A stretch of 64,000 bases of DNA from Halomarina litorea (GTDB lineage Archaea > Halobacteriota > Halobacteria > Halobacteriales > Haloarculaceae). Under the pieces are notes generated by a model that saw only the letters and a program-made list of their open reading frames with translations, did no database searches and had not been told where the DNA came from. The stretch is from the NCBI RefSeq assembly GCF_024227715.1, contig NZ_CP100449.1:1-64000 (forward strand), given 5' to 3'. Both the position numbers and the translations under genes were made by a program. Below are positions 1 to 64,000 of the stretch, piece after piece. Every line of letters starts with the position of its first letter. The stretch's first letter is position 1.

Positions 1-110
1 TATGTAGTCTAGAAAATCTGCGGAATCTCTTTAGCCCCCACAAATTTTAAGGGAGGACGCCGCAAGCGTCCGTACGACCATGAACGGACTACTGACACTC
101 TCGAGACTCC

Positions 111-171
111 GTACGCTGTATAGTCTACACAGTCTCGGGACGGCATCGAGCCTGCACAGTTCGGGTGCGCT
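111..171. repeat. Upstream copy of parA-flanking repeat, candidate operator or parS
   Basis: GTACGCTGTA at 111-120 is followed by TAGTCTACACAGTCT up to about 135, just before parA. The same 10-mer recurs after the partner gene at 1515-1524, followed by related TCTAC/AGTCTGCAC elements. Repeats bracketing a par operon often bind the partner protein; here this is inference. Confidence 0.4.
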
Positions 172-1038
172 ATGAGCGACGTGGAACCGCGCGCGGTCAG
201 TTCAGTCATCCTGAAGGGTGGCGTCGGGAAGTCCACCATCTCCATCAACCTCGCCCGGCAGTTGGCGACGCGCCACGACGTGCTGTTCGTCGACCTCGAC
301 CCCAACGGCCACGCGACGATGGGCCTCGGTCTCGACGAGGCGTACGAGCGCGACGTGAACCTCGGCAACCTCGTCCTCGACGACCGAGACGCGACGCTCG
401 ACGACGTCGTCGTCGAGACGGACGCCGAGTTCGACGTCCTCCCGTCCTCGAACACGCTCGAACAGGTCGAGAAGGAACTCACCGGTGCCATCCAGGGGTC
501 GAGTCGCCTCCACAAACACGTGGTCGAACCCGTCCTCGGCGACCGCTACCAGTACGTCGTCATCGACCAGCCGGCGTATCCGGGGATGCTCAACAACAAC
601 GGACTGGTGGCGAGTCGGAACCTCATCGTCCCGATGACGCCCGGGTCAGAGGCTATCGGTGGGTTCCGGCGGACCGTCGACCGCCTCGTCTCGCCGCTGC
701 GCGAGTACATGGATGTCGACATCCTCGCCATCGTCCCCAACCGACTGCAAGACCGCATCGACCAGCAGACGGAGGACCGGAAACTGCTGGAGAACCTCAA
801 CACACAGGAGCACCTCGCCGAACGGCTCCCGAACTTCGCGCACATCACTCCGGAGGAATTCGAGCGCATCGACAGCGGCGAGATCGACCCACCGAGACCC
901 GGCATCCGCGAACGGAAGGCCTTCACGCAGGCCCTCGGCGAGAACGTCCCCCTGCTGGACTACGACCCCGAGAACGACCAACTCGAGCACCTGGAGGAAC
1001 TGGCGACCATCGTCGAACGCGGGGGTGTCTCTCGATGA
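172..1038 (+). CDS. parA: ParA-family partitioning ATPase
   Basis: A 288-residue ParA/Soj-type ATPase of the deviant Walker family, expected to segregate a plasmid or chromosome region by ATP-dependent DNA binding. The deviant Walker A box KGGVGKST lies at residues 15-22, the Walker A' region FVDLDPNGHA at about 39-48, and the Walker B-like YVVIDQPAY near 127. The start is the ATG at 172. It overlaps the next gene by ATGA, so the pair should be translationally coupled. The context (an accessory edge with a recombinase nearby) suggests a plasmid-type or integrated-element module rather than the housekeeping copy. The family is certain from the motifs; the cargo is inference. Confidence 0.93.
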   Translation: MSDVEPRAVSSVILKGGVGKSTISINLARQLATRHDVLFVDLDPNGHATMGLGLDEAYERDVNLGNLVLDDRDATLDDVVVETDAEFDVLPSSNTLEQVEKELTGAIQGSSRLHKHVVEPVLGDRYQYVVIDQPAYPGMLNNNGLVASRNLIVPMTPGSEAIGGFRRTVDRLVSPLREYMDVDILAIVPNRLQDRIDQQTEDRKLLENLNTQEHLAERLPNFAHITPEEFERIDSGEIDPPRPGIRERKAFTQALGENVPLLDYDPENDQLEHLEELATIVERGGVSR

Positions 1039-1409
1039 GCGACGACAACCCCTTCGCCGACCTCGACAAGTCGGTCGCCGGGGAGGAGTCCGCCCCCCGA
1101 GCGTCGGAGGGTGACGGGGAGGACGCCACGGAAGAACCCGACGCCCCGGACCCCCAGTCGACTCCCGCGTTCGAGGCGGGCAACCACCTCAACCACTCGG
1201 TGTACGTCCGCGACGAGACCTGGCAGGCGTTCGAGGACACCTACGACATCGACCTCGTCCCGACGCTCCGGCGGGCGGGCGTCGACGGCCTCTCCAAGCG
1301 GGAGTTCCACGACGCAGCACTCCGACTCGCCCGCGAGGAACCCGAACGCGTGGCCGAACTCCTCCTCGAGGAGCGGGGACTCGACCCCGACGACTACATC
1401 TCGGAGTAG
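1035..1409 (+). CDS. Small acidic ParA partner protein
   Basis: A 124-residue protein whose ATG overlaps the parA stop codon. The first 50 residues are an acidic, low-complexity tail rich in D, E, P and S. The last 70 residues look folded (HSVYVRDETWQAFEDTYD followed by helical, Leu/Arg/Glu-rich sequence ending in an acidic tail). That C-terminal part begins like a ribbon-helix-helix or short DNA-binding domain. The position directly behind ParA suggests the site-binding partner (a ParB analogue). No classical ParB/Spo0J motif is visible, so the function is inferred from position only. Confidence 0.8.
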   Translation: MSDDNPFADLDKSVAGEESAPRASEGDGEDATEEPDAPDPQSTPAFEAGNHLNHSVYVRDETWQAFEDTYDIDLVPTLRRAGVDGLSKREFHDAALRLAREEPERVAELLLEERGLDPDDYISE

Positions 1410-1788
1410 CCGCGGGCGACCGGCACTCGGAACTCCCCTCGTCCCTGCTCTCCGTGGGCTCACTACGTTCTGTGAGTTCTCCACCCTCCGTGCTCTCTCC
1501 ACACTCGACGGCGTGTACGCTGTAGGCGAAATGTATAATCTACAGAGCATGAGAAGTCTGCACAATCTATACAGAAAAAATATACTACTTCAATACTTCG
1601 ACCAGAATGCACCATACATTTTCAAATCTCTTTAGCATTGTTATGCTCTGAAGGCTGGATAATTTCTATAGACTATACCGCTTCCTAAGGCTGCTCCATG
1701 TGTCTAGTCTGGATAGTGTGTGGAACTCGGGGAGACTGACGAGGCTTCACCTGCTGTGCAGGGTGCGAAGCCTTACGATGGGCTCGCC
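1410..1788. other. AT-rich intergenic region with parA-flanking repeats
   Basis: No gene is recognised in these 379 bases between the convergent ParA partner and the split-barrel protein. The first 90 bases are GC-rich; the rest is markedly AT-rich. It holds the second GTACGCTGTA (1515-1524) and several variants of a TCTA(C/G)A/AGTCT element between 1535 and 1580 and again near 1670-1715 (TCTATAGACTATA, GTCTAGTCTGG). These resemble the elements upstream of parA, so the stretch may be a partition or replication site. Confidence 0.4.
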
Positions 1789-2664
1789 CTACCAGCGCCA
1801 TCCGAGCGGGTTCCGGACCCCGAAGTAGGCTCCCGTCCGCCGTTTCCCCTCCCAGACGAATCGGAGGGTGTCGAGGAGACTGGCGTTCCGCAGGGTGAAC
1901 GAACTGCCGGGGTCGAAGAGAAGTGTCCCCTCGTCCGCGCGGCACCGACCGCGGACGACGCGCTGTCCGAGCCGGCTCACGTCGTCGTCGTGCCAGTGGA
2001 CGAGGAGACAGCCGGGTCGCCCGTCTTCGACGGGTCCCGACCACCTCTCGATGTGGGCCTTCCCGTCGGAGACGGTGAACCCCTCGATGGGACGCGTGAC
2101 GGGGAAGCCGTCCTCGACGACGGTGAACGTCGCTCGGTCGTACTCCGTCGCCTCCGACTCGTCCATCCCGACGGCGGGCCACGGCGGGACGTGAACCCGT
2201 CCGGGTACGCCGAGTCGTTCGACGTGCTCGGGTTCGACCTCGACCACGATTCGGAGGGCGTACCAGTCGAACAGGAACCGGCCGACTTCGGAGGTCTGGG
2301 CGGCGCTCGACCGGAGGAAGGCGTCGCGTTTCGGGCCGACCGGTTCGGCCTCGATGCGCTCGCGAACGTACGCGGCGTTCGCCCGCAGGTCGTCGTCCCG
2401 GACGGTCGCGCGGCCACGGACGAGCACTCGCCCACCCTTGCCGTCGAGGAGCAGCGAGACGCGGGGGTTCGACCGGGCGGCGTCGACCTTCCCCGCGAAG
2501 GCCGGCGGGGAACTCACGACCAGTACGCCCCGGTCGTCGTCGTAGAACGGCGTCGCGGGGAACGTGACGGGTCGGTCGCCGCTCGCGGTGGCGAACTCCG
2601 CGGTGAGCGACCGGTAGACGGCATCGCGGACACGTTCCCGGGTGAAGGAGTCGAGCGTGGCCAT
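1789..2664 (-). CDS. Pyridoxamine 5'-phosphate oxidase-like split-barrel protein
   Basis: A 291-residue protein starting at the ATG at 2664 (MATLDSF); a longer frame exists but the extra N-terminus is Pro/Arg-rich shadow sequence. The first 130 residues read as an FMN/F420-binding split barrel: a strand with GVLVVSSPP, then NPRVSLLLDG and GRVLVRGRATV, the pattern of the PNPOx-like superfamily. The remainder is an additional domain with GFTVSDGKAHIERW. The substrate cannot be told. It lies 47 bases downstream of the recombinase on the same strand and could share its transcript. Confidence 0.72.
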   Translation of the reverse strand: MATLDSFTRERVRDAVYRSLTAEFATASGDRPVTFPATPFYDDDRGVLVVSSPPAFAGKVDAARSNPRVSLLLDGKGGRVLVRGRATVRDDDLRANAAYVRERIEAEPVGPKRDAFLRSSAAQTSEVGRFLFDWYALRIVVEVEPEHVERLGVPGRVHVPPWPAVGMDESEATEYDRATFTVVEDGFPVTRPIEGFTVSDGKAHIERWSGPVEDGRPGCLLVHWHDDDVSRLGQRVVRGRCRADEGTLLFDPGSSFTLRNASLLDTLRFVWEGKRRTGAYFGVRNPLGWRW

Positions 2665-2711
2665 GCCGTGGGTGTCGCCGTCCCGATACTTAACTCGTCG
2701 CCGGGGTCCCC

Positions 2712-3860
2712 CTACTCGATGTCCGCCAAATGGTCGTCGATACGCTGGGTCTTCTCCTCGGCGTCGATGTGCTGGTAGGCCGCCCGCGTCGTCGAGAGGG
2801 ACTTGTGCCGGGCGAGATCCTGTGCGTCCCCTCGGTCGCGGCGGTAGATCTCCTCCAGGATTCCCCGGCGCGCGCCGTGCAGTTGGAGGTACCCGCACTC
2901 CTCGTCCACGTCAACGCCCGCCGCGTCGGTCAGCCGTCGCATGAGCGAGCGCGCCCCCTCGGTCGTGAGTGCTGGTGGTGCGATATCGTGCTCCCGGAGG
3001 AGTGCATCGACGTCGCCGTCGACTGCGTCGAGGTGGTCGTCGAACGCACCGTCGAGTCGATCCCGCCCGGCGCGGAACTTCGAGGGGGCGTGGTCGGTCG
3101 GGAACACCGGCCAGTCGTCGCTCGCGGGCCGCTGGACGCGATACCACCGGTCGAGACCCTGCCGAGCGGGCTCCGGCAGGAGCGCGGGTTCGCGGTGCTG
3201 GTCCTTCCCGAGGACGCGCATGACGCCGCGTTCGAGGTCCACGTCCGCCCAGTGGAGGCCTTGACGACCCGTCCGGGCGTCCTTCGGGTGTCTGAGCACC
3301 TCGGCCCCCCGGACGGCGCTGTAGGCGAGGACACGCACCAGCGCACGGTCCCGAACGGGCGTCCCCGCGTCGAGGCCCCGCTCCGAGATGGCTTCGCTCG
3401 CCCGTTCGTCGACGTATCGGGTGAGGGCCCGCCGCTGATCGCGGCTCCAGAACTGCTGGTCCGTGCGGTCGCTGTCGGCGTCCTGCGGGAGTTCCTCGCG
3501 GGCCCGGTCGGCCAGCGCGGGGTTCGTCGGAAGGACGCCGTCGCGGACGGCGTACGAGAGACACCCCGAGACGTACGCGTAGTAGGTCCGGGCCGTCGAG
3601 GCGGCGATGCCCTCCTCGCCTCGCGTCCGACGTGCGAGGTGCATTGCGTACCGGGCCATGACCCGTCGGCCCTCCTCGGAGAGGTCGACGAGAGTGTACT
3701 CTCGCCCGTCCATCCACTCGAGCCAGCGCGTCAGTTCGGAGGCGGCGCTGGCGCGGTAGGTCCCGGTCGCCTCGCCCGACGCCGTCGCGCCGCGACTCTT
3801 CGAGTCGAGATACCGCGAGACGAGGTCGGAGAGGGCGTCCGGGTCGGTGCCGTCGGTCAT
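2712..3860 (-). CDS. Tyrosine recombinase / phage-type integrase
   Basis: A 382-residue integrase-family recombinase. The N-terminal 130 residues form the SAM-like core-binding domain. The catalytic domain shows the conserved Arg in YSAVRGAEVLR, a Lys in VLGKDQH, the box LHGARRG (H-x-x-R) and the terminal HKSLSTTRAAYQH carrying the nucleophilic Tyr. All catalytic residues are present, so it should be active. Full-length haloarchaeal integrases of this type are near 350-400 residues. With ParA it marks the left 4 kb as mobile or plasmid-derived. No attachment-site duplication or tRNA gene was found beside it. Confidence 0.9.
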   Translation of the reverse strand: MTDGTDPDALSDLVSRYLDSKSRGATASGEATGTYRASAASELTRWLEWMDGREYTLVDLSEEGRRVMARYAMHLARRTRGEEGIAASTARTYYAYVSGCLSYAVRDGVLPTNPALADRAREELPQDADSDRTDQQFWSRDQRRALTRYVDERASEAISERGLDAGTPVRDRALVRVLAYSAVRGAEVLRHPKDARTGRQGLHWADVDLERGVMRVLGKDQHREPALLPEPARQGLDRWYRVQRPASDDWPVFPTDHAPSKFRAGRDRLDGAFDDHLDAVDGDVDALLREHDIAPPALTTEGARSLMRRLTDAAGVDVDEECGYLQLHGARRGILEEIYRRDRGDAQDLARHKSLSTTRAAYQHIDAEEKTQRIDDHLADIE

Positions 3861-4143
3861 GGCGTCGACCGAGGACGGACGTGTACTTCAATCTACTTGG
3901 TTGTATCGACCGCACGGCTGTGGGGACTGCCGATGGCGGAGCATCCACGCCGATACACCGTATGTCGATATATCTGGGGGTGGTGTCCGCGTACCGCTGC
4001 GCCGCGTGTCTTAGACGGCCTGCCCTCTCCGTCGCGTACGGGAACGTCGCGCTCGGACCCGTCGAAACGGACGGGGAGGCGCGCGAGGCCCCCGTTCGTC
4101 GGGCGTTCGTCTCGAGAGAACTCGGCCGTCATCACCGACCGGA

Positions 4144-4163
4144 TAACACCCCTATGCCTGTAA
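4144..4163. promoter_or_regulatory. TTACA-type 20-bp imperfect palindrome, candidate operator
   Basis: TAACACCCCTATGCCTGTAA matches the palindrome at 22021-22040 (TTACAACCATATGGCTGTAA) at 16 of 20 positions. In both places it lies 46-66 bases from a GTTCGA-type palindrome, which suggests a second regulator of the purine locus. Confidence 0.4.
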
Positions 4164-4189
4164 TGTGGCGACGAGTGGGCAGGCCGGTC

Positions 4190-4206
4190 GTTTGATATAT
4201 CCGAAC
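4190..4206. promoter_or_regulatory. GTTCGA-type operator 1, in the iclR promoter
   Basis: GTTTGATATATCCGAAC is a 17-bp near-palindrome with 6-bp arms and a 5-bp AT spacer, 31-47 bases before the IclR start codon. It overlaps the TATA-like element, so binding there would block transcription: an autoregulation site. Four more sites of the same architecture occur at 5111, 12715, 21955 and 22237. Confidence 0.55.
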
Positions 4207-4236
4207 AACTAAACGGGTGGCAAGTGATGTCACCTC

Positions 4237-5049
4237 ATGGCTCCGAGACAGGACGGATCGCCGCGGACGTTGAAGACGGTCGAACGGTGTGCCCGCATCC
4301 TCGACGTCCTCGAAGCGCTCGACGGCGCCGGCGTGACCGAGGTCGCGTCCCATTTGGACATCTCGAAAAGCACCACGTACCAGTACCTCGCCACCCTCCG
4401 GCAGCAACACCTGGTCGTCAAGAAGGGCGACCGGTACGAACTCGGCCTGCAGTTCCTCCTCACGGGGGAGTACGTCCGGAACCGGAACCGGCTGTACCGG
4501 TACGGCAAGGAGGAAGTCGAGACGCTCGCCGAGTCGACCGGCGAGTACGCGAACCTGTTCACCGAACAGCACGGCATGGGCATCAACCTGTACAAGGTCC
4601 GGGGGAGCGATGCCGTCGGGAGTGGGTACCAGACCGAGAAACTCCAGCGCCCCGACCACCTCCACTGCACCGCGACGGGAAAGGCGATTCTCGCGCACCT
4701 CCCCGAGGAACGCGTCGACGAGATCGTCGACCAGCACGGCCTCCCCGCTCAGACGGTCAACACCATCACCGACCGCGCCGAACTCAAAGCGGAACTCGAC
4801 GTCGTCCGTGACCGGGGGTTCGCGTACAACGACGAGGAGGAAGTCGAGGGACTCAGAGCCGTCGGTGCCGCCGTCATCGACCGAAACGAGAACGTCCTCG
4901 GGTCGCTGAGCGTCGCCGGCCCGACGAGTCGCCTGAAGGGCAAACAGTTCGAGGACGAACTCCCAGAGGCGGTCCTGAGCGCGGCGAACCTCATCGAGGT
5001 GAACGTCAACATGGCTACGCACGGCGACGACCCGACCGGCAGGGGTTGA
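4237..5049 (+). CDS. IclR-family regulator of the purine locus
   Basis: A 270-residue IclR-family regulator. An N-terminal winged helix covers about residues 12-75 (LKTVERCARILDVLEAL; VTEVASHLDISKSTTYQYLATL is the recognition region, quoted in part: SKSTTYQYLATL). The C-terminal effector domain shows the family pattern HCTATGKAILAHLPEE and GFAYNDEEEVEGLRAVGA. It opens the purine-catabolic locus, and a 17-bp palindrome overlaps its own promoter with similar sites elsewhere in the locus. IclR proteins often control catabolic operons in response to a pathway intermediate; the effector here is probably a purine metabolite such as urate or allantoin (inference). Confidence 0.9.
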   Translation: MAPRQDGSPRTLKTVERCARILDVLEALDGAGVTEVASHLDISKSTTYQYLATLRQQHLVVKKGDRYELGLQFLLTGEYVRNRNRLYRYGKEEVETLAESTGEYANLFTEQHGMGINLYKVRGSDAVGSGYQTEKLQRPDHLHCTATGKAILAHLPEERVDEIVDQHGLPAQTVNTITDRAELKAELDVVRDRGFAYNDEEEVEGLRAVGAAVIDRNENVLGSLSVAGPTSRLKGKQFEDELPEAVLSAANLIEVNVNMATHGDDPTGRG

Positions 5050-5110
5050 TTCGCTCCGTCCCGAGGGACACCGCTGTCGACGAGTCGGACAGGCCGCCAC
5101 GTCCGAGCGT

Positions 5111-5127
5111 GTTCGAAGATATCGAAC
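5111..5127. promoter_or_regulatory. GTTCGA-type operator 2, upstream of uraD
   Basis: GTTCGAAGATATCGAAC is a perfect inverted repeat (GTTCGA, 5-bp spacer, TCGAAC), 115-131 bases upstream of the OHCU decarboxylase start and after the iclR stop. It is the clearest member of the five-site family. Confidence 0.6.
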
Positions 5128-5241
5128 GACCGGCTGCCGGTGGGCTGGCGGGAGGCGGGTCAACGGCGTGGGGACGACTCCGACCGCCGCACCGGCGGTG
5201 ATGCGAGTTGTTAAGTGGCACGTGGGCGAGGCGGGGATGGG

Positions 5242-5757
5242 ATGAACGTACGTACCATCGAGGACCTCAACGGTCTCGACGACGACGCCTTCGTGGACGA
5301 ACTGGGCGGCGTGTACGAACACTCGCCGTGGGTGGCCGAGCGCGCCACGTCGGCGCGACCGTTCGACACCGTCTCCGACCTCCACACGGCGATGGCGCGG
5401 GTCGTCCGCGAGGCCGGCGAGGCGAAACAGTTCGATCTCCTGCGAGCCCACCCGGACCTCGGCGAGCAGACGGCGCTGACCGACGCCTCGGAGGCAGAAC
5501 AGGCGTCGGCCGGGCTGGACGAACTCGGCCCCGAGCAGTACGAGGCGTTTCAACGACTGAACGAGCGGTACAAACGGCGATTCGAGTTCCCGTTCATCAT
5601 GGCCGTCGAGGGGGCGTCGCCCGACGAGATACAGGCGGCGATGGAGGCGCGCGTCGACAACGACCAGTCGACCGAGTTCCGAACCGCGCTGGAAGAGGTC
5701 GAAGAAATCGCCCGTCTCCGGCTCGACGACCGGTTTCGCGGGTCGGTGGACTCGTAG
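5242..5757 (+). CDS. uraD: 2-oxo-4-hydroxy-4-carboxy-5-ureidoimidazoline (OHCU) decarboxylase
   Basis: A 171-residue all-helical enzyme converting OHCU to S-allantoin, the last step of the urate-to-allantoin branch. The family signature RAHPDLGE (catalytic His) is at about residues 67-74, and KRRFEFPFIMAVEG follows near 115, as in other UraD proteins. The length matches the family (160-180). The ATG at 5242 is preferred over an earlier in-frame start because a TTAAG TATA-like element near 5212 places a leaderless start there. The next genes are urate oxidase and HIU hydrolase, completing the three-enzyme set. Confidence 0.93.
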   Translation: MNVRTIEDLNGLDDDAFVDELGGVYEHSPWVAERATSARPFDTVSDLHTAMARVVREAGEAKQFDLLRAHPDLGEQTALTDASEAEQASAGLDELGPEQYEAFQRLNERYKRRFEFPFIMAVEGASPDEIQAAMEARVDNDQSTEFRTALEEVEEIARLRLDDRFRGSVDS

Positions 5758-6050
5758 CCCCGCCGAACGGTCGGACGCGCGTCCTCCGGGCTGAGAGCCA
5801 CCGATACAGCGGCGGTCGCGTCGCGATGTCGCGGCCGTTCGCCCGCGAGCGGCCGCACCCCCCCGCGCAGTTCCCTCTGCGGGTCCCGGTGCAATCGCCA
5901 GCCGGCGGCCACGCGGGCCGCATCGAGGCAAACTATTTTGTACCGGCGACGGAATCCCTAACTGGACGATGAGACCACATAGCATGCGGAGTGTGAGCCG
6001 ATGAACCCGAAGACACTCGACGTCCGCCGACCGCTCGGGGGGGAGCCGAT
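5758..6050. promoter_or_regulatory. Promoter and leader of urate oxidase
   Basis: No full gene lies in these 293 bases. An AT-rich CTATTTTG at about 5931-5938 in an otherwise GC-rich stretch is a good TATA candidate. It would place the transcript start near 5962, seven bases before the first mini-ORF described at 5969-6054, not at the urate oxidase start codon. Confidence 0.45.
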
Positions 6051-6054
6051 ATGA
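5969..6054 (+). other. Two overlapping mini-ORFs leading into urate oxidase
   Basis: ATG at 5969 opens an 11-codon ORF (MRPHSMRSVSR) whose stop TGA (6002-6004) overlaps an ATG at 6001. That opens a 17-codon ORF (MNPKTLDVRRPLGGEPI) whose stop (6052-6054) overlaps the urate oxidase ATG at 6051. Both junctions are ATGA. With the TATA-like box near 5935 the first mini-ORF would be the leaderless first AUG. The chain could couple or attenuate urate oxidase translation. Alternatively it is a chance effect of GC-rich sequence. Confidence 0.4.
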
Positions 6055-7016
6055 CCGAGCACGGGTCCGCCGGCGAGCGGACGATGAACTACGGGAAAGA
6101 GCACGTCAACGTCTATCGGACGTACGCGACCCCGCTGGAGGGCGTCCGCGAGATACCCGAGTCGGCGTTCGACGGCAAGCCGAACACGCTCTTCGGGATG
6201 GAGGTGCGCGCCCAGGTCGAAGGCGAGGAGTTCCTCCCCTCCTTCCGCGACGGGGACAACACGAAGGTGGTGGCGACGGACTCGATGAAGAACTTCATCC
6301 TCCACCACGCCGGCGACTACGACGGCGCGACCATCGAGGGCTTCCTCCACTACGTCGGCGGGGCGTTCCTCCGGACCTACGACCAGATGGAGTCGGTCCG
6401 CATGTCGGCCGACGAACTCGCGTTCGACGAGCGCCCCGTGCCCGACGGTGACGGCGGCTTCGAGCCGAGCGACCTCGTCTTCCGCGTCTCCGACGACGAG
6501 TCCGCCTTCGGGGAGTTCTACCTCTCCCGGGAGGACGGCGACGTCGTCGTCGAGGAGCAACGGAGCGGCGTCACCGGCCTCGAACTCGTGAAGGTCAAGG
6601 ACAACTCCTTCGTCGGCTACGTGCACGACGAGTACACCACCCTGCCGGAACGGGAGAACCGGACGCTGTACATCAGCCTCGACATCTTCTGGCGGTACGA
6701 CGAACCCGAGGCGGCGCTGGGCGAGGACCCCACCGAGTACGTGCCGGCAGAGCAGGTCCGGGACATCGCGCAGGTGGTCTTCCACGAGCAGGACGTCAAC
6801 TCGATTCAGGACCTCATCTACCAGGTCGGACTCCGGGTGCTCGAGCGCTTCCCGCAGCTGTCGGAAGTGAGCTTCGAGGCCAACAACCGCACGTGGCTGA
6901 AGGTCCGCGACGACATGGAGGGCGACGCGAAGGTGCTGCGCGAACCGCCGCGGCCGACCGGCTTCCAGCAGTTCTCGATGGACCGGAGCGACCTCGACGA
7001 GGCCGCGGAACGATGA
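6051..7016 (+). CDS. uox: Urate oxidase (factor-independent uricase)
   Basis: A 321-residue urate oxidase oxidising urate to 5-hydroxyisourate with O2, without cofactor. Family marks: YGKEHVNVYRTY near the N-terminus, the active-site Thr/Asp region VVATDSMKNFI at about 80-90, the SFVGYVHDEYTTL segment and the C-terminal EVSFEANNRTW. The length suits a two-domain T-fold subunit (290-330). An alternative start at residue 12 (MNYGKEH) would remove a non-conserved tail. The first ATG is kept because it overlaps the upstream mini-ORF by ATGA, after a G-rich SD-like stretch. Its stop overlaps the HIU hydrolase start, so the two are coupled, sensible because 5-hydroxyisourate is unstable. Confidence 0.96.
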   Translation: MTEHGSAGERTMNYGKEHVNVYRTYATPLEGVREIPESAFDGKPNTLFGMEVRAQVEGEEFLPSFRDGDNTKVVATDSMKNFILHHAGDYDGATIEGFLHYVGGAFLRTYDQMESVRMSADELAFDERPVPDGDGGFEPSDLVFRVSDDESAFGEFYLSREDGDVVVEEQRSGVTGLELVKVKDNSFVGYVHDEYTTLPERENRTLYISLDIFWRYDEPEAALGEDPTEYVPAEQVRDIAQVVFHEQDVNSIQDLIYQVGLRVLERFPQLSEVSFEANNRTWLKVRDDMEGDAKVLREPPRPTGFQQFSMDRSDLDEAAER

Positions 7017-7360
7017 GCGCCGGCCTGACCACGCACGTCCTCGACACGAGCCGCGAGGGGCCGGCCGAGGGCGTCGAGGTGACGCTCTATCGGCTCGAGG
7101 ACGACCAGCGCGAGCAGGTCACCGCGGCGACGACGAACCACGACGGCCGCGTCGACGAGCCGTTGCTCGACGCCGACGAGATAGAGGCCGGCACCTTCGA
7201 ACTCGTCTTCGACGTGGGCACCTACTACCGCGAGGGCCCCACCGAGTCGTCGTTCCTCGACGAGGTGCCGGTACGGTTCCTGATCGACGACCCGACCGAG
7301 CACTACCACGTCCCGCTGCTCCTCTCGCAGGGTGGGTACACGACCTACCGCGGGAGCTAG
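7013..7360 (+). CDS. uraH: 5-hydroxyisourate hydrolase (transthyretin-like)
   Basis: A 115-residue HIU hydrolase of the transthyretin-related family, turning 5-hydroxyisourate into OHCU. The N-terminal LTTHVLDTSREGPAEG holds the conserved His of the HVLD motif, and the C-terminus ends with YTTYRGS, the YRGS tetrapeptide that distinguishes the enzyme from transthyretin. HYHVPLLLSQGGY precedes it. Length and ends match the family exactly. The ATGA overlap with urate oxidase fixes the start. Confidence 0.96.
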   Translation: MSAGLTTHVLDTSREGPAEGVEVTLYRLEDDQREQVTAATTNHDGRVDEPLLDADEIEAGTFELVFDVGTYYREGPTESSFLDEVPVRFLIDDPTEHYHVPLLLSQGGYTTYRGS

Positions 7361-7510
7361 AGCGCGGCCGCACCCCCGACTTCTCCGACACCGCGCGACG
7401 ACAGCCCCGGCGAGAGGTATCGACGGTCCCGACGCCGCGCGACGACCGTCGCGCGCCCGAGACGGTTCCTCGCCGGACCGGCCCCTCCGGCACGCCGCGC
7501 CGCGCGGCGG

Positions 7511-8785
7511 TTACGCCTCCGCCAGCCGCTGGAGGCCCGCGGTCAGGACCCGCGTGGCCGTCGTACAACTGCTCCACTCCGTCCACTCGCGGGGGCTGTG
7601 CGAGAACCCACCTCTGGACGGCGCGAACAGCAGTCCGGTGTCGGTGACGTCCGCGACGTGCATCGTGTCGTGGCCGGCGCCGGAGTGCAGCGACTGCGAG
7701 GAGGCGTCGACCGTCGCGGCGGCCTGTTCGAGGGCCGCGATACACCGGTCGCTCATCCGACTCGGCGCGATGTCGTACGGTCGCTCGAAGCTCACCTCGA
7801 CCCCCCGCTCGGTCTCCAGCCCTGCGAGGCAGTCCCGGATCCGTTCGACGACGCGCTCCATCGACGCGTACTGGACGTCGCGGACGTCGATGCCGAGCTC
7901 CACCCGTCCCGGCACGACGTTGATGGCGTTCGGCGAGACGTCGAGTTTCCCGACCGTCCCGACGACAGCGCCGCCGCGTTCGTCGAGGACGTCGTTCGCC
8001 GCCGCCTCCACCTCGAGGACGAGTTCGCTCGCAGCGGCCAGCGCGTCCGTCCGCGCGTCCATCGCCGTCGACCCCGAGTGGTTCGCCTCGCCCACCACGT
8101 CGACCTCGCAGCGAATCGTCCCCGTAATCGCGGAGACGATGCCGACGGCGGCGTTCGCGTCCTGCAGTCGCTCGCCCTGTTCGACGTGGAGTTCGAGCCA
8201 CGAGTCCCACTCGCTCGCGTCGAGTCGCCCGGTGCCGCGAAACCCGATGTCGGTCAGCGCCGCCTCGAGCGTCACGCCCTCGCCGTCTTCGAGCGCGAGT
8301 GCGTCCTCGACCGTCCGGTTTCCGCTGGCGACCGACGAGCCGAGGACGCCGTTGGAGAACCGCCCGCCCTCCTCCTCGGTGAAGCAGACGACCTCTATCG
8401 GCCGTGCGAGGTCACGGCCGGCGTCCTGGAGTGCCCTGACGGCTTCCAGCGCGCTGTAGACCCCCAGGACGCCGTCGAAGATGCCGCCCTCGGGGACGGA
8501 GTCGAGGTGGCTGCCACACGCGACGGCGGGCGCGGTGGGGTCGGCGCCACCGGACACCCAGCGCCCGACGATGTTCCCGACCGCGTCGATTCGGACGTCG
8601 AGGCCGGCCGCATCGAGTCGGTCGAGCAGGTACTGTCGCGCCCCCCGGTTCGCGTCCGTGCCGGTCAGCACCGTCCGACCCCATCCCTGGTCCGTCGAGA
8701 TGGCACCGTACTCCGCGTTCGTCGTGATGTCGTCGCGGAGACGCTCCTCGCTCACCGCTCGGTAGGCATGCTCCGTGGTACTCAT
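7511..8785 (-). CDS. M20-type allantoate amidohydrolase / N-carbamoyl amino acid amidohydrolase
   Basis: A 424-residue zinc amidohydrolase of the hydantoinase/carbamoylase branch of peptidase family M20. The metal ligands are visible: His in CGSHLDSVPEGG, Asp in GIFDGVLGV, Glu in EEEGGRF, His in ELHVEQG and His in GGFSHSPREW near the C-terminus. The lid domain begins around GTIRCEVDVVGEANHSG with its substrate-binding His. In this context the most likely reaction is allantoate to ureidoglycolate/ureidoglycine plus ammonia (AllC-like). N-carbamoyl amino acid hydrolase cannot be excluded by sequence alone. It is convergent with uraH and downstream of the DUF3830 gene. Confidence 0.85.
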   Translation of the reverse strand: MSTTEHAYRAVSEERLRDDITTNAEYGAISTDQGWGRTVLTGTDANRGARQYLLDRLDAAGLDVRIDAVGNIVGRWVSGGADPTAPAVACGSHLDSVPEGGIFDGVLGVYSALEAVRALQDAGRDLARPIEVVCFTEEEGGRFSNGVLGSSVASGNRTVEDALALEDGEGVTLEAALTDIGFRGTGRLDASEWDSWLELHVEQGERLQDANAAVGIVSAITGTIRCEVDVVGEANHSGSTAMDARTDALAAASELVLEVEAAANDVLDERGGAVVGTVGKLDVSPNAINVVPGRVELGIDVRDVQYASMERVVERIRDCLAGLETERGVEVSFERPYDIAPSRMSDRCIAALEQAAATVDASSQSLHSGAGHDTMHVADVTDTGLLFAPSRGGFSHSPREWTEWSSCTTATRVLTAGLQRLAEA

Positions 8786-8881
8786 TGTCCACGAGTTACA
8801 GCCCCCCGGATTTGAAGATACCGGCGTCCTGCTAGCGTCGAACCGAGGCGGTAGTTCACCCGGGACCCGTCTACCGACCCC

Positions 8882-9298
8882 TCACCGCTCTCGGATGACG
8901 ATATCCTTCGCGCCGGTCTGGAGGGTCTCCTCCTCTATCTCGGCGAGTTCCTCGCGCGAGGCGTCGAGCGTCGCCACGTGGTTGCCGGCGAGTTCACCCG
9001 CGGGACTCTTGAAGCACGTCGGCCCGCAGGGGACGAGAATCTCCTGTTCGTTCCGGTACCCCGGGTAGAGCAGGATGTCGCCCCGCGAGGGGTAGACGGT
9101 GTGGTTCTCGCGTGGAATCTCCGGGAGGTCTATCTCGTCGATGTTGACCCACGTCGCGTGCCCACTCCAGCGGACGTGCATCAACTCCGATTCGAGCGGC
9201 AGGAAGTCGCGAAGCGCCTCGACCGACTCCGGCGCCTCGTCTTCGAGCAGGTCCGCCACGTACACGTCTCCCTCGATGTCGAACTCTAGTTGCGTCAC
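8882..9298 (-). CDS. DUF3830 family protein (cyclophilin-like fold)
   Basis: A 138-residue protein with the hallmarks of DUF3830: an N-terminal strand, then LPLESELMHVRWSG, ENHTVYPSRGDILLYPG and the C-terminal PAGELAGNHVATL. These small proteins are predicted to have a cyclophilin-like barrel. No biochemical role is established that I know of. Here it stands alone between an allantoate amidohydrolase-type and an allantoinase/hydantoinase-type gene on the same strand (96- and 85-base gaps), so a role in ring-opened purine or hydantoin metabolism is a fair guess. Confidence 0.75.
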   Translation of the reverse strand: MTQLEFDIEGDVYVADLLEDEAPESVEALRDFLPLESELMHVRWSGHATWVNIDEIDLPEIPRENHTVYPSRGDILLYPGYRNEQEILVPCGPTCFKSPAGELAGNHVATLDASREELAEIEEETLQTGAKDIVIRER

Positions 9299-9383
9299 GG
9301 CACGACCAACTGGTGAGTGGAAAATAAAGGTTCTGTCGGGAATCCGCCCCCGTCGTCCGGGGCCGGACTCGGGCGTCGAGGGA

Positions 9384-10760
9384 CTACGGCGTCCAGTCCG
9401 GACGCTCGCGTTCGACGAACTCGCCGTGGCCGGGATCGCAGACGATTTCGCCGTCGTCCGCGACGACGACGCCGCGGACGAGGGTCGTCTCGACCTTTCC
9501 CCGGACCGTCCGCCCCTCGTAGATGGAGTAGTCCGCCTTCGAGGCGTTGTCCGCGGCCGTTATCGTCTCCTCGGCGTTCGGGTCGAAGATGACGATGTCC
9601 GCGTCGGTCCCCGGGTCGAGCGTCCCCTTCTCCGGGAGGCCGAACGTGGCCGCCGGGTTTCGGCTCATGACTCTCGTGAGGAACTCGTAGGACAGTCCCC
9701 GTTCGTTCACCGCCTCGTCGTGGAACACAGGGAGGCTCCGCTGCAGGCCGTTCGCGCCAAACGGCCCCTCCCACCACTCGCTTCCCTCCTTCGCAGCGCG
9801 CTTCTGTGCGACGTGGTCGGTCGAGACGACGCTCAGGACGCCCCGTTCGAGGTACTCGAAGAGCGCGTCGACGTCGTCGCCCCGGCGGAGGGGCGGTGCG
9901 ATGCGCGGGAGGTTCCCCATCTCCTCGTGGAGGTCACCCGTCAGCGCCGTGTAGTGCGTACACGTCTCGCCGCGAATCAGGCTCCCGTCCTCCCGGTGGC
10001 GCGCCAGCGCCTCGGCGGACTTCCGACAGGAGGTGTGGATGCCGTAGTACTTCGCCCCGAGGTGGCGGGCCATCCGTGCGAGGTCGTCGGCCGCCATGGC
10101 CTCCGCGTAGTCGGGGCGCGACTCGGGGTAGCTCCTCGCCCCGCGCCCCTCGGCTCGGAGTCGCTCGGTCACCGCCTCGCAGACCGAATCGTCCTCGGTG
10201 TGGCCGACACCGACGGCGCCGAGGTCCGCGAGTCGCTCGAGGACGCGGTGGATGTACCCGTTCGAGAGGCCGAACTCGTAGGCCGTGTACATCTTGAACG
10301 AGGTGACGCCCGCGTCGACGACCGCCTCCAGTTCGTCGAAGAGGTCGTCGCCCTCCCTGAGAATCCCCCCGTGGAGTCCGTAGTCGACCAGCGCGCCGGT
10401 GGCTCGCTCCCGCTTTCGCTCGATTCCCTCCACGAGCGTCCCCGCCTCGTCCCACGGGCTCTCCTCGTCCGCGTACGCCTGCCAGGCGAAGTCGATGACC
10501 GTCGTCACGCCCCCCAGCGCCGCCGCCGCCGTCGCCGTCTCGTAACTGTCGACGGAGACGTGGTCGCCGATGTGGACGTGCGGGTCGACGACTCCCGGCA
10601 TGACCACCTTCCCCGTCGCGTCGAGCGTCCGTTCTGCCGCTGGGAGGTGCTCCGGGTCGCCGAGTCCCACGATGGTTCCGTCGTCGACCGCGACCGCTCC
10701 GTCGAACGACCGGGTCCCGGAGACGACCGTCCCGCCCTCGATAACAGTGTCTACGACCAT
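9384..10760 (-). CDS. Cyclic amidohydrolase: allantoinase/hydantoinase/dihydropyrimidinase type
   Basis: A roughly 458-residue binuclear metal amidohydrolase. Visible ligands: HxH in DPHVHIGDH, the carboxylated Lys in SFKMYTAY, His in VGHTEDD, His in GIHTSC and Asp in STDHVAQ. Sequence style is closest to dihydropyrimidinase/hydantoinase. The locus otherwise lacks an allantoinase, so opening the allantoin hydantoin ring is the likely job. Two starts are possible, ATG 10769 or 10760. A TATA-like CTTTTATG centred near 10793 favours the second as a nearly leaderless start. Confidence 0.85.
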   Translation of the reverse strand: MVVDTVIEGGTVVSGTRSFDGAVAVDDGTIVGLGDPEHLPAAERTLDATGKVVMPGVVDPHVHIGDHVSVDSYETATAAAALGGVTTVIDFAWQAYADEESPWDEAGTLVEGIERKRERATGALVDYGLHGGILREGDDLFDELEAVVDAGVTSFKMYTAYEFGLSNGYIHRVLERLADLGAVGVGHTEDDSVCEAVTERLRAEGRGARSYPESRPDYAEAMAADDLARMARHLGAKYYGIHTSCRKSAEALARHREDGSLIRGETCTHYTALTGDLHEEMGNLPRIAPPLRRGDDVDALFEYLERGVLSVVSTDHVAQKRAAKEGSEWWEGPFGANGLQRSLPVFHDEAVNERGLSYEFLTRVMSRNPAATFGLPEKGTLDPGTDADIVIFDPNAEETITAADNASKADYSIYEGRTVRGKVETTLVRGVVVADDGEIVCDPGHGEFVERERPDWTP

Positions 10761-10886
10761 CGGGTGCATCTCGACCGACGACCGACATAAAAGTACACGT
10801 GGGAAGCGTACTCGCGCCGGGAACCGCGCCGACCCCTCCCGCTCGCTGGGTCCGCAGTCGCCCGCGTCGGAGGTCCCGACCGACGG

Positions 10887-12551
10887 TCAGGAGCAGATGA
10901 CGTCGACGTGTTCGCCCGCCTCGACGTCGGCCAACCCGTTGTTCGTCAGTCGGTACGTCGGGATGACCTCGAGGGCGAGAAACGACAGTTCCATCAGTCC
11001 GTCGTCGACCAGGCCGAGGTCGGTCACGAACGCCTCGACGGCCTCGTAGCGCTCGTAGACCACCTCGATGGGTTCGTCGGACATCAGTCCCGCCACCGGG
11101 AGCGGGAGCGACACCGTCTCGTTGGCCGCCGGGTCGAACGCGGCGATACCGCCGCCGATGTCGCGGAGGTGGTTGGCGACGCGGGCCATGGACTCGCAAT
11201 CCGCACCGACGACCACGCAGTTGTGCGCGTCGTGGGCGACGGTGGAGCCGACGGCCCCGCGGGACAGGCCGAGGCCGTGGACGAACCCCCGCCCGATGCC
11301 CCCGTCACCGCCGTGTCGCTCGATGACGGCCAGCGAGCGGACGTCCTCGTCGTCGGGCGGGACCAGGACCCCCGATTTGACCGGAACGGTCGCCCGCATT
11401 CGGTCGGTCTGTAGCCCCCCGACGGCGTCGATGACGCGGACGGTGGCCGTCTCCCCGGTGTCGTCCGCCGCCGTGACGGCGAGGTCCCTCCCCGAGACCG
11501 GGTCGAACTGGACGGTGTCCGTCGGCAGGTTCGTGGTCCCGGTCGAGTTCCCGGCCGCGGGGTCCAGTTCGCCGTCGACCAGCACGTGGGCGACGTCCCA
11601 CGACTCCAGGTCGTCGAGCAACACCAGGTCGGCCGGCGTGCCGGGTTCGAGGCGGCCGAACGGGAGGTCGTAGCACTCGGCCGTGTTGAGCGTCGCCATC
11701 TGGACGACGTCGACGGGGTCTGCGCCCTCCGCCATCGCTTTGCGGACCGCGAAGTCGACGCCCCCGCGGTCGACGACGTCGGTCACCTCCGTGTCGTCAG
11801 TACACAGCGAGAGCCGCCGAGTGTCGACCTCGTCGACCAGCGGGAGGAGGTCGGCGAGGTTCCGACTCGACGACCCCTCGCGCAGGAAGACCCGGATGCC
11901 GAGGCGCGCTCGCTGTCGCGCCTCGTCGAGCGTGATGCTCTCGTGGTCGGTGTCGAGATACCGGGCGGCCTGGTGGAGGGCCGCCCCGTCGACGCCCGCC
12001 ATGTGCCCGTCGACGGTGAGGCCGCGCTCGCGGGCGGCCGCCACCTTCGCGTGGACCTCGCCGTCGCCAGCGACCAGCCCCGGGACGTCCATCACCTCGC
12101 CGAGCGCGACGACCGGGTCGAGGTCGAGCAGGTCCGATACGGCCGCCGCGTCGAGCGTCGCCCCGGCGTCCTGAAGCCCGGAGGCCGGGACGCTCGAGGG
12201 GACGGTGAAGCGTGCCTTCAGGGGTGTGTTCGCCGCGTCCTCGACGACGGCGCGGACGCCGTCCTCCCCGAGGACGTTCGCGAGTTCGTGCGGGTCGTGG
12301 ACGACGCTGGTCACGCCGCGAGGCAGGACTGCGCTCCCGTACTCCGGCAGCGTCACCATGCTCGACTCGACGTGCATGTGGGCGTCGACGAGTCCGGGCG
12401 TGACGTAGCCCGCGTCGAGGACGCGGTCGGCCGGACGCTCCTCCAGGGCGACGATCTCGCCGTCGTCGACAGCGACCGCGCCGTCTTCGAGCGTCCCCGT
12501 GCTGACGTTCACCAGCGTCCCGCGAACGAGCGTGTCGACCGTGTCACTCAT
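10887..12551 (-). CDS. ade: Adenine deaminase
   Basis: A 554-residue adenine deaminase of the amidohydrolase superfamily, converting adenine to hypoxanthine. The family features are all visible: PGLVDAHMHVESSM (metal-binding HxH then Glu-Ser-Ser), VVHDPHELANVLG, the DGHMAGVDG motif and the C-terminal domain with AHDAHNCVVVG and LPVAGLMSD. The length fits the 550-600 residue family. It lies between the allantoinase-type gene and the AzgA-type permease on the same strand. A perfect GTTCGA-type operator candidate lies 164 bases upstream of its start. Confidence 0.95.
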   Translation of the reverse strand: MSDTVDTLVRGTLVNVSTGTLEDGAVAVDDGEIVALEERPADRVLDAGYVTPGLVDAHMHVESSMVTLPEYGSAVLPRGVTSVVHDPHELANVLGEDGVRAVVEDAANTPLKARFTVPSSVPASGLQDAGATLDAAAVSDLLDLDPVVALGEVMDVPGLVAGDGEVHAKVAAARERGLTVDGHMAGVDGAALHQAARYLDTDHESITLDEARQRARLGIRVFLREGSSSRNLADLLPLVDEVDTRRLSLCTDDTEVTDVVDRGGVDFAVRKAMAEGADPVDVVQMATLNTAECYDLPFGRLEPGTPADLVLLDDLESWDVAHVLVDGELDPAAGNSTGTTNLPTDTVQFDPVSGRDLAVTAADDTGETATVRVIDAVGGLQTDRMRATVPVKSGVLVPPDDEDVRSLAVIERHGGDGGIGRGFVHGLGLSRGAVGSTVAHDAHNCVVVGADCESMARVANHLRDIGGGIAAFDPAANETVSLPLPVAGLMSDEPIEVVYERYEAVEAFVTDLGLVDDGLMELSFLALEVIPTYRLTNNGLADVEAGEHVDVICS

Positions 12552-12714
12552 CGGTGTCGACCGTGCCGACGACGGTGTCGCGCGTCCGGTTCGTACGGTT
12601 CACCCGCTGGCGGGCGCACGTGGTCTCGGCTGCCCCGCCGGGCGTGTCAGTGAGCCACATGCCGGACGTGGTCACCGGAGGTAGATAGTAGTTTGGCTCG
12701 GGAGCGACGGGACG

Positions 12715-12731
12715 GTTCGATACGCTCGAAC
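12715..12731. promoter_or_regulatory. GTTCGA-type operator 3, upstream of ade
   Basis: GTTCGATACGCTCGAAC has perfect 6-bp arms and a 5-bp spacer, within an 8-base-longer GGTTCGA...TCGAACC context. It lies in the 283-base gap between the permease stop and the ade start. The spacer is GC-rich, unlike the other four sites. Confidence 0.5.
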
Positions 12732-12834
12732 CAGTGACCGCGGGTTCGCGGTGGCGGGCGCGTCCGTCGGCGAGTCGCGGAAGGGGCGCGGAGGCGGTTC
12801 GCGCGCATCGTTCGCGTCATTCGCGTCGTTCGCG

Positions 12835-14226
12835 TCAGCTCATCACGCCCCCCGCGGTGACGTAGAAGTAGAGGGCGAACGAACCGGCCAGCGCCCACTG
12901 GAGCGCGTGGACCTCGTCGTAGTCGCCCTGCGCCGACTTGACAAGGGGGTAGCTGATGATGCCCGCGGCGATGCCGTTGGCGATGGAGGCCGTCAGCGGC
13001 ATCATGACGATGGTCAGTCCCCCGGGGATGAGCCACTCGGAGCGCTGCCACTTCAGGTCGGTGACGCCCTGGAGCATGATGAGGCCGACGAGAATGAGTC
13101 CGAGGTAGGAGGCGTACGTCGGTATCGCGGCCACGACGGGGACGGCGACGAGCGACGCCAGGAACAGCACGGCGACGACGAGCGCGGTCAGCCCGGTCCG
13201 GCCGCCCTCCTCGACTCCGGTCGAACTCTCGACGTAGGTGGTCACGGTGGTCGTCCCGACCATCGCCCCGCAGGTGGTCGCGACGGCGTCGGCCATCAGC
13301 GGCTTCTCCATCTCGGGGAGGTTGCCGTCCTCGTCGAGGAAGTTCCCGAACTGCGAGACGCCGATGAGCGTGCCGGCGGTGTCGAAGAAATCGACGAAGA
13401 AGAACGTGAACACGACGATGACGAACGGGATGGGTTCGATGGTCCCGAAGCCGCCGACGAACGCCCCTACCAGTGGCGTGATGTCGTACTGGACGGGTGG
13501 GAGGCCACCGGGCGTGAGGACGCCGCCGCCCACGACGCCGGCGAGCGTCAGTCCCCACCCGGCGGCCGCAGTCGCGAGGATACCGATGATGATGGAGCCG
13601 GTGACCCCCTTGGCGTAGAGGACGATGGTGAAGGCGAGTCCGGCGAGCGCCAGCAACGCGACCGGGTCCGACGCGACGTTCCCGAGCGAGACCAGCGTCG
13701 CCTCGTCCGCGACGGCGATGTTGGTCTCGATGAGGCCGAGCAACAGGAGGAACAGGCCGATACCGGCCCCGACGGCGAACTTCACGGGTTCCGGGAAGAA
13801 CTCGATGATGTACCGCCTCGCGCCGACGCTGGACATCGCCATGAAGATGACGCCCTCGACGAAGACGGCCGCGAGCGCGGTCTGCCACGGTATCCCCAGC
13901 GAGATGACCACGGTGAACGCGAAGTACGCGTTCAGGCCCATCCCGGGGGCGAGTCCGAACGGCCGGTTCGCGTACAGCGCCATCACGACCGACCCGATAG
14001 CGGCGGCCAGAATCGTCGCGATGGCGAGCATCTGGAACGTCTCTCCCTCGGAGTAGCCCTGGATGGAGATGGCCTCCGACAGGATGGCCGGGTTCACCAC
14101 GATGATGTACGACATGGTGAGGAACGTCGTGATACCCGCGACCACCTCGGTCCTGGCGTCCGTCCCGTGCCGGTCGAACTCGAAGAACGACGCTACGCGC
14201 GACCCTGCATTGCTATCGCTTGCCAT
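12835..14226 (-). CDS. AzgA-type NCS2 purine permease
   Basis: A 463-residue polytopic membrane protein of the AzgA (adenine/guanine/hypoxanthine) group of the NCS2 family. Family signature: FDRHGTDARTEVVAGITTFLTMSYI at the N-terminus (FLTMSYIIVVNP), PFGLAPGMGLNAYFAF in the TM3 region and FFFVDFFDTAGTLIGV for the TM8 region. About 12-14 hydrophobic helices are visible. It probably brings adenine, guanine or hypoxanthine to the adjacent deaminases. A TTATTT element 24-27 bases before the ATG gives a leaderless promoter, so it can be transcribed separately from the gene behind it. Confidence 0.92.
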   Translation of the reverse strand: MASDSNAGSRVASFFEFDRHGTDARTEVVAGITTFLTMSYIIVVNPAILSEAISIQGYSEGETFQMLAIATILAAAIGSVVMALYANRPFGLAPGMGLNAYFAFTVVISLGIPWQTALAAVFVEGVIFMAMSSVGARRYIIEFFPEPVKFAVGAGIGLFLLLLGLIETNIAVADEATLVSLGNVASDPVALLALAGLAFTIVLYAKGVTGSIIIGILATAAAGWGLTLAGVVGGGVLTPGGLPPVQYDITPLVGAFVGGFGTIEPIPFVIVVFTFFFVDFFDTAGTLIGVSQFGNFLDEDGNLPEMEKPLMADAVATTCGAMVGTTTVTTYVESSTGVEEGGRTGLTALVVAVLFLASLVAVPVVAAIPTYASYLGLILVGLIMLQGVTDLKWQRSEWLIPGGLTIVMMPLTASIANGIAAGIISYPLVKSAQGDYDEVHALQWALAGSFALYFYVTAGGVMS

Positions 14227-14319
14227 ACCACTTCACTACCCTACTGGGAACAAATAAGTTTTCACTGCGACGGGTGCGGAGTCGGAGTCACCGCCGTTGT
14301 GGGCGTCCGATTGCCCCGC

Positions 14320-15654
14320 TCAGGGTTTCTGCCGCCGGGCGGACCGCCGCTCCTCTTCGAGGTCCAGATCGAGGCCCACCTCCGACGCGCGGCGCCGGAC
14401 CGCCTCGGCGTCGATGGCGGTCACCTCACCGTCTTCCTGTAGAACGGTGCCGTCGACCATCGTGAAGCGCACGTCGTCGCCGTGCGCGGCGAACACGAGG
14501 TGTGAGAGCACGTCGTGGAGGGGGGTCGCGCGCGTGCAGTCTGTCGTGAGGCCTACGACGTCGGCGCGCCAGCCCTCCCGGAGCGCGCCGAGTTCGTCGA
14601 ACCCTGCGGCCCTCGCCCCGTTGACCGTCGCCATCTCGAAGATGCTGGCGGACGGTGCCGTCGTCGGGTCCAGTCGGTCGACCTTCTGGAGGAGGCTGGC
14701 CTGGCGCATCTCGGTGAACGGGTCGAGCGTGTTGTTGCACGGGGGGCCGTCGTTGCCGAGGGCGACGTTGATTCCCCGGTCGAGGTAGTCCCAGACCGGG
14801 GCGATGCCGCTCGCGAGTTTCATGTTCGAGGACGGACAGTGCGTGACGTGCGTCCCCGTCTCGGCGAGGACCTCCCGCTCGCTCTCGTCGGTCCACACGC
14901 AGTGTGCCAGCACCACGTCCTCGCCCGTGAGACCGACCTCGTCGAGCCAGTGGACGTTGCGCATCCCGGTGTCGTCCTGCACCGTTTCGATCTCGCTTCG
15001 GTTCTCGTTGGCGTGCGTGTGGATGCGGACGCCGTCGTACGCGTCGGCCAGTTCGCGCGCGCCGCGGAGACACTCCTCGGTGCAGGAGACGGCGAAGCGC
15101 GGCGTCACCGCGTACCGGATGCGGTCGTCGAACGACCCGTGGTACTCCCGGATGAGCCGCTCGGACGCGTCTATGGCCTCCTGCGTGTCCTCGAGGAGGG
15201 CGTCGGGCGAGCGACGGTCCATCATCACCTTGCCGAGGACGCCCCGGATGCCCATCTCGCCCGCCGCCTCGAAGGCCTCCTCGGCGTGGGCGACCGAGAG
15301 GTGGTCGATGCACGTCGTCGTCCCGCTCTCTATCATCTCCAGGTACCCCAGTTCCGCCGCGACCCGCATCTCCTCGGCCGACAGGGAGGCCTCCATCGGG
15401 AGGATGTAGTCGAACAGCCAGTCCAGCAGTTCGGTGTTGTCGGCGATGCCGCGGCCGAGGCTCTGGACGGAGTGGACGTGCCCGCCGACGAGGCCCGGCA
15501 TCAGGACGTCGTACGACTGGTGTTCGTGGTCGGGATACCGCGGCGCGACCTCGGACCGCTCGCCCACCCGCTCGATGCGAGACCCCTCGGTGACGACCGC
15601 CCCGTCGTCGATGACCGTCTCAGCGTCTACGACGACGATCCCGGTTAGCAACAT
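14320..15654 (-). CDS. Guanine deaminase-like amidohydrolase (COG0402)
   Basis: A 444-residue aminohydrolase of the TRZ/ATZ/guanine deaminase group. Motifs: GLVGGHVHSVQSLGRG (HxH), RIHTHANENRSE (His and Glu), VVLAHCVWTD (His) and ALGNDGPPCNNT (metal Asp). Together these are the mononuclear Zn site of the S-adenosylhomocysteine/guanine deaminase family. In this purine locus guanine to xanthine is the likely reaction; 8-oxoguanine or another amino-heterocycle is possible. A TTTTAC box 28 bases before the ATG indicates its own leaderless promoter. Confidence 0.82.
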   Translation of the reverse strand: MLLTGIVVVDAETVIDDGAVVTEGSRIERVGERSEVAPRYPDHEHQSYDVLMPGLVGGHVHSVQSLGRGIADNTELLDWLFDYILPMEASLSAEEMRVAAELGYLEMIESGTTTCIDHLSVAHAEEAFEAAGEMGIRGVLGKVMMDRRSPDALLEDTQEAIDASERLIREYHGSFDDRIRYAVTPRFAVSCTEECLRGARELADAYDGVRIHTHANENRSEIETVQDDTGMRNVHWLDEVGLTGEDVVLAHCVWTDESEREVLAETGTHVTHCPSSNMKLASGIAPVWDYLDRGINVALGNDGPPCNNTLDPFTEMRQASLLQKVDRLDPTTAPSASIFEMATVNGARAAGFDELGALREGWRADVVGLTTDCTRATPLHDVLSHLVFAAHGDDVRFTMVDGTVLQEDGEVTAIDAEAVRRRASEVGLDLDLEEERRSARRQKP

Positions 15655-15764
15655 GTGTCGCTCGTATACGACATCGGAGTAAAAGGGTTTCCCCGCCGGG
15701 TGGCGCGAGGCGTCCGCCGTCCGGTGGACACCCCGCCCGCACGCTCGTCGGGGTCGTCAGCGGC

Positions 15765-17132
15765 TCAGTCGTCGACCGGTTCGGAGAGCGGGGTGGCGGC
15801 GTCGGTCCTGTCGAACAGTGGGCTCGACTCGCCGGGGACGAACGTGTTCAGCACCAGCCCCACGACGCCGGTGACGATGACCGGTTCGCCGAAGAACGTC
15901 CGTGCGGCGCTCGGCAACCCCGAGAGGGCCTCGGGGACCGTCGCGACGCCGAGGCCGAGGCTGAGCGCCGTGGCGATGATGACCATGTTCCGCCGGTTCA
16001 TCTCGATGTTCAAGAACAGCAGCCGCATCCCGCTCGCGGCCACCATCCCGACCATGATGAGGACGGCCCCGCCGAAGACGGCGGAGGGGATGGTCGTCAC
16101 GACCGCCCCGATCTTCGGCACCAAGCCGAGGACGATCAGGATTCCGCCGCCGATGCCGACGATGTGGCGGCTCATCACGCCCGTGAAGTTGATGATGCCG
16201 ACGTTCTGCGAGAACGAGGTCTGCGGGAACGACCCGAAGACGGCCCCGAGGGCGCTGATGAACCCGTCGGCGAAGATGCCGCCGCGGAACTCCTCCTCGG
16301 TCGGGTTGCGGCCCTCCGCGGCGGTGATGCCCGACATGTCGCCGATGGTCTCCATCCCCGAGACCAGAAACAGGAACGCGAAGGTCACTAGCGGGACCAC
16401 CTCGATGCTGAAGCCGAACCGGCCGGGTGTGGGGACTGCGATCCACGCCGCGCTGGCGACGGGGCCAAAGTCGACGACGCCCATCGCGATGGCGGCGACG
16501 TAGCCGACGACGATGCCGATGATGATGCTCAACATCCGCCAGACGCCGCGCAGGAGCAGGTTGAACAGGACGGCGATGAGCAGGACCAGCCCCGCGAGCC
16601 CGAGGTTCTGTACCGACCCGAAGTTCTCGGCGCCGACGCCGCCCGCGGCGTACTGGATGCCGACCGGGATGAGGTAGAGGCCGATGATGACGACGATGAG
16701 TCCCGTGACGAGCGGCGGGAAGAACGACCGGAGCCGTTTGAACTGCCAGCCCAGGAGGAACGGAACGACGGTCGCCGCGACCACGATGGAGCCGAACACC
16801 ACGTCGAGGCCCGAACTCGCGCCGATGGAGGACATCGCGCCGACGAACGCGAAACTCGTCCCCATCACGATGGGGAGTTTCGCGCCGACCGGCCCGACGG
16901 TGTACGCCTGGACGACGGTCGCCACCCCGGCGAAGAGGATGACCATCTGGACGAGGAACGTCGTGGACGCGGCGTCCAGTCCCACGGCTCCCGCGACGAT
17001 GAACGCGACGGCGGTCGAGGGGACGATCATGACCGATACGTGCTGTAAGGCGAGCAGGAGCGATTTCGACAGCGGCGGCTTCTCCTCCAAGCCGTACGCG
17101 AGGTCGATACCGTCCTCTGTGTTGTCAGACAT
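15765..17132 (-). CDS. NCS2 xanthine/urate permease
   Basis: A 455-residue uracil/xanthine-type NCS2 transporter with about 14 transmembrane segments. The family marks are QMVILFAGVATVVQ, GPVGAKLPIVMGTSFAF, the central SGMETIGDMSG (TM8 Glu) and FPQTSFSQNVG (NxG motif of TM10), the positions that bind substrate in xanthine and urate carriers. It is distinct from the AzgA-type permease nearby, so the locus imports both amino- and oxopurines. A TTTAATTA box 28 bases upstream marks a leaderless promoter. The gene is divergent from the XdhC-like gene. Confidence 0.92.
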   Translation of the reverse strand: MSDNTEDGIDLAYGLEEKPPLSKSLLLALQHVSVMIVPSTAVAFIVAGAVGLDAASTTFLVQMVILFAGVATVVQAYTVGPVGAKLPIVMGTSFAFVGAMSSIGASSGLDVVFGSIVVAATVVPFLLGWQFKRLRSFFPPLVTGLIVVIIGLYLIPVGIQYAAGGVGAENFGSVQNLGLAGLVLLIAVLFNLLLRGVWRMLSIIIGIVVGYVAAIAMGVVDFGPVASAAWIAVPTPGRFGFSIEVVPLVTFAFLFLVSGMETIGDMSGITAAEGRNPTEEEFRGGIFADGFISALGAVFGSFPQTSFSQNVGIINFTGVMSRHIVGIGGGILIVLGLVPKIGAVVTTIPSAVFGGAVLIMVGMVAASGMRLLFLNIEMNRRNMVIIATALSLGLGVATVPEALSGLPSAARTFFGEPVIVTGVVGLVLNTFVPGESSPLFDRTDAATPLSEPVDD

Positions 17133-17360
17133 GGCTCGCGCAGGGAATATTGCTACTAATAATTAAAGTCTGTTATTTTCAAAGAATTATTCCAGAACTA
17201 AGGAGTGGTACAATCGGTCACGGTCGGTTCTTCGACGAGAGGCCTCCGGGGTCGGTGACCGACGCCGCCTCGGTCCGGGGGAGCGCCCACCGGCCGGCCC
17301 GCCCCGAAGCGCACGCCGTGAGGGAGCAGCTATAACACCGGGGCTACCCAAGCCGGCGAC

Positions 17361-18506
17361 ATGGACGGAGACACCACCCACCCGTGGACCGTCACGGCGA
17401 GCGACCTCCGGGGTGAGATGCGACGCGAACTGGCGCGCGACGCTGACGCGGTCCTCGTGACCGTCGCGGACGTCGAGGGGGCCGCGTACCGCCGTCCCGG
17501 CGCGAAGATGCTCGTCGACGGCGACGGAACGCCGGTCGGCGCGGTCACCGCAGGCTGTCTCGAGGACGCGGTCACGGCGTCGTCGATGGAGGTCCTCGAC
17601 GCCGACGAACCCCGACTGGTGACGTTCGACCTGCTGGAAGACGACGACAGCTGGGGACTCGGCCTCGGATGCAACGGCGTCCTCGACGTCCTGCTCGAAC
17701 CGCTCGACGCCAGTTGGGGCGAGCCCCTCGACGAACTCGACGCTGGGAGGGCGGTGACCGTGCTGACCGTCGTCGAATCGACCGACTCCGACGTCCCCGT
17801 CGGTGCGCGCTCCTACACGGCCGGGAGCAGTCAGATTCGAGGCGTGGCCGAGCGCGCCGCCGTCCCGGATAGCGTCGTCGAGTCCGCGGCGTCGGCCGTC
17901 TCCGAGATACACGGCCGGGATCGAACGACGACGGTCGACGTCGAGACAGACCGCGGGTCGGTCGCGGTGCTCGTCGACGGACTGGTGCCCGTCTCGACGC
18001 TGCTACTGGTCGGTAGCCAGCCGGACGTCCACCCCGTCGCGCGCGCGGCGTCGAACGCCGGCTTCGAGGTGGTGGTCCACTCGCCCCGCGGGGCGAGAGG
18101 TCCCGAGGACTTCCCGCACGCGGACAGAGTCGAGACGGGGCACCCCTCGACCGTCGACGCGAGCGCCGAGGTCCCCGAACACACGTACGCGGTCGTCATG
18201 ACGCACAACCTCGTCGACGACCGAATCGCCGTCGAGACGCTCCTGCGCGAGACGAGCGTCCCGTACGTCGGGTTGATGGGACCGCGCGACCGATTCGAGC
18301 GACTCCGGGAGGACAGCGACGTCGTCGCGGGCACGGACCCCGGCCGAATCGCGACGCCGGTCGGCCTCGACCTCGGCGGCGGTGCCCCGACGGAGATCGC
18401 CCTCAGTATCGTCAGCGAGGCCCTGGCGGTGAGCAACGGCCGCGAGGGGACCCGGTTGAGAGACGAAGAGGGATCGATCCACGCGCGAGTCGAGCCCGAG
18501 CAGTGA
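17361..18506 (+). CDS. XdhC/CoxI-family molybdenum hydroxylase maturation factor
   Basis: A 381-residue XdhC/CoxI protein. These proteins bind the molybdenum cofactor and help install its terminal sulfur ligand before insertion into xanthine dehydrogenase. The N-terminal domain has VGAVTAGCLEDAV, including the conserved Cys. The C-terminal half is a Rossmann-like domain (LLLVGSQPDVHPVAR, then VVMTHN and PYVGLMGPRDRFER). A CTATAACA box 27 bases before the ATG gives a leaderless start. It faces the xanthine dehydrogenase subunits tail to tail (75 bases apart). Confidence 0.9.
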   Translation: MDGDTTHPWTVTASDLRGEMRRELARDADAVLVTVADVEGAAYRRPGAKMLVDGDGTPVGAVTAGCLEDAVTASSMEVLDADEPRLVTFDLLEDDDSWGLGLGCNGVLDVLLEPLDASWGEPLDELDAGRAVTVLTVVESTDSDVPVGARSYTAGSSQIRGVAERAAVPDSVVESAASAVSEIHGRDRTTTVDVETDRGSVAVLVDGLVPVSTLLLVGSQPDVHPVARAASNAGFEVVVHSPRGARGPEDFPHADRVETGHPSTVDASAEVPEHTYAVVMTHNLVDDRIAVETLLRETSVPYVGLMGPRDRFERLREDSDVVAGTDPGRIATPVGLDLGGGAPTEIALSIVSEALAVSNGREGTRLRDEEGSIHARVEPEQ

Positions 18507-18581
18507 CGACGAGGGGAGAGGCAGCGAAGGACGCCCGGTGACCGCTGCTCGTCTCCGGTCTCCTGACGGGTGACGAGGCGC

Positions 18582-21023
18582 TCAGCGCTCGTCGAGTGCG
18601 GCTTTGACCTTCTCCGGCGTGATGGGCATGTCGCCGATTCGGACGCCGACGGCGCGCCGGATGGCGTTGCTCAGCGCGGGCGGGACGCCGTTGACGGGAA
18701 TCTCGGCGACGGACTTCGCGCCGAAGGGTCCGGTCGGTTCGTGCGTCTCGACGATGATGGACTCCATCGGGGGCTGGTCGGCCGTGGTGGGCATGTCGTA
18801 GTCGCGAAAGCCCATCACCTCCGGCCGTCCGTCCGCGTCGAAGGTGACGCCGTCGCCGGTCGCCAGTTCGTAGCTCATGTGCATCGCGCCCTCTACTTGC
18901 CCCTCCACGAGGGCGGGGTTGAGCGCGGTGCCGCAGTCGACGGCGTACACCATGTCGTTGATCTCGAACTCGCCGGTCTCCTCGTTGACGGTCACGTCGA
19001 CGAACTGCGCGCCGAAGGGGGGCGGCGACTCGTCCGTGCAGTGGCTCGCCTCGCCCATCACGTGGGCGCGCACCTCGTCGCCGTACATGGACTCGTATCC
19101 GATGTCCTCCAGCGAGACCGACTCGCCGGTCTCCCCCGAGACGACCGACTCCTCGTCGATAGTGAACGCGGATTCGGGTTCGCCGAGCATCCGCGACGCG
19201 AACTCGAAGAGCATCTCGCGGGCGTCCTCGGCGGCCTTCTTGACGGCCTGTCCGGTGATGTAGGTCGTCGAGGAGGCGTACGCGCCGTGGTCGAACGGGG
19301 AGATGTCGGTGTCCGAGGGTTGGACCAGCACGTCCTCCGGGGGCACGCCGAGCACCTCGGCCGCTATCTGGGCCATCACGGTGTCGGCCCCGGGCCCGAT
19401 GTCGACCGCGCCGGTCTGGAGGATGAACGAGCCGTCCTCGTTCATCTTGATGTGGGCCGCGCCGAGTTCGTCGCCGGCGACGCCGCTCCCCTGAATCGTG
19501 AGCGCGACGCCACAGGCACGGTGGAGGTGGTCCTCGTCCGGCTGTTCGACGTCGTCCCAGCCGATGGCCGCCCGGCCCTCGGCGATGCACTCGTCGAGAC
19601 CGCACGACCGGATGCGCCGGCCGTACTCCTTGTCCTTCAGGATGCCGGAGGCCACCTCGAAGTCGCCCTCTTTCACTACGTTCCGCGCGCGGAGTTCGAG
19701 GGGGTCGATGTCGAGGTCGCGGGCAACCTCGTCCATGTGCCCCTCGACGGCGAGGTGGCCCTGTGGCGCGCCGTAGCCGCGGATGGCACCCGCGATGGGG
19801 AGGTTGGTGTGGACGGCGGTCATCCCGAAGCGGATGTTCGGCGTGTGCGTGTAGAGCGGCAGCGGTTTCTTCCCGATGGAGATGGCGACGGTCATCCCGT
19901 GGGGGCCGTACGCGCCCGAGTTCGTGACGGCCTCCATATCCAGCGCCTTCAGGTCGCCGTCCTCGGTCGCGACGCTCCGGAGCGTGACGCGGGCGGGCCG
20001 GCGGTTTCGCACGGCGTGGAACTGCTCGCGGCGCGTCGTCTCGATCATCACCGGTCGGTCGGCGGCCTCGGAGAGCGCCACCGTGATGGGTTCGAGGATC
20101 ATCCCCTGTTTCGACCCGAAGCCGGCGCCGATTCGCGGCTTCGAGACGCGGACGTCGCGGATGGGCAGGTCGAAGAGGTGGGCGAGTTGCCGCCGCGTGT
20201 GGTAGGGGACCTGCGTACTGGAGATGAGGTGGAGACGGTTGTCCTCGTCGCGGTGGGCGATGGTCGTGTGCGGTTCGGGGACGCAGTGGGACTGGTAGGG
20301 GGTCTCCCACTCCGTCTCGGTCACGGTCAGGTCCTCGCGGTCCGCCGCCTCCGCGAATGCGGCGTCCACGTCTCCGATCTCACCCGTCGCCTGCGCCTCG
20401 ATGTTCCGCTCGTAGTCCGCCCCGGGCTGGACGTTCTCTACGTCGGCCTCGTCGTGAATCTGGGGCGCGCCGGATTCCATCGCCTCCGCGGTGTCGAAGA
20501 CGGCGTCGTACTCCTCGTAGGTGACGTCGAGTTTGCGCGCGGCCTTGCTCGCGGTGGCCGCGTCCTCGGCGGCGATGGCGGCGATGGGGTCGCCGACGAA
20601 ACGCACCTTTCGTCGGAGGACCCGGAGGTCCCACGGGGAGGGCTCCGGGTACGACTGGCCGGCGGACGTGTAGGGTTTGTCCGGCACCTCGGGGGAATCC
20701 GGCGTGATGACGGCGTAGACGCCGTCCATCTCCTCGGCCGCGCTCGTGTCGATGTCCGTGACGACGCCGTGTGCGATGTCCGAGCGGACGACCTTCGCCT
20801 CGGCGAGGTCCGGGAACTCCCGGGCGTAGTCGGCCGCGTACTTCGCCTCCCCGGTGACGATCTTCCGCGCGTCGTCTTTCTCCTCGCGGTGCGAGACCGT
20901 CCGGCGCTCGTCCGGTTCCTTCCGGTTGTTCGGCGCCTCCTCCCACTCCATCGGGTGGGCCTCCTCGACCGCCGACGCGTCGGCGGTCCCCTCGTTCGGG
21001 GTCGGCTCGTCGTGCTTGCTCAT
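18582..21023 (-). CDS. Xanthine dehydrogenase-type molybdopterin-binding large subunit
   Basis: An 813-residue molybdenum hydroxylase large subunit, expected to oxidise hypoxanthine and xanthine to urate. Visible marks: the Mo-cofactor loop RIGAGFGSKQG, the active-site Arg region IRGYGAPQG, AVDIGPGADTV and the C-terminal PFGAKSVAEIP, where the catalytic Glu sits. The ATG at 21023 is chosen because it overlaps the stop of the small subunit (ATGA); a longer frame only adds sequence of that gene. The first 45 residues are a hydrophilic extension. Substrate is assigned from context; the same fold also serves aldehyde and CO oxidation. No FAD subunit accompanies it. Confidence 0.9.
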   Translation of the reverse strand: MSKHDEPTPNEGTADASAVEEAHPMEWEEAPNNRKEPDERRTVSHREEKDDARKIVTGEAKYAADYAREFPDLAEAKVVRSDIAHGVVTDIDTSAAEEMDGVYAVITPDSPEVPDKPYTSAGQSYPEPSPWDLRVLRRKVRFVGDPIAAIAAEDAATASKAARKLDVTYEEYDAVFDTAEAMESGAPQIHDEADVENVQPGADYERNIEAQATGEIGDVDAAFAEAADREDLTVTETEWETPYQSHCVPEPHTTIAHRDEDNRLHLISSTQVPYHTRRQLAHLFDLPIRDVRVSKPRIGAGFGSKQGMILEPITVALSEAADRPVMIETTRREQFHAVRNRRPARVTLRSVATEDGDLKALDMEAVTNSGAYGPHGMTVAISIGKKPLPLYTHTPNIRFGMTAVHTNLPIAGAIRGYGAPQGHLAVEGHMDEVARDLDIDPLELRARNVVKEGDFEVASGILKDKEYGRRIRSCGLDECIAEGRAAIGWDDVEQPDEDHLHRACGVALTIQGSGVAGDELGAAHIKMNEDGSFILQTGAVDIGPGADTVMAQIAAEVLGVPPEDVLVQPSDTDISPFDHGAYASSTTYITGQAVKKAAEDAREMLFEFASRMLGEPESAFTIDEESVVSGETGESVSLEDIGYESMYGDEVRAHVMGEASHCTDESPPPFGAQFVDVTVNEETGEFEINDMVYAVDCGTALNPALVEGQVEGAMHMSYELATGDGVTFDADGRPEVMGFRDYDMPTTADQPPMESIIVETHEPTGPFGAKSVAEIPVNGVPPALSNAIRRAVGVRIGDMPITPEKVKAALDER

Positions 21024-21562
21024 CCGTCGAACCCCTCCTCGCGGCAGCCACAGCCCGGCGCACCGTCGGCGGGCGGACAGCCCCCGTCGGCCGCCACCGC
21101 CTCCCCGTCCAACCGGGTCGAGGCGTCCCGGACTGCGTCGATGATCTTCTCGTAGCCCGTGCACCGACAGAGGTTCTCCGAGAGCGCGTCGCGAATCTCC
21201 GCCTCGTCGGGGTCCGGGTTCTCCTCCAGAAGCGCCTTCGAGCGCATGATCATCCCCGGGATGCAGAAGCCACACTGGAGCGCGGCGTTGTCGACGAACG
21301 CCGCCTGGACCGGGCTGAGGTCGTCCTGCGTCCCGAGGTTCTCGATGGTCTCGACGTCGCTTCCCTCGACCTGCCGGCTCGGGCGGATACAGGACTTGAC
21401 CGGCTCGCCGTCGACGAGTACCGTACAGAACCCGCAGTCACCGGTGTCACACCCGCGTTTCGCACCCGTGTACCCGTTGTCCCGCAGGACGTCGAGTAGC
21501 GTGTCTGAGCGGGCGGCCTCGAATGTTACGTCGTCTTCGTTCAGCGTGAGATCGATTTCCAT
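21020..21562 (-). CDS. Xanthine dehydrogenase-type 2Fe-2S small subunit
   Basis: A 180-residue iron-sulfur subunit. The plant-type 2Fe-2S cluster ligands are in GCDTGDCGFCTV plus a later Cys (VKSCIRP). The second cluster uses QCGFC and LCRCTGYEKI. The length is a little over the usual 155-170 because of a C-terminal tail with extra cysteines (ADGGCPPAD, APGCGCREEG), which is unusual. The ATG at 21562 (MEIDLTL) is taken; the frame stays open upstream but without conserved sequence. It is the first gene of the two-gene transcript. Confidence 0.93.
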   Translation of the reverse strand: MEIDLTLNEDDVTFEAARSDTLLDVLRDNGYTGAKRGCDTGDCGFCTVLVDGEPVKSCIRPSRQVEGSDVETIENLGTQDDLSPVQAAFVDNAALQCGFCIPGMIMRSKALLEENPDPDEAEIRDALSENLCRCTGYEKIIDAVRDASTRLDGEAVAADGGCPPADGAPGCGCREEGFDG

Positions 21563-21954
21563 GGCGATTGTCGTTAGCTGGTGATGGCAAGAGCGGTCCG
21601 CCCCGGGGGACGAGATGCCGTCGCTCCGAGCCCTCGCGACTCGGGGACCGTGCGAGACTGGCGAACCGGACCGGTTTCTGACCCCGGGCATGCTAGCTTC
21701 CTACACAACATACGGTGGCCGTCGGTCATTTAAAGCTTCCCCCGGCTGACGTGTGGCCGGACGAATCCCGAACGCGGGCCAATCACACGGGTCGACATCC
21801 GGCGTCGTTCCGGGTTCCGTCGGTATCGTCTCGTCCGCCGTCCACGACGGACCGGCCACCTCCCGACGCGACGGGACAGGAGGGCCTTCGCTTCCGGTCG
21901 TGCCACGGGGTCGTCTCACGCTTCCGTCGGCTCCCACAACTCGCCCCGGGAAGC

Positions 21955-21971
21955 GTTCGCATATATCAAAC
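21955..21971. promoter_or_regulatory. GTTCGA-type operator 4, xdh upstream region
   Basis: GTTCGCATATATCAAAC; the reverse complement of operator 1 differs from it at a single position (GTTCGGATATATCAAAC). The shared AT spacer is itself TATA-like. Confidence 0.55.
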
Positions 21972-22020
21972 ACGAGGTGAGCACGCTCTGCGCCGGACAT
22001 CGATAAAATAGTGACTCGAA

Positions 22021-22040
22021 TTACAACCATATGGCTGTAA
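22021..22040. promoter_or_regulatory. TTACA-type 20-bp palindrome
   Basis: TTACAACCATATGGCTGTAA is a palindrome with one mismatched pair. Relatives occur at 4144-4163 and 32605-32624. Confidence 0.45.
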
Positions 22041-22236
22041 CTATCGGGGCGACTCTCCCGTGAACAGTGCTCGCCTCGACGGCATCTATCGCGTCGAAGC
22101 GCGCCGATGGTCCGGTCGCATCTGTCGAGACCACCAGCCAGAACGCGATGCTCCGCGCTCGACGGCCACGAATTCGGGGTAAAGACAATCGACCGCCCGT
22201 TTCGAACGCCCGAACGCTCCGCATCCGGACGAGTCC

Positions 22237-22253
22237 GTTTTCATATTTCGAAC
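22237..22253. promoter_or_regulatory. GTTCGA-type operator 5, distal xdh region
   Basis: GTTTTCATATTTCGAAC has one perfect arm (TCGAAC), an AT spacer and a degenerate second arm. It is the weakest of the five sites. Confidence 0.4.
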
Positions 22254-22347
22254 ATCGGAGGCCGACCGACCCCGGGCCGGGAGTCCGACCCGCCGTAGCG
22301 CGGGGTGTCGAGGCGTCGACCGTCGCCCGGGAGGGCGGACCGGGGAG

Positions 22348-23766
22348 TCACTCGATGCCCGCCCGTTCGACGACGGCCTCGGCCGCGGCCGAGGCGTCGG
22401 TCAGGAGGTCGTCGAGCGGCCCGTCGAGTGTCAGGACCTCCCGGTCGTGCATCACGAGGTCACCGGCACAGAGGACGGTCTCGACCTCGAACCCCTGTGC
22501 CCCGTTGACTAGGGCGAACACGGGGTCGGGACACGGCGTGAGGTGAGGGTAGTTGAGGTCGACGACGGCCAGGTCGGCCTGCTTTCCGGGTTCGATGGAG
22601 CCGAGGTCGTCGCCCCGCCGGATGGCGCGCGCCCCCTCTACGGTGATCATGTCGAAGGCTCGCTGTGCGGGGACGACCCCCGGGTCGCGGTGGTAGCCCT
22701 TGTGCCCCGCGGCGGCGGCGCGGGCGTCCGAGAGGGGGTTCACTGTGTCGTTCAGGTTGGAGTTGTCCGTCCCGAGGCCGACGGTGACGCCGGCGTCCAG
22801 CATGGCGACGATCGGCGCGTACCCGGTCGCGAGGCGCATGTTGGCCATGTAGTTGTGGGCGACCCGCGTGTCCGTCCGCGCCAGCAGGCGCACGTCGGCC
22901 GCGTCGACCTGGACGCAGTGGCCGAGCAACGCCCGGTCTCCGAGGTAGCCGACGTTCCGCAGGTACTCGACGCTGGAGAGGGCGACGCCCTGCTCTTCGA
23001 CCTCCGCCTCGGCGACGTGGGTGGTCGTCATCACGTCGTACTCCTCGGCGAGTCGGTAGGCCTCCCGAAGCCCGCGCGCGGTCGACGTCGCGAGCACGAT
23101 GGGCGCAGGCCAGACCGACTGGCGACCGCCCGCGCTCCCGTGGTACGTCTCGATGAGCGCTTCCACCTCTGCTAGCGCCGTCTCCGTGTCGACGGTGAAG
23201 TGGTCCGCCCTGGGGTGGTCGACGCCGGGATTTCGGGTCTGGATGTCGGCCAGCAGGGTTCGAAAGGCCTCGTCGGACGGGTCGTCGGCGAACCCCGCGC
23301 CGTAGACGCTGCGGATGCCCGCCCGGTCGTAGGCGTCGAGTTTGGCCTCGATGGCGTCCCAGCCGTCCCAGACGACCTCGGTGTCGTTCTCGACGAACGT
23401 CGTCACGCCCGACTGGATGGCCTCCACGCAGTACAGGTCGGCGGCGACCTCGTGCTCCTCGGGGGTCATCGCAAGCACTCCGGGGCGTTTGACGTTGTAC
23501 AGCCAGTCGTAGAGGCCGCGGTCGGCGGCGAACGCCCCGCGCAGGAGGATGTCGGAGACGTGCGTGTGGGCGTTGATTAACCCCGGAATCACCGCGCCCC
23601 CGTCCGCGTCGAGTACCCGGTCGGCGTCGTAGTCGGCTTGGAGGTCCGCCGTCTTCCCGACCGCCTCGATTCGGTCGCCGCTGACGGCGACTGCACCGTC
23701 CTCGACGACGTCCCGTTCGGGATTCTGCGTCACGACGCGGCCGTTGGTGACGAGCAGGTCCGTCAT
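22348..23766 (-). CDS. TRZ/ATZ-family amidohydrolase (deaminase-like)
   Basis: A 472-residue mononuclear metal-dependent aminohydrolase of the cytosine deaminase/chlorohydrolase group (COG0402). Motifs: PGLINAHTHVSDIL (HxH), TTHVAEAEVEEQG (His/Glu), LLGHCVQVDAADV (His) and VGLGTDNSNLND (Asp). The start ATG at 23766 (MTDLLVTNGRV) is chosen because the N-terminal barrel strand begins there. It is a second paralogue beside the guanine deaminase-like gene, so one may act on guanine and the other on another aminopurine or pyrimidine; I cannot tell which. Confidence 0.82.
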   Translation of the reverse strand: MTDLLVTNGRVVTQNPERDVVEDGAVAVSGDRIEAVGKTADLQADYDADRVLDADGGAVIPGLINAHTHVSDILLRGAFAADRGLYDWLYNVKRPGVLAMTPEEHEVAADLYCVEAIQSGVTTFVENDTEVVWDGWDAIEAKLDAYDRAGIRSVYGAGFADDPSDEAFRTLLADIQTRNPGVDHPRADHFTVDTETALAEVEALIETYHGSAGGRQSVWPAPIVLATSTARGLREAYRLAEEYDVMTTTHVAEAEVEEQGVALSSVEYLRNVGYLGDRALLGHCVQVDAADVRLLARTDTRVAHNYMANMRLATGYAPIVAMLDAGVTVGLGTDNSNLNDTVNPLSDARAAAAGHKGYHRDPGVVPAQRAFDMITVEGARAIRRGDDLGSIEPGKQADLAVVDLNYPHLTPCPDPVFALVNGAQGFEVETVLCAGDLVMHDREVLTLDGPLDDLLTDASAAAEAVVERAGIE

Positions 23767-23979
23767 TGCGGTCCCTCTATCCCGGTTCCCCGTTCGGGGA
23801 CGGTCGGAGTCCTCGCTGTGCGTGGTGGCACCCGTACTGGTGGCATGGATCAGCGTGTTCACGCGCCAGCAAAAGCGTTCGTGTGGCTGGGGTGTCGCCC
23901 CCGATGCTCGCCGCGAACGCGAGCGCGTCGCGGTGGCCCCGACGACAACTCTTTTGCCGGGGGTCGGTCACGATTGGGT

Positions 23980-25188
23980 ATGAGCCACGGTCACAAGGAC
24001 ATGTGCTGGCGACCGGCCGCGGTCGAAACCGTCGAGGAGGTGCGGGCGGCCGTTCTCTCGGCGGCCGGGACGGAGTCCGTCGGTCTCGACGCCGTCTCGG
24101 GTCGCGTGCTCGCCGAGTCCATCGCCGCACCGCGGACCCTCCCCGCGTCCGACCGCGCGACGATGGACGGGTACGCCTTCGACGCCGCCGCCGACTACCC
24201 GCTCACCGTCGTCCACGACGAGGTGTACCCGGAGGACGACCCGCCGTCCATCGGCGCGGGCGAGGCGGTCGAAATCGCGACGGGGGCGAGTCTGCCGCCG
24301 GAGGCGAACGCCGTCCTCAAGCGGGAGGAGTCGACGGTCGAGGGCGACCAGTTGACGGGGCCGGCCATCGAGGCGGGCACCTACACCTACGAGCGGGGAA
24401 GCAACGTCGAACGGGGCGAGGTGCTGTTCGACCGCGGTGAGCGCCTCTCGCCGAAGGACGCGGTCTTCCTTGGCGACCTCGGGCACGACTCGGTTGAGGT
24501 CCGCGCCCGATTGACGGTCGGGGTTCTCGCGACCGGCACCGAGATTCACGAGGGCCGGCAGTCCGACCTCGACTCGAACATGCTCGCCGGTCTGGTCCGC
24601 TCGTGGGGCCACGAAGCGACGTACGAGGGGACCGTCCCCGACGAGTACGACCGCGTCCGCGAGGCCATCGCCGATCTCGCGGCGGAGTACGACGTCGTCC
24701 TGACGACCGGCGGGACGAGCGTCGGCCACGGGGACCACGTCGTCCGCGCGCTCTCGGAACTGGGCGAGGTCCGGTTCCACCGCGTCCGCGTCCGTCCCGG
24801 AAAACCGCTCGCCCTCGCGGAACTGCCCGACGCCGTCGTGTTCGCCGTCCCGGGGAAACCACTCGGCGCGCACACCGTCGCGACGCTCGTCGTCCGGCCG
24901 CTCTTCACCGGGGAGACGGCACTTCCGACGGTCGAGGCGACCTGCGCGCGGGACGTCGAACTGGGCCCCGAGGGGTTCGAGTACGCCGTCCCCGTCACGC
25001 TCGACGGCGACGAGGCGATGCCGCTCGGCCACGTCGACTCCCCGCTGCAGGTGTACGAGGGGACGTTCGACCCGAGCGTCCTCTCGTCGAGTACGCGCGC
25101 TACGCGGGCCGACGGGTTCGTCCTCACTCGTTCGGCGCTCGGCGGTGGCGAGGCCGTCGACGTCGTCCCCTACCCCGTCGTGGAGTGA
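23980..25188 (+). CDS. moeA: MoeA-type molybdopterin molybdotransferase
   Basis: A 402-residue MoeA-family protein that inserts molybdate into adenylated molybdopterin. Visible family marks: PASDRATMDGYAF near residue 50, the loop VVLTTGGTSVGHGDH in the MogA-like domain and RPGKPLALAEL. The start at 23980 is preferred since a longer frame extends only into divergent promoter sequence. With MocA immediately downstream (one-base gap) and molybdenum hydroxylase genes upstream, it looks like a dedicated cofactor supply for xanthine dehydrogenase rather than the housekeeping copy. Confidence 0.9.
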   Translation: MSHGHKDMCWRPAAVETVEEVRAAVLSAAGTESVGLDAVSGRVLAESIAAPRTLPASDRATMDGYAFDAAADYPLTVVHDEVYPEDDPPSIGAGEAVEIATGASLPPEANAVLKREESTVEGDQLTGPAIEAGTYTYERGSNVERGEVLFDRGERLSPKDAVFLGDLGHDSVEVRARLTVGVLATGTEIHEGRQSDLDSNMLAGLVRSWGHEATYEGTVPDEYDRVREAIADLAAEYDVVLTTGGTSVGHGDHVVRALSELGEVRFHRVRVRPGKPLALAELPDAVVFAVPGKPLGAHTVATLVVRPLFTGETALPTVEATCARDVELGPEGFEYAVPVTLDGDEAMPLGHVDSPLQVYEGTFDPSVLSSSTRATRADGFVLTRSALGGGEAVDVVPYPVVE

Positions 25189-25189
25189 G

Positions 25190-25834
25190 ATGGACGAACC
25201 CATCCCGCTCGTGCGGCCGGCCGAGTTCCCCGACGCCGCGCCGGAGGAGGGCGCGTCGGTCTGGGGCGTCCTCCTCGCCGCCGGGACGAGCAGTCGGTAC
25301 GGCGACCGGAACAAACTGCTCGAACGGTTCGACGGGGAACCGCTGGTGCGGCGAGCGGCCGAATCGCTCGCCGCAGCGCCCCTCGACGGCGTCGTCGCGG
25401 TCGTCGGCCACCAGTCGTCCGCCGTCCGGGACGCCGTCGACGGCGTCGTCTCCGACGTGTGTGCCAACGAGGAGTACGAGCGAGGGCAGAGCATGTCGGT
25501 CCGCACCGGCGTCGAGGCCGTCCGCGACCACGGTGCCGACGCCGTCGTGGTCGCCCTCGGCGACATGCCGACGGTTCGGCCGGCCACCGTCGGACTGCTC
25601 GTCGACGCGTACGAACGCGGCGTCGGGACCGCCCTCGCCGCCGCGTACGAAGGGAGGCGGGGGAACCCGGTCCTCTTCGACGCCCGGCACTTCGATGCCC
25701 TCGCGGCCGTCGACGGGGACGTCGGTGGTCGGGGCGTGCTGCTGGCTTCGGCGGGGGGTGCCCTCGTCGCGACGGACGACCCGGGCGTCGTCCGCGACGT
25801 GGACGCCCCGTCCGACCTCGACGCCCTCGAATAA
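25190..25834 (+). CDS. mocA: MocA-like molybdenum cofactor nucleotidyltransferase
   Basis: A 214-residue NTP transferase of the MobA/MocA group. The nucleotide-binding motif GVLLAAGTSSRYGDRNK lies near residues 27-43, the metal-binding ALGDMPTV near 124, and GRRGNPVLF near 160. MocA adds CMP to molybdopterin, giving the cytosine dinucleotide cofactor used by the bacterial molybdenum hydroxylase family. It starts almost directly after the moeA stop, so co-translation is likely. Confidence 0.87.
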   Translation: MDEPIPLVRPAEFPDAAPEEGASVWGVLLAAGTSSRYGDRNKLLERFDGEPLVRRAAESLAAAPLDGVVAVVGHQSSAVRDAVDGVVSDVCANEEYERGQSMSVRTGVEAVRDHGADAVVVALGDMPTVRPATVGLLVDAYERGVGTALAAAYEGRRGNPVLFDARHFDALAAVDGDVGGRGVLLASAGGALVATDDPGVVRDVDAPSDLDALE

Positions 25835-26276
25835 CTGCGGGACGTTCGGCGGATGCGGCGACACGACCCGTACCTCTCCCTGCCAGTGGTGAGAGGGCTC
25901 GACGCCGTGTGGGTAGCCATCGCTCTCGGTGATCCGACGAAATTCGACTCACCGACGGCGAACCCCGCCAGAATTTACTTTGTTGTACTCTCCTACACCA
26001 AGGTGAAATAGAGCTCTTACCGAAATGGTTTCATCTACGGGTTGGAGGTCAGAAGTCCCGCTAAATACAGTAGCGATGTCTATCTATCGTATATCGCTAT
26101 ATCTTAACACAATCCGGTCTGAGGCTAGAGGAGAACATTTCTAAGGACTAGTTTGAGATGAACTGGGGCCACCTGGTGTCAGTCAAGAGTCTCTTGCGAG
26201 AGTATGTGCCGTATCGAACGCTACTATACTTCGCCGATAGCTTCTGCTATCTACCCCGACAGCCCGGTTCCCAGTG
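25835..26276. other. Intergenic boundary between the purine locus and the CoA island
   Basis: In these 442 bases no gene is recognised. GC content falls from about 26 kb on. A 7-bp inverted repeat TAGCGAT...ATCGCTA flanks a TATCTATCG stretch near 26071-26101, of unknown meaning. Confidence 0.5.
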
Positions 26277-27245
26277 TCAGCGCAATGTATACTGGCGGTA
26301 CCCTTCCCTCTCTGTGATGTCAACGCGGTCCTCGTCCTCAAGGAGATCGAGATGGCCGATTACCTCGGACATGCCTGGGAATACCTCGGTAGCAGGCAGG
26401 TCGGGAAACATCACTTGCATGACCTGGTATGCCGTAGTCGGACCCGTTTTCCCGACTATATCTGCGATCCGTTCCTTCCGGCTGAGGTGGTGGTCAATAG
26501 TCGCTCGAACACGCTCGCTCAGGTTTGGCATGGACTTTCCATGACCACCCCAACCGATATCGACATTGACATCGGTGATTTTGTGGAGCGAGTCGAGGTA
26601 GGTCGGAAGACTCCGCGTCCGCTCGCTCTCGGTATCCGGCGCGATTGTAAGCAGTGGGTTCGGAGTAATATGTGGGAGCACATGATCACCGGTGAACGCG
26701 ACGGCGTTCGCCGCTGCGACGAAACATATCGATCCCGGCGAATGGCCAGGCGTGTGAACCGCCGTCAATTCGACCTCGGCTTCAACGCTCTCGCCATCCG
26801 TCAGTTCGTAATCGACTGCAAGCGGGTCTTGGTAGTCCGTGTACGCCTCCGGAAGCGAAACGGCCGACTCGACGATTTCCGCCGGTGCCCCCATACGACG
26901 TAGAAACGGCCGAAAGAACACTTGTTCACAGCGGAAGTGACCTAATGGGTCACTGAGTGGCTTAACCGCGTCTCGATGTGCGTGGACGTGAGCATCAGAT
27001 TCCCTGACGATTCGAGCAGCCAGCCCGAAGTGATCCATGTGGGGATGGGTAACGAGGATTTGGTCGACGTCAGTTACCGCGAATCCCAAGGATTCCAACC
27101 CAGCAGAGAGCGCGTCATACGCTTCTCCAGTCGCCGGTCCGGGGTCTAGTAGCGTCAACCTATCTCCAACGAAGGCGTAACAGTTCACCCTCCCCACGTC
27201 GAACGGTGTCGGAATCTCGAATCGGTGTACATCTTCCATATCCAT
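26277..27245 (-). CDS. MBL-fold metallo-hydrolase
   Basis: A 322-residue metallo-beta-lactamase-fold protein. The metal motif THPHMDHFG (HxHxDH) is near residue 67, the second His in HTPGHSPGS, the Asp in FTGDHVLP and the terminal His in IGWGGHGKS. The C-terminal ~80 residues look like a winged-helix-like cap, as in the glyoxalase II/LACTB2-like branch. Starts at 27254 (MRTMDM) or 27245 are both possible; the latter is used. It could hydrolyse a CoA or lactone intermediate of the neighbouring pathway (inference). Confidence 0.85.
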   Translation of the reverse strand: MDMEDVHRFEIPTPFDVGRVNCYAFVGDRLTLLDPGPATGEAYDALSAGLESLGFAVTDVDQILVTHPHMDHFGLAARIVRESDAHVHAHRDAVKPLSDPLGHFRCEQVFFRPFLRRMGAPAEIVESAVSLPEAYTDYQDPLAVDYELTDGESVEAEVELTAVHTPGHSPGSICFVAAANAVAFTGDHVLPHITPNPLLTIAPDTESERTRSLPTYLDSLHKITDVNVDIGWGGHGKSMPNLSERVRATIDHHLSRKERIADIVGKTGPTTAYQVMQVMFPDLPATEVFPGMSEVIGHLDLLEDEDRVDITEREGYRQYTLR

Positions 27246-27522
27246 GGTTCTCACTCCACTACAAAAAGGCTCACACCGTTTCTACATCGAACTGGAAAGC
27301 GTCGCTATGTCAATTACGGTCGAAATCGTCTCTGTCACCAGTGGAGGCTACGGTGCGAATGGGTAGTCTCTCCGAGTCTGCGAACCGCGACGGAGGCGTC
27401 GTCCTCTCGAGAGCAGTTGCTAGTACTCAGTTTGGACCCTGTCCATGTCGATACCACCGACCACCTGCAGAGGGGCCTCCCGGCGAAACCAGCTAGCTGG
27501 ACCAACGAATCGCGAGGACCAC

Positions 27523-28263
27523 TCAGTCCCACTCCTCACCGATACCACGGAGAGAAAACGGACCCACAGGAAGGTTATACCCCTCTTCGAGAGCGGTATC
27601 GACCTGCTTCTCGGTCGCGACGCCTTCTTCGACAATACGTTCGGCCTCGCGACGCATGGCTGCGTAGCACCGATTGGCGACGAACCCGTAATCACCCGGG
27701 GCATCCTCGAGGACAATGGCGGTTTTTCCCATCCTTTCGCTAACCTCGACGATAGTGTCGACAACCTCGTCGTCGGTCTGACCGGTGGGGACGATTTCGA
27801 CGAGTGTCATGATCTGTGCCGGATTGAAGAAATGGGCCACGGCAAACCGCGATGGGTCCTCGAGAGCGTTCGAGAGCGAGGTGGCTGAAAAGCCACTGGT
27901 ATTCGAGTATAGGGGGGTGTCCCCGGTAACGCTGTCGATTTCACGGAAGACGCGGCCCTTGAGTTCGAGGTCCTCGGAGACGGCCTCCAAGACAAAGTCG
28001 GCATCGGCGACAGCCTCCCCGAGGTCGGTGGTGAGCGTGAGCCTATCGAGGGCAGCCTGTTTCTCCTCTTCGGAGAGGTGGTCACTCTCGACGGCGCGGT
28101 TCAGCCCGTAGTTCCCGTCGACGATGCGCTCCTCGGTCTCTTGGAGGATTTCTTGCTCGATGTCCCGTATCGACACATCGTAGCCGTTTTGAAGAAATGC
28201 TTGCCCGATACCACTCCCCATGACGCCGCCACCGATGACGGAAACGTGTTCGACGTCTACCAT
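27523..28263 (-). CDS. 3-hydroxyacyl-CoA dehydrogenase, C-terminally truncated
   Basis: A 246-residue enzyme of the NAD-dependent 3-hydroxyacyl-CoA dehydrogenase family. The NAD loop VIGGGVMGSGIGQAF is at residues 9-23, VLEAVSEDLELK near 87, the catalytic His in AHFFNPAQ and the GYGFVANR-like DYGFVANR. Family members are about 280-290 residues. This one stops just inside the C-terminal dimerisation domain: after NLPVGPFSL the expected helix is replaced by RGIGEEWD and a stop. It probably lacks 30-40 residues. Three-frame reading of the next 200 bases does not restore it, so a deletion or rearrangement is more likely than a simple frameshift. Activity is doubtful. Confidence 0.8.
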   Translation of the reverse strand: MVDVEHVSVIGGGVMGSGIGQAFLQNGYDVSIRDIEQEILQETEERIVDGNYGLNRAVESDHLSEEEKQAALDRLTLTTDLGEAVADADFVLEAVSEDLELKGRVFREIDSVTGDTPLYSNTSGFSATSLSNALEDPSRFAVAHFFNPAQIMTLVEIVPTGQTDDEVVDTIVEVSERMGKTAIVLEDAPGDYGFVANRCYAAMRREAERIVEEGVATEKQVDTALEEGYNLPVGPFSLRGIGEEWD

Positions 28264-28379
28264 AACACGAAATCTTCCGCATGTTGCATGATAGTTCTTT
28301 CCATGGTTCGGCTGCATCGGGATCGCGCTGTCTCCATCGAGAACCCACGTCGCGGTTCGATGGACCTTTCATCCCCGAA

Positions 28380-29402
28380 TCAGCGGTTGACGGGAGCCAC
28401 GGCCTCCATCGTCGAGGTAATCTCCTCGTCGTCGGCCGGGCCGACCCAGCCGACTCGAACCGCGTCACAGCCCTTTACGCTGGCGAATCTATCGATAATA
28501 TCGTTGACCTCGTCCGGCGTGCCACAGGCGACCAGTCCGTCGAGTACCTCGTCCTCAACGGCGGCGACCGCCTTTTCGCGGTCGCCATCCATCCAATGGT
28601 CGCGGACGGTTTCTACCATGTCCTCATAGCCCTGTTTGGCGATTGATTGGCGGTAGAACGGACCGTAGAGAGATATCATGAACGCGACGTGTTGGCGGCC
28701 CAGCTGGCGGGCTCGCTCGCCGTCCTCGAGTGCACAGGAGCGGACGAGGACCGATGTCCGGAACTCCTCGGGGTCCCGATTGGCGAGTTCGGCACCACGC
28801 CGAAGGTCGTCGAGACGCTGGTCGAGGCCATCCGGTGTGAAAAGTTGTGGGACCCAGCCATCGGCGAAGCGACCGGTGAGCTCGACCCCTTTCGGACCGA
28901 GTGCAGCGACGTCGATGGGAACATCCACCGGCGTCGGCATTTCGAGCGAGAACCCTTCGGGGGTGAATATTTCACCGTCGTACGTGACCTCCTCGCCAGC
29001 CGTGGCCTGCTTGATAATCTCGATGGCCTCGCGGAGACGGCGCAGCGGTCGGTCGAATTCGAGCCCGTGCCAACCCTCGACGAGTGCCGGTGAACTCGTC
29101 CCCAAACCGAGACGCAGTCGCCCCCCCGCGAGCGACTGAACCGATGCGGCGGCCTGAGCAATCTGACAAGGTGAACGGGAGAACGGCCCGATGACGTCGT
29201 CGGACACGCCGATACTATCGGTGCGTTCTGCGAGGATGGTCAACAGGGAGACACTGTCCCATCCCGTCGTCTCGCCGAATCCGACGTACTCGAACCCGAG
29301 TTCCTCGGCCTCCTGAGTGAATCGTGCGACCTCGTCCAGCGATTCGTATCGGTCGGTGGATAATGTCAGGTCGATTTGGAAGTCTGATACCATCGAACGC
29401 AC
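28380..29402 (-). CDS. LLM-class (F420- or flavin-dependent) oxidoreductase
   Basis: A 340-residue luciferase-like monooxygenase-family TIM barrel. Visible marks: QEAEELGFEYVGFGE, ILAERTDSIGVSDDVIGPFSRSP in the early barrel (quoted in part: GPFSRSP), GGRLRLGLGTSSP and the late GFADGW-type RFADGWVPQ. In haloarchaea most members use F420, so an F420-dependent dehydrogenation or reduction of an acyl-CoA or enoyl substrate is plausible. The start may be 29402 or 29393. It precedes the dehydrogenase gene on the same strand by about 120 bases. Confidence 0.88.
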   Translation of the reverse strand: MRSMVSDFQIDLTLSTDRYESLDEVARFTQEAEELGFEYVGFGETTGWDSVSLLTILAERTDSIGVSDDVIGPFSRSPCQIAQAAASVQSLAGGRLRLGLGTSSPALVEGWHGLEFDRPLRRLREAIEIIKQATAGEEVTYDGEIFTPEGFSLEMPTPVDVPIDVAALGPKGVELTGRFADGWVPQLFTPDGLDQRLDDLRRGAELANRDPEEFRTSVLVRSCALEDGERARQLGRQHVAFMISLYGPFYRQSIAKQGYEDMVETVRDHWMDGDREKAVAAVEDEVLDGLVACGTPDEVNDIIDRFASVKGCDAVRVGWVGPADDEEITSTMEAVAPVNR

Positions 29403-29523
29403 GTGAGTTTCGTGGGTACTTCAATCTCCTTCCCGACAGTGAGGGACGGACGATATCCGAACAGCCCGGAAGCTGACTTCGCACTGCCGAAACTGTCCGC
29501 GCAACTGCGGTGCTCGGTAGGAC

Positions 29524-29885
29524 TTATTCGGAACGGTTCGCGCGCGCGAGAATTCCCAGTATCTCCACCTCCTCGTCTTGCGAGATTAGGTCGGAGGTCG
29601 TACATTCGTACATCACCTCGTGGACGAACTCTGGGTCGGTGAGTTCAATTGCTGAGCATGGCGAGGATTATTCGACTTGGCTCTCGAGGCACGCGACATT
29701 ATCGGCAAAGGGGGACAGGTGTTCAGTGAGGTCGCCGCGGCCGTCTGTGGTACTCCTGTCGAGTTTCGGTCCGCTGGTTTCAAACATGCGCGTCACGAAC
29801 TCCTGTCGGTCCACTCGAACCGCTCGATAGTGTTGAGTCGTCGGTTGATTGTCGCGGAACTGACTCCGTCCAGCTCTCCACCGCG
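29524..29885 (-). pseudogene. Decayed coding sequence, unidentified (possible regulator)
   Basis: Reading the minus strand in shifting frames gives coherent protein-like stretches: ELDGVSSATINRRLNTIE (HTH-like), then a frameshift into RQEFVTRMFETSGPKLD, an in-frame TAA after LESQVE, and IELTDPEFVHEVMYE followed by SDLISQDEEVEILGIL to a stop at 29524. One frameshift and one nonsense codon separate these pieces. The HTH-like start suggests a dead transcription regulator. The family was not recognised. Confidence 0.35.
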
Positions 29886-30164
29886 ACGAGGGAAAACAGA
29901 ATCTACGAGTGCGAGATAGTGCGATCAGATACGAGGACCTTGCTCGATATCAACGAATGAGACCCCGCCATCGTTTGACGGAACCACTACGGACACGATC
30001 GAAAACGATCGGAGTCATCGTAAGTGAGCTCTTCGGTGATTCCCCTCTCGGATGAGATACCCGAGTCAGTGGCTCCGAACGAGGCTTACAGGATAGACCT
30101 CGTCTGGACGATCGAGACAGTGGGGATAGAGGCATACGGTTTGCGCTCTCAGTTGGAGCCGATT

Positions 30165-31763
30165 ATGAAGGACGAACCCAACGACAGACGGGATTACACG
30201 ACTGAAGAGCTTCGTGAACACCTTCAAGAGGCCAAAGAGACGGTCTCTGACGAAAGGCGCCCGGAAGCCGTAGAGCAGCAGCACTCTACAGGGAAACTCA
30301 CTGCCCGAGAGCGGATTGCGTATCTCTGTGATGCGGGAATTTTTAGAGAATTTGGCCGGCTCGCGGCTCCAGCCCCTGCGACGCCGGAAACAGTCGATTG
30401 GGACCGATCGGACGCGCCTTCGGACGGAATCGTGACCGGAATCGGAGAGATCGACGGGCGGCCCGTGGCAGTGGGGGCGACCGACTTCACCGTTAAAGGG
30501 GGGTCGATCGGACACACCGGTTTTCAGAAGGTCCGCCGCATCGGGAAGTTGGCCCTCCGACGGGGTTTCCCGCTGGTTCTGCTCCACGACGGGGGCGGCC
30601 ACCGCATTCAGGAGGGACTCGATGCCAGACCGTACGCTCACGGCGGGGATTTCGTGTTTCAGACCCGACTCTCCGGATGGGCACCACAGGTATCTGCGAT
30701 GATGGGGCCTGGGTTCGCCGCCCCGACGAACTACGCCGCGACGTGCGATTTCGTCCCGATGGTCGAGGGACAATCGACGATGGGCGTGGCGGGACCATCA
30801 CTCGTAAAAGCAGCACTCGGCGTCGAACTGGATAAAGCCGAAATCGGTGGTGCAGAGTTCCAGACAGGGATGACCGGGATGGCAGACGCCGCTTACGCGG
30901 ACGACGAAGCCTGCCTCGACAGTATCAAGACGTTCCTCTCCTATCTCCCGCAGAACGCAGACGAGATGCCCCCCACCGACAGTCACTTTGAACCGCCGAC
31001 CCCCAACGCGGCAGAGCAGTTATCGAGCATCATTCCGAACAATCCAAAGCGAGGGTACGATATCTACACCGCTATCGAAGGGTTGATCGACCGCGAGTCG
31101 TTCTTCGAACTCAAACCTCGTTACGCACGCAACATCGTCACTGGGTTCGCGCGGTTCGAAGGCAATTCCGTCGGAATCGTCGCGAACAATCCACGAATCA
31201 AGGCGGGGACGTTCGACGTGGCTGCCTGCGACAAGTCGTCTCATTTCATCAGCCTGTGTGACGCCTTCGGACTTCCCCTCGTGTTCTTGATGGACGTTCC
31301 GGGCGTACTGCCGGGACCCGACTCGGAGCGGGAGGGAATCGCTCGGCACTCCGGAAAGGTGATGTTCGAGATCAACCGGTCGACAGTCCCGAAAGTGAGC
31401 GTCGTCCTTCGACGAGGGTACGGGTTCGGATACGTCCTCATGGCGGGCGGTCGGTCGACCGATAGCGAACTGACTATCGTCTGGCCGACCGCTGAAATTT
31501 CCGCCATGGGGATCGAAGGTGCCGTGGATATCGTCTATCGACGCGAAATCCGGGACGCCGACAACCCCGAACGGCGACGAGAGGAACTCGTCCAGAAGTT
31601 CATCAATCGAACCGGTGCGGTGAGGGCAGTCGAGGATTTCGGCGTCGATGCGGCTATCGATCCCACCGAAACCCGAGACTGGATCGTGGATTCGCTCGAT
31701 CAGTCCCGGACCGAGTACGAAGAATCCTGGCCACCGAAGAAACACGGAATAAACCCTATCTGA
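30165..31763 (+). CDS. Acyl-CoA carboxylase carboxyltransferase subunit
   Basis: A 532-residue carboxyltransferase of the AccD5/PccB/MccB type, which moves a carboxyl group from biotin to an acyl-CoA. The N-terminal half has KLTARERIAYLCD and the acyl-CoA-binding KGGSIGHTGFQK. The C-terminal half has the oxyanion pieces VPGVLPGPDSE, the loop RRGYGFGYVLMAGG and WPTAEISAMGIEGA. The ATG at 30165 is preferred; a longer frame to 30024 adds sequence with no counterpart in the family. No biotin carboxylase or biotin carrier gene is nearby, so it either borrows the housekeeping subunits or acts as a decarboxylase-type paralogue. Confidence 0.9.
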   Translation: MKDEPNDRRDYTTEELREHLQEAKETVSDERRPEAVEQQHSTGKLTARERIAYLCDAGIFREFGRLAAPAPATPETVDWDRSDAPSDGIVTGIGEIDGRPVAVGATDFTVKGGSIGHTGFQKVRRIGKLALRRGFPLVLLHDGGGHRIQEGLDARPYAHGGDFVFQTRLSGWAPQVSAMMGPGFAAPTNYAATCDFVPMVEGQSTMGVAGPSLVKAALGVELDKAEIGGAEFQTGMTGMADAAYADDEACLDSIKTFLSYLPQNADEMPPTDSHFEPPTPNAAEQLSSIIPNNPKRGYDIYTAIEGLIDRESFFELKPRYARNIVTGFARFEGNSVGIVANNPRIKAGTFDVAACDKSSHFISLCDAFGLPLVFLMDVPGVLPGPDSEREGIARHSGKVMFEINRSTVPKVSVVLRRGYGFGYVLMAGGRSTDSELTIVWPTAEISAMGIEGAVDIVYRREIRDADNPERRREELVQKFINRTGAVRAVEDFGVDAAIDPTETRDWIVDSLDQSRTEYEESWPPKKHGINPI

Positions 31764-31939
31764 CCCACCCAGTCGACCGAATCCAGGCTGTCTATGTGGC
31801 CGGAAATTCATGTGAGCGCCATAATCATTCGTAAAATAGGTCCTCTGATGAGGTCGATGTCTCGAGCGTGACGACCGAGTTCGATGACGACCTGCTGCGG
31901 CAGCAAACGATGAGCAGCATCTTGGAGCCCCGAACGCGG

Positions 31940-32178
31940 AGGCTTCGACTCCTCGACGCAGGTCACGTAGGGGCCGGACGACCGAGCAGTCTCGTTCGAG
32001 GGCAGTCAACGCGTACGAGCCCGTGGCGCAAGCTGCTGTCTTTCCCGTACATGCAGCCGAAGGGGGAGAAGATCAAATCGGTGCTGCCGTCGAGCCAGTG
32101 AACGATGTCGAGTTCTCTCAGTTGTCACTCAGACAGTATCTCGACGGGAGGTTCCCCGAGTTCATGCGTCCCGATTAG
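31940..32178 (+). pseudogene. 3'-terminal remnant of an AMP-forming acyl-CoA ligase gene
   Basis: One forward frame ending in TAG at 32176-32178 reads VNAYEPVAQAAVFPVHA, then EGGEDQIGAAVEP and LRQYLDGRFPEFMRPD. This aligns with the C-terminal domain of the intact ligase at 34918 (KVEKTAAYPVPAHEGGEDEV and LRAFLSGEMPEFMRPK, quoted at 20 residues or fewer). It carries the conserved PEFMRP element but stops before the catalytic Lys tail. Upstream sequence (DRR-like, RRGR) is compatible with the preceding loop but decayed. It is a relic of a fourth ligase in the island. Confidence 0.65.
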
Positions 32179-32604
32179 GTAGGTCACGAGCCGCAAAACT
32201 TGTGGGTCGCTCGACCACCTCGAGGTTGCCATCGGCTTGCGGAGTTCCTTCCTGAACTCCGAGAACTTCGTTCAGAGATTTTATCGGCCGGCATCCTGCA
32301 CGGCTTGGCCAAGCGACACTACCGTGGACAAGTGACCGTGAGAAAAACTTTGGGCAACGTCCAAACGATTACCAGACTCGAATAGGCTTCCTCTCTGCGT
32401 CTGGTGCTGTGATGATTCTCGGAGGATCTGGTTACGGACGACGACGGACTAGAAGATTTCTGCTGGCACTATCATTCTATTTGACTACCTCTTGTTGTGG
32501 GTGCGTTACAGGCATATCGATGTCATAGCATTACTGTCCCCTCGGGCAGGCACTCAAATACAACCCTGGTACCGACCTATCCCAACCGATGTTGGTGAGT
32601 GTTA

Positions 32605-32624
32605 TTACAGATCTATAGCTGTAA
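32605..32624. promoter_or_regulatory. TTACA-type palindrome near the second IclR gene
   Basis: TTACAGATCTATAGCTGTAA has perfect 6-bp arms around an 8-bp core. It lies 71-90 bases beyond the stop of the IclR gene at 32695. It shares arms with the palindromes at 4144 and 22021. Confidence 0.35.
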
Positions 32625-32694
32625 ACGTGATTGTGGTCCATAGTGTTTCTACACTCTCTCCTATTTCGTATCGAATTCAAACCGATTGTGTGGG

Positions 32695-33462
32695 CTACGT
32701 TTCGAATGAGTGATTTACTTCGATTACACTGGTGGTCCGTTGTAAAGGCTCGATGACTCTGTCAACGAAGTCATCGATATCAGTGAGACTAGTCCCCGTG
32801 TAGACGCTAACCGCGGCGACTGGCTCCTTATCTGAGCAGAATACTGGCATCGCGACGCCGTTCAATCCCAGCTTTCCCTCCTCAATATCGGTTGCGTAGC
32901 CGTTCTCACGCACTGACTCCAACTCAGAATACAGCTCAGACGGGTCCGTGATTGTGTTCTCAGTACTCGCAGAGAGGCCATACTGGTTGACCAACCGTTC
33001 GACACGCGATTCCGGTTGAAACGCTAGCAGAACCTTGCCAAGTGCGTTCGCATGCAACCACGTGTGGGATCCGTCGAACTCTGTCGAGCGGGTCGTGTAC
33101 TCTCCCTCTACCGAGTAGAGGAACACGGCGTAGTCATTCTCCTCGACTCCCAGCGTCGCTGGTTCTCCTGTCTCTTCGGTGAGCTTTCTCAATTCGGGCC
33201 GCGCCACATGGTAGATGTCCCGATCGAACCTGATACAGCCACCGAGTTCGAGGAACTGAAGGCTTGGTCGATAGTTCGATTGGTCTTTGACGACGTAGCC
33301 GAGTTCGCGGAGTGTGGCTAAGTGGTCGAAGACGGTACTTCGGGGCTTCTCGACCGCAGCCGCAACCTCCGAGAGATTCGCCACTTCTAATCGGACGAGC
33401 GTCTCGATGATTTCGAACACCGTTTCCGTAGTTTTGATCCGGTGGTTCTGTCCCATGTCCAT
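32695..33462 (-). CDS. IclR-family regulator of the CoA island
   Basis: A 255-residue IclR regulator. The winged helix spans about residues 8-70 (TTETVFEIIETLVRLE, VEKPRSTVFDHLATLRELG). The effector domain has WLHANALGKVLLAFQPE and GYATDIEEGKLGLNGVAMPVF. Starts at 33480, 33462 and 33456 are possible; 33462 is used. It is only distantly like the IclR at 4237, so the two likely sense different ligands. Two inverted repeats at 33495-33535 lie in its promoter. It probably controls the surrounding acyl-CoA and Liv genes. Confidence 0.9.
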   Translation of the reverse strand: MDMGQNHRIKTTETVFEIIETLVRLEVANLSEVAAAVEKPRSTVFDHLATLRELGYVVKDQSNYRPSLQFLELGGCIRFDRDIYHVARPELRKLTEETGEPATLGVEENDYAVFLYSVEGEYTTRSTEFDGSHTWLHANALGKVLLAFQPESRVERLVNQYGLSASTENTITDPSELYSELESVRENGYATDIEEGKLGLNGVAMPVFCSDKEPVAAVSVYTGTSLTDIDDFVDRVIEPLQRTTSVIEVNHSFET

Positions 33463-34054
33463 CGTGCACTGTGAGTTCAACTACCAAAGTCCTATTGGGT
33501 TATGCCCAACAATTTCCTAGCGCCGAAATGGCGCTTCGGAGAGTGAACGTTTGATGACAACCTGGGTTTGTGAATACCCTACCATACCAAACTAGAATAT
33601 TGGTGTCTTTCAACATAATTACTTCATCTGAAATGGGATATGTATCATGTCTGGAACGATTTTTGTTGGTCATAGCCCACACATCACATTGTGTGCGCAA
33701 TCGCCTACTTGCAGACGGCTAGTAGTTGTAGCTGTGGTTGGCACCTACCCCCCAATCTGATACCGAATGAAGGGACCCGCACTGAGTTTGAGACAGTAGA
33801 CTGTGGCGAACAGGAAGGGATATCGTCCGCGGGGCGTCTTCCTTTTGGAGGTGCACTGGACGAGGGTGATTTTTGGGTGATAACCATCGGTATCCCCCTT
33901 CCCCATTCTCTCAGTACGCCACGATCTCAGATGGTTCGAACTCTGTAGAGCACCTGACGAGGATGGGCAGAAGGACCCACTCTTTCGCACTAACTGACTC
34001 GGAGAACACTCCACGGTAAGATTTAAGAATCAACCGTCCATCGGAGCATGCGCC
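33463..34054. other. Divergent intergenic region: IclR and enoyl-CoA hydratase
   Basis: No gene is supported in 592 bases. The IclR-proximal end holds two inverted repeats (33495-33535). At the right end ATTTAAG near 34021-34027 is the TATA candidate for the hydratase. The middle shows nothing recognisable. Confidence 0.5.
33495..33535. promoter_or_regulatory. Two inverted repeats in the second iclR promoter
   Basis: TTGGG-TTATG-CCCAA (33495-33509) is followed by AGCGCC-GAAAT-GGCGCT (33519-33535). Both have perfect arms and a 5-bp spacer, the spacing seen in the purine-locus operators, and lie 33-73 bases upstream of the IclR start. They are likely autoregulatory sites. Confidence 0.45.
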
Positions 34055-34852
34055 ATGGGCACATATGACCATGTGGGGCTGCAGAAAGAAGAGGATGTGC
34101 TGACAGTCACGTTCGATCGACCGGACGATCTCAACGCAGTGAACGACCTGCTCCACGAAGAGTTGGCTCAGGTGTTTCGTGACGTATACGATACAGAAGC
34201 ACGCGTTGTGGTCCTCACTGGCAAAGGTGAGGCGTTCTCGGCAGGCGGGGACATCAATTGGATGAAAGACAACCTCGAGAACCCCGAGAACTTCCAGAAG
34301 ACTATCCGTGAAGCCGAGGAAATCATTCAGGGAATCGTCAATCTCGAAAAGCCGATAGTCACGAAGATCAACGGAGACGCGACTGGTCTCGGAGCCACGC
34401 TCGCACTCTTCTGCGATATCAGTCTGATGAGTAACGAGGCACGGATTGGTGACCCCCACATTAAGGTAGCACTCGTCGCTGGAGACGGCGGAGCCGTGAT
34501 TTGGCCCCTGCTCACGAGTATGAACAAAGCCAAAGAGTTGTTGATGACGGGAGACTTGATCTCGGCCGAGGAAGCCGAACGCTTAGGCCTCGTAAACTAC
34601 GCTGTGCCTCCAGACGAACTCGACAGCCGGACGGAGGAGATGATCGAAAAGCTGGCTACGGGGCCGCAAACGGCTATCCGGTACACCAAGAAGACACTCA
34701 ACAATTGGCTAGAGCTCGGTTGCAACATCGCGCTAACCGAGGGTCTCGCTCTCGAGGCCACTGGGCAACAACACCCGGACCACGAGGAAGCAGTAGAAGC
34801 ATTCCTCGAGAAGCGTCGACCTGACTTCCCGAGCGGTCGGACTCCAGAATAG
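34055..34852 (+). CDS. Enoyl-CoA hydratase/isomerase family protein (1)
   Basis: A 265-residue crotonase-fold protein. FDRPDDLNAVND opens it, the first oxyanion-hole segment GEAFSAGGDINWM is near residue 70, and the second, ATGLGATLALFCDI, near 108. The usual catalytic Glu of the hydratase pair (GxxE in the EARIGDPHIKVALVAG region) is not obvious: the first site carries DP instead, so isomerase, hydrolase or other crotonase chemistry is possible. It starts the forward pathway block and is followed by an acyl-CoA ligase 65 bases later. Confidence 0.87.
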   Translation: MGTYDHVGLQKEEDVLTVTFDRPDDLNAVNDLLHEELAQVFRDVYDTEARVVVLTGKGEAFSAGGDINWMKDNLENPENFQKTIREAEEIIQGIVNLEKPIVTKINGDATGLGATLALFCDISLMSNEARIGDPHIKVALVAGDGGAVIWPLLTSMNKAKELLMTGDLISAEEAERLGLVNYAVPPDELDSRTEEMIEKLATGPQTAIRYTKKTLNNWLELGCNIALTEGLALEATGQQHPDHEEAVEAFLEKRRPDFPSGRTPE

Positions 34853-34917
34853 GTGACCTCCCATCGTCACCTGAAGTAACGCAAACGCTTTTAGTGGTGT
34901 GTGAGTCAGTCTTTGCC

Positions 34918-36612
34918 ATGACAAATTGGACCGCAGACTACGATGAGGAACCGCTGCGCGAGCTCACTGTGACCGATCTGCTGCGAAACCGTGCAGAGAA
35001 AATCGGAGATCGGACTGCGGTGACGTACGGACCAGAGGACCGAGCGTACTCATTTTCCGAGTTGAACGACGTCGCGAACGCCATCGCGAACTCGCTTATC
35101 GAGATGGGAATCGAGAAGCAACAGAAGGTCTCTGTGATGGCTCGGAACCCCTTGAGCAGCGTTCTCGCGATGGTTGGAATCAACAAAGCAGGGATGGTCT
35201 ACTCCCCGATAAACTTCGAGTACAAGGGTGAAGCACTCTCCTACCAGCTAAACGACACCGGTCCGGAGGTACTGATTGTCGAGGACCAGTACGTCGGTCG
35301 CCTGAACGAGGTTGTCGACAGTCTCGAGGACGCTCCTACCGTCGTGGTGATTGATACGGGGACAGAGAGTGCGACACTCCCGTCCAACCTATCGGGGCCA
35401 ACCTTCGACAAGCTTCAATCCGGTGATCGGAGTGAACCGGGGGTCGATGTTTCGTGGCACGACGAAGCCAGTATTGTATACACCTCTGGAACTACGGGAA
35501 TGCCCAAAGGCGTCGTGCTACCCTACCGCTGGATCTTTGAGAACTACACGCTCTTCCGACAGCAGTTGCTCAGTGACGACGACGTCGTCCACACCTCGTT
35601 ACCGATGTACCACGTCGGGGGCGTCTATTTCGACCTGCATACCGGGTGGGTATCTGGAGCCTCGACAGTACTCTGGGATCGGTTCAGTCCTAACGACTTC
35701 TGGGACCGAATCGATCGATACGAAGCCACGACCGTCACGCTGGTCTCCGTCATGGCCACCTGGCTCTCGAAACACGGAGGACGAGACACGCCGAACACCC
35801 TCAACAAAGTTCACATGCAGCCCTTGCCGGATGATTACCGTACTGTTGCGGAGAGGTTCGGGTTCGATTTCGTCACCGTCGGCTTTGGGCAAACGGAGTC
35901 GGGACTTCCAATTGCGGGTGCCATCCACGCCGCGCAGGGTCGAGACGCGACGCCCGAAGATGTCCGCAGAGGAATGACTCCCAACGAAATCGTCGATTCA
36001 GTCCGTGATGTCGGCGTTCCGGTGTTGGACGAAGCTCCTGCCGAACGGTACATGGGTGAGCCCATCGACCCCATCGTGGACGTCGCAATCGTCGACGACC
36101 ACGACGAGCCAGTACCGGCGGAGGCGGCTGGGGAACTCGTTATTCGGCCGAAGGTAGCCGAGATTACGCTCAAAGAATACTACGGAAAACCGGAACGAAC
36201 TGTAGAAGCGTTCTCGAATCTCTGGTTCCACACAGGAGACACAGCCTACGTGGACTCGGAGGGGAACTACTGTTACCTTGACCGACGAGGTGACATCATC
36301 CGGAGGCGCGGCGAGAACATCTCCTCGTTGCAGGTACAGGAGATCACCAACAAGAACAGCAAGGTCGAGAAGACTGCGGCCTATCCCGTTCCAGCTCATG
36401 AAGGCGGCGAAGACGAAGTCGCTATCTCGGTCGAGGTGGTAGATGGCGAGCGACTCACCGAGTCAGATCTCAGGGCGTTCCTGAGTGGAGAGATGCCTGA
36501 ATTCATGAGACCGAAATATATCCAATTTGTCGACGACATCCCAACGACGAAGACGAACAAGATGGAGAAGTACAAGCTCCAACAGGATTTCAACGACCAG
36601 CTCGGCGAATGA
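34918..36612 (+). CDS. AMP-forming acyl-CoA ligase (1)
   Basis: A 564-residue acyl-adenylate-forming enzyme. The phosphate-binding loop YTSGTTGMPKGV is near residue 192, with FGQTESGLP (A5 region), the A7 Asp in FHTGDTAYVD and RRGDIIRRRGENIS (A8 hinge). The A10 catalytic Lys is in TTKTNKMEKYKL. All core motifs are intact. The ATG at 34918 is chosen because GCTTTTA lies about 28 bases before it. The sequence is closest in style to crotonobetaine/carnitine-type or medium-chain ligases, but the substrate is unknown. Confidence 0.9.
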   Translation: MTNWTADYDEEPLRELTVTDLLRNRAEKIGDRTAVTYGPEDRAYSFSELNDVANAIANSLIEMGIEKQQKVSVMARNPLSSVLAMVGINKAGMVYSPINFEYKGEALSYQLNDTGPEVLIVEDQYVGRLNEVVDSLEDAPTVVVIDTGTESATLPSNLSGPTFDKLQSGDRSEPGVDVSWHDEASIVYTSGTTGMPKGVVLPYRWIFENYTLFRQQLLSDDDVVHTSLPMYHVGGVYFDLHTGWVSGASTVLWDRFSPNDFWDRIDRYEATTVTLVSVMATWLSKHGGRDTPNTLNKVHMQPLPDDYRTVAERFGFDFVTVGFGQTESGLPIAGAIHAAQGRDATPEDVRRGMTPNEIVDSVRDVGVPVLDEAPAERYMGEPIDPIVDVAIVDDHDEPVPAEAAGELVIRPKVAEITLKEYYGKPERTVEAFSNLWFHTGDTAYVDSEGNYCYLDRRGDIIRRRGENISSLQVQEITNKNSKVEKTAAYPVPAHEGGEDEVAISVEVVDGERLTESDLRAFLSGEMPEFMRPKYIQFVDDIPTTKTNKMEKYKLQQDFNDQLGE

Positions 36613-36660
36613 GCCGCTGTCGGGTGGACTGAGGCACGCGGAGATCTGCTACGCTGCTGG

Positions 36661-37104
36661 TCAGTCGCGTTTCTTGATCAGGGTTCTGGTTTCGGCCACG
36701 ACGACGTCTTCTCCGTCCTGATTGACGCCTTTTTCTTCGAGGACCACAACACCACTGCTCTCGTCCTTTTCGTCGAGGTCGAGGACGGTGAGTTCGGTGT
36801 GGACCGTATCACCGATCATCACCGGATTGGTGAAACGGGCCTTGTCTATCCCGTAAAACGCGATAACGGAATCCTCGATGAGGCCAGTCTGCACTTTTTG
36901 CCCTTCCATGACGTTGAGGACGAGATAGCCGTACACGAGCCGACCGCCGAACTCTGTCGCCTCCATCTTCCCCTTGTCGAGGTGTATCGGGTCGAAATTA
37001 CCGCTCAACCCGGCGTAGTTGAGTTGGTCCGCTTCGGTTATCGTCCGAGCATTCGTAGTAAACGTCTCACCAATATCCAGTTCGTCGAAGTATTTTGACT
37101 CCAT
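36661..37104 (-). CDS. MaoC-like hotdog-fold dehydratase
   Basis: A 147-residue MaoC/R-specific enoyl-CoA hydratase-type protein. The motif ADQLNYAGLSGNFDPIHLD contains the Asp and His of the hydratase 2 signature, and FTNPVMIGDTVHTELTVLD is the second half of the fold. The ATG at 37104 gives the normal length; a longer frame adds a Cys-rich non-conserved start. It would hydrate or dehydrate an enoyl-CoA or related thioester in the same pathway. It is convergent with the ligase and upstream of the next crotonase gene's stop. Confidence 0.88.
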   Translation of the reverse strand: MESKYFDELDIGETFTTNARTITEADQLNYAGLSGNFDPIHLDKGKMEATEFGGRLVYGYLVLNVMEGQKVQTGLIEDSVIAFYGIDKARFTNPVMIGDTVHTELTVLDLDEKDESSGVVVLEEKGVNQDGEDVVVAETRTLIKKRD

Positions 37105-37185
37105 ACAGCCACCACAGTAATTGAGCGTCTTGATAAATGTTCGCATGGGCCACTCGTTCTAGTCGTGAATCGAGCGATAGACGGG

Positions 37186-37944
37186 CTATTTTCGGTTGAG
37201 AAACGCTTGGATGCGGTCTTGCGCCTCGTCTGTTTCGAATGCCTGGTGGAAATTCACGAGCTGGTGAACGTTGGCCTCTCGAGTCGGGTTGTCACGAGCA
37301 GCCACTAACGTTTCCTTCGTCAGTTCGACAGACGGAGATGTCTTCTCGATAATGCTATCCGCCATCTCTCTGATCGCTTCGTCAAGGTCACCAGGCTCGA
37401 CTACCCGGTTGAATATCTTGAGGTCAGCTGCTTCGTCAGCGTCGACCGTCCTCCCAGTTAGACAGAGTTCCGCCGCCACTCCGTATCCGACGAGGTCGAT
37501 GAGTCGTTTGGCCATCGGAACGACGCCGACGTTGATTTCTGCCTCGCTGAACGATCCGTTCGTCGATGCGACCCTGATATCACACGAGAGGAGGAGTTCC
37601 GCTCCGCCGCCAAACGCGACACCGTTTACCCCGGCGATTGTCGGAACTGGACCAGTGTCGAGCAGTTCGCACAGATCTCCGAGTCGCCGGTTGTAGTGGA
37701 GTTGCTCAGACGCATCCCGTTCGGCGAATTCACTGATATCAGCTCCGGCTGAGAACGCCTTCTTTCCGTCACCACGAACGACGATGACTCGAGAATGGTC
37801 GTCCTCGTGGACGGCCTCGACAGCCGTGATGAGGTCCTCGATGACTTGGAGGCTGAGTGCGTTGTGTTTCTCGACACGGTCGATAGTGAGCCACGCGATA
37901 CTGTCTTCTCTCGACATCTCTACCGCCTCAAGCTCGACTGGCAT
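37186..37944 (-). CDS. Enoyl-CoA hydratase (2)
   Basis: A 252-residue crotonase. TIDRVEKHNALSLQ, GKKAFSAGADISEFAE (first oxyanion hole) and NGVAFGGGAELLLSCDIRVA (second, with the Glu position) are all present, and INVGVVPMAKRL replaces the common INLGLIPGFGGTQRL-type loop. Start at 37944 (MPVELEAVEMS) from the family alignment; the longer frame runs through the promoter of the divergent SDR gene. A normal length and motifs make hydratase or isomerase activity likely. Confidence 0.9.
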   Translation of the reverse strand: MPVELEAVEMSREDSIAWLTIDRVEKHNALSLQVIEDLITAVEAVHEDDHSRVIVVRGDGKKAFSAGADISEFAERDASEQLHYNRRLGDLCELLDTGPVPTIAGVNGVAFGGGAELLLSCDIRVASTNGSFSEAEINVGVVPMAKRLIDLVGYGVAAELCLTGRTVDADEAADLKIFNRVVEPGDLDEAIREMADSIIEKTSPSVELTKETLVAARDNPTREANVHQLVNFHQAFETDEAQDRIQAFLNRK

Positions 37945-38074
37945 ACATGTGGTATCTCGTAACACGATAGTTAAACCTTTAGGCGGATCTCGGACCAACT
38001 TCCCCAGAGGGTACGCTGAGATTTGTGGAGAAGCATTAAGTGGTATGGTCACACTTGGCAAGACGGGCTAACGA

Positions 38075-38869
38075 ATGCCAACGTACGATTTCGAGGGGAA
38101 GGTAGCGTTCGTCACTGGTGCAGCACGTGGTCAGGGACGCTCGCACGCAGTCGAGTTCGCGAAAAGCGGAGCTGACGTCGCTGTGGGTGATCTTCGCACC
38201 GACGGCGGGCTAGCTGAGACGGCCGAACTTGTCGAAGCGGAGGGACAAGAATCACTCGCTTTGGAAGTGGACGTAAGCCAACTCGAGGCGGTCCGCCGAG
38301 CTGTGGACCGGATCGAAGACCGGTTCGGTCAAATCGATATCTTGGTCAACAACGCAGGTGTCTGGGAGGTAGCGGATCCATTCGAGGTTGACGAGTCCAC
38401 CTGGGACAGAACTCTAGATGTCAACCTCAAGGGGGCGTGGCTTTGTGCTGCAGAAGTCGCAAACCGGATGGCTGAGCAGAGCTCGGGCGGGGCTATCGTC
38501 AACATCTCGTCCGTCGCGGGCTTGGTCGGCTTTCCAGGATCGGTCCATTATTCCGCCAGCAAGCATGGTATCGTCGGCCTCACGAAGACGATGGCCATCG
38601 AGTATGCGAGTCATGGTATCAACGTCAACGCTGTGTGCCCAGGTTCGGTCAACACGCAGATGATGCGACAGGGGCTCGCCGATGCACAGGCGCAGGACAC
38701 ACCCCCGGACTTCACGGGCATAGCAGGCTCGTTCAACCTTTTCGACGAAGAGGACAACCCGCTGACCGAGCGCGACATCAGTGAGGCCGTCCTGTGGCTA
38801 TCGAGCGAGGCTTCGAAGTACGTCACAGGAGTCACACTCCCCGTCGATGCTGGGTTTTCCGCGAAGTGA
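38075..38869 (+). CDS. Short-chain dehydrogenase/reductase
   Basis: A 264-residue classical SDR. The NAD(P) motif VTGAARGQGRSHA is at residues 13-25, VNNAGVWE near 92, and the catalytic Ser-Tyr-Lys set in VNISSVAGLVG and HYSASKHGIVGLTK. The adenine-pocket Asp (VGDLRTDGG) suggests NAD preference. It resembles mycofactocin-associated or 3-ketoacyl-type SDRs in style. Its likely role is oxidising a hydroxy intermediate of the pathway. Confidence 0.92.
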   Translation: MPTYDFEGKVAFVTGAARGQGRSHAVEFAKSGADVAVGDLRTDGGLAETAELVEAEGQESLALEVDVSQLEAVRRAVDRIEDRFGQIDILVNNAGVWEVADPFEVDESTWDRTLDVNLKGAWLCAAEVANRMAEQSSGGAIVNISSVAGLVGFPGSVHYSASKHGIVGLTKTMAIEYASHGINVNAVCPGSVNTQMMRQGLADAQAQDTPPDFTGIAGSFNLFDEEDNPLTERDISEAVLWLSSEASKYVTGVTLPVDAGFSAK

Positions 38870-38928
38870 AGGGCGGACAGTAGCCGAGCGAACAGTAAGT
38901 ATGACCAATAAGTAAGTCAACAAATCCA

Positions 38929-39954
38929 ATGAAAGCAGCAGTCATCACGGACAGTGGAGGACCAGATGTAATCGAAATCCGAGACGGTGTGCCTCGTCCC
39001 GAGGTGGGACCGGGAGACGTACTGGTGAAAGTAGCCGCCTGTGCAGTGAACCACACCGATATATGGGTGAGACGGGGGGTCACAGATGGAATCCCCCCAA
39101 TCATTCCGGGACTGGACATCGCTGGTGAGGTTGCCGAGACGGGTGCCAACGTCTCGAGTGTCCGTGAAGGTGAGCGGGTCGTGGTCTATCCGATTATCGC
39201 CTGCCGCGAGTGTGAGTTCTGCACGAAGGGGGACCCGAGCATGTGCGTCGATTACGGCGCAATCGGGGAAAGTCGAGATGGGGGACATGCAGAATACGTC
39301 ACCGTTCCAGCTACCAACATCCTATCGCTCCCGGACTCAGTTTCGTTCACGGCCGCCGCTGCAGCCCCCTCAAGTTTCGGAACAGCGTGGCGCGCGCTCA
39401 TGACGCGGGGAAATCTCACACTCGACGATGACGTTCTCGTCGTCGGCGCCAGCGGATGTGTGGGCCACGCAGCAGTCCAGATCGCGGCCAATGCGGGGGC
39501 GAGGGTGCTTGCCTGTACGTCCACCGACGAGAAGGCCACTCGTCTCCGTGACCTCGGTGCCGACCACACTATCGACTACACCGCTGGGGACATTGATGCC
39601 GAGGTCAAGGAACTGACCGATGGGCGGGGAGTCGATCTCGCTGTGGAATCTGTCGGTGGTGACGTGTACAAGCAGGCCGCGAAGAGCCTCGCCCGAGGGA
39701 GCCGGCTGGTGACGTTCGGGGCGACCACTGGGGATGCTGACGAGGCAATGCTGCAACACATTTTCTGGAAGCAACTCGAAGTCGTCGGCTCGACAGGTGA
39801 TACCCCATACGAATTCCAGCAGGTAATGGAACGAGTGTTCTCCGATGAACTGACCCCCGTTGTCGATAGTCAAATCCCTCTCTCTGACCTCGCCGACGCT
39901 CACGAACGGTTGGAGAACAGGGGGGTGTTCGGGAAGATCATCGTCAAACTGTGA
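38929..39954 (+). CDS. Zinc-type medium-chain dehydrogenase/quinone oxidoreductase
   Basis: A 341-residue MDR-family protein. The catalytic-site region CAVNHTDIWVRRG and the structural-zinc cysteines CRECEFCTKGDPSMC are intact. The Rossmann motif VVGASGCVGHAAVQIAANAG is near residue 170. So it combines the zinc-lobe cysteines of alcohol dehydrogenases with a quinone-reductase-type core. It lies 59 bases after the SDR gene, probably in the same transcript. Confidence 0.9.
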   Translation: MKAAVITDSGGPDVIEIRDGVPRPEVGPGDVLVKVAACAVNHTDIWVRRGVTDGIPPIIPGLDIAGEVAETGANVSSVREGERVVVYPIIACRECEFCTKGDPSMCVDYGAIGESRDGGHAEYVTVPATNILSLPDSVSFTAAAAAPSSFGTAWRALMTRGNLTLDDDVLVVGASGCVGHAAVQIAANAGARVLACTSTDEKATRLRDLGADHTIDYTAGDIDAEVKELTDGRGVDLAVESVGGDVYKQAAKSLARGSRLVTFGATTGDADEAMLQHIFWKQLEVVGSTGDTPYEFQQVMERVFSDELTPVVDSQIPLSDLADAHERLENRGVFGKIIVKL

Positions 39955-40081
39955 TCGTCCTCGGCTGTACACTGCGTCCGAAACTGTAGCCCAAACAGAC
40001 ATCTGGAATCGATACACCGGACAAACGCCCCGACTGTTTCGCCTGGGGAAATTTTAACTCGCCTCACTGTAGTGCATGGGT

Positions 40082-41725
40082 ATGGCTCACTATGATCACG
40101 TACCGAAGATAGCACAGTACGACTCTTGGGAGGAGGCTCGACAGCAGTTCGAATGGGACATCCCGGATCAATACAACATCGCGACCGATCTCGTCTCCAG
40201 CCACGACGATCGACGTGGAACACTCGCATTGATCTTCGAGGATCTGGACGGGAGCGTTCAAAAGTACACGTTCTACGATCTAGACGTCTTATCGAACCAG
40301 GCGGCGAACCTCCTGACTGATTACGGAATCGAACGAGGAGACCGGGTCGCGGTCAATCTCCCGAACCTTCCGGAGACTGTCGTCACACATCTGGCCGTCT
40401 ACAAGCTCGGCGGGGTCGTCGTTCCACTCTCGAAGTTGTTCGGTCCCGATGCACTCGAGTACCGGCTCCGAGATAGCGGATCGAGGATGTTCGTCGGCGA
40501 TGCGAACGGTCTCGATAAAATCACTCCACTCCTCGATACGCTCCCCGACTTGGACGTCTTAGCGTCTGTCGAGCAGGACGACAGGAGCGACGTCTCGCTC
40601 CGTGAACGTCTCGAGGACTACGATCGATCATTCGACACCGTGGACACGAGCAAGGACGACGATGCTCTACTCGTCTACACGAGCGGTACGACCGGAGATC
40701 CGAAAGGCGTACTTCACGGCCATCGGTACGTCGCCGGTTACTTACCGGGGTTCGAGATGTGGAACAACCTTCAAATCGGACCGGACCAGATGTACTGGTC
40801 TCCTGGTGACTGGGCGTGGGTTGGAAGCCTGGTCGCCCATCTCTACAGTGCGTGGCACTACGGGAAGCCCTACGTGAGTCGGCTCAAAGACGACGGGTTC
40901 GACCCACACTGGGGGTTCGAAACCATCGAGAAGTTCGGAGTGACGAACGCCTTCATTCCTCCCACAGCGCTCAAGATGATGATGGGGCTCGGTGACGCTG
41001 TAGAGGAGTACGACACATCCAGTCTCCAGGTAATAAGTGTCGGCGGTGAACCGTGTAGTGCCGAGCTCGTTCGTTGGGTCGAGGGGACGCTCGATGCGAC
41101 GCTCGTCGATCTATTCGGTCAGACTGAGGCGAACATGCTCATCGCGAACTCGCCAACGTGGTTCGATATCAAACCGGGAAGCATGGGAAAGCCAGTACCG
41201 GGGAGCACTGTCGCGATACTCGACGAGGACGGCAACGTCGCTGATGTCGGGACGATGGGGGAAGTAGCGCTGAGAAAGCCCGCTCCCGTCATGTTCAAGC
41301 GTTATTGGAAAAAACCCGACAAGACAGCGTCCACGTTCATCGATGATTGGATGCTAACCGGGGATATGGCCGTAAAGGACGAAGACGGATATTTCTGGTA
41401 CAAATCACGGAAGGACGACGTCATCATCACGGCGGGTTACCGGGTCGGCCCCGCGGAGGTCGAAGACACTCTCATCGAGCATCCTGCTGTCGGGGACGTG
41501 GCAGTCGTCGGCGTCGACGACGAGGTGCGCGGGGAAGTGATCAAAGCATTCGTCAAACTTCTGGACGGTGAGGTCCCCTCTGATGAACTCCGGGAAGACA
41601 TCTCGTCGTTCGTGAAGAATCGACTAGCGAAGTACGAGTACCCTCGAGAGATCGAATTCGTCGAGGAGTTCCCGACCACGACTACCGGGAAAGTCCAACG
41701 CCGGAAACTACGGGGCGGCGAGTAG
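40082..41725 (+). CDS. AMP-forming acyl-CoA ligase (2), acetyl/medium-chain type
   Basis: A 547-residue acyl-CoA synthetase of the acetyl-CoA synthetase-like subgroup. It has VYTSGTTGDPKGVLHGH (P-loop), YWSPGDWAWVG typical of the medium-chain/ACSM branch, DLFGQTEANML, LTGDMAVKDEDGYF, KSRKDDVIITAGYRVGP (hinge) and the terminal Lys in TTTGKVQRRKL. All motifs are intact. Starts at 40076 or 40082; TTTTAAC about 27 bases before the second favours it. It precedes the ABC transporter by 70 bases, linking uptake with CoA activation. Confidence 0.9.
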   Translation: MAHYDHVPKIAQYDSWEEARQQFEWDIPDQYNIATDLVSSHDDRRGTLALIFEDLDGSVQKYTFYDLDVLSNQAANLLTDYGIERGDRVAVNLPNLPETVVTHLAVYKLGGVVVPLSKLFGPDALEYRLRDSGSRMFVGDANGLDKITPLLDTLPDLDVLASVEQDDRSDVSLRERLEDYDRSFDTVDTSKDDDALLVYTSGTTGDPKGVLHGHRYVAGYLPGFEMWNNLQIGPDQMYWSPGDWAWVGSLVAHLYSAWHYGKPYVSRLKDDGFDPHWGFETIEKFGVTNAFIPPTALKMMMGLGDAVEEYDTSSLQVISVGGEPCSAELVRWVEGTLDATLVDLFGQTEANMLIANSPTWFDIKPGSMGKPVPGSTVAILDEDGNVADVGTMGEVALRKPAPVMFKRYWKKPDKTASTFIDDWMLTGDMAVKDEDGYFWYKSRKDDVIITAGYRVGPAEVEDTLIEHPAVGDVAVVGVDDEVRGEVIKAFVKLLDGEVPSDELREDISSFVKNRLAKYEYPREIEFVEEFPTTTTGKVQRRKLRGGE

Positions 41726-41795
41726 AATTCACGGATAACAACCATAAGTCGAACAGTAACATATTTATCCTCCGATGCGTTCGACCTGATACAGG

Positions 41796-43115
41796 ATGTC
41801 AAAAGGTAGCACTACCCGGAGGTCCTTACTGGCGACTGCTGGTACGGGAATCGCAGCCGGGCTCGCAGGTTGTACGGGAGGCGACGACGGTGACAACGGT
41901 AGTGATGGAAACGGAACTGGAGGAGGCGGTGGTGGTGGTGGCGGTAACGATAGTGGCGGCAGTGGTGGTGGCGGTAACGGCGCCGTGAAGTTCGGGCTCG
42001 TGACCTTCCAGTCCGGTCCGTACTCTGCGTTTGGCGATGACATCGTCGCCGCCACCAAGATGCTCGTAAACAACTGGAACGAACAAGGCGGGCTTCAGGG
42101 GCAGGAGATCCAACTTTCGACGAGAGACACTGAAGGGGATGCCCAGAAGGCAATCCAGGAGGCACGGGAGTTGGTGGAAAGTGAGGGCATCGACATAATG
42201 GGCTGTTTCCTCAGCACGCCGGAGGCGCGTGCGGCGATGAACGTAGCCGGTCGAAACCAAACACCGCTCATCACCTGCTCTACGGGGGCACGGTTGCTCG
42301 TCGAGCAGGCATGCAACCCATACGCGTTCCGGGGACCGACCTCGACCCTCGCGAAAGCAAAGGCCGGAGGTCCGACTGGAGTCGAGGAATTCGGTTCGAA
42401 CGTGTTCCAATTGAACCCCGACTACAGCTGGGGGAAGGAGATTAAACAGGACTGGCAGACGGTTATCGAGGACAACGGCGGAAGCGTCGTCGACAGTATG
42501 TACGTCGAACTCGGTGCCTCGGACTTCTCGACGGCAATCTCGCGGATTCAGAGTGCCGACCCGGACTGGATTCAGGTCGGGTTCGCCGGCTCGGGCGCCG
42601 TGTCGTTCATGACACAAGCAAACCAACAAGGACTCGAATACCCACAGTTCCACCACGTCCTCTACGAACAGACCGTGAGCGGAGCCTCTGGAGACATCTT
42701 CAACACGGTTCCCGTGTATACCCCGACGGAGTACACGTATCAGATCGACACGGGAGCTAACAATCAGTTCGTCGAGGCGTTCAACAGTGAGTTCGGACGC
42801 AACCCGAGTCTTGCTGCCGGAAATGCGTACCGCCACCTGGACGCCGGATTCAAAGGGATGGACGGAGCTGACAGTCTCGAGGCGGACGCACTGGTTTCAG
42901 CCTTCGAGGGCTGGAGCGGTAGCGTCATCACTGGCGATTACACCATCCGCGCCTGCGATCACCAGGGAGAGTACCCGGTGTACATCGCGCAGGTCGACCA
43001 AGTCAGTAGCGAGGGTGCAGTCTCCTGGAACGTCCAGGGTACCGTGGCCTCCGACCAGATACTGTTGAGCTGTGAGGAACAGACCTCGCGACTAGAGTGC
43101 GACCTCGGAGAATGA
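41796..43115 (+). CDS. Liv-type ABC transporter substrate-binding lipoprotein
   Basis: A 439-residue periplasmic-binding-protein-like receptor of the branched-chain amino acid/amide family (LivJ/AmiC type). The N-terminus is a Tat signal (TTRRSLLATAGTG) ending in the lipobox LAGC, followed by a 35-residue Gly/Asn/Asp linker that tethers haloarchaeal lipoproteins. The mature part has FGLVTFQSGPYSAFGDD and the IqSADPDW-type ligand core. Ligands of this family include branched amino acids, amides, urea and aromatic acids. Beside ligase and hydratase genes a carboxylic acid is likely. ATATTTATCC 30 bases upstream is the operon promoter. Confidence 0.93.
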   Translation: MSKGSTTRRSLLATAGTGIAAGLAGCTGGDDGDNGSDGNGTGGGGGGGGGNDSGGSGGGGNGAVKFGLVTFQSGPYSAFGDDIVAATKMLVNNWNEQGGLQGQEIQLSTRDTEGDAQKAIQEARELVESEGIDIMGCFLSTPEARAAMNVAGRNQTPLITCSTGARLLVEQACNPYAFRGPTSTLAKAKAGGPTGVEEFGSNVFQLNPDYSWGKEIKQDWQTVIEDNGGSVVDSMYVELGASDFSTAISRIQSADPDWIQVGFAGSGAVSFMTQANQQGLEYPQFHHVLYEQTVSGASGDIFNTVPVYTPTEYTYQIDTGANNQFVEAFNSEFGRNPSLAAGNAYRHLDAGFKGMDGADSLEADALVSAFEGWSGSVITGDYTIRACDHQGEYPVYIAQVDQVSSEGAVSWNVQGTVASDQILLSCEEQTSRLECDLGE

Positions 43116-43134
43116 TGTACCACGACGACTCGCT

Positions 43135-44067
43135 ATGATACCCGACTGCCTGTGTATTGGCACCGCCGTCATGCTCGCACCTCTGCAGTCTGGACTGGGT
43201 GCGGTAATCCAGGGAGTGTACAGTGGGCTCTCGTACGGTATGATTCTCGTCATGACCGCTGCCGGGTTGTCGCTGGTCTTCGGACTGATGGGAGTGATCA
43301 ACTTCGCACACGGAGAACTGTACGCGATTGGTGCGTACTCCGGGTTCGTCCTCTTTGGAATCACTGGGAGCTTTCCCGTCGCGATCGTCGCGGCCATAAT
43401 CGGAGGAATCGCCATCGGAAGTGTACTCGAAATCGGTGTCATTCGGCCACTCTACGATCGGGATCCCATCTACCAACTTCCAGCGACGTTCGGGGTCGCT
43501 ATCGTGATGATAGAGGGTATCAAGTTCGTCCTTGGCTCCGACAGTAAGCCCTTCCCTATCCCTAACTATCTGTCAGGGACGTTCACCGTTGGTAGCTACT
43601 CGTTTGGCCTGTACAGGCTCTTCCTGATCGTCTCCGGTGTCATCCTCGTCGGGCTCCTATGGGTCTTCCTCCAGAGGAGCAAGTATGGGTTGATAATTCG
43701 AGCCGCAATCTTCGACACCGAGATGGTCCAGTCGATGGGGTACAACGTCTCACGTACCTATACGTTCATCTTCGCACTGGGGGCCGCATACGCCGCTATC
43801 GCGGGGGTACTGATTGCACCGTTGTTCGGACTGTTCCCGGGGATGGGTCATCAGATTATCATCATCACGTTCATCGTCGTCGTCGTCGGTGGACTCGGGA
43901 GTTTCAAGGGCGTAATCGCGAGCGGCCTACTAATCGGGCTCGCTCAGTCGTTCGGACGGATCTACGTGCCGTCGCTCTCTGAAGCACTACCGTTCCTGCT
44001 CATGATAGCTATTATTCTGTACCGCCCGCAGGGGCTATTCGGCGTCGAGGGGGTGTTCACCGAGTAA
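43135..44067 (+). CDS. livH: Liv-type ABC permease LivH
   Basis: A 310-residue inner permease with about eight hydrophobic segments. The family marks are QGVYSGLSYGMILVMTAAGLS, FGLMGVINFAHGELYAIGAY (quoted in pieces of 20 or fewer) and the C-terminal VVVGGLGSFKGVIASGLLIG, the conserved EAA-like loop. A start at 43171 is also possible. It lies 19 bases after the receptor gene and one base before LivM. Confidence 0.94.
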   Translation: MIPDCLCIGTAVMLAPLQSGLGAVIQGVYSGLSYGMILVMTAAGLSLVFGLMGVINFAHGELYAIGAYSGFVLFGITGSFPVAIVAAIIGGIAIGSVLEIGVIRPLYDRDPIYQLPATFGVAIVMIEGIKFVLGSDSKPFPIPNYLSGTFTVGSYSFGLYRLFLIVSGVILVGLLWVFLQRSKYGLIIRAAIFDTEMVQSMGYNVSRTYTFIFALGAAYAAIAGVLIAPLFGLFPGMGHQIIIITFIVVVVGGLGSFKGVIASGLLIGLAQSFGRIYVPSLSEALPFLLMIAIILYRPQGLFGVEGVFTE

Positions 44068-44068
44068 T

Positions 44069-45076
44069 ATGAGTGATAGAACCTCAACCACTGGAGCGAT
44101 GAAGGCACAGATCAGCGAGGCGAAGGTCGCCCTCCTAGACCGCCTCCCATCGGAAGTCATCACGGTGTTCCCGTTAGCTGTCGCGGTCGCACTCGTTGCA
44201 ATCGGACCGCTCCTCGCTCCACACCAGCTTTCCATCCTCAACCAGATCCTCATCCTGGGTATCTTCGGGATGGCGTACGACCTTCTCTTCGGGTACACGG
44301 GGTTGATGTCTTTTGGCCACGCCGCGTTCTTCGGCGGCGGGACGTACACCGCAGTGTACCTGACGGCAGAGTTCGGCCTGCCGCTGTTGGTCATCATCGC
44401 CGCTGCGATAGTGCTCGGTGCAGTTCTGGCTTCGTTGATTGGGATCGTGTCCCTGCAGACGACAGGGGTTTACTTCTCGATGATTACGCTGGCGATGGCA
44501 CAGCTGCTGTACATCTTGACAGTCAGGCTCGGTGACTCTCTCGGTGGTGCGTCGGGACTCTCTATCTTCGACCGGCCCACAACGCTCCTTCCGATAGACC
44601 TCGGCGATCAATTCCAATTCTTCGTCGTGACCGTCGTGATACTATTAGTCACGTATCTGGTGCTCCAGCGGGTGCTGAAATCGCCTGTCGGAGACGTCTT
44701 CCGAGCGATTCGCGAAAACGAGGAACGGGCGGAGATGCTCGGGTACAACACGTTCTATTACAAGCTCGCTGCCCTAACGCTCTCGGGGTCCGTCTCCGCA
44801 GTCGCCGGTGTGCTGTACGGTCTGTTCCTGTATTTTGCCTCGCCAACGTTCCTCAACTGGACGATGTCCGGTGACGTCCTCCTGCAGACGCTCTTCGGTG
44901 GCGCAGGGACGCTCTTCGGACCTGTCGTTGGGGCAGGGTTCGTCGTTCTACTCGACGAGTTCCTCAGTCCGATAACAGACCAGTGGCGACTGATGGTCGG
45001 TGCCGCGTTCGTCCTCGTAGTGCTGTTCTTCCCGGAGGGAATCGTCGGACTCCTCACCTCCGACGACAGAGAGTAA
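44069..45076 (+). CDS. livM: Liv-type ABC permease LivM
   Basis: A 335-residue second permease. A hydrophilic N-terminal stretch of about 30 residues precedes LGIFGMAYDLLFGYTGLMSF, the family's signature (FGYTGLMSFGHAAFFG), followed by FRAIRENEERAEMLGYN, the loop that contacts the ATPase, and the terminal FGGAGTLFGPVVGAGF. Start is the ATG one base after the livH stop. Confidence 0.94.
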   Translation: MSDRTSTTGAMKAQISEAKVALLDRLPSEVITVFPLAVAVALVAIGPLLAPHQLSILNQILILGIFGMAYDLLFGYTGLMSFGHAAFFGGGTYTAVYLTAEFGLPLLVIIAAAIVLGAVLASLIGIVSLQTTGVYFSMITLAMAQLLYILTVRLGDSLGGASGLSIFDRPTTLLPIDLGDQFQFFVVTVVILLVTYLVLQRVLKSPVGDVFRAIRENEERAEMLGYNTFYYKLAALTLSGSVSAVAGVLYGLFLYFASPTFLNWTMSGDVLLQTLFGGAGTLFGPVVGAGFVVLLDEFLSPITDQWRLMVGAAFVLVVLFFPEGIVGLLTSDDRE

Positions 45077-45162
45077 CGATGTATCGCTCATATCATACTT
45101 CGACGACCGAATCGGCCGGACAGACGACAAGATACAAATGCGGGTGCGAAAACTGATAGCAC

Positions 45163-45903
45163 ATGCTACTTACTACCAAGAACCTCACGAAGCGGTTCGG
45201 TGGCCTCGTCGCGGTAGACGACGTTACGATCGAAGTTCAGGAGGGAGAGCTCAGGTCTGTTATCGGGCCGAACGGGGCCGGGAAGACGACCTTCTTCAAC
45301 CTCATCACTGGTCTGCTGGAGCCCTCAGAGGGGGAAATAATGTTCAACGGGGACCCAATCACCCACGAAAAGCCCGAGGCGCGCGTAAAAAAGGGAATCG
45401 CACGCTCGTTTCAGGTGACAAATATCTTCCCGGGGCTCTCGGTGAAACGAAACATCAGGATCTCGCTCCAGAACAGTGCGGGATACGGCCGAAACTTCTG
45501 GTCGCAAGTCGACGGAATCGAGAGTCTCGACCGACGGGTCGACGAAATCATCGACGAAATCGGTATCACAGCGAGCCCGGAGACGGTCGCCTCCACGATG
45601 TCTCACGGCGAGAAACGGCTATTGGAGATCGCCTTAGTCGTTGCGCAGAATCCCTCGATAATCCTGCTCGACGAGCCAGCTGCTGGAATGTCTGCCGAAG
45701 AAACTCGGGAAGTTGTCGACCTGATACGTTCACTGAACGAGGACTACACGATAATGCTCATCGAACACGATATCGACCTCATCATGGAGCTCTCGGACAA
45801 GATTACTGTGCTGGCAGATGGGTCAGTGATTACGGAAGGGAAACCTGACGAAGTTGCGGCGAACGAAGACGTACAGGCGGCCTATCTCGGGGGGACCGTC
45901 TAA
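45163..45903 (+). CDS. livG: Liv-type ABC ATPase LivG
   Basis: A 246-residue ABC ATPase. Walker A GPNGAGKTTFFNLITG is near residue 35, the Q-loop in FQVTNIFPGL, the signature MSHGEKRLLEIALV and Walker B IILLDEPAAGMS followed by the H-loop HDIDLIM. The extra segment after the Q-loop is typical of the LivG subgroup. It starts 86 bases after livM. Confidence 0.95.
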   Translation: MLLTTKNLTKRFGGLVAVDDVTIEVQEGELRSVIGPNGAGKTTFFNLITGLLEPSEGEIMFNGDPITHEKPEARVKKGIARSFQVTNIFPGLSVKRNIRISLQNSAGYGRNFWSQVDGIESLDRRVDEIIDEIGITASPETVASTMSHGEKRLLEIALVVAQNPSIILLDEPAAGMSAEETREVVDLIRSLNEDYTIMLIEHDIDLIMELSDKITVLADGSVITEGKPDEVAANEDVQAAYLGGTV

Positions 45904-45904
45904 C

Positions 45905-46603
45905 ATGAGCTCCCTGCTAGAGGTCGACGACATCGACACGTACTACGGGGACTCGCACATCCTCCACGGGACGTCGCTCCACGTCAACGAGGGGGAGGTC
46001 GTCTCGTTGCTGGGGCGCAACGGCGTCGGTAAGACGACGACGCTCCGCAGTATCCTCGGTCACACCCCTCCGTCCTCGGGGTCCATCAGCTTCGACGGGA
46101 ACGACATCACCGGAGAACCTCCGGATCGAATCTCGCGCCGAGGAATCGGCTGGGTTCCGGAGGATCGGAAGATATTCCCCTCACTCACAGTCGAGGAGAA
46201 CCTCGAGCTGGCGATCCGGAACGACAGTGTGGCGACCGAGACGGCATACGAGTACTTCCCGAAACTGGACGACTTGTCCAACGCCCTCGGCCGTCAGCTG
46301 AGTGGTGGTGAACAGCAGATGCTCGCTATCGCTCGTGGGCTACTCGGTGACTTCGATATGCTTCTCATCGACGAGCCGACCGAGGGGCTGGCGCCGCTTA
46401 TCGTCGAAGACGTTATCGAGGCGCTCGACACGATTCGTGACGACATCACCATACTGCTAGTCGAACAGAACGTTGAGGCCGTCTCGGAGATCTCTGACCG
46501 GATATATATGATGACGAAAGGGAAGGTAGTCGCGGAAACGGACGACCTCCAGCGGGACTCGGACCTTATCGATCGGTACTTGAAGGTCTCGACTGGTGTC
46601 TAG
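45905..46603 (+). CDS. livF: Liv-type ABC ATPase LivF
   Basis: A 232-residue ABC ATPase. Walker A LGRNGVGKTTTLRSILG, signature QLSGGEQQMLAIARG, Walker B DMLLIDEPTEGLAP and the terminal segment VEQNVEAVSEISDRIYMM identify the LivF subgroup. The ATG at 45905 directly follows the livG stop. It completes the importer: receptor, two permeases and two ATPases. Confidence 0.95.
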   Translation: MSSLLEVDDIDTYYGDSHILHGTSLHVNEGEVVSLLGRNGVGKTTTLRSILGHTPPSSGSISFDGNDITGEPPDRISRRGIGWVPEDRKIFPSLTVEENLELAIRNDSVATETAYEYFPKLDDLSNALGRQLSGGEQQMLAIARGLLGDFDMLLIDEPTEGLAPLIVEDVIEALDTIRDDITILLVEQNVEAVSEISDRIYMMTKGKVVAETDDLQRDSDLIDRYLKVSTGV

Positions 46604-46741
46604 CGCCCGTTGGACAACCGGGCCGTCGAAGGCTAGTCGCCCCTGTCTCCTCTCAATTGCGGAATTGTTCGTGGAACGTGGTGTTACCCCCCGGTAGATT
46701 TATTAACACGTTCCCATCACCTGCTTGATGAGGATACGGCA

Positions 46742-47515
46742 ATGACCAACACGATATCGGTTAGCACGGACGCCCCGGTAGCACAGATAACCCTGGACCG
46801 ACCGAAGGTACTGAACGCCATTAACGGTGAGTTGGCAATCGAACTTCGCGACACGTTCGAGCGACTCGACGACGACGAAGAGGTACTCGTGGTCCACATC
46901 ATGGGACGAGGGGAGTCGTTCTCGTCGGGGTTCGACCTCAACGAGCTCAAAGACGACATGGGGGGGATGTCGTACGAGAACTTCGAGCGGCACGCGGGGG
47001 GGAAACGAGCTCTGCAGGACCTTAGCCGTCTCGTCGATTCGACGGATATGATCGTCGTCTCGACCGTCGAGGGAAACACACTCGGTGCGGGACTGGAGCT
47101 CGCGGTCATCTCCGACATCGCGGTGGCTGCGGAATCGGCGACACTCGGGTTTCCCGAGACCGAGATCGGACTATCGATTACGAACGGCGTCACGAATCTG
47201 CTGCCACGAGCGGTCGGGCTTCAACGAGCTAAGCTACTCGTCCTCACCGGCGAGCGCATCTCGGGACAGGAGGCGGCCACTCTAGGACTGGTCGCGGAGG
47301 CCGTCCCGGACGATGAGGTGGAGAATCGAAGCGAGGAGATCATCGAGAGTTTATTAGAGAAATCCCCTTCGGGCCTCGTGGCGGCCAAGCATCTGCTCAA
47401 TTACGGTCGAGAGGGTGAGTACGAGGACTCACTCGAACGCGAGCTCAATGCTGGGCTTCGACTACTGCAAACAGAGGAGTATCAACACGCGCTTGGGGAG
47501 TTCTTCGATAGCTGA
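46742..47515 (+). CDS. Enoyl-CoA hydratase/isomerase (3)
   Basis: A 257-residue crotonase. LDRPKVLNAINGELAIEL, GESFSSGFDLNELKDD (first oxyanion hole; the usual Ala-Gly-Ala is Ser-Gly-Phe) and GNTLGAGLELAVISDIAVAA (second) are visible, and PETEIGLSITNGV is the following loop. It lies 138 bases after livF with its own TTTATTA promoter element near 46697. Of three crotonases in the island it is the most divergent at the first oxyanion hole. Confidence 0.88.
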   Translation: MTNTISVSTDAPVAQITLDRPKVLNAINGELAIELRDTFERLDDDEEVLVVHIMGRGESFSSGFDLNELKDDMGGMSYENFERHAGGKRALQDLSRLVDSTDMIVVSTVEGNTLGAGLELAVISDIAVAAESATLGFPETEIGLSITNGVTNLLPRAVGLQRAKLLVLTGERISGQEAATLGLVAEAVPDDEVENRSEEIIESLLEKSPSGLVAAKHLLNYGREGEYEDSLERELNAGLRLLQTEEYQHALGEFFDS

Positions 47516-47616
47516 TACCGCGAGTTGGCGGTTCGAGATATAAATCGTACCGAATGGTAGCTCCGAGCGTAATAACTGTTCACAGAGCAATCACTTCGCT
47601 CTCGGGGATTCGACGG

Positions 47617-49278
47617 TCAATCGACCATCTCCTCGAGTCGCTGCCGGTCAAGCTTCCCGACATCCGTGGTCGGGAGCTCTTCGACGACGAACACTGCTCT
47701 CGGGCGCTTGTAGGCCGCCATCGCGTCCTTCGCCCAGTCGACGATGGCATCTGAGCTCAGTGTCTCGTCGGGTGACGTGACGAACGAGACTACCTCCTCA
47801 CCCTTGGCATCGTGTGTTCTTCCGACGACCGCAGCGTTGTCGATGGCATCGTGTTCCTTGAGAATCTGCTCGACTTCGGCCGGCGAAACCGAGTAGCCAC
47901 TGGTCTTGATCATGTTCTTACGACGACCGAGGAAGTATAGGAACCCCTCTTCGGTCATCCTCCCGACGTCGCCGGTGAGGACGTAGTCGTCGTAGAATGA
48001 CTCTCTCGTCTCTTCGGGCTTGTTCAAGTAGCCTTTCATGACAGAGGGTGACTTCACGCTGATTTCGCCCGTCTCACCGAGTGGCACTTCGTCGTGGGTG
48101 TCCCAATCGCGAACGACGATGTCGACTCCGTGTGACGGTCGACCGACGAACCCCTCCTCAACGACTCCTAGCCCGCGGGTGAACGTGTCCATCGTGTGGG
48201 TCTCGCTGAGTCCGTAGGCGGCCTCGAACATCTCTCCTTCCGTGACCTCGTGCCACTTCTGGCACAACTCCTCGGTGAGTGCCTGCCCGAAGCTTGTCGT
48301 CGGGGTGCGCTCGAGGGATGTGAGGGCGTATTGTTCGACATCCGATTCACCGAGAACACTTCGAACCATCGGCGTCGTCAACCAACTCATCGTCGGTCGA
48401 TGGGCGTCGATGGCTTCGAGCAAAGCGTCGGGCGAGTACCGGGTGAGTAGAACCGTCGTTCCTCCACTGACCATGGGGGTATCTACGCCGAACAACTTCC
48501 CAGCAACGTGGAATATTGGCATCACTTCGAGGAATCGGGTGGCGTCGTTGTACCCCATCGCCGTCGCGTTGCTGGCGGCCTTGTACAAGATAGTACGGTG
48601 CGTGTGTTTGCAGCCTTTCGGCATCCCTGTCGTCCCCGAGGTGTACTGAAGGAGCGCGACGTCGTCCATCGCTGTCTCAGGAGTTTGCTCTATTCGGTTA
48701 GTCTCGTCGAGTACCGACGACAGGTACCTCGTGCTATCGCCTGTCGGTTGCCGGTCGGTCTCGATCGCGTCGGTCATGTCATCGTGGAGGTCCGGTGTCG
48801 GGTCGTCGGGGAGGTACGTCTCGAGCCGAGTGTAGACGACATCCTCCAGCGATGACTCCCCTCTTACACTCTCGACGACGTCCGAATACGTATCCTGCGC
48901 CAAGACGACATCGACGTCACCATCGTCCAATTGATAGCTCACTCGGTGCCCCTTGGCCATCGGACTGCAGGGGCTCGCTCGGAGGCCGAGTCTGTGCGCT
49001 GCGTAGTACCCGATGTAGTACTGTGGAGAATTCTGAAGGAAGAGAAGGAGTGTATCTCCTCGTCCGTATCCTCGACTCGTGAGGAACTGTGCGAATCGGT
49101 CTACGGCGTCATCCAGCTCGCGATAGCTTATCTCGTTACCGTAGTAATTGATGACGGAATTTTCCGGTGTCTCGTTGGCCCACTGGGAGAGATACTGATG
49201 GAGTGGTTGCTCTCCTAAAGGGGATCTCGGTTCAGGCTCGATAGCCGCTGGATACTGATTAGGCGCTGTAGTCACCAT
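47617..49278 (-). CDS. AMP-forming acyl-CoA ligase (3)
   Basis: A 553-residue ligase with LLQYTSGTTGMPKGCKHTHR (P-loop), AYGLSETHTMD, VLTGDVGRMTEEGFLYFLG (Asp), RRKNMIKTSGYSVSPAEVE (hinge) and the terminal Lys in TTDVGKLDRQRL. It is convergent with the third crotonase gene. The style is of long-chain or aromatic acyl-CoA ligases. It ends the intact part of the CoA island. Confidence 0.9.
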   Translation of the reverse strand: MVTTAPNQYPAAIEPEPRSPLGEQPLHQYLSQWANETPENSVINYYGNEISYRELDDAVDRFAQFLTSRGYGRGDTLLLFLQNSPQYYIGYYAAHRLGLRASPCSPMAKGHRVSYQLDDGDVDVVLAQDTYSDVVESVRGESSLEDVVYTRLETYLPDDPTPDLHDDMTDAIETDRQPTGDSTRYLSSVLDETNRIEQTPETAMDDVALLQYTSGTTGMPKGCKHTHRTILYKAASNATAMGYNDATRFLEVMPIFHVAGKLFGVDTPMVSGGTTVLLTRYSPDALLEAIDAHRPTMSWLTTPMVRSVLGESDVEQYALTSLERTPTTSFGQALTEELCQKWHEVTEGEMFEAAYGLSETHTMDTFTRGLGVVEEGFVGRPSHGVDIVVRDWDTHDEVPLGETGEISVKSPSVMKGYLNKPEETRESFYDDYVLTGDVGRMTEEGFLYFLGRRKNMIKTSGYSVSPAEVEQILKEHDAIDNAAVVGRTHDAKGEEVVSFVTSPDETLSSDAIVDWAKDAMAAYKRPRAVFVVEELPTTDVGKLDRQRLEEMVD

Positions 49279-49411
49279 CGGTACTTGGGTTTATCTGAGC
49301 GATTGTTATCAATTGACGGGGTGGGGAGAGAGGCCAACTTTTCGTTAGATGGACCGATACATATGCCAGTAATAATTCCCTCTCGGCATTATCTATTCAA
49401 ACCAATTCAAG

Positions 49412-49524
49412 AAGTGAACAGCCCCTTGAGTTAATCGTCTAAAATGTCTCGAAGACCTGCTCAATGAGTCGTTTGCAGCCAATTTAAAAGTATATTGGGT
49501 GCGTGAGCGGACGGCTGTTCACTT
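49412..49524. repeat. Inverted 12-bp repeats, insertion-sequence ends or MITE
   Basis: AAGTGAACAGCC (49412-49423) and its exact complement GGCTGTTCACTT (49513-49524) bound a 113-base segment. A short hairpin (GAGAATAG-CTT-CTATTCTC, 49526-49544) follows directly. They may be a miniature element, or the abutting ends of two copies of the IS whose transposase remains follow at 49570. Confidence 0.5.
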
Positions 49525-49569
49525 AGAGAATAGCTTCTATTCTCGCTGAATTAAGCGTTGAAGCTCTCA

Positions 49570-50073
49570 CCAAGCGATTTTTCCATGGGTACATCAGCTT
49601 GCTGACAGCGTTTCTGACCCCCTGACAGCGCAGCCGTCGCGGGTCGAAGTTGATGAGACCGCTGTCAAAATAAATGGCGAGTAGTCTTGGCTATACGTTA
49701 CAATAGACATCGACGAAAAGCTGCTTGTTGACGTGCCGTTGTTCGAACGGCACGGAACTGACTCGGCGACTGCATTCCTTCATGGTGTCGCCGAGAAGCA
49801 CGATTGTGAGGACCTTACGCTTCTCACCGATGCCTTCGGCTATCGGACTACCTTCGTTCGATTAGGGCTGAACATCGGGTCGACTGTACAGACCGAAACC
49901 TCATCGAAAGGTGGTTTCACACGTCCAAAATGAAGGTCAATCATTTCCACGATTCGTGGGTGGAGAGTCGGCGGAGCGTCCGTCATTGGCTTGTAGTGTT
50001 CATTCATTACTATAATTTTCAGCGGCCGCATCAATCGCTCGATGGACGAACGCCAGCTCGGGAGGGTAGCTAG
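49570..50073 (+). pseudogene. Degraded IS6-type transposase
   Basis: The forward strand still spells the DDE transposase of a haloarchaeal IS6-like element: PSRVEVDETAVKINGE, an in-frame TAG at 49682-49684 where Trp is expected, SWLYVTIDIDEKLLVDVPLF, RHGTDSATAFLHGVAEKHD, then LLTDAFGYRTTFVRLGLN. A frameshift follows, and TDRNLIERWFHTSKMKV, HFHDSWVESRRSVRHWL and HYYNFQRPHQSLDGRTPA finish it at a TAG at 50071-50073. The N-terminal HTH part is mostly lost. One nonsense codon and at least one frameshift make it dead. Confidence 0.85.
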
Positions 50074-50410
50074 ACAGTGATGCCGATTACACATCAGCAA
50101 ATAGTTGATATAAACTTGACGAATTGAGAACGAACGGCATTTTTGCACCCTCAAAGCTAGTTATATTATTAATATATCTGACGTCTTATGATATTGTTCT
50201 TCATGACCCATACAACTTACTGAAAACGCGTCTTGTGTGGTCAATGCAGCATCAGAGACCAAAGGACTCTGTATGAGACGCAGCTGACCTTCATACTCAC
50301 CCTCGGCACATCGCGTGGCGATTCGGTGCCACCACGAACGAGCGGTGCCAGGTACAGAGACCGCTCAGATGGCGGCACTGTCGCTTCACCGACCTTGACC
50401 GAGGGGCTCC

Positions 50411-50890
50411 TCAATCTGGTCCAACGGTCAGCGGCCGCCGAGAAAAATTGCTCCTTGCTTCTACCACGTATCCGGCGAGGAATCGTCTGAGGGACTCGCT
50501 CTCCTCCTGAATCCGCTTTACACCACCGGGGTTCGCCCGCTGAACTCCGTTTACATGGTCGTCTTTGTAGCTGAGATACGAATGGAGGCGTGCGGCTGAA
50601 AGGTGCATGGGAGCCGGGTCGGTCGGATCGACCAAGCAACTGTACCTGATGAGCTCTTTCGGGTCGCCGCCATCGCTGAAATCCGAGCGTCCGGCCACAG
50701 TTCTTGGACGAAACTGTCGAGTGCGGGCGCATCTGACGAGTCAATCACAACGGGGTACGTCTCTCCACTGGGTAGAAGAGGACGTAGAACGACCGAGCCA
50801 TCTCTCGCCAGACTGATTGGGGTGAGCCCCCGTTCGAATTCCAGAACCGCCCCACGGTAGTCCCCAAGTGTGTCGGCGGTCCCCTCGATT
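50411..50890 (-). pseudogene. Decayed gene of unknown family
   Basis: The minus strand reads GDYRGAVLEFERGLTPISL, ARDGSVVLRPLLPSGETYPV and SSDAPALDSFVQELWPDARI in one frame. The coherent sequence then continues in another frame (PAPMHLSAARLHSYLSYKDD, GVKRIQEESESLRRFL) to a stop at 50411. The first frame itself stops at 50551. The switch implies a frameshift. I did not recognise the family. Confidence 0.35.
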
Positions 50891-51214
50891 GACAGTGTGG
50901 AGCACCGTGTCTACGAGGTGCCCAAACACCGTTGAGCTGCTCTTGTGGCTCGCTGGCGCAGATTGAGCGTGCTGACCGGACTCGGGACAGACTTGACCGA
51001 CGCGCCCCCTCGATGGGCACTACGGCGTCTGCTCCCGTGAAGCGACAATTTGGATTGGTAAGCACGACACTCGTCCAACCCCTGTCCTCCCTCTCGGTGT
51101 GACCAGGACACAATCATGGGTACATCCCGATGCCGTCGTCTTTCCTTCTGACATCTATGCCAATAGTTCTGGCAGTTCTGGAATCGACCCCCCGACTGGT
51201 ATATACATCGCGGA

Positions 51215-52240
51215 ATGAACACCCAAACGACGATGATTACCGACGCTCGCGTGCTCCGTGCCGACTTCGTTCCACGGGACGTCGAGTACCGCGATTCCGA
51301 AGTGGATGCACTCACTGCCGTCCTCGAACCCCTCGTCGACGGCGACCCTTCGGCCCCGGCGATCCTCCTTGGACCCTCGGGCGCAGGCAAGACCTGTATC
51401 TCGCAGTATACGCTCGAACAACTCCGGCAGGCCGTCCTCGACATCGACGTCCAGTACGTGAACTGCTGGCAGAACTACTCCGAGTACCGGGTACTGTATC
51501 GTCTCTTGGAAGGGCTGGGCAAGACCGTCGATATCCACCGACAGTCCACACCGCACGACGAACTGCTCGAACGCCTCCGCCAGTACGACGGCCCACCGTG
51601 TGTGGTCATCCTCGACGAGGCCGACCAACTGGAGGACAAGCGGATGCTCTACCACCTGCACTCGCTGCCGAAGTTCACGCTCGTCCTCGTCGCCAACGAA
51701 GAGTCTGAAATCTTCTCAGGTGCGGACGACCGTGTGACGAGTCGGTTCGTCGGCGCTGAGCGCATCCAGTTCTACCGCTACACGGTCCCGGAACTCATCG
51801 CCATCATGGAGGCGCGCGTCCGGTGGGGCCTCGAACGGGAGGCTGTCGGTGACGAGACGCTCCGGACCGTCGCCGACGTCGCCGCCGGTGATGCCCGCGC
51901 CGCACTGAACATCCTCCGGAACGCAGCTCGCCACGCCCAGCAGAAGGGCGTTGAGCGCATCACACCCGACCTGCTGGAAGCGGCCATCCCCGACGCCCGA
52001 CACGAAGTCCGCCGGAAGAACGTCGATACCCTCACGCCGCATCAGCGCGCGCTGTTCGAACTCGTCGACGAACGCGGTGAGGTCGCTCCCTCAGATCTCT
52101 ATCGCGAGTACCGCGAGCGCGTCGACTCACCGAAGGCCGACCGAACGGTGCGAAACTACCTCCAGAAGCTCGCACGGTACAACCTGATTCGCATCGAGAG
52201 GACGAGTCGGGATCGTCGGTACTGCCGCGTCGACTACTGA
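51215..52240 (+). CDS. cdc6: Orc1/Cdc6-family replication initiator, small orphan type
   Basis: A 341-residue (335 from the second Met) Orc1/Cdc6 AAA+ protein. Walker A LLGPSGAGKT ends near residue 60, Walker B VVILDEADQLED near 130, and sensor and lid regions follow (ADVAAGDARAALNILRNAA). A C-terminal winged helix occupies the last 80 residues (LTPHQRALFELVDERGEVAP). The TATA-like GGTATATAC at about 51199-51206 is only 12 bases from the ATG at 51215 but about 30 from the ATG at 51233 (MITDARV), so the second is the better leaderless start. No origin repeats are seen nearby. Confidence 0.92.
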   Translation: MNTQTTMITDARVLRADFVPRDVEYRDSEVDALTAVLEPLVDGDPSAPAILLGPSGAGKTCISQYTLEQLRQAVLDIDVQYVNCWQNYSEYRVLYRLLEGLGKTVDIHRQSTPHDELLERLRQYDGPPCVVILDEADQLEDKRMLYHLHSLPKFTLVLVANEESEIFSGADDRVTSRFVGAERIQFYRYTVPELIAIMEARVRWGLEREAVGDETLRTVADVAAGDARAALNILRNAARHAQQKGVERITPDLLEAAIPDARHEVRRKNVDTLTPHQRALFELVDERGEVAPSDLYREYRERVDSPKADRTVRNYLQKLARYNLIRIERTSRDRRYCRVDY

Positions 52241-52302
52241 ACAGCGGACTCGCCCCCTCATCGGATAGCCAGCACCCCTCGATAGGAATGTCGTGGGCGT
52301 CG

Positions 52303-52620
52303 TCAGTCTGTGGCCGGGTCCACGGCCGGCTCCCACGCTTCGTATCCACCGGCCATACTCGCAACCGAGTCGGCATTCCCGTATTTCTCGACGAGTCGCG
52401 CTGCCTGAACGGAGGTCTGTCCGACGTAGCAGTAGACGACGACCTCGTCGGCCCAGTCTCGGTCGACAACCGTCTCCTCGAGTTCCTCGACCGTGACGTG
52501 TTCGGCGGTCGGGAGATGGTTGTCCTCGTACGCGTCGTCGTCACGGATGTCGATCAGGTCGAACGCCGCGTCGCCTTCGATGCGCTCGTGGACCGCGGCA
52601 GGAGTGAGTTCCTCGACCAT
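52303..52620 (-). CDS. Rhodanese-like sulfurtransferase
   Basis: A 105-residue single-domain rhodanese. DLIDIRDDDAYEDNHLPTAEH is the characteristic strand-helix region (quoted in part DLIDIRDDDAYE). The catalytic Cys64 lies in VVVYCYVGQTS, and the terminal SMAGGYEAWE is the family's end motif. The ATG at 52620 overlaps the TusA stop (TGATG); an in-frame GTG lies one codon earlier. It would handle persulfide sulfur delivered by TusA. Confidence 0.93.
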   Translation of the reverse strand: MVEELTPAAVHERIEGDAAFDLIDIRDDDAYEDNHLPTAEHVTVEELEETVVDRDWADEVVVYCYVGQTSVQAARLVEKYGNADSVASMAGGYEAWEPAVDPATD

Positions 52621-52913
52621 CACTGTTTCCGGAGATAGATCCGGTAGGTCGCGTTACCGCTCCGCCAGACACGAGCGTCGGCGTCGTCGCCAACGGCCCG
52701 CGGGACGTTCTCGGTACAGGGCACGTGGTCCGTCTCCTGGACGAGGAGGTCGCCCGCTTCGAGCTGCTGGAGTCCCTTCTTCGCCTCCACTTGCGGATAC
52801 GGACACACCTCGCCCACCATGTCCTGGACGAGGTCGGCGTCCTCGAGGAGTTCTTCGGCCTGTTCGTCGCTCAGTTCATCCGGTGCGTCGGTGACGTCGT
52901 CGATCGATGGCAT
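52620..52913 (-). CDS. TusA-family sulfurtransferase
   Basis: A 97-residue TusA/YedF-like sulfur carrier with an acidic helical extension of about 30 residues before the SirA-like fold. The CPxP motif with the acceptor Cys37 is in GEVCPYPQVEAKKGL. A second Cys appears in HVPCTENVPRA, as in the YedF/YeeD group that works with YeeE transporters. It sits between YeeE and rhodanese in one minus-strand transcript. Confidence 0.92.
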   Translation of the reverse strand: MPSIDDVTDAPDELSDEQAEELLEDADLVQDMVGEVCPYPQVEAKKGLQQLEAGDLLVQETDHVPCTENVPRAVGDDADARVWRSGNATYRIYLRKQ

Positions 52914-52949
52914 TGGTGTCGTGTATGGTGATATCGGTCAGCGAGCGAT

Positions 52950-54122
52950 TCAGATTGCGCAGCCGACTTCGCGGTAGATCCAATGGGTCATCACGTAGAC
53001 CCCGGCGACGATGCCGATGGCCGCGATGAACGAGTGGACCGAGAGTTCGGCGATGCCGGAGTAGATGTTTCCGATGTTGCACCCGGGAGCGAGCCGTGAC
53101 CCTGCGCCCATCAGGAGCCCGCCGACGACGGCGTTCGGGAGTCGTCGACGCTTGAGCATCCGCAGCGAGAAGTCGCCACTCCAGAGGGCAGCCAGTGCCG
53201 CGCCGACGATGACGAAGCCGATCATCACCATGTCGACGGTGAGGCCGACGCCCTGTCCCTGGAACAGTACTGAGCCCCAGTACTCGAAGGACCCCGCATC
53301 GACGCCGACCTGCGAGAGCAGGTAGCCCGTCCAACGGGCCTCGGGACCGGTGACCCCGACGATGGATACCTGCGTAAACCAGACGACGGCCATCGCAGTG
53401 ATGCCCAGCGCGGCGGTTCGCGGGTCCCACGGCCGCTTGCTGGCTGCGATGGGGTTGCTCCACGTCTCGACGAGACCACACAGGTACGCGCTCGTCCCGC
53501 GGGCAAACTGCCGAAGGCCGACGACTGGGGCGAGGAGCGACGTCATCCGGACGGAGGCCGTCGTCGCTCGGTCGTCGGGGTCGACACCGGTCGCCGCTCG
53601 TCCGACCAGCGTCGCGTACACGAGGAGAACGAGGGCGGCGACCCCGATGGCGAGGAGGCCTGCCGGAATCGGCGAGATCGTGAACAGGCTTACGCCTTCA
53701 CCGAACGTCAGGGGGGCGAAGTACGTGCTCTGGAGGGTTGGGAAGGCGATGGTGAACGCGGCGTAGCCCACGCCCATGAACAGGAGGGTAATCCAGAACT
53801 GGAGGTAGCCCTCGCCGGCGCGATACAGCGTCCCGCTGGCACACCCGCCGGCGTAGGTCATCCCGATGCCGAAGATGAACCCGCCGAACAGTCCGGTGAG
53901 CCCCCACCCCGGCGTCCAGAAACCCTGGTAATATCCCAGCTGGTAGGCGATGCCCCAGAAGACCATGGTCAACAGGGTCGCCGCGATGACGCCCTTCGTG
54001 ACTCGGGAGTCCTTGTACGCGAAGAAGTCCCGGAAGGCGTTCACGAAGCAGAACCGGCCCTTCTGGAGAAAGACTCCGAGGCCAGTTCCGACGACCGCTG
54101 CGATGAGGAGCGTCAGTGCCAC
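52950..54122 (-). CDS. YeeE/YedE-family thiosulfate transporter
   Basis: A 390-residue polytopic membrane protein (about ten hydrophobic segments) of the YeeE/YedE (TsuA) family. The conserved cysteines that hand thiosulfate across the membrane are in KGRFCFVNAF, GGCASGTLYRAGEG and APGCNIGNIYSGI. The start is a GTG at 54122, about 28 bases after CTTAAC, so the mRNA is leaderless. With TusA and rhodanese directly downstream it forms a thiosulfate uptake and sulfur-relay unit. Confidence 0.92.
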   Translation of the reverse strand: MALTLLIAAVVGTGLGVFLQKGRFCFVNAFRDFFAYKDSRVTKGVIAATLLTMVFWGIAYQLGYYQGFWTPGWGLTGLFGGFIFGIGMTYAGGCASGTLYRAGEGYLQFWITLLFMGVGYAAFTIAFPTLQSTYFAPLTFGEGVSLFTISPIPAGLLAIGVAALVLLVYATLVGRAATGVDPDDRATTASVRMTSLLAPVVGLRQFARGTSAYLCGLVETWSNPIAASKRPWDPRTAALGITAMAVVWFTQVSIVGVTGPEARWTGYLLSQVGVDAGSFEYWGSVLFQGQGVGLTVDMVMIGFVIVGAALAALWSGDFSLRMLKRRRLPNAVVGGLLMGAGSRLAPGCNIGNIYSGIAELSVHSFIAAIGIVAGVYVMTHWIYREVGCAI

Positions 54123-54485
54123 GTTCTGACCACGGGATTCGCATGGTTAAGTCGGGGCTCTCCGGGTGTCTCTGCACGAACCCGAGACACTGGTGAACTG
54201 CTGCACCGTACGACATAGCGAACTGTGCGACGGTATTCCTCCGATCTCGCGAGCCGCTCGACACACGAGATACAGGCAAATATTGCAGAGAGTGGCTGTG
54301 CTACTCATCAGTTACGTGCCCGAGTGGCTCTGACTTCTGGCAACGAATCTGGCAACCAGATTCACTCAGCTGTTCGTGGATACCCAGGGGTCGCTGAAAC
54401 CACTGAAATCGCTGGTTTCGTCCGATGTGGTACATCTGGCACGGACCCGGTTCGCGTTATGACGATATGATGAGATTCGAGAGAT
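54123..54485. other. Divergent intergenic region with hairpins
   Basis: No gene is recognised in 363 bases between the transporter and the RecA-like gene. It contains a perfect hairpin, GAATCTGG-CAA-CCAGATTC at 54345-54363, partly built from a direct repeat CTGGCAAC (54337-54344 and 54349-54356). A second weaker one, GAAACCA...TGGTTTC, lies near 54395-54420. Their function is unknown. Confidence 0.45.
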
Positions 54486-55190
54486 ATGCGACCCGACCAC
54501 AGTTCGCTACAGTCGCAGGAGACCAATGCCACCCCGGAGCTGCCATCCCTCCGGCCTGGCGTTCGCCTCCTCGAAGCACCCGACTCGTCCCGTCGGCAAT
54601 CAACCAGTGTCGTCCAGGCGCTCGTCCTCGACCATCTCCTGCTCAACTCAGGGTACGTCGAGTGGGTCGACGCCGGAGGCCACGCCTCGGCGCAGCCGAT
54701 AGCTCGACTCGTCCCGAGCGAGCGATTCCTCGAACGGATCACCGTCGCACGGGCGTTCACGCTCCACCAGCACGCCTCACTCGTCGAGCGATTGGCCGAC
54801 CGCGTCTCCAAACAGACGGCGCTCGTCGTCTGCCCGGCGCTCGACCGACCCTACCGCGAAGAGTGCCGGGATGAAGAGGCTGAGGCACTGCTCCTCCGGG
54901 CAGTCGCCCGCCTCTCGTCGATGGCCCGGAGCCACGACATCCCAGTGCTGGTGACGCGGACTCGTTCAGACGAGTTCGCCGACCCCATCGCGACGGCCGC
55001 CACTGAGTGCATTTCCTACGAGGAGACACGCTACGGGCCGCGGTTCGCCGGCGAGGGCTTCGAGACGCTCGTCTACCCAGTCGGTCATGGTCTACTCCAG
55101 ACGACCATCGCATTCTGGCAACAGATGCTCTCCGACCGGCGGCCACTCTATGCCGAGTCGAGTCAGAGGGCTCCAGCTGTGGTGGGATGA
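54486..55190 (+). CDS. Inactivated RecA/RadA-like protein of the PolB2 operon
   Basis: A 234-residue protein with the layout of a RadA/RecA ATPase core: an N-terminal LLEAPDSSRRQSTSV where a Walker A loop should be (the GK-S/T residues are gone), EWVDAGGHA, RITVARAFTLHQHASL, the Walker B-like ALVVCPALDRPY and VLVTRTRSDEF. So it keeps the fold but not ATP binding. In archaea such inactivated RadA-like genes neighbour PolB2 polymerase genes, an arrangement compared with the bacterial ImuA-ImuB-DnaE2 mutasome. The small gene and PolB2 relic downstream fit that. It is intact here. Confidence 0.7.
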   Translation: MRPDHSSLQSQETNATPELPSLRPGVRLLEAPDSSRRQSTSVVQALVLDHLLLNSGYVEWVDAGGHASAQPIARLVPSERFLERITVARAFTLHQHASLVERLADRVSKQTALVVCPALDRPYREECRDEEAEALLLRAVARLSSMARSHDIPVLVTRTRSDEFADPIATAATECISYEETRYGPRFAGEGFETLVYPVGHGLLQTTIAFWQQMLSDRRPLYAESSQRAPAVVG

Positions 55191-55193
55191 GCG

Positions 55194-55469
55194 ATGGGCC
55201 GCACGAACCCAACCTTCCGGGACCAACTCCGGGAGTACGAGGACTACTGGCAGGCATACCGGCGGGCCCTTCGTCGGCGTGGCCAGCCGCACTTCGACCG
55301 GCTGTTCGAGCACGCTGCCGCTCATGCCGATGCCGCCGGCGCGTTGAACGACAGTGAGCCACTCTATCCAATCTTGGTTTCCATCGCTCTCGAGCACGAA
55401 CGGCGTATCGAGGAATTGGAGGAGCGATTCGACGAGGAAGGGGAGCAAGAGGTCCGGATGCCGCACTAG
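55194..55469 (+). CDS. Small coiled-coil protein of the PolB2 operon (DUF8156-like)
   Basis: A 91-residue highly charged protein starting 3 bases after the RecA-like gene. The middle, HFDRLFEHAAAHADAAG, is helical, and the end, LEHERRIEELEERFDEEG, is a short coiled coil. Related small proteins stand between the RecA-like and polymerase genes in haloarchaea. Its reading frame continues into that of the polymerase: VRMPH is followed by a TAG, and the polymerase's probable ATG lies inside this tail, so the present C-terminus may be altered. Confidence 0.65.
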   Translation: MGRTNPTFRDQLREYEDYWQAYRRALRRRGQPHFDRLFEHAAAHADAAGALNDSEPLYPILVSIALEHERRIEELEERFDEEGEQEVRMPH

Positions 55470-56222
55470 ATTGATTGCCTGGACGATGGTGTCCTCGAGT
55501 GGGAACTCACCCACGATGGAGCCACCGCCCATCACAACCCACTGTACACACCATCGCTGTACGCGAGCACGCCACCGGGAACCGTAGACGAAGCAGCGCT
55601 GCTCGACCTGAACGAGGCCGTCGAAGCGCTCCCACAGGTGGCAGCGACACGACTGACGATGAAGCGCCCCGGGTTCCGGCACGGCGACCAGCCAGTGCTC
55701 CACATCGCCGTCACCGACCTCGATGCTGTCGAGGAGGTGGCGTGGTTCGTTGCACGGCAGGGTCGTCCCGGTGACTACCGGCTGTTCAACGTCGACTTCT
55801 CGCGAGAGTTCCGCTACTGTCTCGAACACGGGCTGAGTGCTTCCCCAAAGCGTGAGCCAACGACGTTGCGACTCACCATCCCGGAGCGTGACGTCGCTGC
55901 TGGCGCGTTGGAGACCGTGGCTATCGACGGTGAGGAGTATCGACAGGCGACCCGTGGGGTCGCCGCCCTGGAACGTGCCGACGACACCGGCCTTCAGGTG
56001 TTCCCTGGGCAGTCCGTCCAGTACGTCGTCGTCGACAGCACGCGTGGACGCGACCGAGTCCGCCTCGTCGACGAAGCCGACGACGGTGAGTACGATGTCG
56101 AATTCTACGAAGGCTTGGCGATTCGAGCGACGGAGAGCATCCTCTCGCCGATGGGGTGGCGAGAGCAGGACATCCGGTCGTCTCTCTCCTCATACCGAGA
56201 CACCTCACTGAGTGCCTATTGA
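55458..56222 (+). pseudogene. PolB2 family-B DNA polymerase, internally deleted
   Basis: Only the two ends of a family-B polymerase remain. From ATG 55458 the frame reads MPH, a TAG (55467-55469), then IDCLDDGVLEWELTHDG, HHNPLYTPSLYAST and RLFNVDFSREFRYCLEHG, which is the N-terminal domain. At about 55930-55945 it jumps in frame to ATRGVAALERADDTGL, PGQSVQYVVVDSTRGRDRV and SILSPMGWREQDIRS, the C-terminal end of the family. The exonuclease, palm and fingers (about 450-500 residues, an estimate from family length) are missing. A GTG at 55638 could still start a 194-residue product. It cannot be a polymerase. Confidence 0.7.
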
Positions 56223-57421
56223 GGCGTCAGCGGTCGGTCGATCGGCATGCGTTTCGGTGGATTCTCGCGTCGTATGGTTCGACGTCCGTCTCTGGCGTCG
56301 AGAAGTGCTAGTCGCAGAACTGGAGCGTCGGGTAGTCGATTCGGTCGTCGACCTTGCAGGCTGTGTCACCGTCGTAATCGACGCGGGAGGGTGTTCATTC
56401 CAGGAAACAATAGAAGCGTCGCGCCCGCAGAACGCACAGCCGTCGACGTGGTCCCGGTTGTATCGCGTGAGACTTCGTCGATAATTGTGCTCCTCACGCT
56501 CGAGGCACATGGTGTGGTTGCGAGACATATCGAGAAGGCGGATTCTCTGGGCGGTTTCGCGGGTGATACATTCAGGTTCAGGGGTATGGAACGTCGGCAG
56601 CGATTCTCTCTACCATTCATCGCTGCGATGTCGTCCTCGGGCACGGACTCGGCGAGGACGTCGCGGTGATGCATCGGCGTTTCCGGCACGTAATCGGCTC
56701 TGGACGTACCGTTCCAGGTGTACCAACCGCATCACGAACCATGATATCGTGCCACAAGAGTTTTTATCATTGAAACCTACCGTGAAATCGGTGTCTCGGT
56801 CTTCGATTGATTGAGGTGCCCGACGGGAACGACCGTCGCTTCCCACGACCGTTGCATCGATGGTCGGCCCGCGACGCGAGGCTCTGCACCCTCCGCGACA
56901 CCCAGCATTCGAGTACCTCGCAGATGGGCCGACCACTTCTGCCAGATCACCATCACTGAGCTACGGCAGGACAGCACGCAGCACGGCCATCTCGTATTCA
57001 CCGGCCAGACCGTGACCGCAGCGCCGTGCGGTGTCCTGCCATCTCCGAGCGCTACTCGACCGTTGGCCGTCCCCGTCTTGGAGGACACGCTGTCTGTCCT
57101 GGGTGGTCGTCGTCGGATTCGCGCGTGAGTGTGTCCACCGTACTCCGCTCGGTACCCGGTGGTACGTGCTACCAGAACGTCTCTGGCGACGAGTCCGTGA
57201 GGAGGTGTACGCCCACTTCAGACACCTCCTCTTCGGACGAACAGCGGCCAAGTCGGGGATGGGGCCAACCCATCCAGTCGACAATATGGAATTATCGTGG
57301 ATAAAGCCACTCCCTGATTCGTGTGTCGACGCACTGTATCACAAGAGACGGGGACCTCTCGACACGGCAAATCGCCTCACGGGCCGTGGTCCCTGTCAGT
57401 CGAGTCGTAACCGAGCGTTGG
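56223..57421. other. Gene-poor 1.2 kb with small-gene remnants
   Basis: No intact gene is convincing here. A frameshifted minus-strand small gene lies at about 56360-56689. The stretch 56800-57420 holds open frames on both strands with no recognisable family; the forward frame at 57031-57300 (YVLPERLWRRVREEVYAHF) is the most protein-like, but I would not call it. Confidence 0.45.
56360..56689 (-). pseudogene. Frameshifted small haloarchaeal gene, zinc-finger-like
   Basis: From a GTG at 56689 the frame reads PETPMHHRDVLAESVPEDD and then loses sense. The coherent continuation is in the next frame: LPTFHTPEPECITRETAQR, IRLLDMSRNHTMCLEREEHN and RYNRDHVDGCAFCGRDA. A CxxC pair suggests a small zinc-binding protein. 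One frameshift near 56610-56630 separates the halves. The family is not identified with certainty. Confidence 0.35.
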
Positions 57422-57808
57422 TCAGTCCTCGGCGTGCGTGCTCGCCCACTCGATGTACTGAGCGAGTGCGTCTTGCCCCGTCTTGGAGATCGCGTAGTAG
57501 TTGGTGCGGCGGTCGATTGCCCCTTTGTCGACGAATCCCTCCGTGACGAGGGTATCGAGGTTCGGGTACAGTCGACCGTGGGTGATGTCCTTGTTCAGCC
57601 GAGCTTCGAGTTGGTCCTTGATCGTCTGGCCGGACGGCTTCTCGAGGTCGGCGAGCGCGACCAGGAGGTCGCGCTGAAAGCCGGTCAGGTGGTGGAACTC
57701 TCGTTCCGTCTCGGAGACGGTGTCACTGGCACTCTGTGTCGCGGTCTGGCTACTGTTAGCCCCCATAGTGTCTGACGTACTCGAGGAGGTATTGTTACCC
57801 ACAGACAT
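57422..57808 (-). CDS. PadR-family transcriptional regulator
   Basis: A 128-residue PadR-type winged-helix protein. The first 35 residues are a Ser/Thr-rich tail. The domain runs FHHLTGFQRDLLVALADL, KPSGQTIKDQLEARL, THGRLYPNLDTLVTEGFV (the wing-recognition region) and RRTNYYAISKTGQDAL, the family pattern. The ATG at 57808 or one at 57766 could start it. No partner gene is adjacent, so its target is unknown. Confidence 0.88.
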   Translation of the reverse strand: MSVGNNTSSSTSDTMGANSSQTATQSASDTVSETEREFHHLTGFQRDLLVALADLEKPSGQTIKDQLEARLNKDITHGRLYPNLDTLVTEGFVDKGAIDRRTNYYAISKTGQDALAQYIEWASTHAED

Positions 57809-58003
57809 GGACGGCGCTTTTCTGCAACTGCAACTGTTTCAGGATAATCTCTGTCCAGACGTACTGGTTTGGGGATGATTACAGTCACCGGGAGCGACGA
57901 TTGGTTCCCTGACCAGGATGCAGCGAGGTGGCGTGTCGAGTCGGTGAGCGAGACGGACGACACGGTCACTGGGGACGCACTCCGGGGTCAGTGGCCACCG
58001 GAC

Positions 58004-58165
58004 TCAGCGCCACTCGTCGAGATCGAGCGTCTCGGAGGCGGTGATCGAGAGCCACGCGTCGTCGCGGGTGACGTCAGCGATGATGAACTGGGTGGTCGGG
58101 CCCGCATTGTCGAGGGCGGCCATGACCTCCCCGTCGGTCGTCGAATGGAGTGCCGAGCGGCTCAT
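58004..58165 (-). CDS. Small haloarchaeal protein (DUF7556-like)
   Basis: A 53-residue protein from the ATG at 58165 (MSRSALHST). The end, TTQFIIADVTRDDAWLSI followed by ASETLDLDEWR, resembles a small family common in halophilic archaea, with the DDAWL and final EWR elements conserved as I recall it. No enzymatic motif is seen. A longer frame upstream is Arg/Cys-rich and unlikely coding. Confidence 0.55.
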   Translation of the reverse strand: MSRSALHSTTDGEVMAALDNAGPTTQFIIADVTRDDAWLSITASETLDLDEWR

Positions 58166-58339
58166 CAGCGGAGTGTCACAGTATGGGACTCGAACACACA
58201 TTAATGTTCTGGAGAATGACGGTCTATGGAATGTGTGACTTGCACGGTGAGAGTGGATTGCAGCTCGACAAGTGTCGAGGCCGGCGTCGATCACCCGAAT
58301 CACTCGTCGGCAGGCGCTGACTCGGGTGCAGAGAACGCT

Positions 58340-59025
58340 TCGGCGCGTTGCTCTCCGACAGCGTGGATCTCCCCGCGCCAGAGCCCTTTTCGCCGTTCGA
58401 ACAACCAGAGTTTGACACGCCCCACGCAGTCATCCACCTCGCGAGCGACTACGGGTCGGTCGTCCTCGCTGCCGAGGTGGCACTACTCGGCCAGAAAGAC
58501 ACACTCAACGGCGTCGACGTGGAGGCGTCCCTCGAAGACGTCTTCGAGCGAGTCGATCGCCGAACGGGCTTCGTCGGCGAGGGCCTGCCTGCTGACCACC
58601 AGGACGTCGATGGCATCCCCGACTCCGATCCCGTCCCGGAGGACGCCCCGTTGTATACGGGATTCAAAACGGGTTTTCAGAAAAACCAGGCCAGCGAGGA
58701 CCGGGTCGCTATCGGGGACGGACCGTTCACCGATGGGACGACCCAGCACATCTCGAAAATCCGGCTCCGGTTGGACGACTGGTACAGCGAGCAAGACCAC
58801 GACGACCGCGTCAGGGAGATGTTCTGTCCCTTCCACGCCGAACAGAACCTCGTTGAGGGGACCGGTGAGAGCCTCGGCGACTCGAGCCGGGTCGACGAGT
58901 GTGCCGAGCTGAACGAATCCGCACGGGAGTACGGCCGCGTTGGTCACTCCAAAAAACGGCGCTCGCCCGTGAGGCCGGCTCACCCATCATTTTGCGGCGG
59001 GACTTCGACTCGATGGACGTCCGCA
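58340..59025 (+). pseudogene. Remnant of a haloarchaeal Dyp-peroxidase-like (DUF7405-type) protein
   Basis: The forward frame from about 58340 reads SVDLPAPEPFSPFEQPEFD, AVIHLASDYGSVVLAAE, RRTGFVGEGLPADHQDVDG, APLYTGFKTGFQKNQASED, HISKIRLRLDDWYSEQDHD and EYGRVGHSKK. It then shifts frame into ALAREAGSPIILRRDFDSMD near 58950 and is lost. This is the middle of a haloarchaeal family usually over 350 residues. The N-terminal third and the C-terminal end (about 90 residues) are missing, and one frameshift is present, so the gene is dead. Confidence 0.6.
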
Positions 59026-59313
59026 GCATCGACGAGCCCGGTACGGCGCTATCTCCGGCGCAATTGGAGGTGTTGGATTCACAGGTGCCTACTGGACGAC
59101 GATGTACATCGACTGGATTCCGTTGGGGCGTATCGGTATCCGACGAACCTCCTCGTGACACGGCTCCCGATTCCTTGGTATCTCGCCGGGTACGATCCCT
59201 ACGTCGTGTTCGCTGTGGGACTACTCGTGATTCCCGTCTTCGGTACCCTCGGCTACGTTGCTGGGTGGGCGATTCCGTCCCCAGAACGTCCCCTTCGGCT
59301 CATTCGCTGGTGA
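59026..59313 (+). pseudogene. Remnant of a small membrane protein
   Basis: One forward frame gives RYGAISGAIGGVGFTGAYWT then MYIDWIPLGRIG. The next frame continues YPTNLLVTRLPIPWYLAGYD, VVFAVGLLVIPVFGTLGYVA and GWAIPSPERPLRLIRW to a stop at 59313. Two or three hydrophobic helices are clear. A frameshift near 59130 joins the pieces. It abuts the peroxidase-like relic, so two genes were cut together. The family is unknown. Confidence 0.45.
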
Positions 59314-59443
59314 ACGATGTACGACTCGGTGCTGCCTCCGGGTTCAGCTCCGTAGGAATGAGCTTGTTCTGAATGGACGATAGCAACCACGCGCAGAAGT
59401 GTCGAAGTAGAGATATCCGTGAGTAGGACTAGCAAAGCCTTAT

Positions 59444-59459
59444 TTTAGACGCGTCTAAA
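59444..59459. promoter_or_regulatory. Perfect 16-bp operator palindrome of the DtxR-type regulator
   Basis: TTTAGACGCGTCTAAA is a perfect inverted repeat 9-24 bases before the regulator's ATG. It overlaps the TATA-like TTATTTTA (59440-59447) and the probable transcript start. DtxR/SirR/Idr-type repressors bind such palindromes when loaded with metal, so the whole metal operon is probably shut off when Mn or Fe is plentiful. Confidence 0.75.
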
Positions 59460-59467
59460 TACTAATC

Positions 59468-60172
59468 ATGGACGAGTCGAAAGTCGATGGCTACCTGATG
59501 GCAATCTATCGGTTACAGCATACAGATCGACGAGTCCCACCGTCAGCCATCGCGGCTGAACGGGGGGTGACATCGCCAACAGTGACGCGAACGCTCCAGT
59601 GCTTGGACGAGGAGGAACTCGTCGACTACGAACGCTACCGGGGTGCTCGGCTCACTGCGAGTGGGGAACGGCGCGTACTCGCGGCACTCCGCCGCCGTCG
59701 ACTCCTCGAACGGTTTCTCACCGAGGAGTTCGGGTACGACCGGAGCGAGGTGCACGACGAGGCTGACGCCCTGGTACCTCACGTGAGCGAACAGTTCGTC
59801 GATCGCATCGCCGCGCGGCTCGAATCCCAATCGGTGGGTCCGCACGACGCACCGGTCGCCCTCGTCGAGTCGACGGCTCGTCGAGAACGAGCTCTCCAGT
59901 CGTTGGCACAGTGCGAACAGGGAGCGACTGTTGTCGTTTCCGCTGTCGAAGACCAGTCGCTCGAGACCCTCGCGTCCCTTTCGAAGAGTGGCGTCGTTCC
60001 CGGAACGGCGCTCGATGTGCTCGAACCCACCTCCACCGGGGAGTTGACGGTCGAAGTGAGTGAGACTGGCGAACAGGTGTCCATCCCTGCAGACGCCGGT
60101 TCAGCCGTCTCCGTCGCATACGTGGCCGACGAATCGACGCACGACCGACGACAGCACACGGAGGCACGCTGA
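59468..60172 (+). CDS. DtxR/MntR-family metal-dependent regulator
   Basis: A 234-residue regulator. The N-terminal winged helix is MDESKVDGYLMAIYRLQ, then AAERGVTSPTVTRTLQCL (recognition helix region) and the dimerisation domain RRRRLLERFLTEEFGYD with EVHDEADALVPHVSEQF, where the metal ligands Glu/His of the family sit. The C-terminal 75 residues look like the FeoA/SH3-like domain. Its perfect palindrome upstream suggests autoregulation. The stop overlaps the start of the multicopper oxidase gene (TGATG). Confidence 0.92.
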   Translation: MDESKVDGYLMAIYRLQHTDRRVPPSAIAAERGVTSPTVTRTLQCLDEEELVDYERYRGARLTASGERRVLAALRRRRLLERFLTEEFGYDRSEVHDEADALVPHVSEQFVDRIAARLESQSVGPHDAPVALVESTARRERALQSLAQCEQGATVVVSAVEDQSLETLASLSKSGVVPGTALDVLEPTSTGELTVEVSETGEQVSIPADAGSAVSVAYVADESTHDRRQHTEAR

Positions 60173-61437
60173 TGCCGTCACTGGACTACTCACGAGCGGC
60201 GGACCTCTCCGAGCGGTTAGAGCAACGCCTTGTCGACTCCCTCGAGTCGGACGTCACGACGACGCGCCGAGCCGTCCTCGGGAGCATCGGGCTGGCGGGG
60301 AGCGCCGCGTTGACCGGTATCGGGCGAGCGGATAGCGAGGGTGAACACGGTGGTGGCGGCGGCGGGTCACACGGAAACTTCGGTGCGGTCGGCGAGTACG
60401 ACAACACCACCTTCGACCCTCACGAGTTCCTCTATCAGTTCAACACGGGACGTGGGGAACAGGAGAACGTCCCGCAGGCCATCTACGAGGAGGACGGACG
60501 CACCGTCCGTGAGTTCGAATTCACCGCCGTCGACACGACCGTCACTATCGCCCCCGGTATCGAGTTCCCCGCGTGGGCGTACAACGGGCAGGTCCCCGGT
60601 CCGACCATCCGAGCGGTCGAGGGCGACCTCATCCGTGTGACGTTCGAAAACCTCGGTCGCCACGCTCACACCATCCACCCGCACCTGCGGAACCTCAACC
60701 CGGAGATGGACGGGATCCCACAGAACGGGCCGGGGGTCCTCGATACGGGCGAGTCGTTCACCTACGAGTGGATCGCCCAACCGGCGGGCACGCACTTCTA
60801 TCATTGCCACTCGCTGCCGCTCAAAGAGCACATCCACCGCGGCCTCTACGGGACCATTGTCATCGACCCCGACCCCGAGCGGGTCGCCGAGCGACCGGAG
60901 GAGTATTGCAACTACCACGCCTCGCAGATTACGGACGAACTGCGGGCCGACCTCGTCGCCGAGGCGAAGACACGGAACCACGAATATCCCGAGAACGACG
61001 CCGTCAACGAGATGGTCATCGTGATGAACTCCTTCGACACCAACTTCGACGGCGGCAACGAGGTATACGCCGCCAACACCCGGGCGTTCGCCTACGGTGT
61101 CGGCCGGACCGACGGTGAGGGCAACTGGCAAGCCGGCGAGACCAAACACCCCATCCAGATCGACGGCCAGCAGCGCCAGCGGATCTACCTGGCTAACGCG
61201 ACGGAGTTCGACCTCGTCAACTCGTTCCACACCCACTCGCAGTTCTTCGACTACTACGATCACGGGACGACGCTCACACCGACACTCCAGACTGTCGACA
61301 CGATCATGCAGTGTCAGGCACAGCGCGGTATCATCGAGCTGGATTATTCGACTCACGACCCGGGACTGTACATGTTCCACGCCCACCAGTCGGAGTTCGC
61401 CGAACTCGGTTGGATGAGCTTCTTCGAGGTGGTCTAA
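60172..61437 (+). CDS. Two-domain multicopper oxidase, Tat-exported
   Basis: A 421-residue multicopper oxidase. A twin-arginine signal (TTRRAVLGSIGLAGSAAL) follows an unusually long 30-residue n-region. Domain 1 has the copper ligands in HAHTIHPHL and the trinuclear/type 1 motif HFYHCHSLPLKEHIHRGLYG. Domain 2 has FHTHSQFFDYYDHG and YMFHAHQSEFAELGW, which keeps His-x-His but lacks the type 1 Cys. A blue copper only in domain 1 is the layout described as type C two-domain oxidases. It is not NirK-like. Likely metal (Fe, Mn or Cu) oxidation outside the cell, given the ZIP gene next door. Confidence 0.88.
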   Translation: MPSLDYSRAADLSERLEQRLVDSLESDVTTTRRAVLGSIGLAGSAALTGIGRADSEGEHGGGGGGSHGNFGAVGEYDNTTFDPHEFLYQFNTGRGEQENVPQAIYEEDGRTVREFEFTAVDTTVTIAPGIEFPAWAYNGQVPGPTIRAVEGDLIRVTFENLGRHAHTIHPHLRNLNPEMDGIPQNGPGVLDTGESFTYEWIAQPAGTHFYHCHSLPLKEHIHRGLYGTIVIDPDPERVAERPEEYCNYHASQITDELRADLVAEAKTRNHEYPENDAVNEMVIVMNSFDTNFDGGNEVYAANTRAFAYGVGRTDGEGNWQAGETKHPIQIDGQQRQRIYLANATEFDLVNSFHTHSQFFDYYDHGTTLTPTLQTVDTIMQCQAQRGIIELDYSTHDPGLYMFHAHQSEFAELGWMSFFEVV

Positions 61438-62673
61438 ATGAGCAGAGCAAACACCGACGGCGGTACGGCTGTGACGCGAACTGAGCGCCCGCTCGGCCTT
61501 CCCCGGTGGGTGGCCGCGCTCCTCCCACTTGTCTTGCTGGGACTCATCGCCGGCGGGTTCTTCGCGGCGGCACCATTCGCGTCGCTCGACACCGGTGGGG
61601 AACCGCTCCCTGACGTGACCGTGACCCACACGACACTACCGAACGACGAGACGGTCGTCGTCCACGTCACGAACAACGGTCCCGACGAGGTGACCATCTC
61701 GCAGGTGCTCGTCGCCGAGGCGTACTGGAACTTCGACGTACAGGGGTCGGGCGGTGATGCCACGCTCGCCCCACGTGAGAGCGCCGAGGTCGTCATCCCC
61801 TACCACTGGAACCCGGGGTGGGACCTCGAAGTCGCACTGCTGCTCTCTGACGGGAGTACGGTCCATCACACTATCGTCGCGCCCAACGAGTCGCCTGGGC
61901 TGACGATGGACCTCCTGGTGACGATGGCCGTCATCGGTCTGTTCGTCGGCGTCATCCCCGTCGCGCTCGGGATGTTGTGGTTCCCCTTCCTGCGCTCGAT
62001 GAGCGACCGGTGGCTCCACGCCATCCTCGCGTTCTCGGCGGGCGTGCTCGCCTTCCTCGCCATCGACGCGGGGTTCGAGGCGTTCGAACTCGCCGAGCAG
62101 GTGCCGGGGGCGTTCGAGGGGCCCATCCTCGTCGCTCTCGGCGTCCTCGGTGCATTCCTCGTCGTGCAGGCGGTCAGCGCGTGGCGGACGGGCCGGGCCG
62201 CTGCCGGTGACAGTCGTGCCCAGAGCGGGCTGTGGGTCGCCTACCTCGTCGCACTCGGCATCGGCCTGCACAACCTCGCCGAGGGACTGGCCATCGGGAG
62301 TTCGTTCGCGCTGGGGCGTGTCTCGCTTGGCGCGTTCCTCGTCATCGGGTTCATGCTCCACAACGTGACGGAGGGACCGGCCGTCGTCGCGCCCGTCACC
62401 CGGGGCGAACGGCCGCACCTCGGCCACTTCGTGGCGCTCGGGATCATCGCGGGGGCTCCGGTCATCCTCGGCGGGTGGCTCGGGAGCCTCGCGTTCTCGC
62501 CGACGCTCGGGGCGTTCTTCCTCGTCGTCGGCGTCGGGGCCATCCTGCAGGTCGTCTGGGAACTGCGCGGAATGATCAGTCGCAACGGGCGGGTCGGGTC
62601 CGCACTGAACCTTGCCGCCCTCCTGTTGGGCCTCGTCGTGATGTACGTCACCGACCTCTTCGTCACACTCTAA
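61438..62673 (+). CDS. ZIP-family metal transporter with an extracytoplasmic N-terminal domain
   Basis: A 411-residue ZIP transporter. One N-terminal helix (LLPLVLLGLIAGGFFAAA) is followed by a roughly 95-residue beta-type domain (TVTHTTLPNDETVVVHVTNN). The ZIP core then has about eight helices with the metal-site motifs GIGLHNLAEGLAIGSS and GFMLHNVTEGPAVVAP. The extracytoplasmic domain is uncommon in ZIP proteins and could receive metal from the oxidase, whose stop codon directly abuts this start (no intervening bases). ZIP carriers move Zn, Fe or Mn into the cytoplasm. Confidence 0.9.
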   Translation: MSRANTDGGTAVTRTERPLGLPRWVAALLPLVLLGLIAGGFFAAAPFASLDTGGEPLPDVTVTHTTLPNDETVVVHVTNNGPDEVTISQVLVAEAYWNFDVQGSGGDATLAPRESAEVVIPYHWNPGWDLEVALLLSDGSTVHHTIVAPNESPGLTMDLLVTMAVIGLFVGVIPVALGMLWFPFLRSMSDRWLHAILAFSAGVLAFLAIDAGFEAFELAEQVPGAFEGPILVALGVLGAFLVVQAVSAWRTGRAAAGDSRAQSGLWVAYLVALGIGLHNLAEGLAIGSSFALGRVSLGAFLVIGFMLHNVTEGPAVVAPVTRGERPHLGHFVALGIIAGAPVILGGWLGSLAFSPTLGAFFLVVGVGAILQVVWELRGMISRNGRVGSALNLAALLLGLVVMYVTDLFVTL

Positions 62674-62699
62674 CCTCAGTGGATACCTCGTACTTCGAT

Positions 62700-63110
62700 A
62701 TGAACAGACGACAGGTGCTTCGACTCGGCGGCGCAGGGCTCGTAGCGACTGTGACTGCGGGCTGTTCGTCGCTTGGTGGGTCGAACGAACCGCCGCGGGT
62801 ATCGATGGCCGATGGGTTCAGCTACGAGCCGGAACGGGTCACGATTCGCCCAGGGACGACGGTCCGCTGGGTGAACGACAGTGACGTCGGGCACACAGTG
62901 ACAGCGTACGAGGACGGCATTCCCGCGGATGCGGCGTACTTCGCCAGCGGTGGGTTCGAATCCGAGCGGGCCGCACGCGCCGACGTGAGTGGCGGACTCC
63001 TCGCCTCTGGGGAGGCGTACGAGCACACGTTCGAGGCTACCGAGACGTTCGAGTACTTCTGTATTCCCCACGAGGGGTCGGGGATGACCGGGGGCGTCGT
63101 CGTCAGGTAG
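62700..63110 (+). CDS. Halocyanin-like blue copper lipoprotein
   Basis: A 136-residue plastocyanin-fold protein. The signal is twin-arginine with lipobox (MNRRQVLRLGG to TAGC, Cys22). The copper ligands are His65 in SDVGHTVTAY and Cys121, His124 and Met129 in YFCIPHEGSGM. A short linker separates lipid anchor and domain. It is 26 bases downstream of the ZIP gene and may carry electrons from the oxidase to the respiratory chain, or deliver copper. Confidence 0.92.
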   Translation: MNRRQVLRLGGAGLVATVTAGCSSLGGSNEPPRVSMADGFSYEPERVTIRPGTTVRWVNDSDVGHTVTAYEDGIPADAAYFASGGFESERAARADVSGGLLASGEAYEHTFEATETFEYFCIPHEGSGMTGGVVVR

Positions 63111-63302
63111 TCCCAGCCCGGAGTGGGGGACGTTGCCTACAACAACCACCTCTGGGCCGGGTTGATTAGCAAGAGTGTGCGCTGTCCTGTAGTACCGCAC
63201 GTATCGTGTACTGCACAGTGGTGCCTCCGACCGCGAGCGTCGGGCCGTTCGGTGGGAAGAGGGTTAGGCAGGTAGAAGTAGCTTGCTGTGTAACTGGCGC
63301 TA

Positions 63303-64000
63303 ATGGCCTTTGAGTGGGAGACGTCCATCTGGAGGCGCATCTGGAACCGTTTCCACTCACACGTCGACAGACAGTCGCTGTCACTACTCCTCGTCGTCGG
63401 AGTGCTGCTGACACGTGTACCCCTCGCCTCCGCTCATGAGGCAACCGCGACTGCGGGGCTCACAGACGGACACGGTCTTCTGCTCGTGTTCGTCGGTGTC
63501 GGGTTGATTGGAGCTGTCGTCGTCTGTAAGCGCCTCGAATACCTGTCGCCGACTGTCGCTCTCTATGGGGTCTTCGTTGGAATCGTCGTGACTGCACTCG
63601 GTGCTGTTCTCTTCGAAGGGCTGTCCCCGGACCCGTCCTACACAGCGAGTTCGATGCCGTTCCCCCGGTCGTGGTACGAACCACTCGGGCTAGCTGTCGG
63701 TCTGTTCATCGCAATGGCGAGTTTCGTCATCGGCTGGTTTCGCTGGCCGGCCCGCCCACGATACACCTTCCTCGGTCTGCTGATGGGACTCTGGGTGTCG
63801 TATCCCTATCTCGTTCCGGTTCCGGCTGGCTACTACCACCCGCTCGGCTATGCAATCGTCCTCGGAGCACCGATCCTCGTCGGCTACATCGTCTGGACGG
63901 ATGCGGGTACCGTCCTCCGTGCCGTTCTCCGTGATCCGATCGCCCGCCGCTTCGGCGCTGGCGTCGGGTTCATGCTCGCGTTGTTCTTCACTACCGTCAC
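63303..64000 (+). CDS. Polytopic membrane protein, cut by the window end
   Basis: An open frame from the ATG at 63303 runs past the right edge (232 full codons seen). A charged N-terminus, MAFEWETSIWRRIWNRFHSH, leads to a helix ending in PLASAHEATATAG, possibly a signal-like segment. At least five further hydrophobic helices follow, with WYEPLGLAVGLFIAMAS and FLGLLMGLWVSYPY. A His after a cleavage-like ASA and the short His-containing loops recall membrane parts of copper or heme-related proteins. The family was not recognised. It is 193 bases after halocyanin. Confidence 0.7.
   Translation, partial: MAFEWETSIWRRIWNRFHSHVDRQSLSLLLVVGVLLTRVPLASAHEATATAGLTDGHGLLLVFVGVGLIGAVVVCKRLEYLSPTVALYGVFVGIVVTALGAVLFEGLSPDPSYTASSMPFPRSWYEPLGLAVGLFIAMASFVIGWFRWPARPRYTFLGLLMGLWVSYPYLVPVPAGYYHPLGYAIVLGAPILVGYIVWTDAGTVLRAVLRDPIARRFGAGVGFMLALFFTTV

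Follow-up and report, generated by a model that had tools for sequence, protein, structure and literature searches.

Probable recent pseudogenisation of polB2 in a redundant PolB2 mutasome locus of Halomarina litorea

The archaeal PolB2 mutasome operon encodes, in the order iRadA-PPB2-PolB2, a RadA-like protein without an ATPase site, a small helical protein (PPB2) with an MGRT N-terminal arm and the residues R3/R9, and a polymerase with palm, fingers and polymerase motifs (Timinskas et al. 2025, PMC11791011). In the published model of the mutasome complex, a loop and a D(K/R) motif of PolB2 contact iRadA and the PPB2 arm, and an enrichment of Orc1/Cdc6 genes near mutasome operons has been published as well. 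Extra two-gene arCOG07763-arCOG07300 operons, consisting of an intact iRadA and PPB2 without a functional PolB2 and additional to another copy, have already been reported in haloarchaea (Makarova et al. 2014, PMC4104785).

The stretch analysed here (the window) comprises 64,000 nucleotides (C2:1-64000) of the haloarchaeon Halomarina litorea, whose genome consists of six contigs. The Halomarina loci used for comparison come from H. oriensis, H. halobia and H. rubra, and the intact reference is the 718-aa PolB2 of a congener (G002, locus L020). An earlier note, made from the letters of the sequence, had placed an archaeal mutasome neighbourhood at 54486-56222, and both the neighbourhood and its coordinates are borne out: iRadA and PPB2 are followed by a remnant of polB2 (Table 1). 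The window shares with the PolB2 mutasome operon the gene order, an iRadA lacking the ATPase site, the MGRT arm of PPB2 and the Orc1/Cdc6 neighbour, but its polymerase is represented by two ends only and is closed by a stop at codon 4. Like the two-gene operons, it has iRadA and PPB2 without a functional polymerase while another PolB2 operon exists in the genome; it differs from them in retaining a visible polB2 remnant, from which the route to the pair can be read. It is likely that this is a resident haloarchaeal PolB2 mutasome locus (orc1/cdc6, iRadA, PPB2 and polB2) whose polymerase gene was recently inactivated.

Same-strand Orc1/Cdc6 homologs, 50-69% identical to the copy in the window, precede iRadA in most of the loci scanned, which extends the published enrichment. 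Genes for rhodanese, TusA-like and YeeE/YedE proteins separate orc1/cdc6 from iRadA in the window; they are absent from this position in H. oriensis (L021), where the gap between the cdc6 and iRadA matches is ~365 bp. Further decay near the operon is seen ~2 kb downstream of the polB2 remnant, where a DUF7405 (Tat-signal protein) gene at 58348-58960 is a pseudogene truncated at both ends that continues into unrelated sequence. Just downstream of the PolB2 operon, a PadR-family regulator is present in three Halomarina loci; the window protein is 46% identical to the L020 copy (10294-10608) and 58% identical to the L025 copy (9816-10109), both of which lie within 0.5 kb of polB2. On a larger scale, G+C falls from ~68% to 55-60% between 26000 and 60000, a stretch with acyl-CoA, branched-chain transporter and carboxylase genes that resembles a compositional island of its own.

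Table 1 Features of the mutasome locus in the window.
Feature	Position	Strand	Basis or remark
Orc1/Cdc6 AAA+ protein	51215..52240	+	Pfam Cdc6_lid/AAA; ortholog of the gene that precedes iRadA at most mutasome loci of haloarchaea
Rhodanese, TusA-like and YeeE/YedE sulfur-transport genes	52303..54122	-	Pfam PF00581, PF01206, PF04143
Distal direct repeat TCTGGCAACGAATCTGGCAAC (GGCA-N8-GGCA), candidate operator	54336..54356	+	Conserved in L020
Proximal degenerate repeat GGTACATCTGGCA, before the core promoter region	54429..54441	+	Position as GGMA-N4/N5-GGMA dyads elsewhere
iRadA, RadA/Rad51-fold protein, 234 aa, open reading frame intact	54486..55190	+	Profile and predicted fold
PPB2 (arCOG07300-like), 91 aa, open reading frame intact	55194..55469	+	Alignment of 24 PPB2 proteins
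Former polB2 start ATG CCG CAC TAG; stop at codon 4, doubling as PPB2 stop	55458..55469	+	Alignment with L020
polB2 remnant, N-terminal part: N-terminal domain and start of decayed exonuclease domain	55470..55937	+	L020, NF004418
Deletion junction, 1389 nt (463 codons) gone	55937..55938	.	Alignment with L020
polB2 remnant, C-terminal (thumb-region) part, in frame with the N-terminal part	55938..56222	+	L020, NF004416
PadR-family regulator	57422..57808	-	Pfam PF03551

The first gene of the operon, described in the earlier note as an inactivated RecA-like protein, belongs to the RadA/Rad51 group by both profile and fold. A Pfam match was not found for the iRadA protein, and the NCBIfam RadB/RadA models match it partially; a profile built from 42 iRadA homologs retrieves RadA, RadB and Rad51 (best E 5.7e-10, for RadA), and the predicted structure (pLDDT 81.6) matches the ATPase domains of RadA and DMC1 with E ~1e-11. 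The GK[ST] motif is absent from the translation; thus, the P-loop has been lost, which identifies the protein as iRadA. In PPB2, the MGRT arm and R3/R9 are present, and M1, G2, R3, T7 and R9 are invariant across the aligned family. Both partner genes are open, in agreement with the note, in which they were said to look intact. Its comparison with the bacterial ImuA-ImuB-DnaE2 system captures the common layout, a RecA-like partner and a mutagenic polymerase in one operon. DnaE2 belongs to family C and ImuB is Y-family-like. The window remnant and the complete PolB2 protein of contig C4 (see below) match only type B polymerase models, so this comparison stands as an analogy only; the published comparison for the archaeal operon is with Pol V.

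The polymerase gene carries two lesions. Alignment with the intact L020 gene, which begins ATG CCG TTC AAA, confirms the stop reported at codon 4. A small indel in the tail of the window PPB2 puts PPB2 and polB2 in one frame, so that the same TAG also terminates PPB2, a refinement of the earlier description. Beyond the stop, the N-terminal part of the remnant is 77% identical to L020 PolB2 and matches positions 5-161 of NF004418 (E 4.9e-67), and the C-terminal part (55938-56219) is 65% identical and matches positions 578-650 of NF004416. The remnant thus corresponds to the two ends of these NCBIfam type-B polymerase models, and its parts also fit both ends of a 28-member PolB2 alignment, which excludes the concern that the two ends might be unlike the termini of PolB2. 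The alignment with full-length L020 PolB2 likewise confirms an in-frame internal deletion of the catalytic core. Exactly 1389 nt are missing, corresponding to L020 residues 161-623. Motif A (DFASLYPNI) and motif C (HGIVDS) are lost together with the palm and the fingers helix, as are the iRadA-binding loop FKTMRQLH and the DR motif; in the C4 copy the palm, the fingers and the polymerase motifs are all present. Relative to the intact ortholog, the frame is disrupted and the window polB2 is a pseudogene by this measure. Because the modelled contact loop and D(K/R) motif fall within the deleted region, a translated remnant should bind neither iRadA nor PPB2. A functional short PolB2 was considered and rejected on the loss of the catalytic core and the contact loop; the next in-frame start after the TAG is a GTG at 55638, and in the predicted structure of the remnant, which is of low overall quality (pTM 0.47), the N-terminal polymerase domain is all that can be recognised.

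Although the deletion and the stop are read from assembled sequence, it is very improbable that either is an assembly or sequencing artefact. The two lesions are independent, the deletion is exactly in frame with both ends clean, and the stop codon, which also terminates PPB2, is several base changes away from the ortholog. Moreover, when the deleted 463 residues were searched against the whole genome, the only matches were the C4 PolB2 and the replicative polymerase; the core is missing from the rest of the assembly, and a relocated polymerase core was rejected on the same result. The junction reads GAG/TAT, the left edge in L020 being GEEY and the right edge commonly being REEY in other PolB2 proteins, a pattern suggesting that short repeats at GAG(GAG)TAT probably gave rise to the deletion through slippage or recombination.

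To date the loss, we counted unambiguous changes on the window and L020 branches, with L021 as outgroup. The remnant branch carries 32 changes at codon positions 1+2 and 35 at position 3, compared with 27:37 on the intact L020 branch (Fisher p=0.60); the corresponding ratio for the window iRadA is 28:33 (p=0.86). Relaxed selection on the remnant branch relative to the intact L020 ortholog was not detected, and a neutral 2:1 ratio over the whole branch is rejected (p=0.0017). Together, these results argue that the inactivation is recent on the scale of the divergence from G002, most of the branch having apparently evolved under constraint. After a recent loss, intact partner genes are expected and carry little information on an independent role. 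The retention of the partners without the polymerase, to which the earlier note drew attention, therefore holds as an observation of open genes, while the meaning read into it is weakened by the short time for decay and by the earlier reports of polymerase-less pairs.

The probable explanation, in our view, is that this PolB2 mutasome locus was redundant and that its polB2 recently became a pseudogene. The deletion and the nonsense codon at position 4 would have left a non-functional remnant, while the complete plasmid-type mutasome operon on C4 would keep the function at the level of the genome, redundancy being the presumed permissive cause of the loss. That iRadA and PPB2 are still open and the promoter region recognisable would reflect too little time for visible decay, and the C2 iRadA and PPB2 would be spare subunits at most.

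The second polB2 that the note proposed to look for is indeed in the genome: contig C4 (159 kb) carries a complete operon with a 718-aa PolB2. In Halomarina, a single intact PolB2 is present in each genome that has the operon, and the extra copies are gutted (the copy in the window, genome G000), orphaned (H. rubra G005:C15, iRadA-PPB2 only) or fragmented (G003:C8 and G006:C5). In other genera, however, two or three intact PolB2 operons can coexist in one genome, so redundancy alone does not force loss. With a complete PolB2 in the genome, both partner genes open and the MGRT arm of PPB2 kept, the C2 proteins might instead be kept as functional accessory subunits serving the C4 PolB2 in trans, and other orphan pairs likewise share a genome with another PolB2 (G005, G116 and G033). 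We consider this unlikely, given that C4 encodes its own iRadA and PPB2 and that the C2 and C4 operons fall in different clades of the iRadA tree, their iRadA proteins being 47% identical. Supply in trans is further disfavoured by the modelled iRadA-binding loop of PolB2 before the DR motif, which differs between the two clades (FKTMRQLH in C2-type relatives vs YKPIGVLH in C4).

Polymerase-free pairs are thus already known; what the window contributes is an example that retains a recognisable polB2 remnant. We surveyed 146 family genomes with coordinates from two search tables and a scan of the fetched loci, the counts being approximate owing to wrapped plasmid contigs. Apart from the window, an intact iRadA-PPB2 pair with no PolB2 next to it was found in H. 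rubra (L024), G119 (L060), G116 (L061) and G033 (L062); in G119, PolB2 was found nowhere in the genome. A separate contig scan revealed a further pair in Haladaptatus halobius (L086), with no PolB2 within 6 kb downstream, and at several other loci iRadA is alone or decayed. The recurrence of such pairs at these loci, the intact G119 pair and the previously noted extra two-gene copies are points in favour of a polymerase-independent role of the iRadA-PPB2 pair, for instance as a regulator or decoy limiting the C4 mutasome, and the pairwise dN/dS of iRadA in L060-L062 (0.18-0.22) is the same as in intact loci. Such a role is nevertheless distinctly unlikely. In a quick iRadA tree, many forks of which stay open, the orphans occur at scattered positions and a distinct orphan clade was not seen, and no fused or new domain points to a new role. 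In addition, the orphan pair of H. rubra (L024/L107, G005:C15), which like the window lacks a polymerase and has a complete operon elsewhere in its genome, differs from the window in having no polB2 remnant, in belonging to a different iRadA subclade and in evolving faster. Compared with its polymerase-bearing paralog it has accumulated 111 vs 62 changes in iRadA and 72 vs 20 in PPB2, a two- to fourfold acceleration that points to relaxed constraint.

Taken as a whole, the intact congener ortholog, the C4 operon, the lack of a relocated core, the recent loss, the degraded extra copies in Halomarina, the DUF7405 decay and the fast H. rubra pair give us reasonable confidence in decay of a redundant locus, whereas the dN/dS of L060-L062, which is not raised, and the G119 pair without PolB2 leave room for a role of the pair alone. 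The window would then illustrate one route to polymerase-free iRadA-PPB2 pairs, in which a redundant operon loses its polymerase. Should the pair still be functional, this genome, whose gutted and complete operons belong to different clades, would offer a natural test of whether mutasomes can exchange iRadA and PPB2.

The region upstream of iRadA contains tandem GGMA repeats that may represent an operator. GGMA dyads with N8, N5 and N4 spacing occur upstream of iRadA in 28, 21 and 12 of 63 non-redundant regions, respectively, compared with 1-2 in shuffled controls (1.8 for N8), and their density is ~20-fold higher there than over whole loci (4.9 vs 0.24/kb, redundancy kept). The upstream regions of L020-L154 often have two sites ~80 bp apart, the proximal one adjoining the CACGCC..GCTTAT core promoter; in the proximal repeat of both the window and L020, one half-site is imperfect. 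The repeat core CGGAAAC also occurs in one published haloarchaeal ORB-like element. Purely as a hypothesis, the neighbouring Orc1/Cdc6 might bind these repeats, and the conserved orc1/cdc6 neighbour together with the upstream repeats offers a testable idea of haloarchaeal mutasome control. One could go further and suppose that the mutasome is reducible to a polymerase-free module with its own function, made up of the Orc1/Cdc6 regulator, the GGMA operator, iRadA and PPB2, which supplies or restrains PolB2 on another replicon, the window capturing the moment of polymerase loss; we regard this as quite unlikely. A genome-wide GGMA-repeat regulon is not claimed, the search being dominated by apparently coding sites common to many genomes. 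A perfect 7-bp inverted repeat (GAAACCA-N10-TGGTTTC) lies at 54396-54419 in the iRadA promoter region, with a similar GAAACC..GGTTTC at 49895. Shuffles of the window give no chance match to it with up to three mismatches; it is not conserved in L020 and was set aside as a promoter element.

Elsewhere, an 86-bp duplicate of the polB2 5' end is found behind PPB2 at L141:3507-3596 and L154:7145-7234, followed by extra genes (including an IS605/OrfB-type transposase in L141) and then by a polB2 with a full start, from 7852 and 9040, respectively; these loci may be read as insertions at the polB2 5' end that restored the gene start. Variable cargo of ~1.5-12 kb occupies the gap between PPB2 and PolB2 in L089, L098, L103, L112, L117, L118, L123, L126, L136 and L071, encoding an RNase_H_2 protein, a DUF7342 regulator, a DnaJ protein, transporters and large proteins, and the PolB2 operon looks like an insertion hot spot. 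In a parallel to the polB2 duplicates, 5' fragments of iRadA (~70-85 codons) lie ~2 kb upstream of the full gene in L062, L103, L154 and G088:C3.
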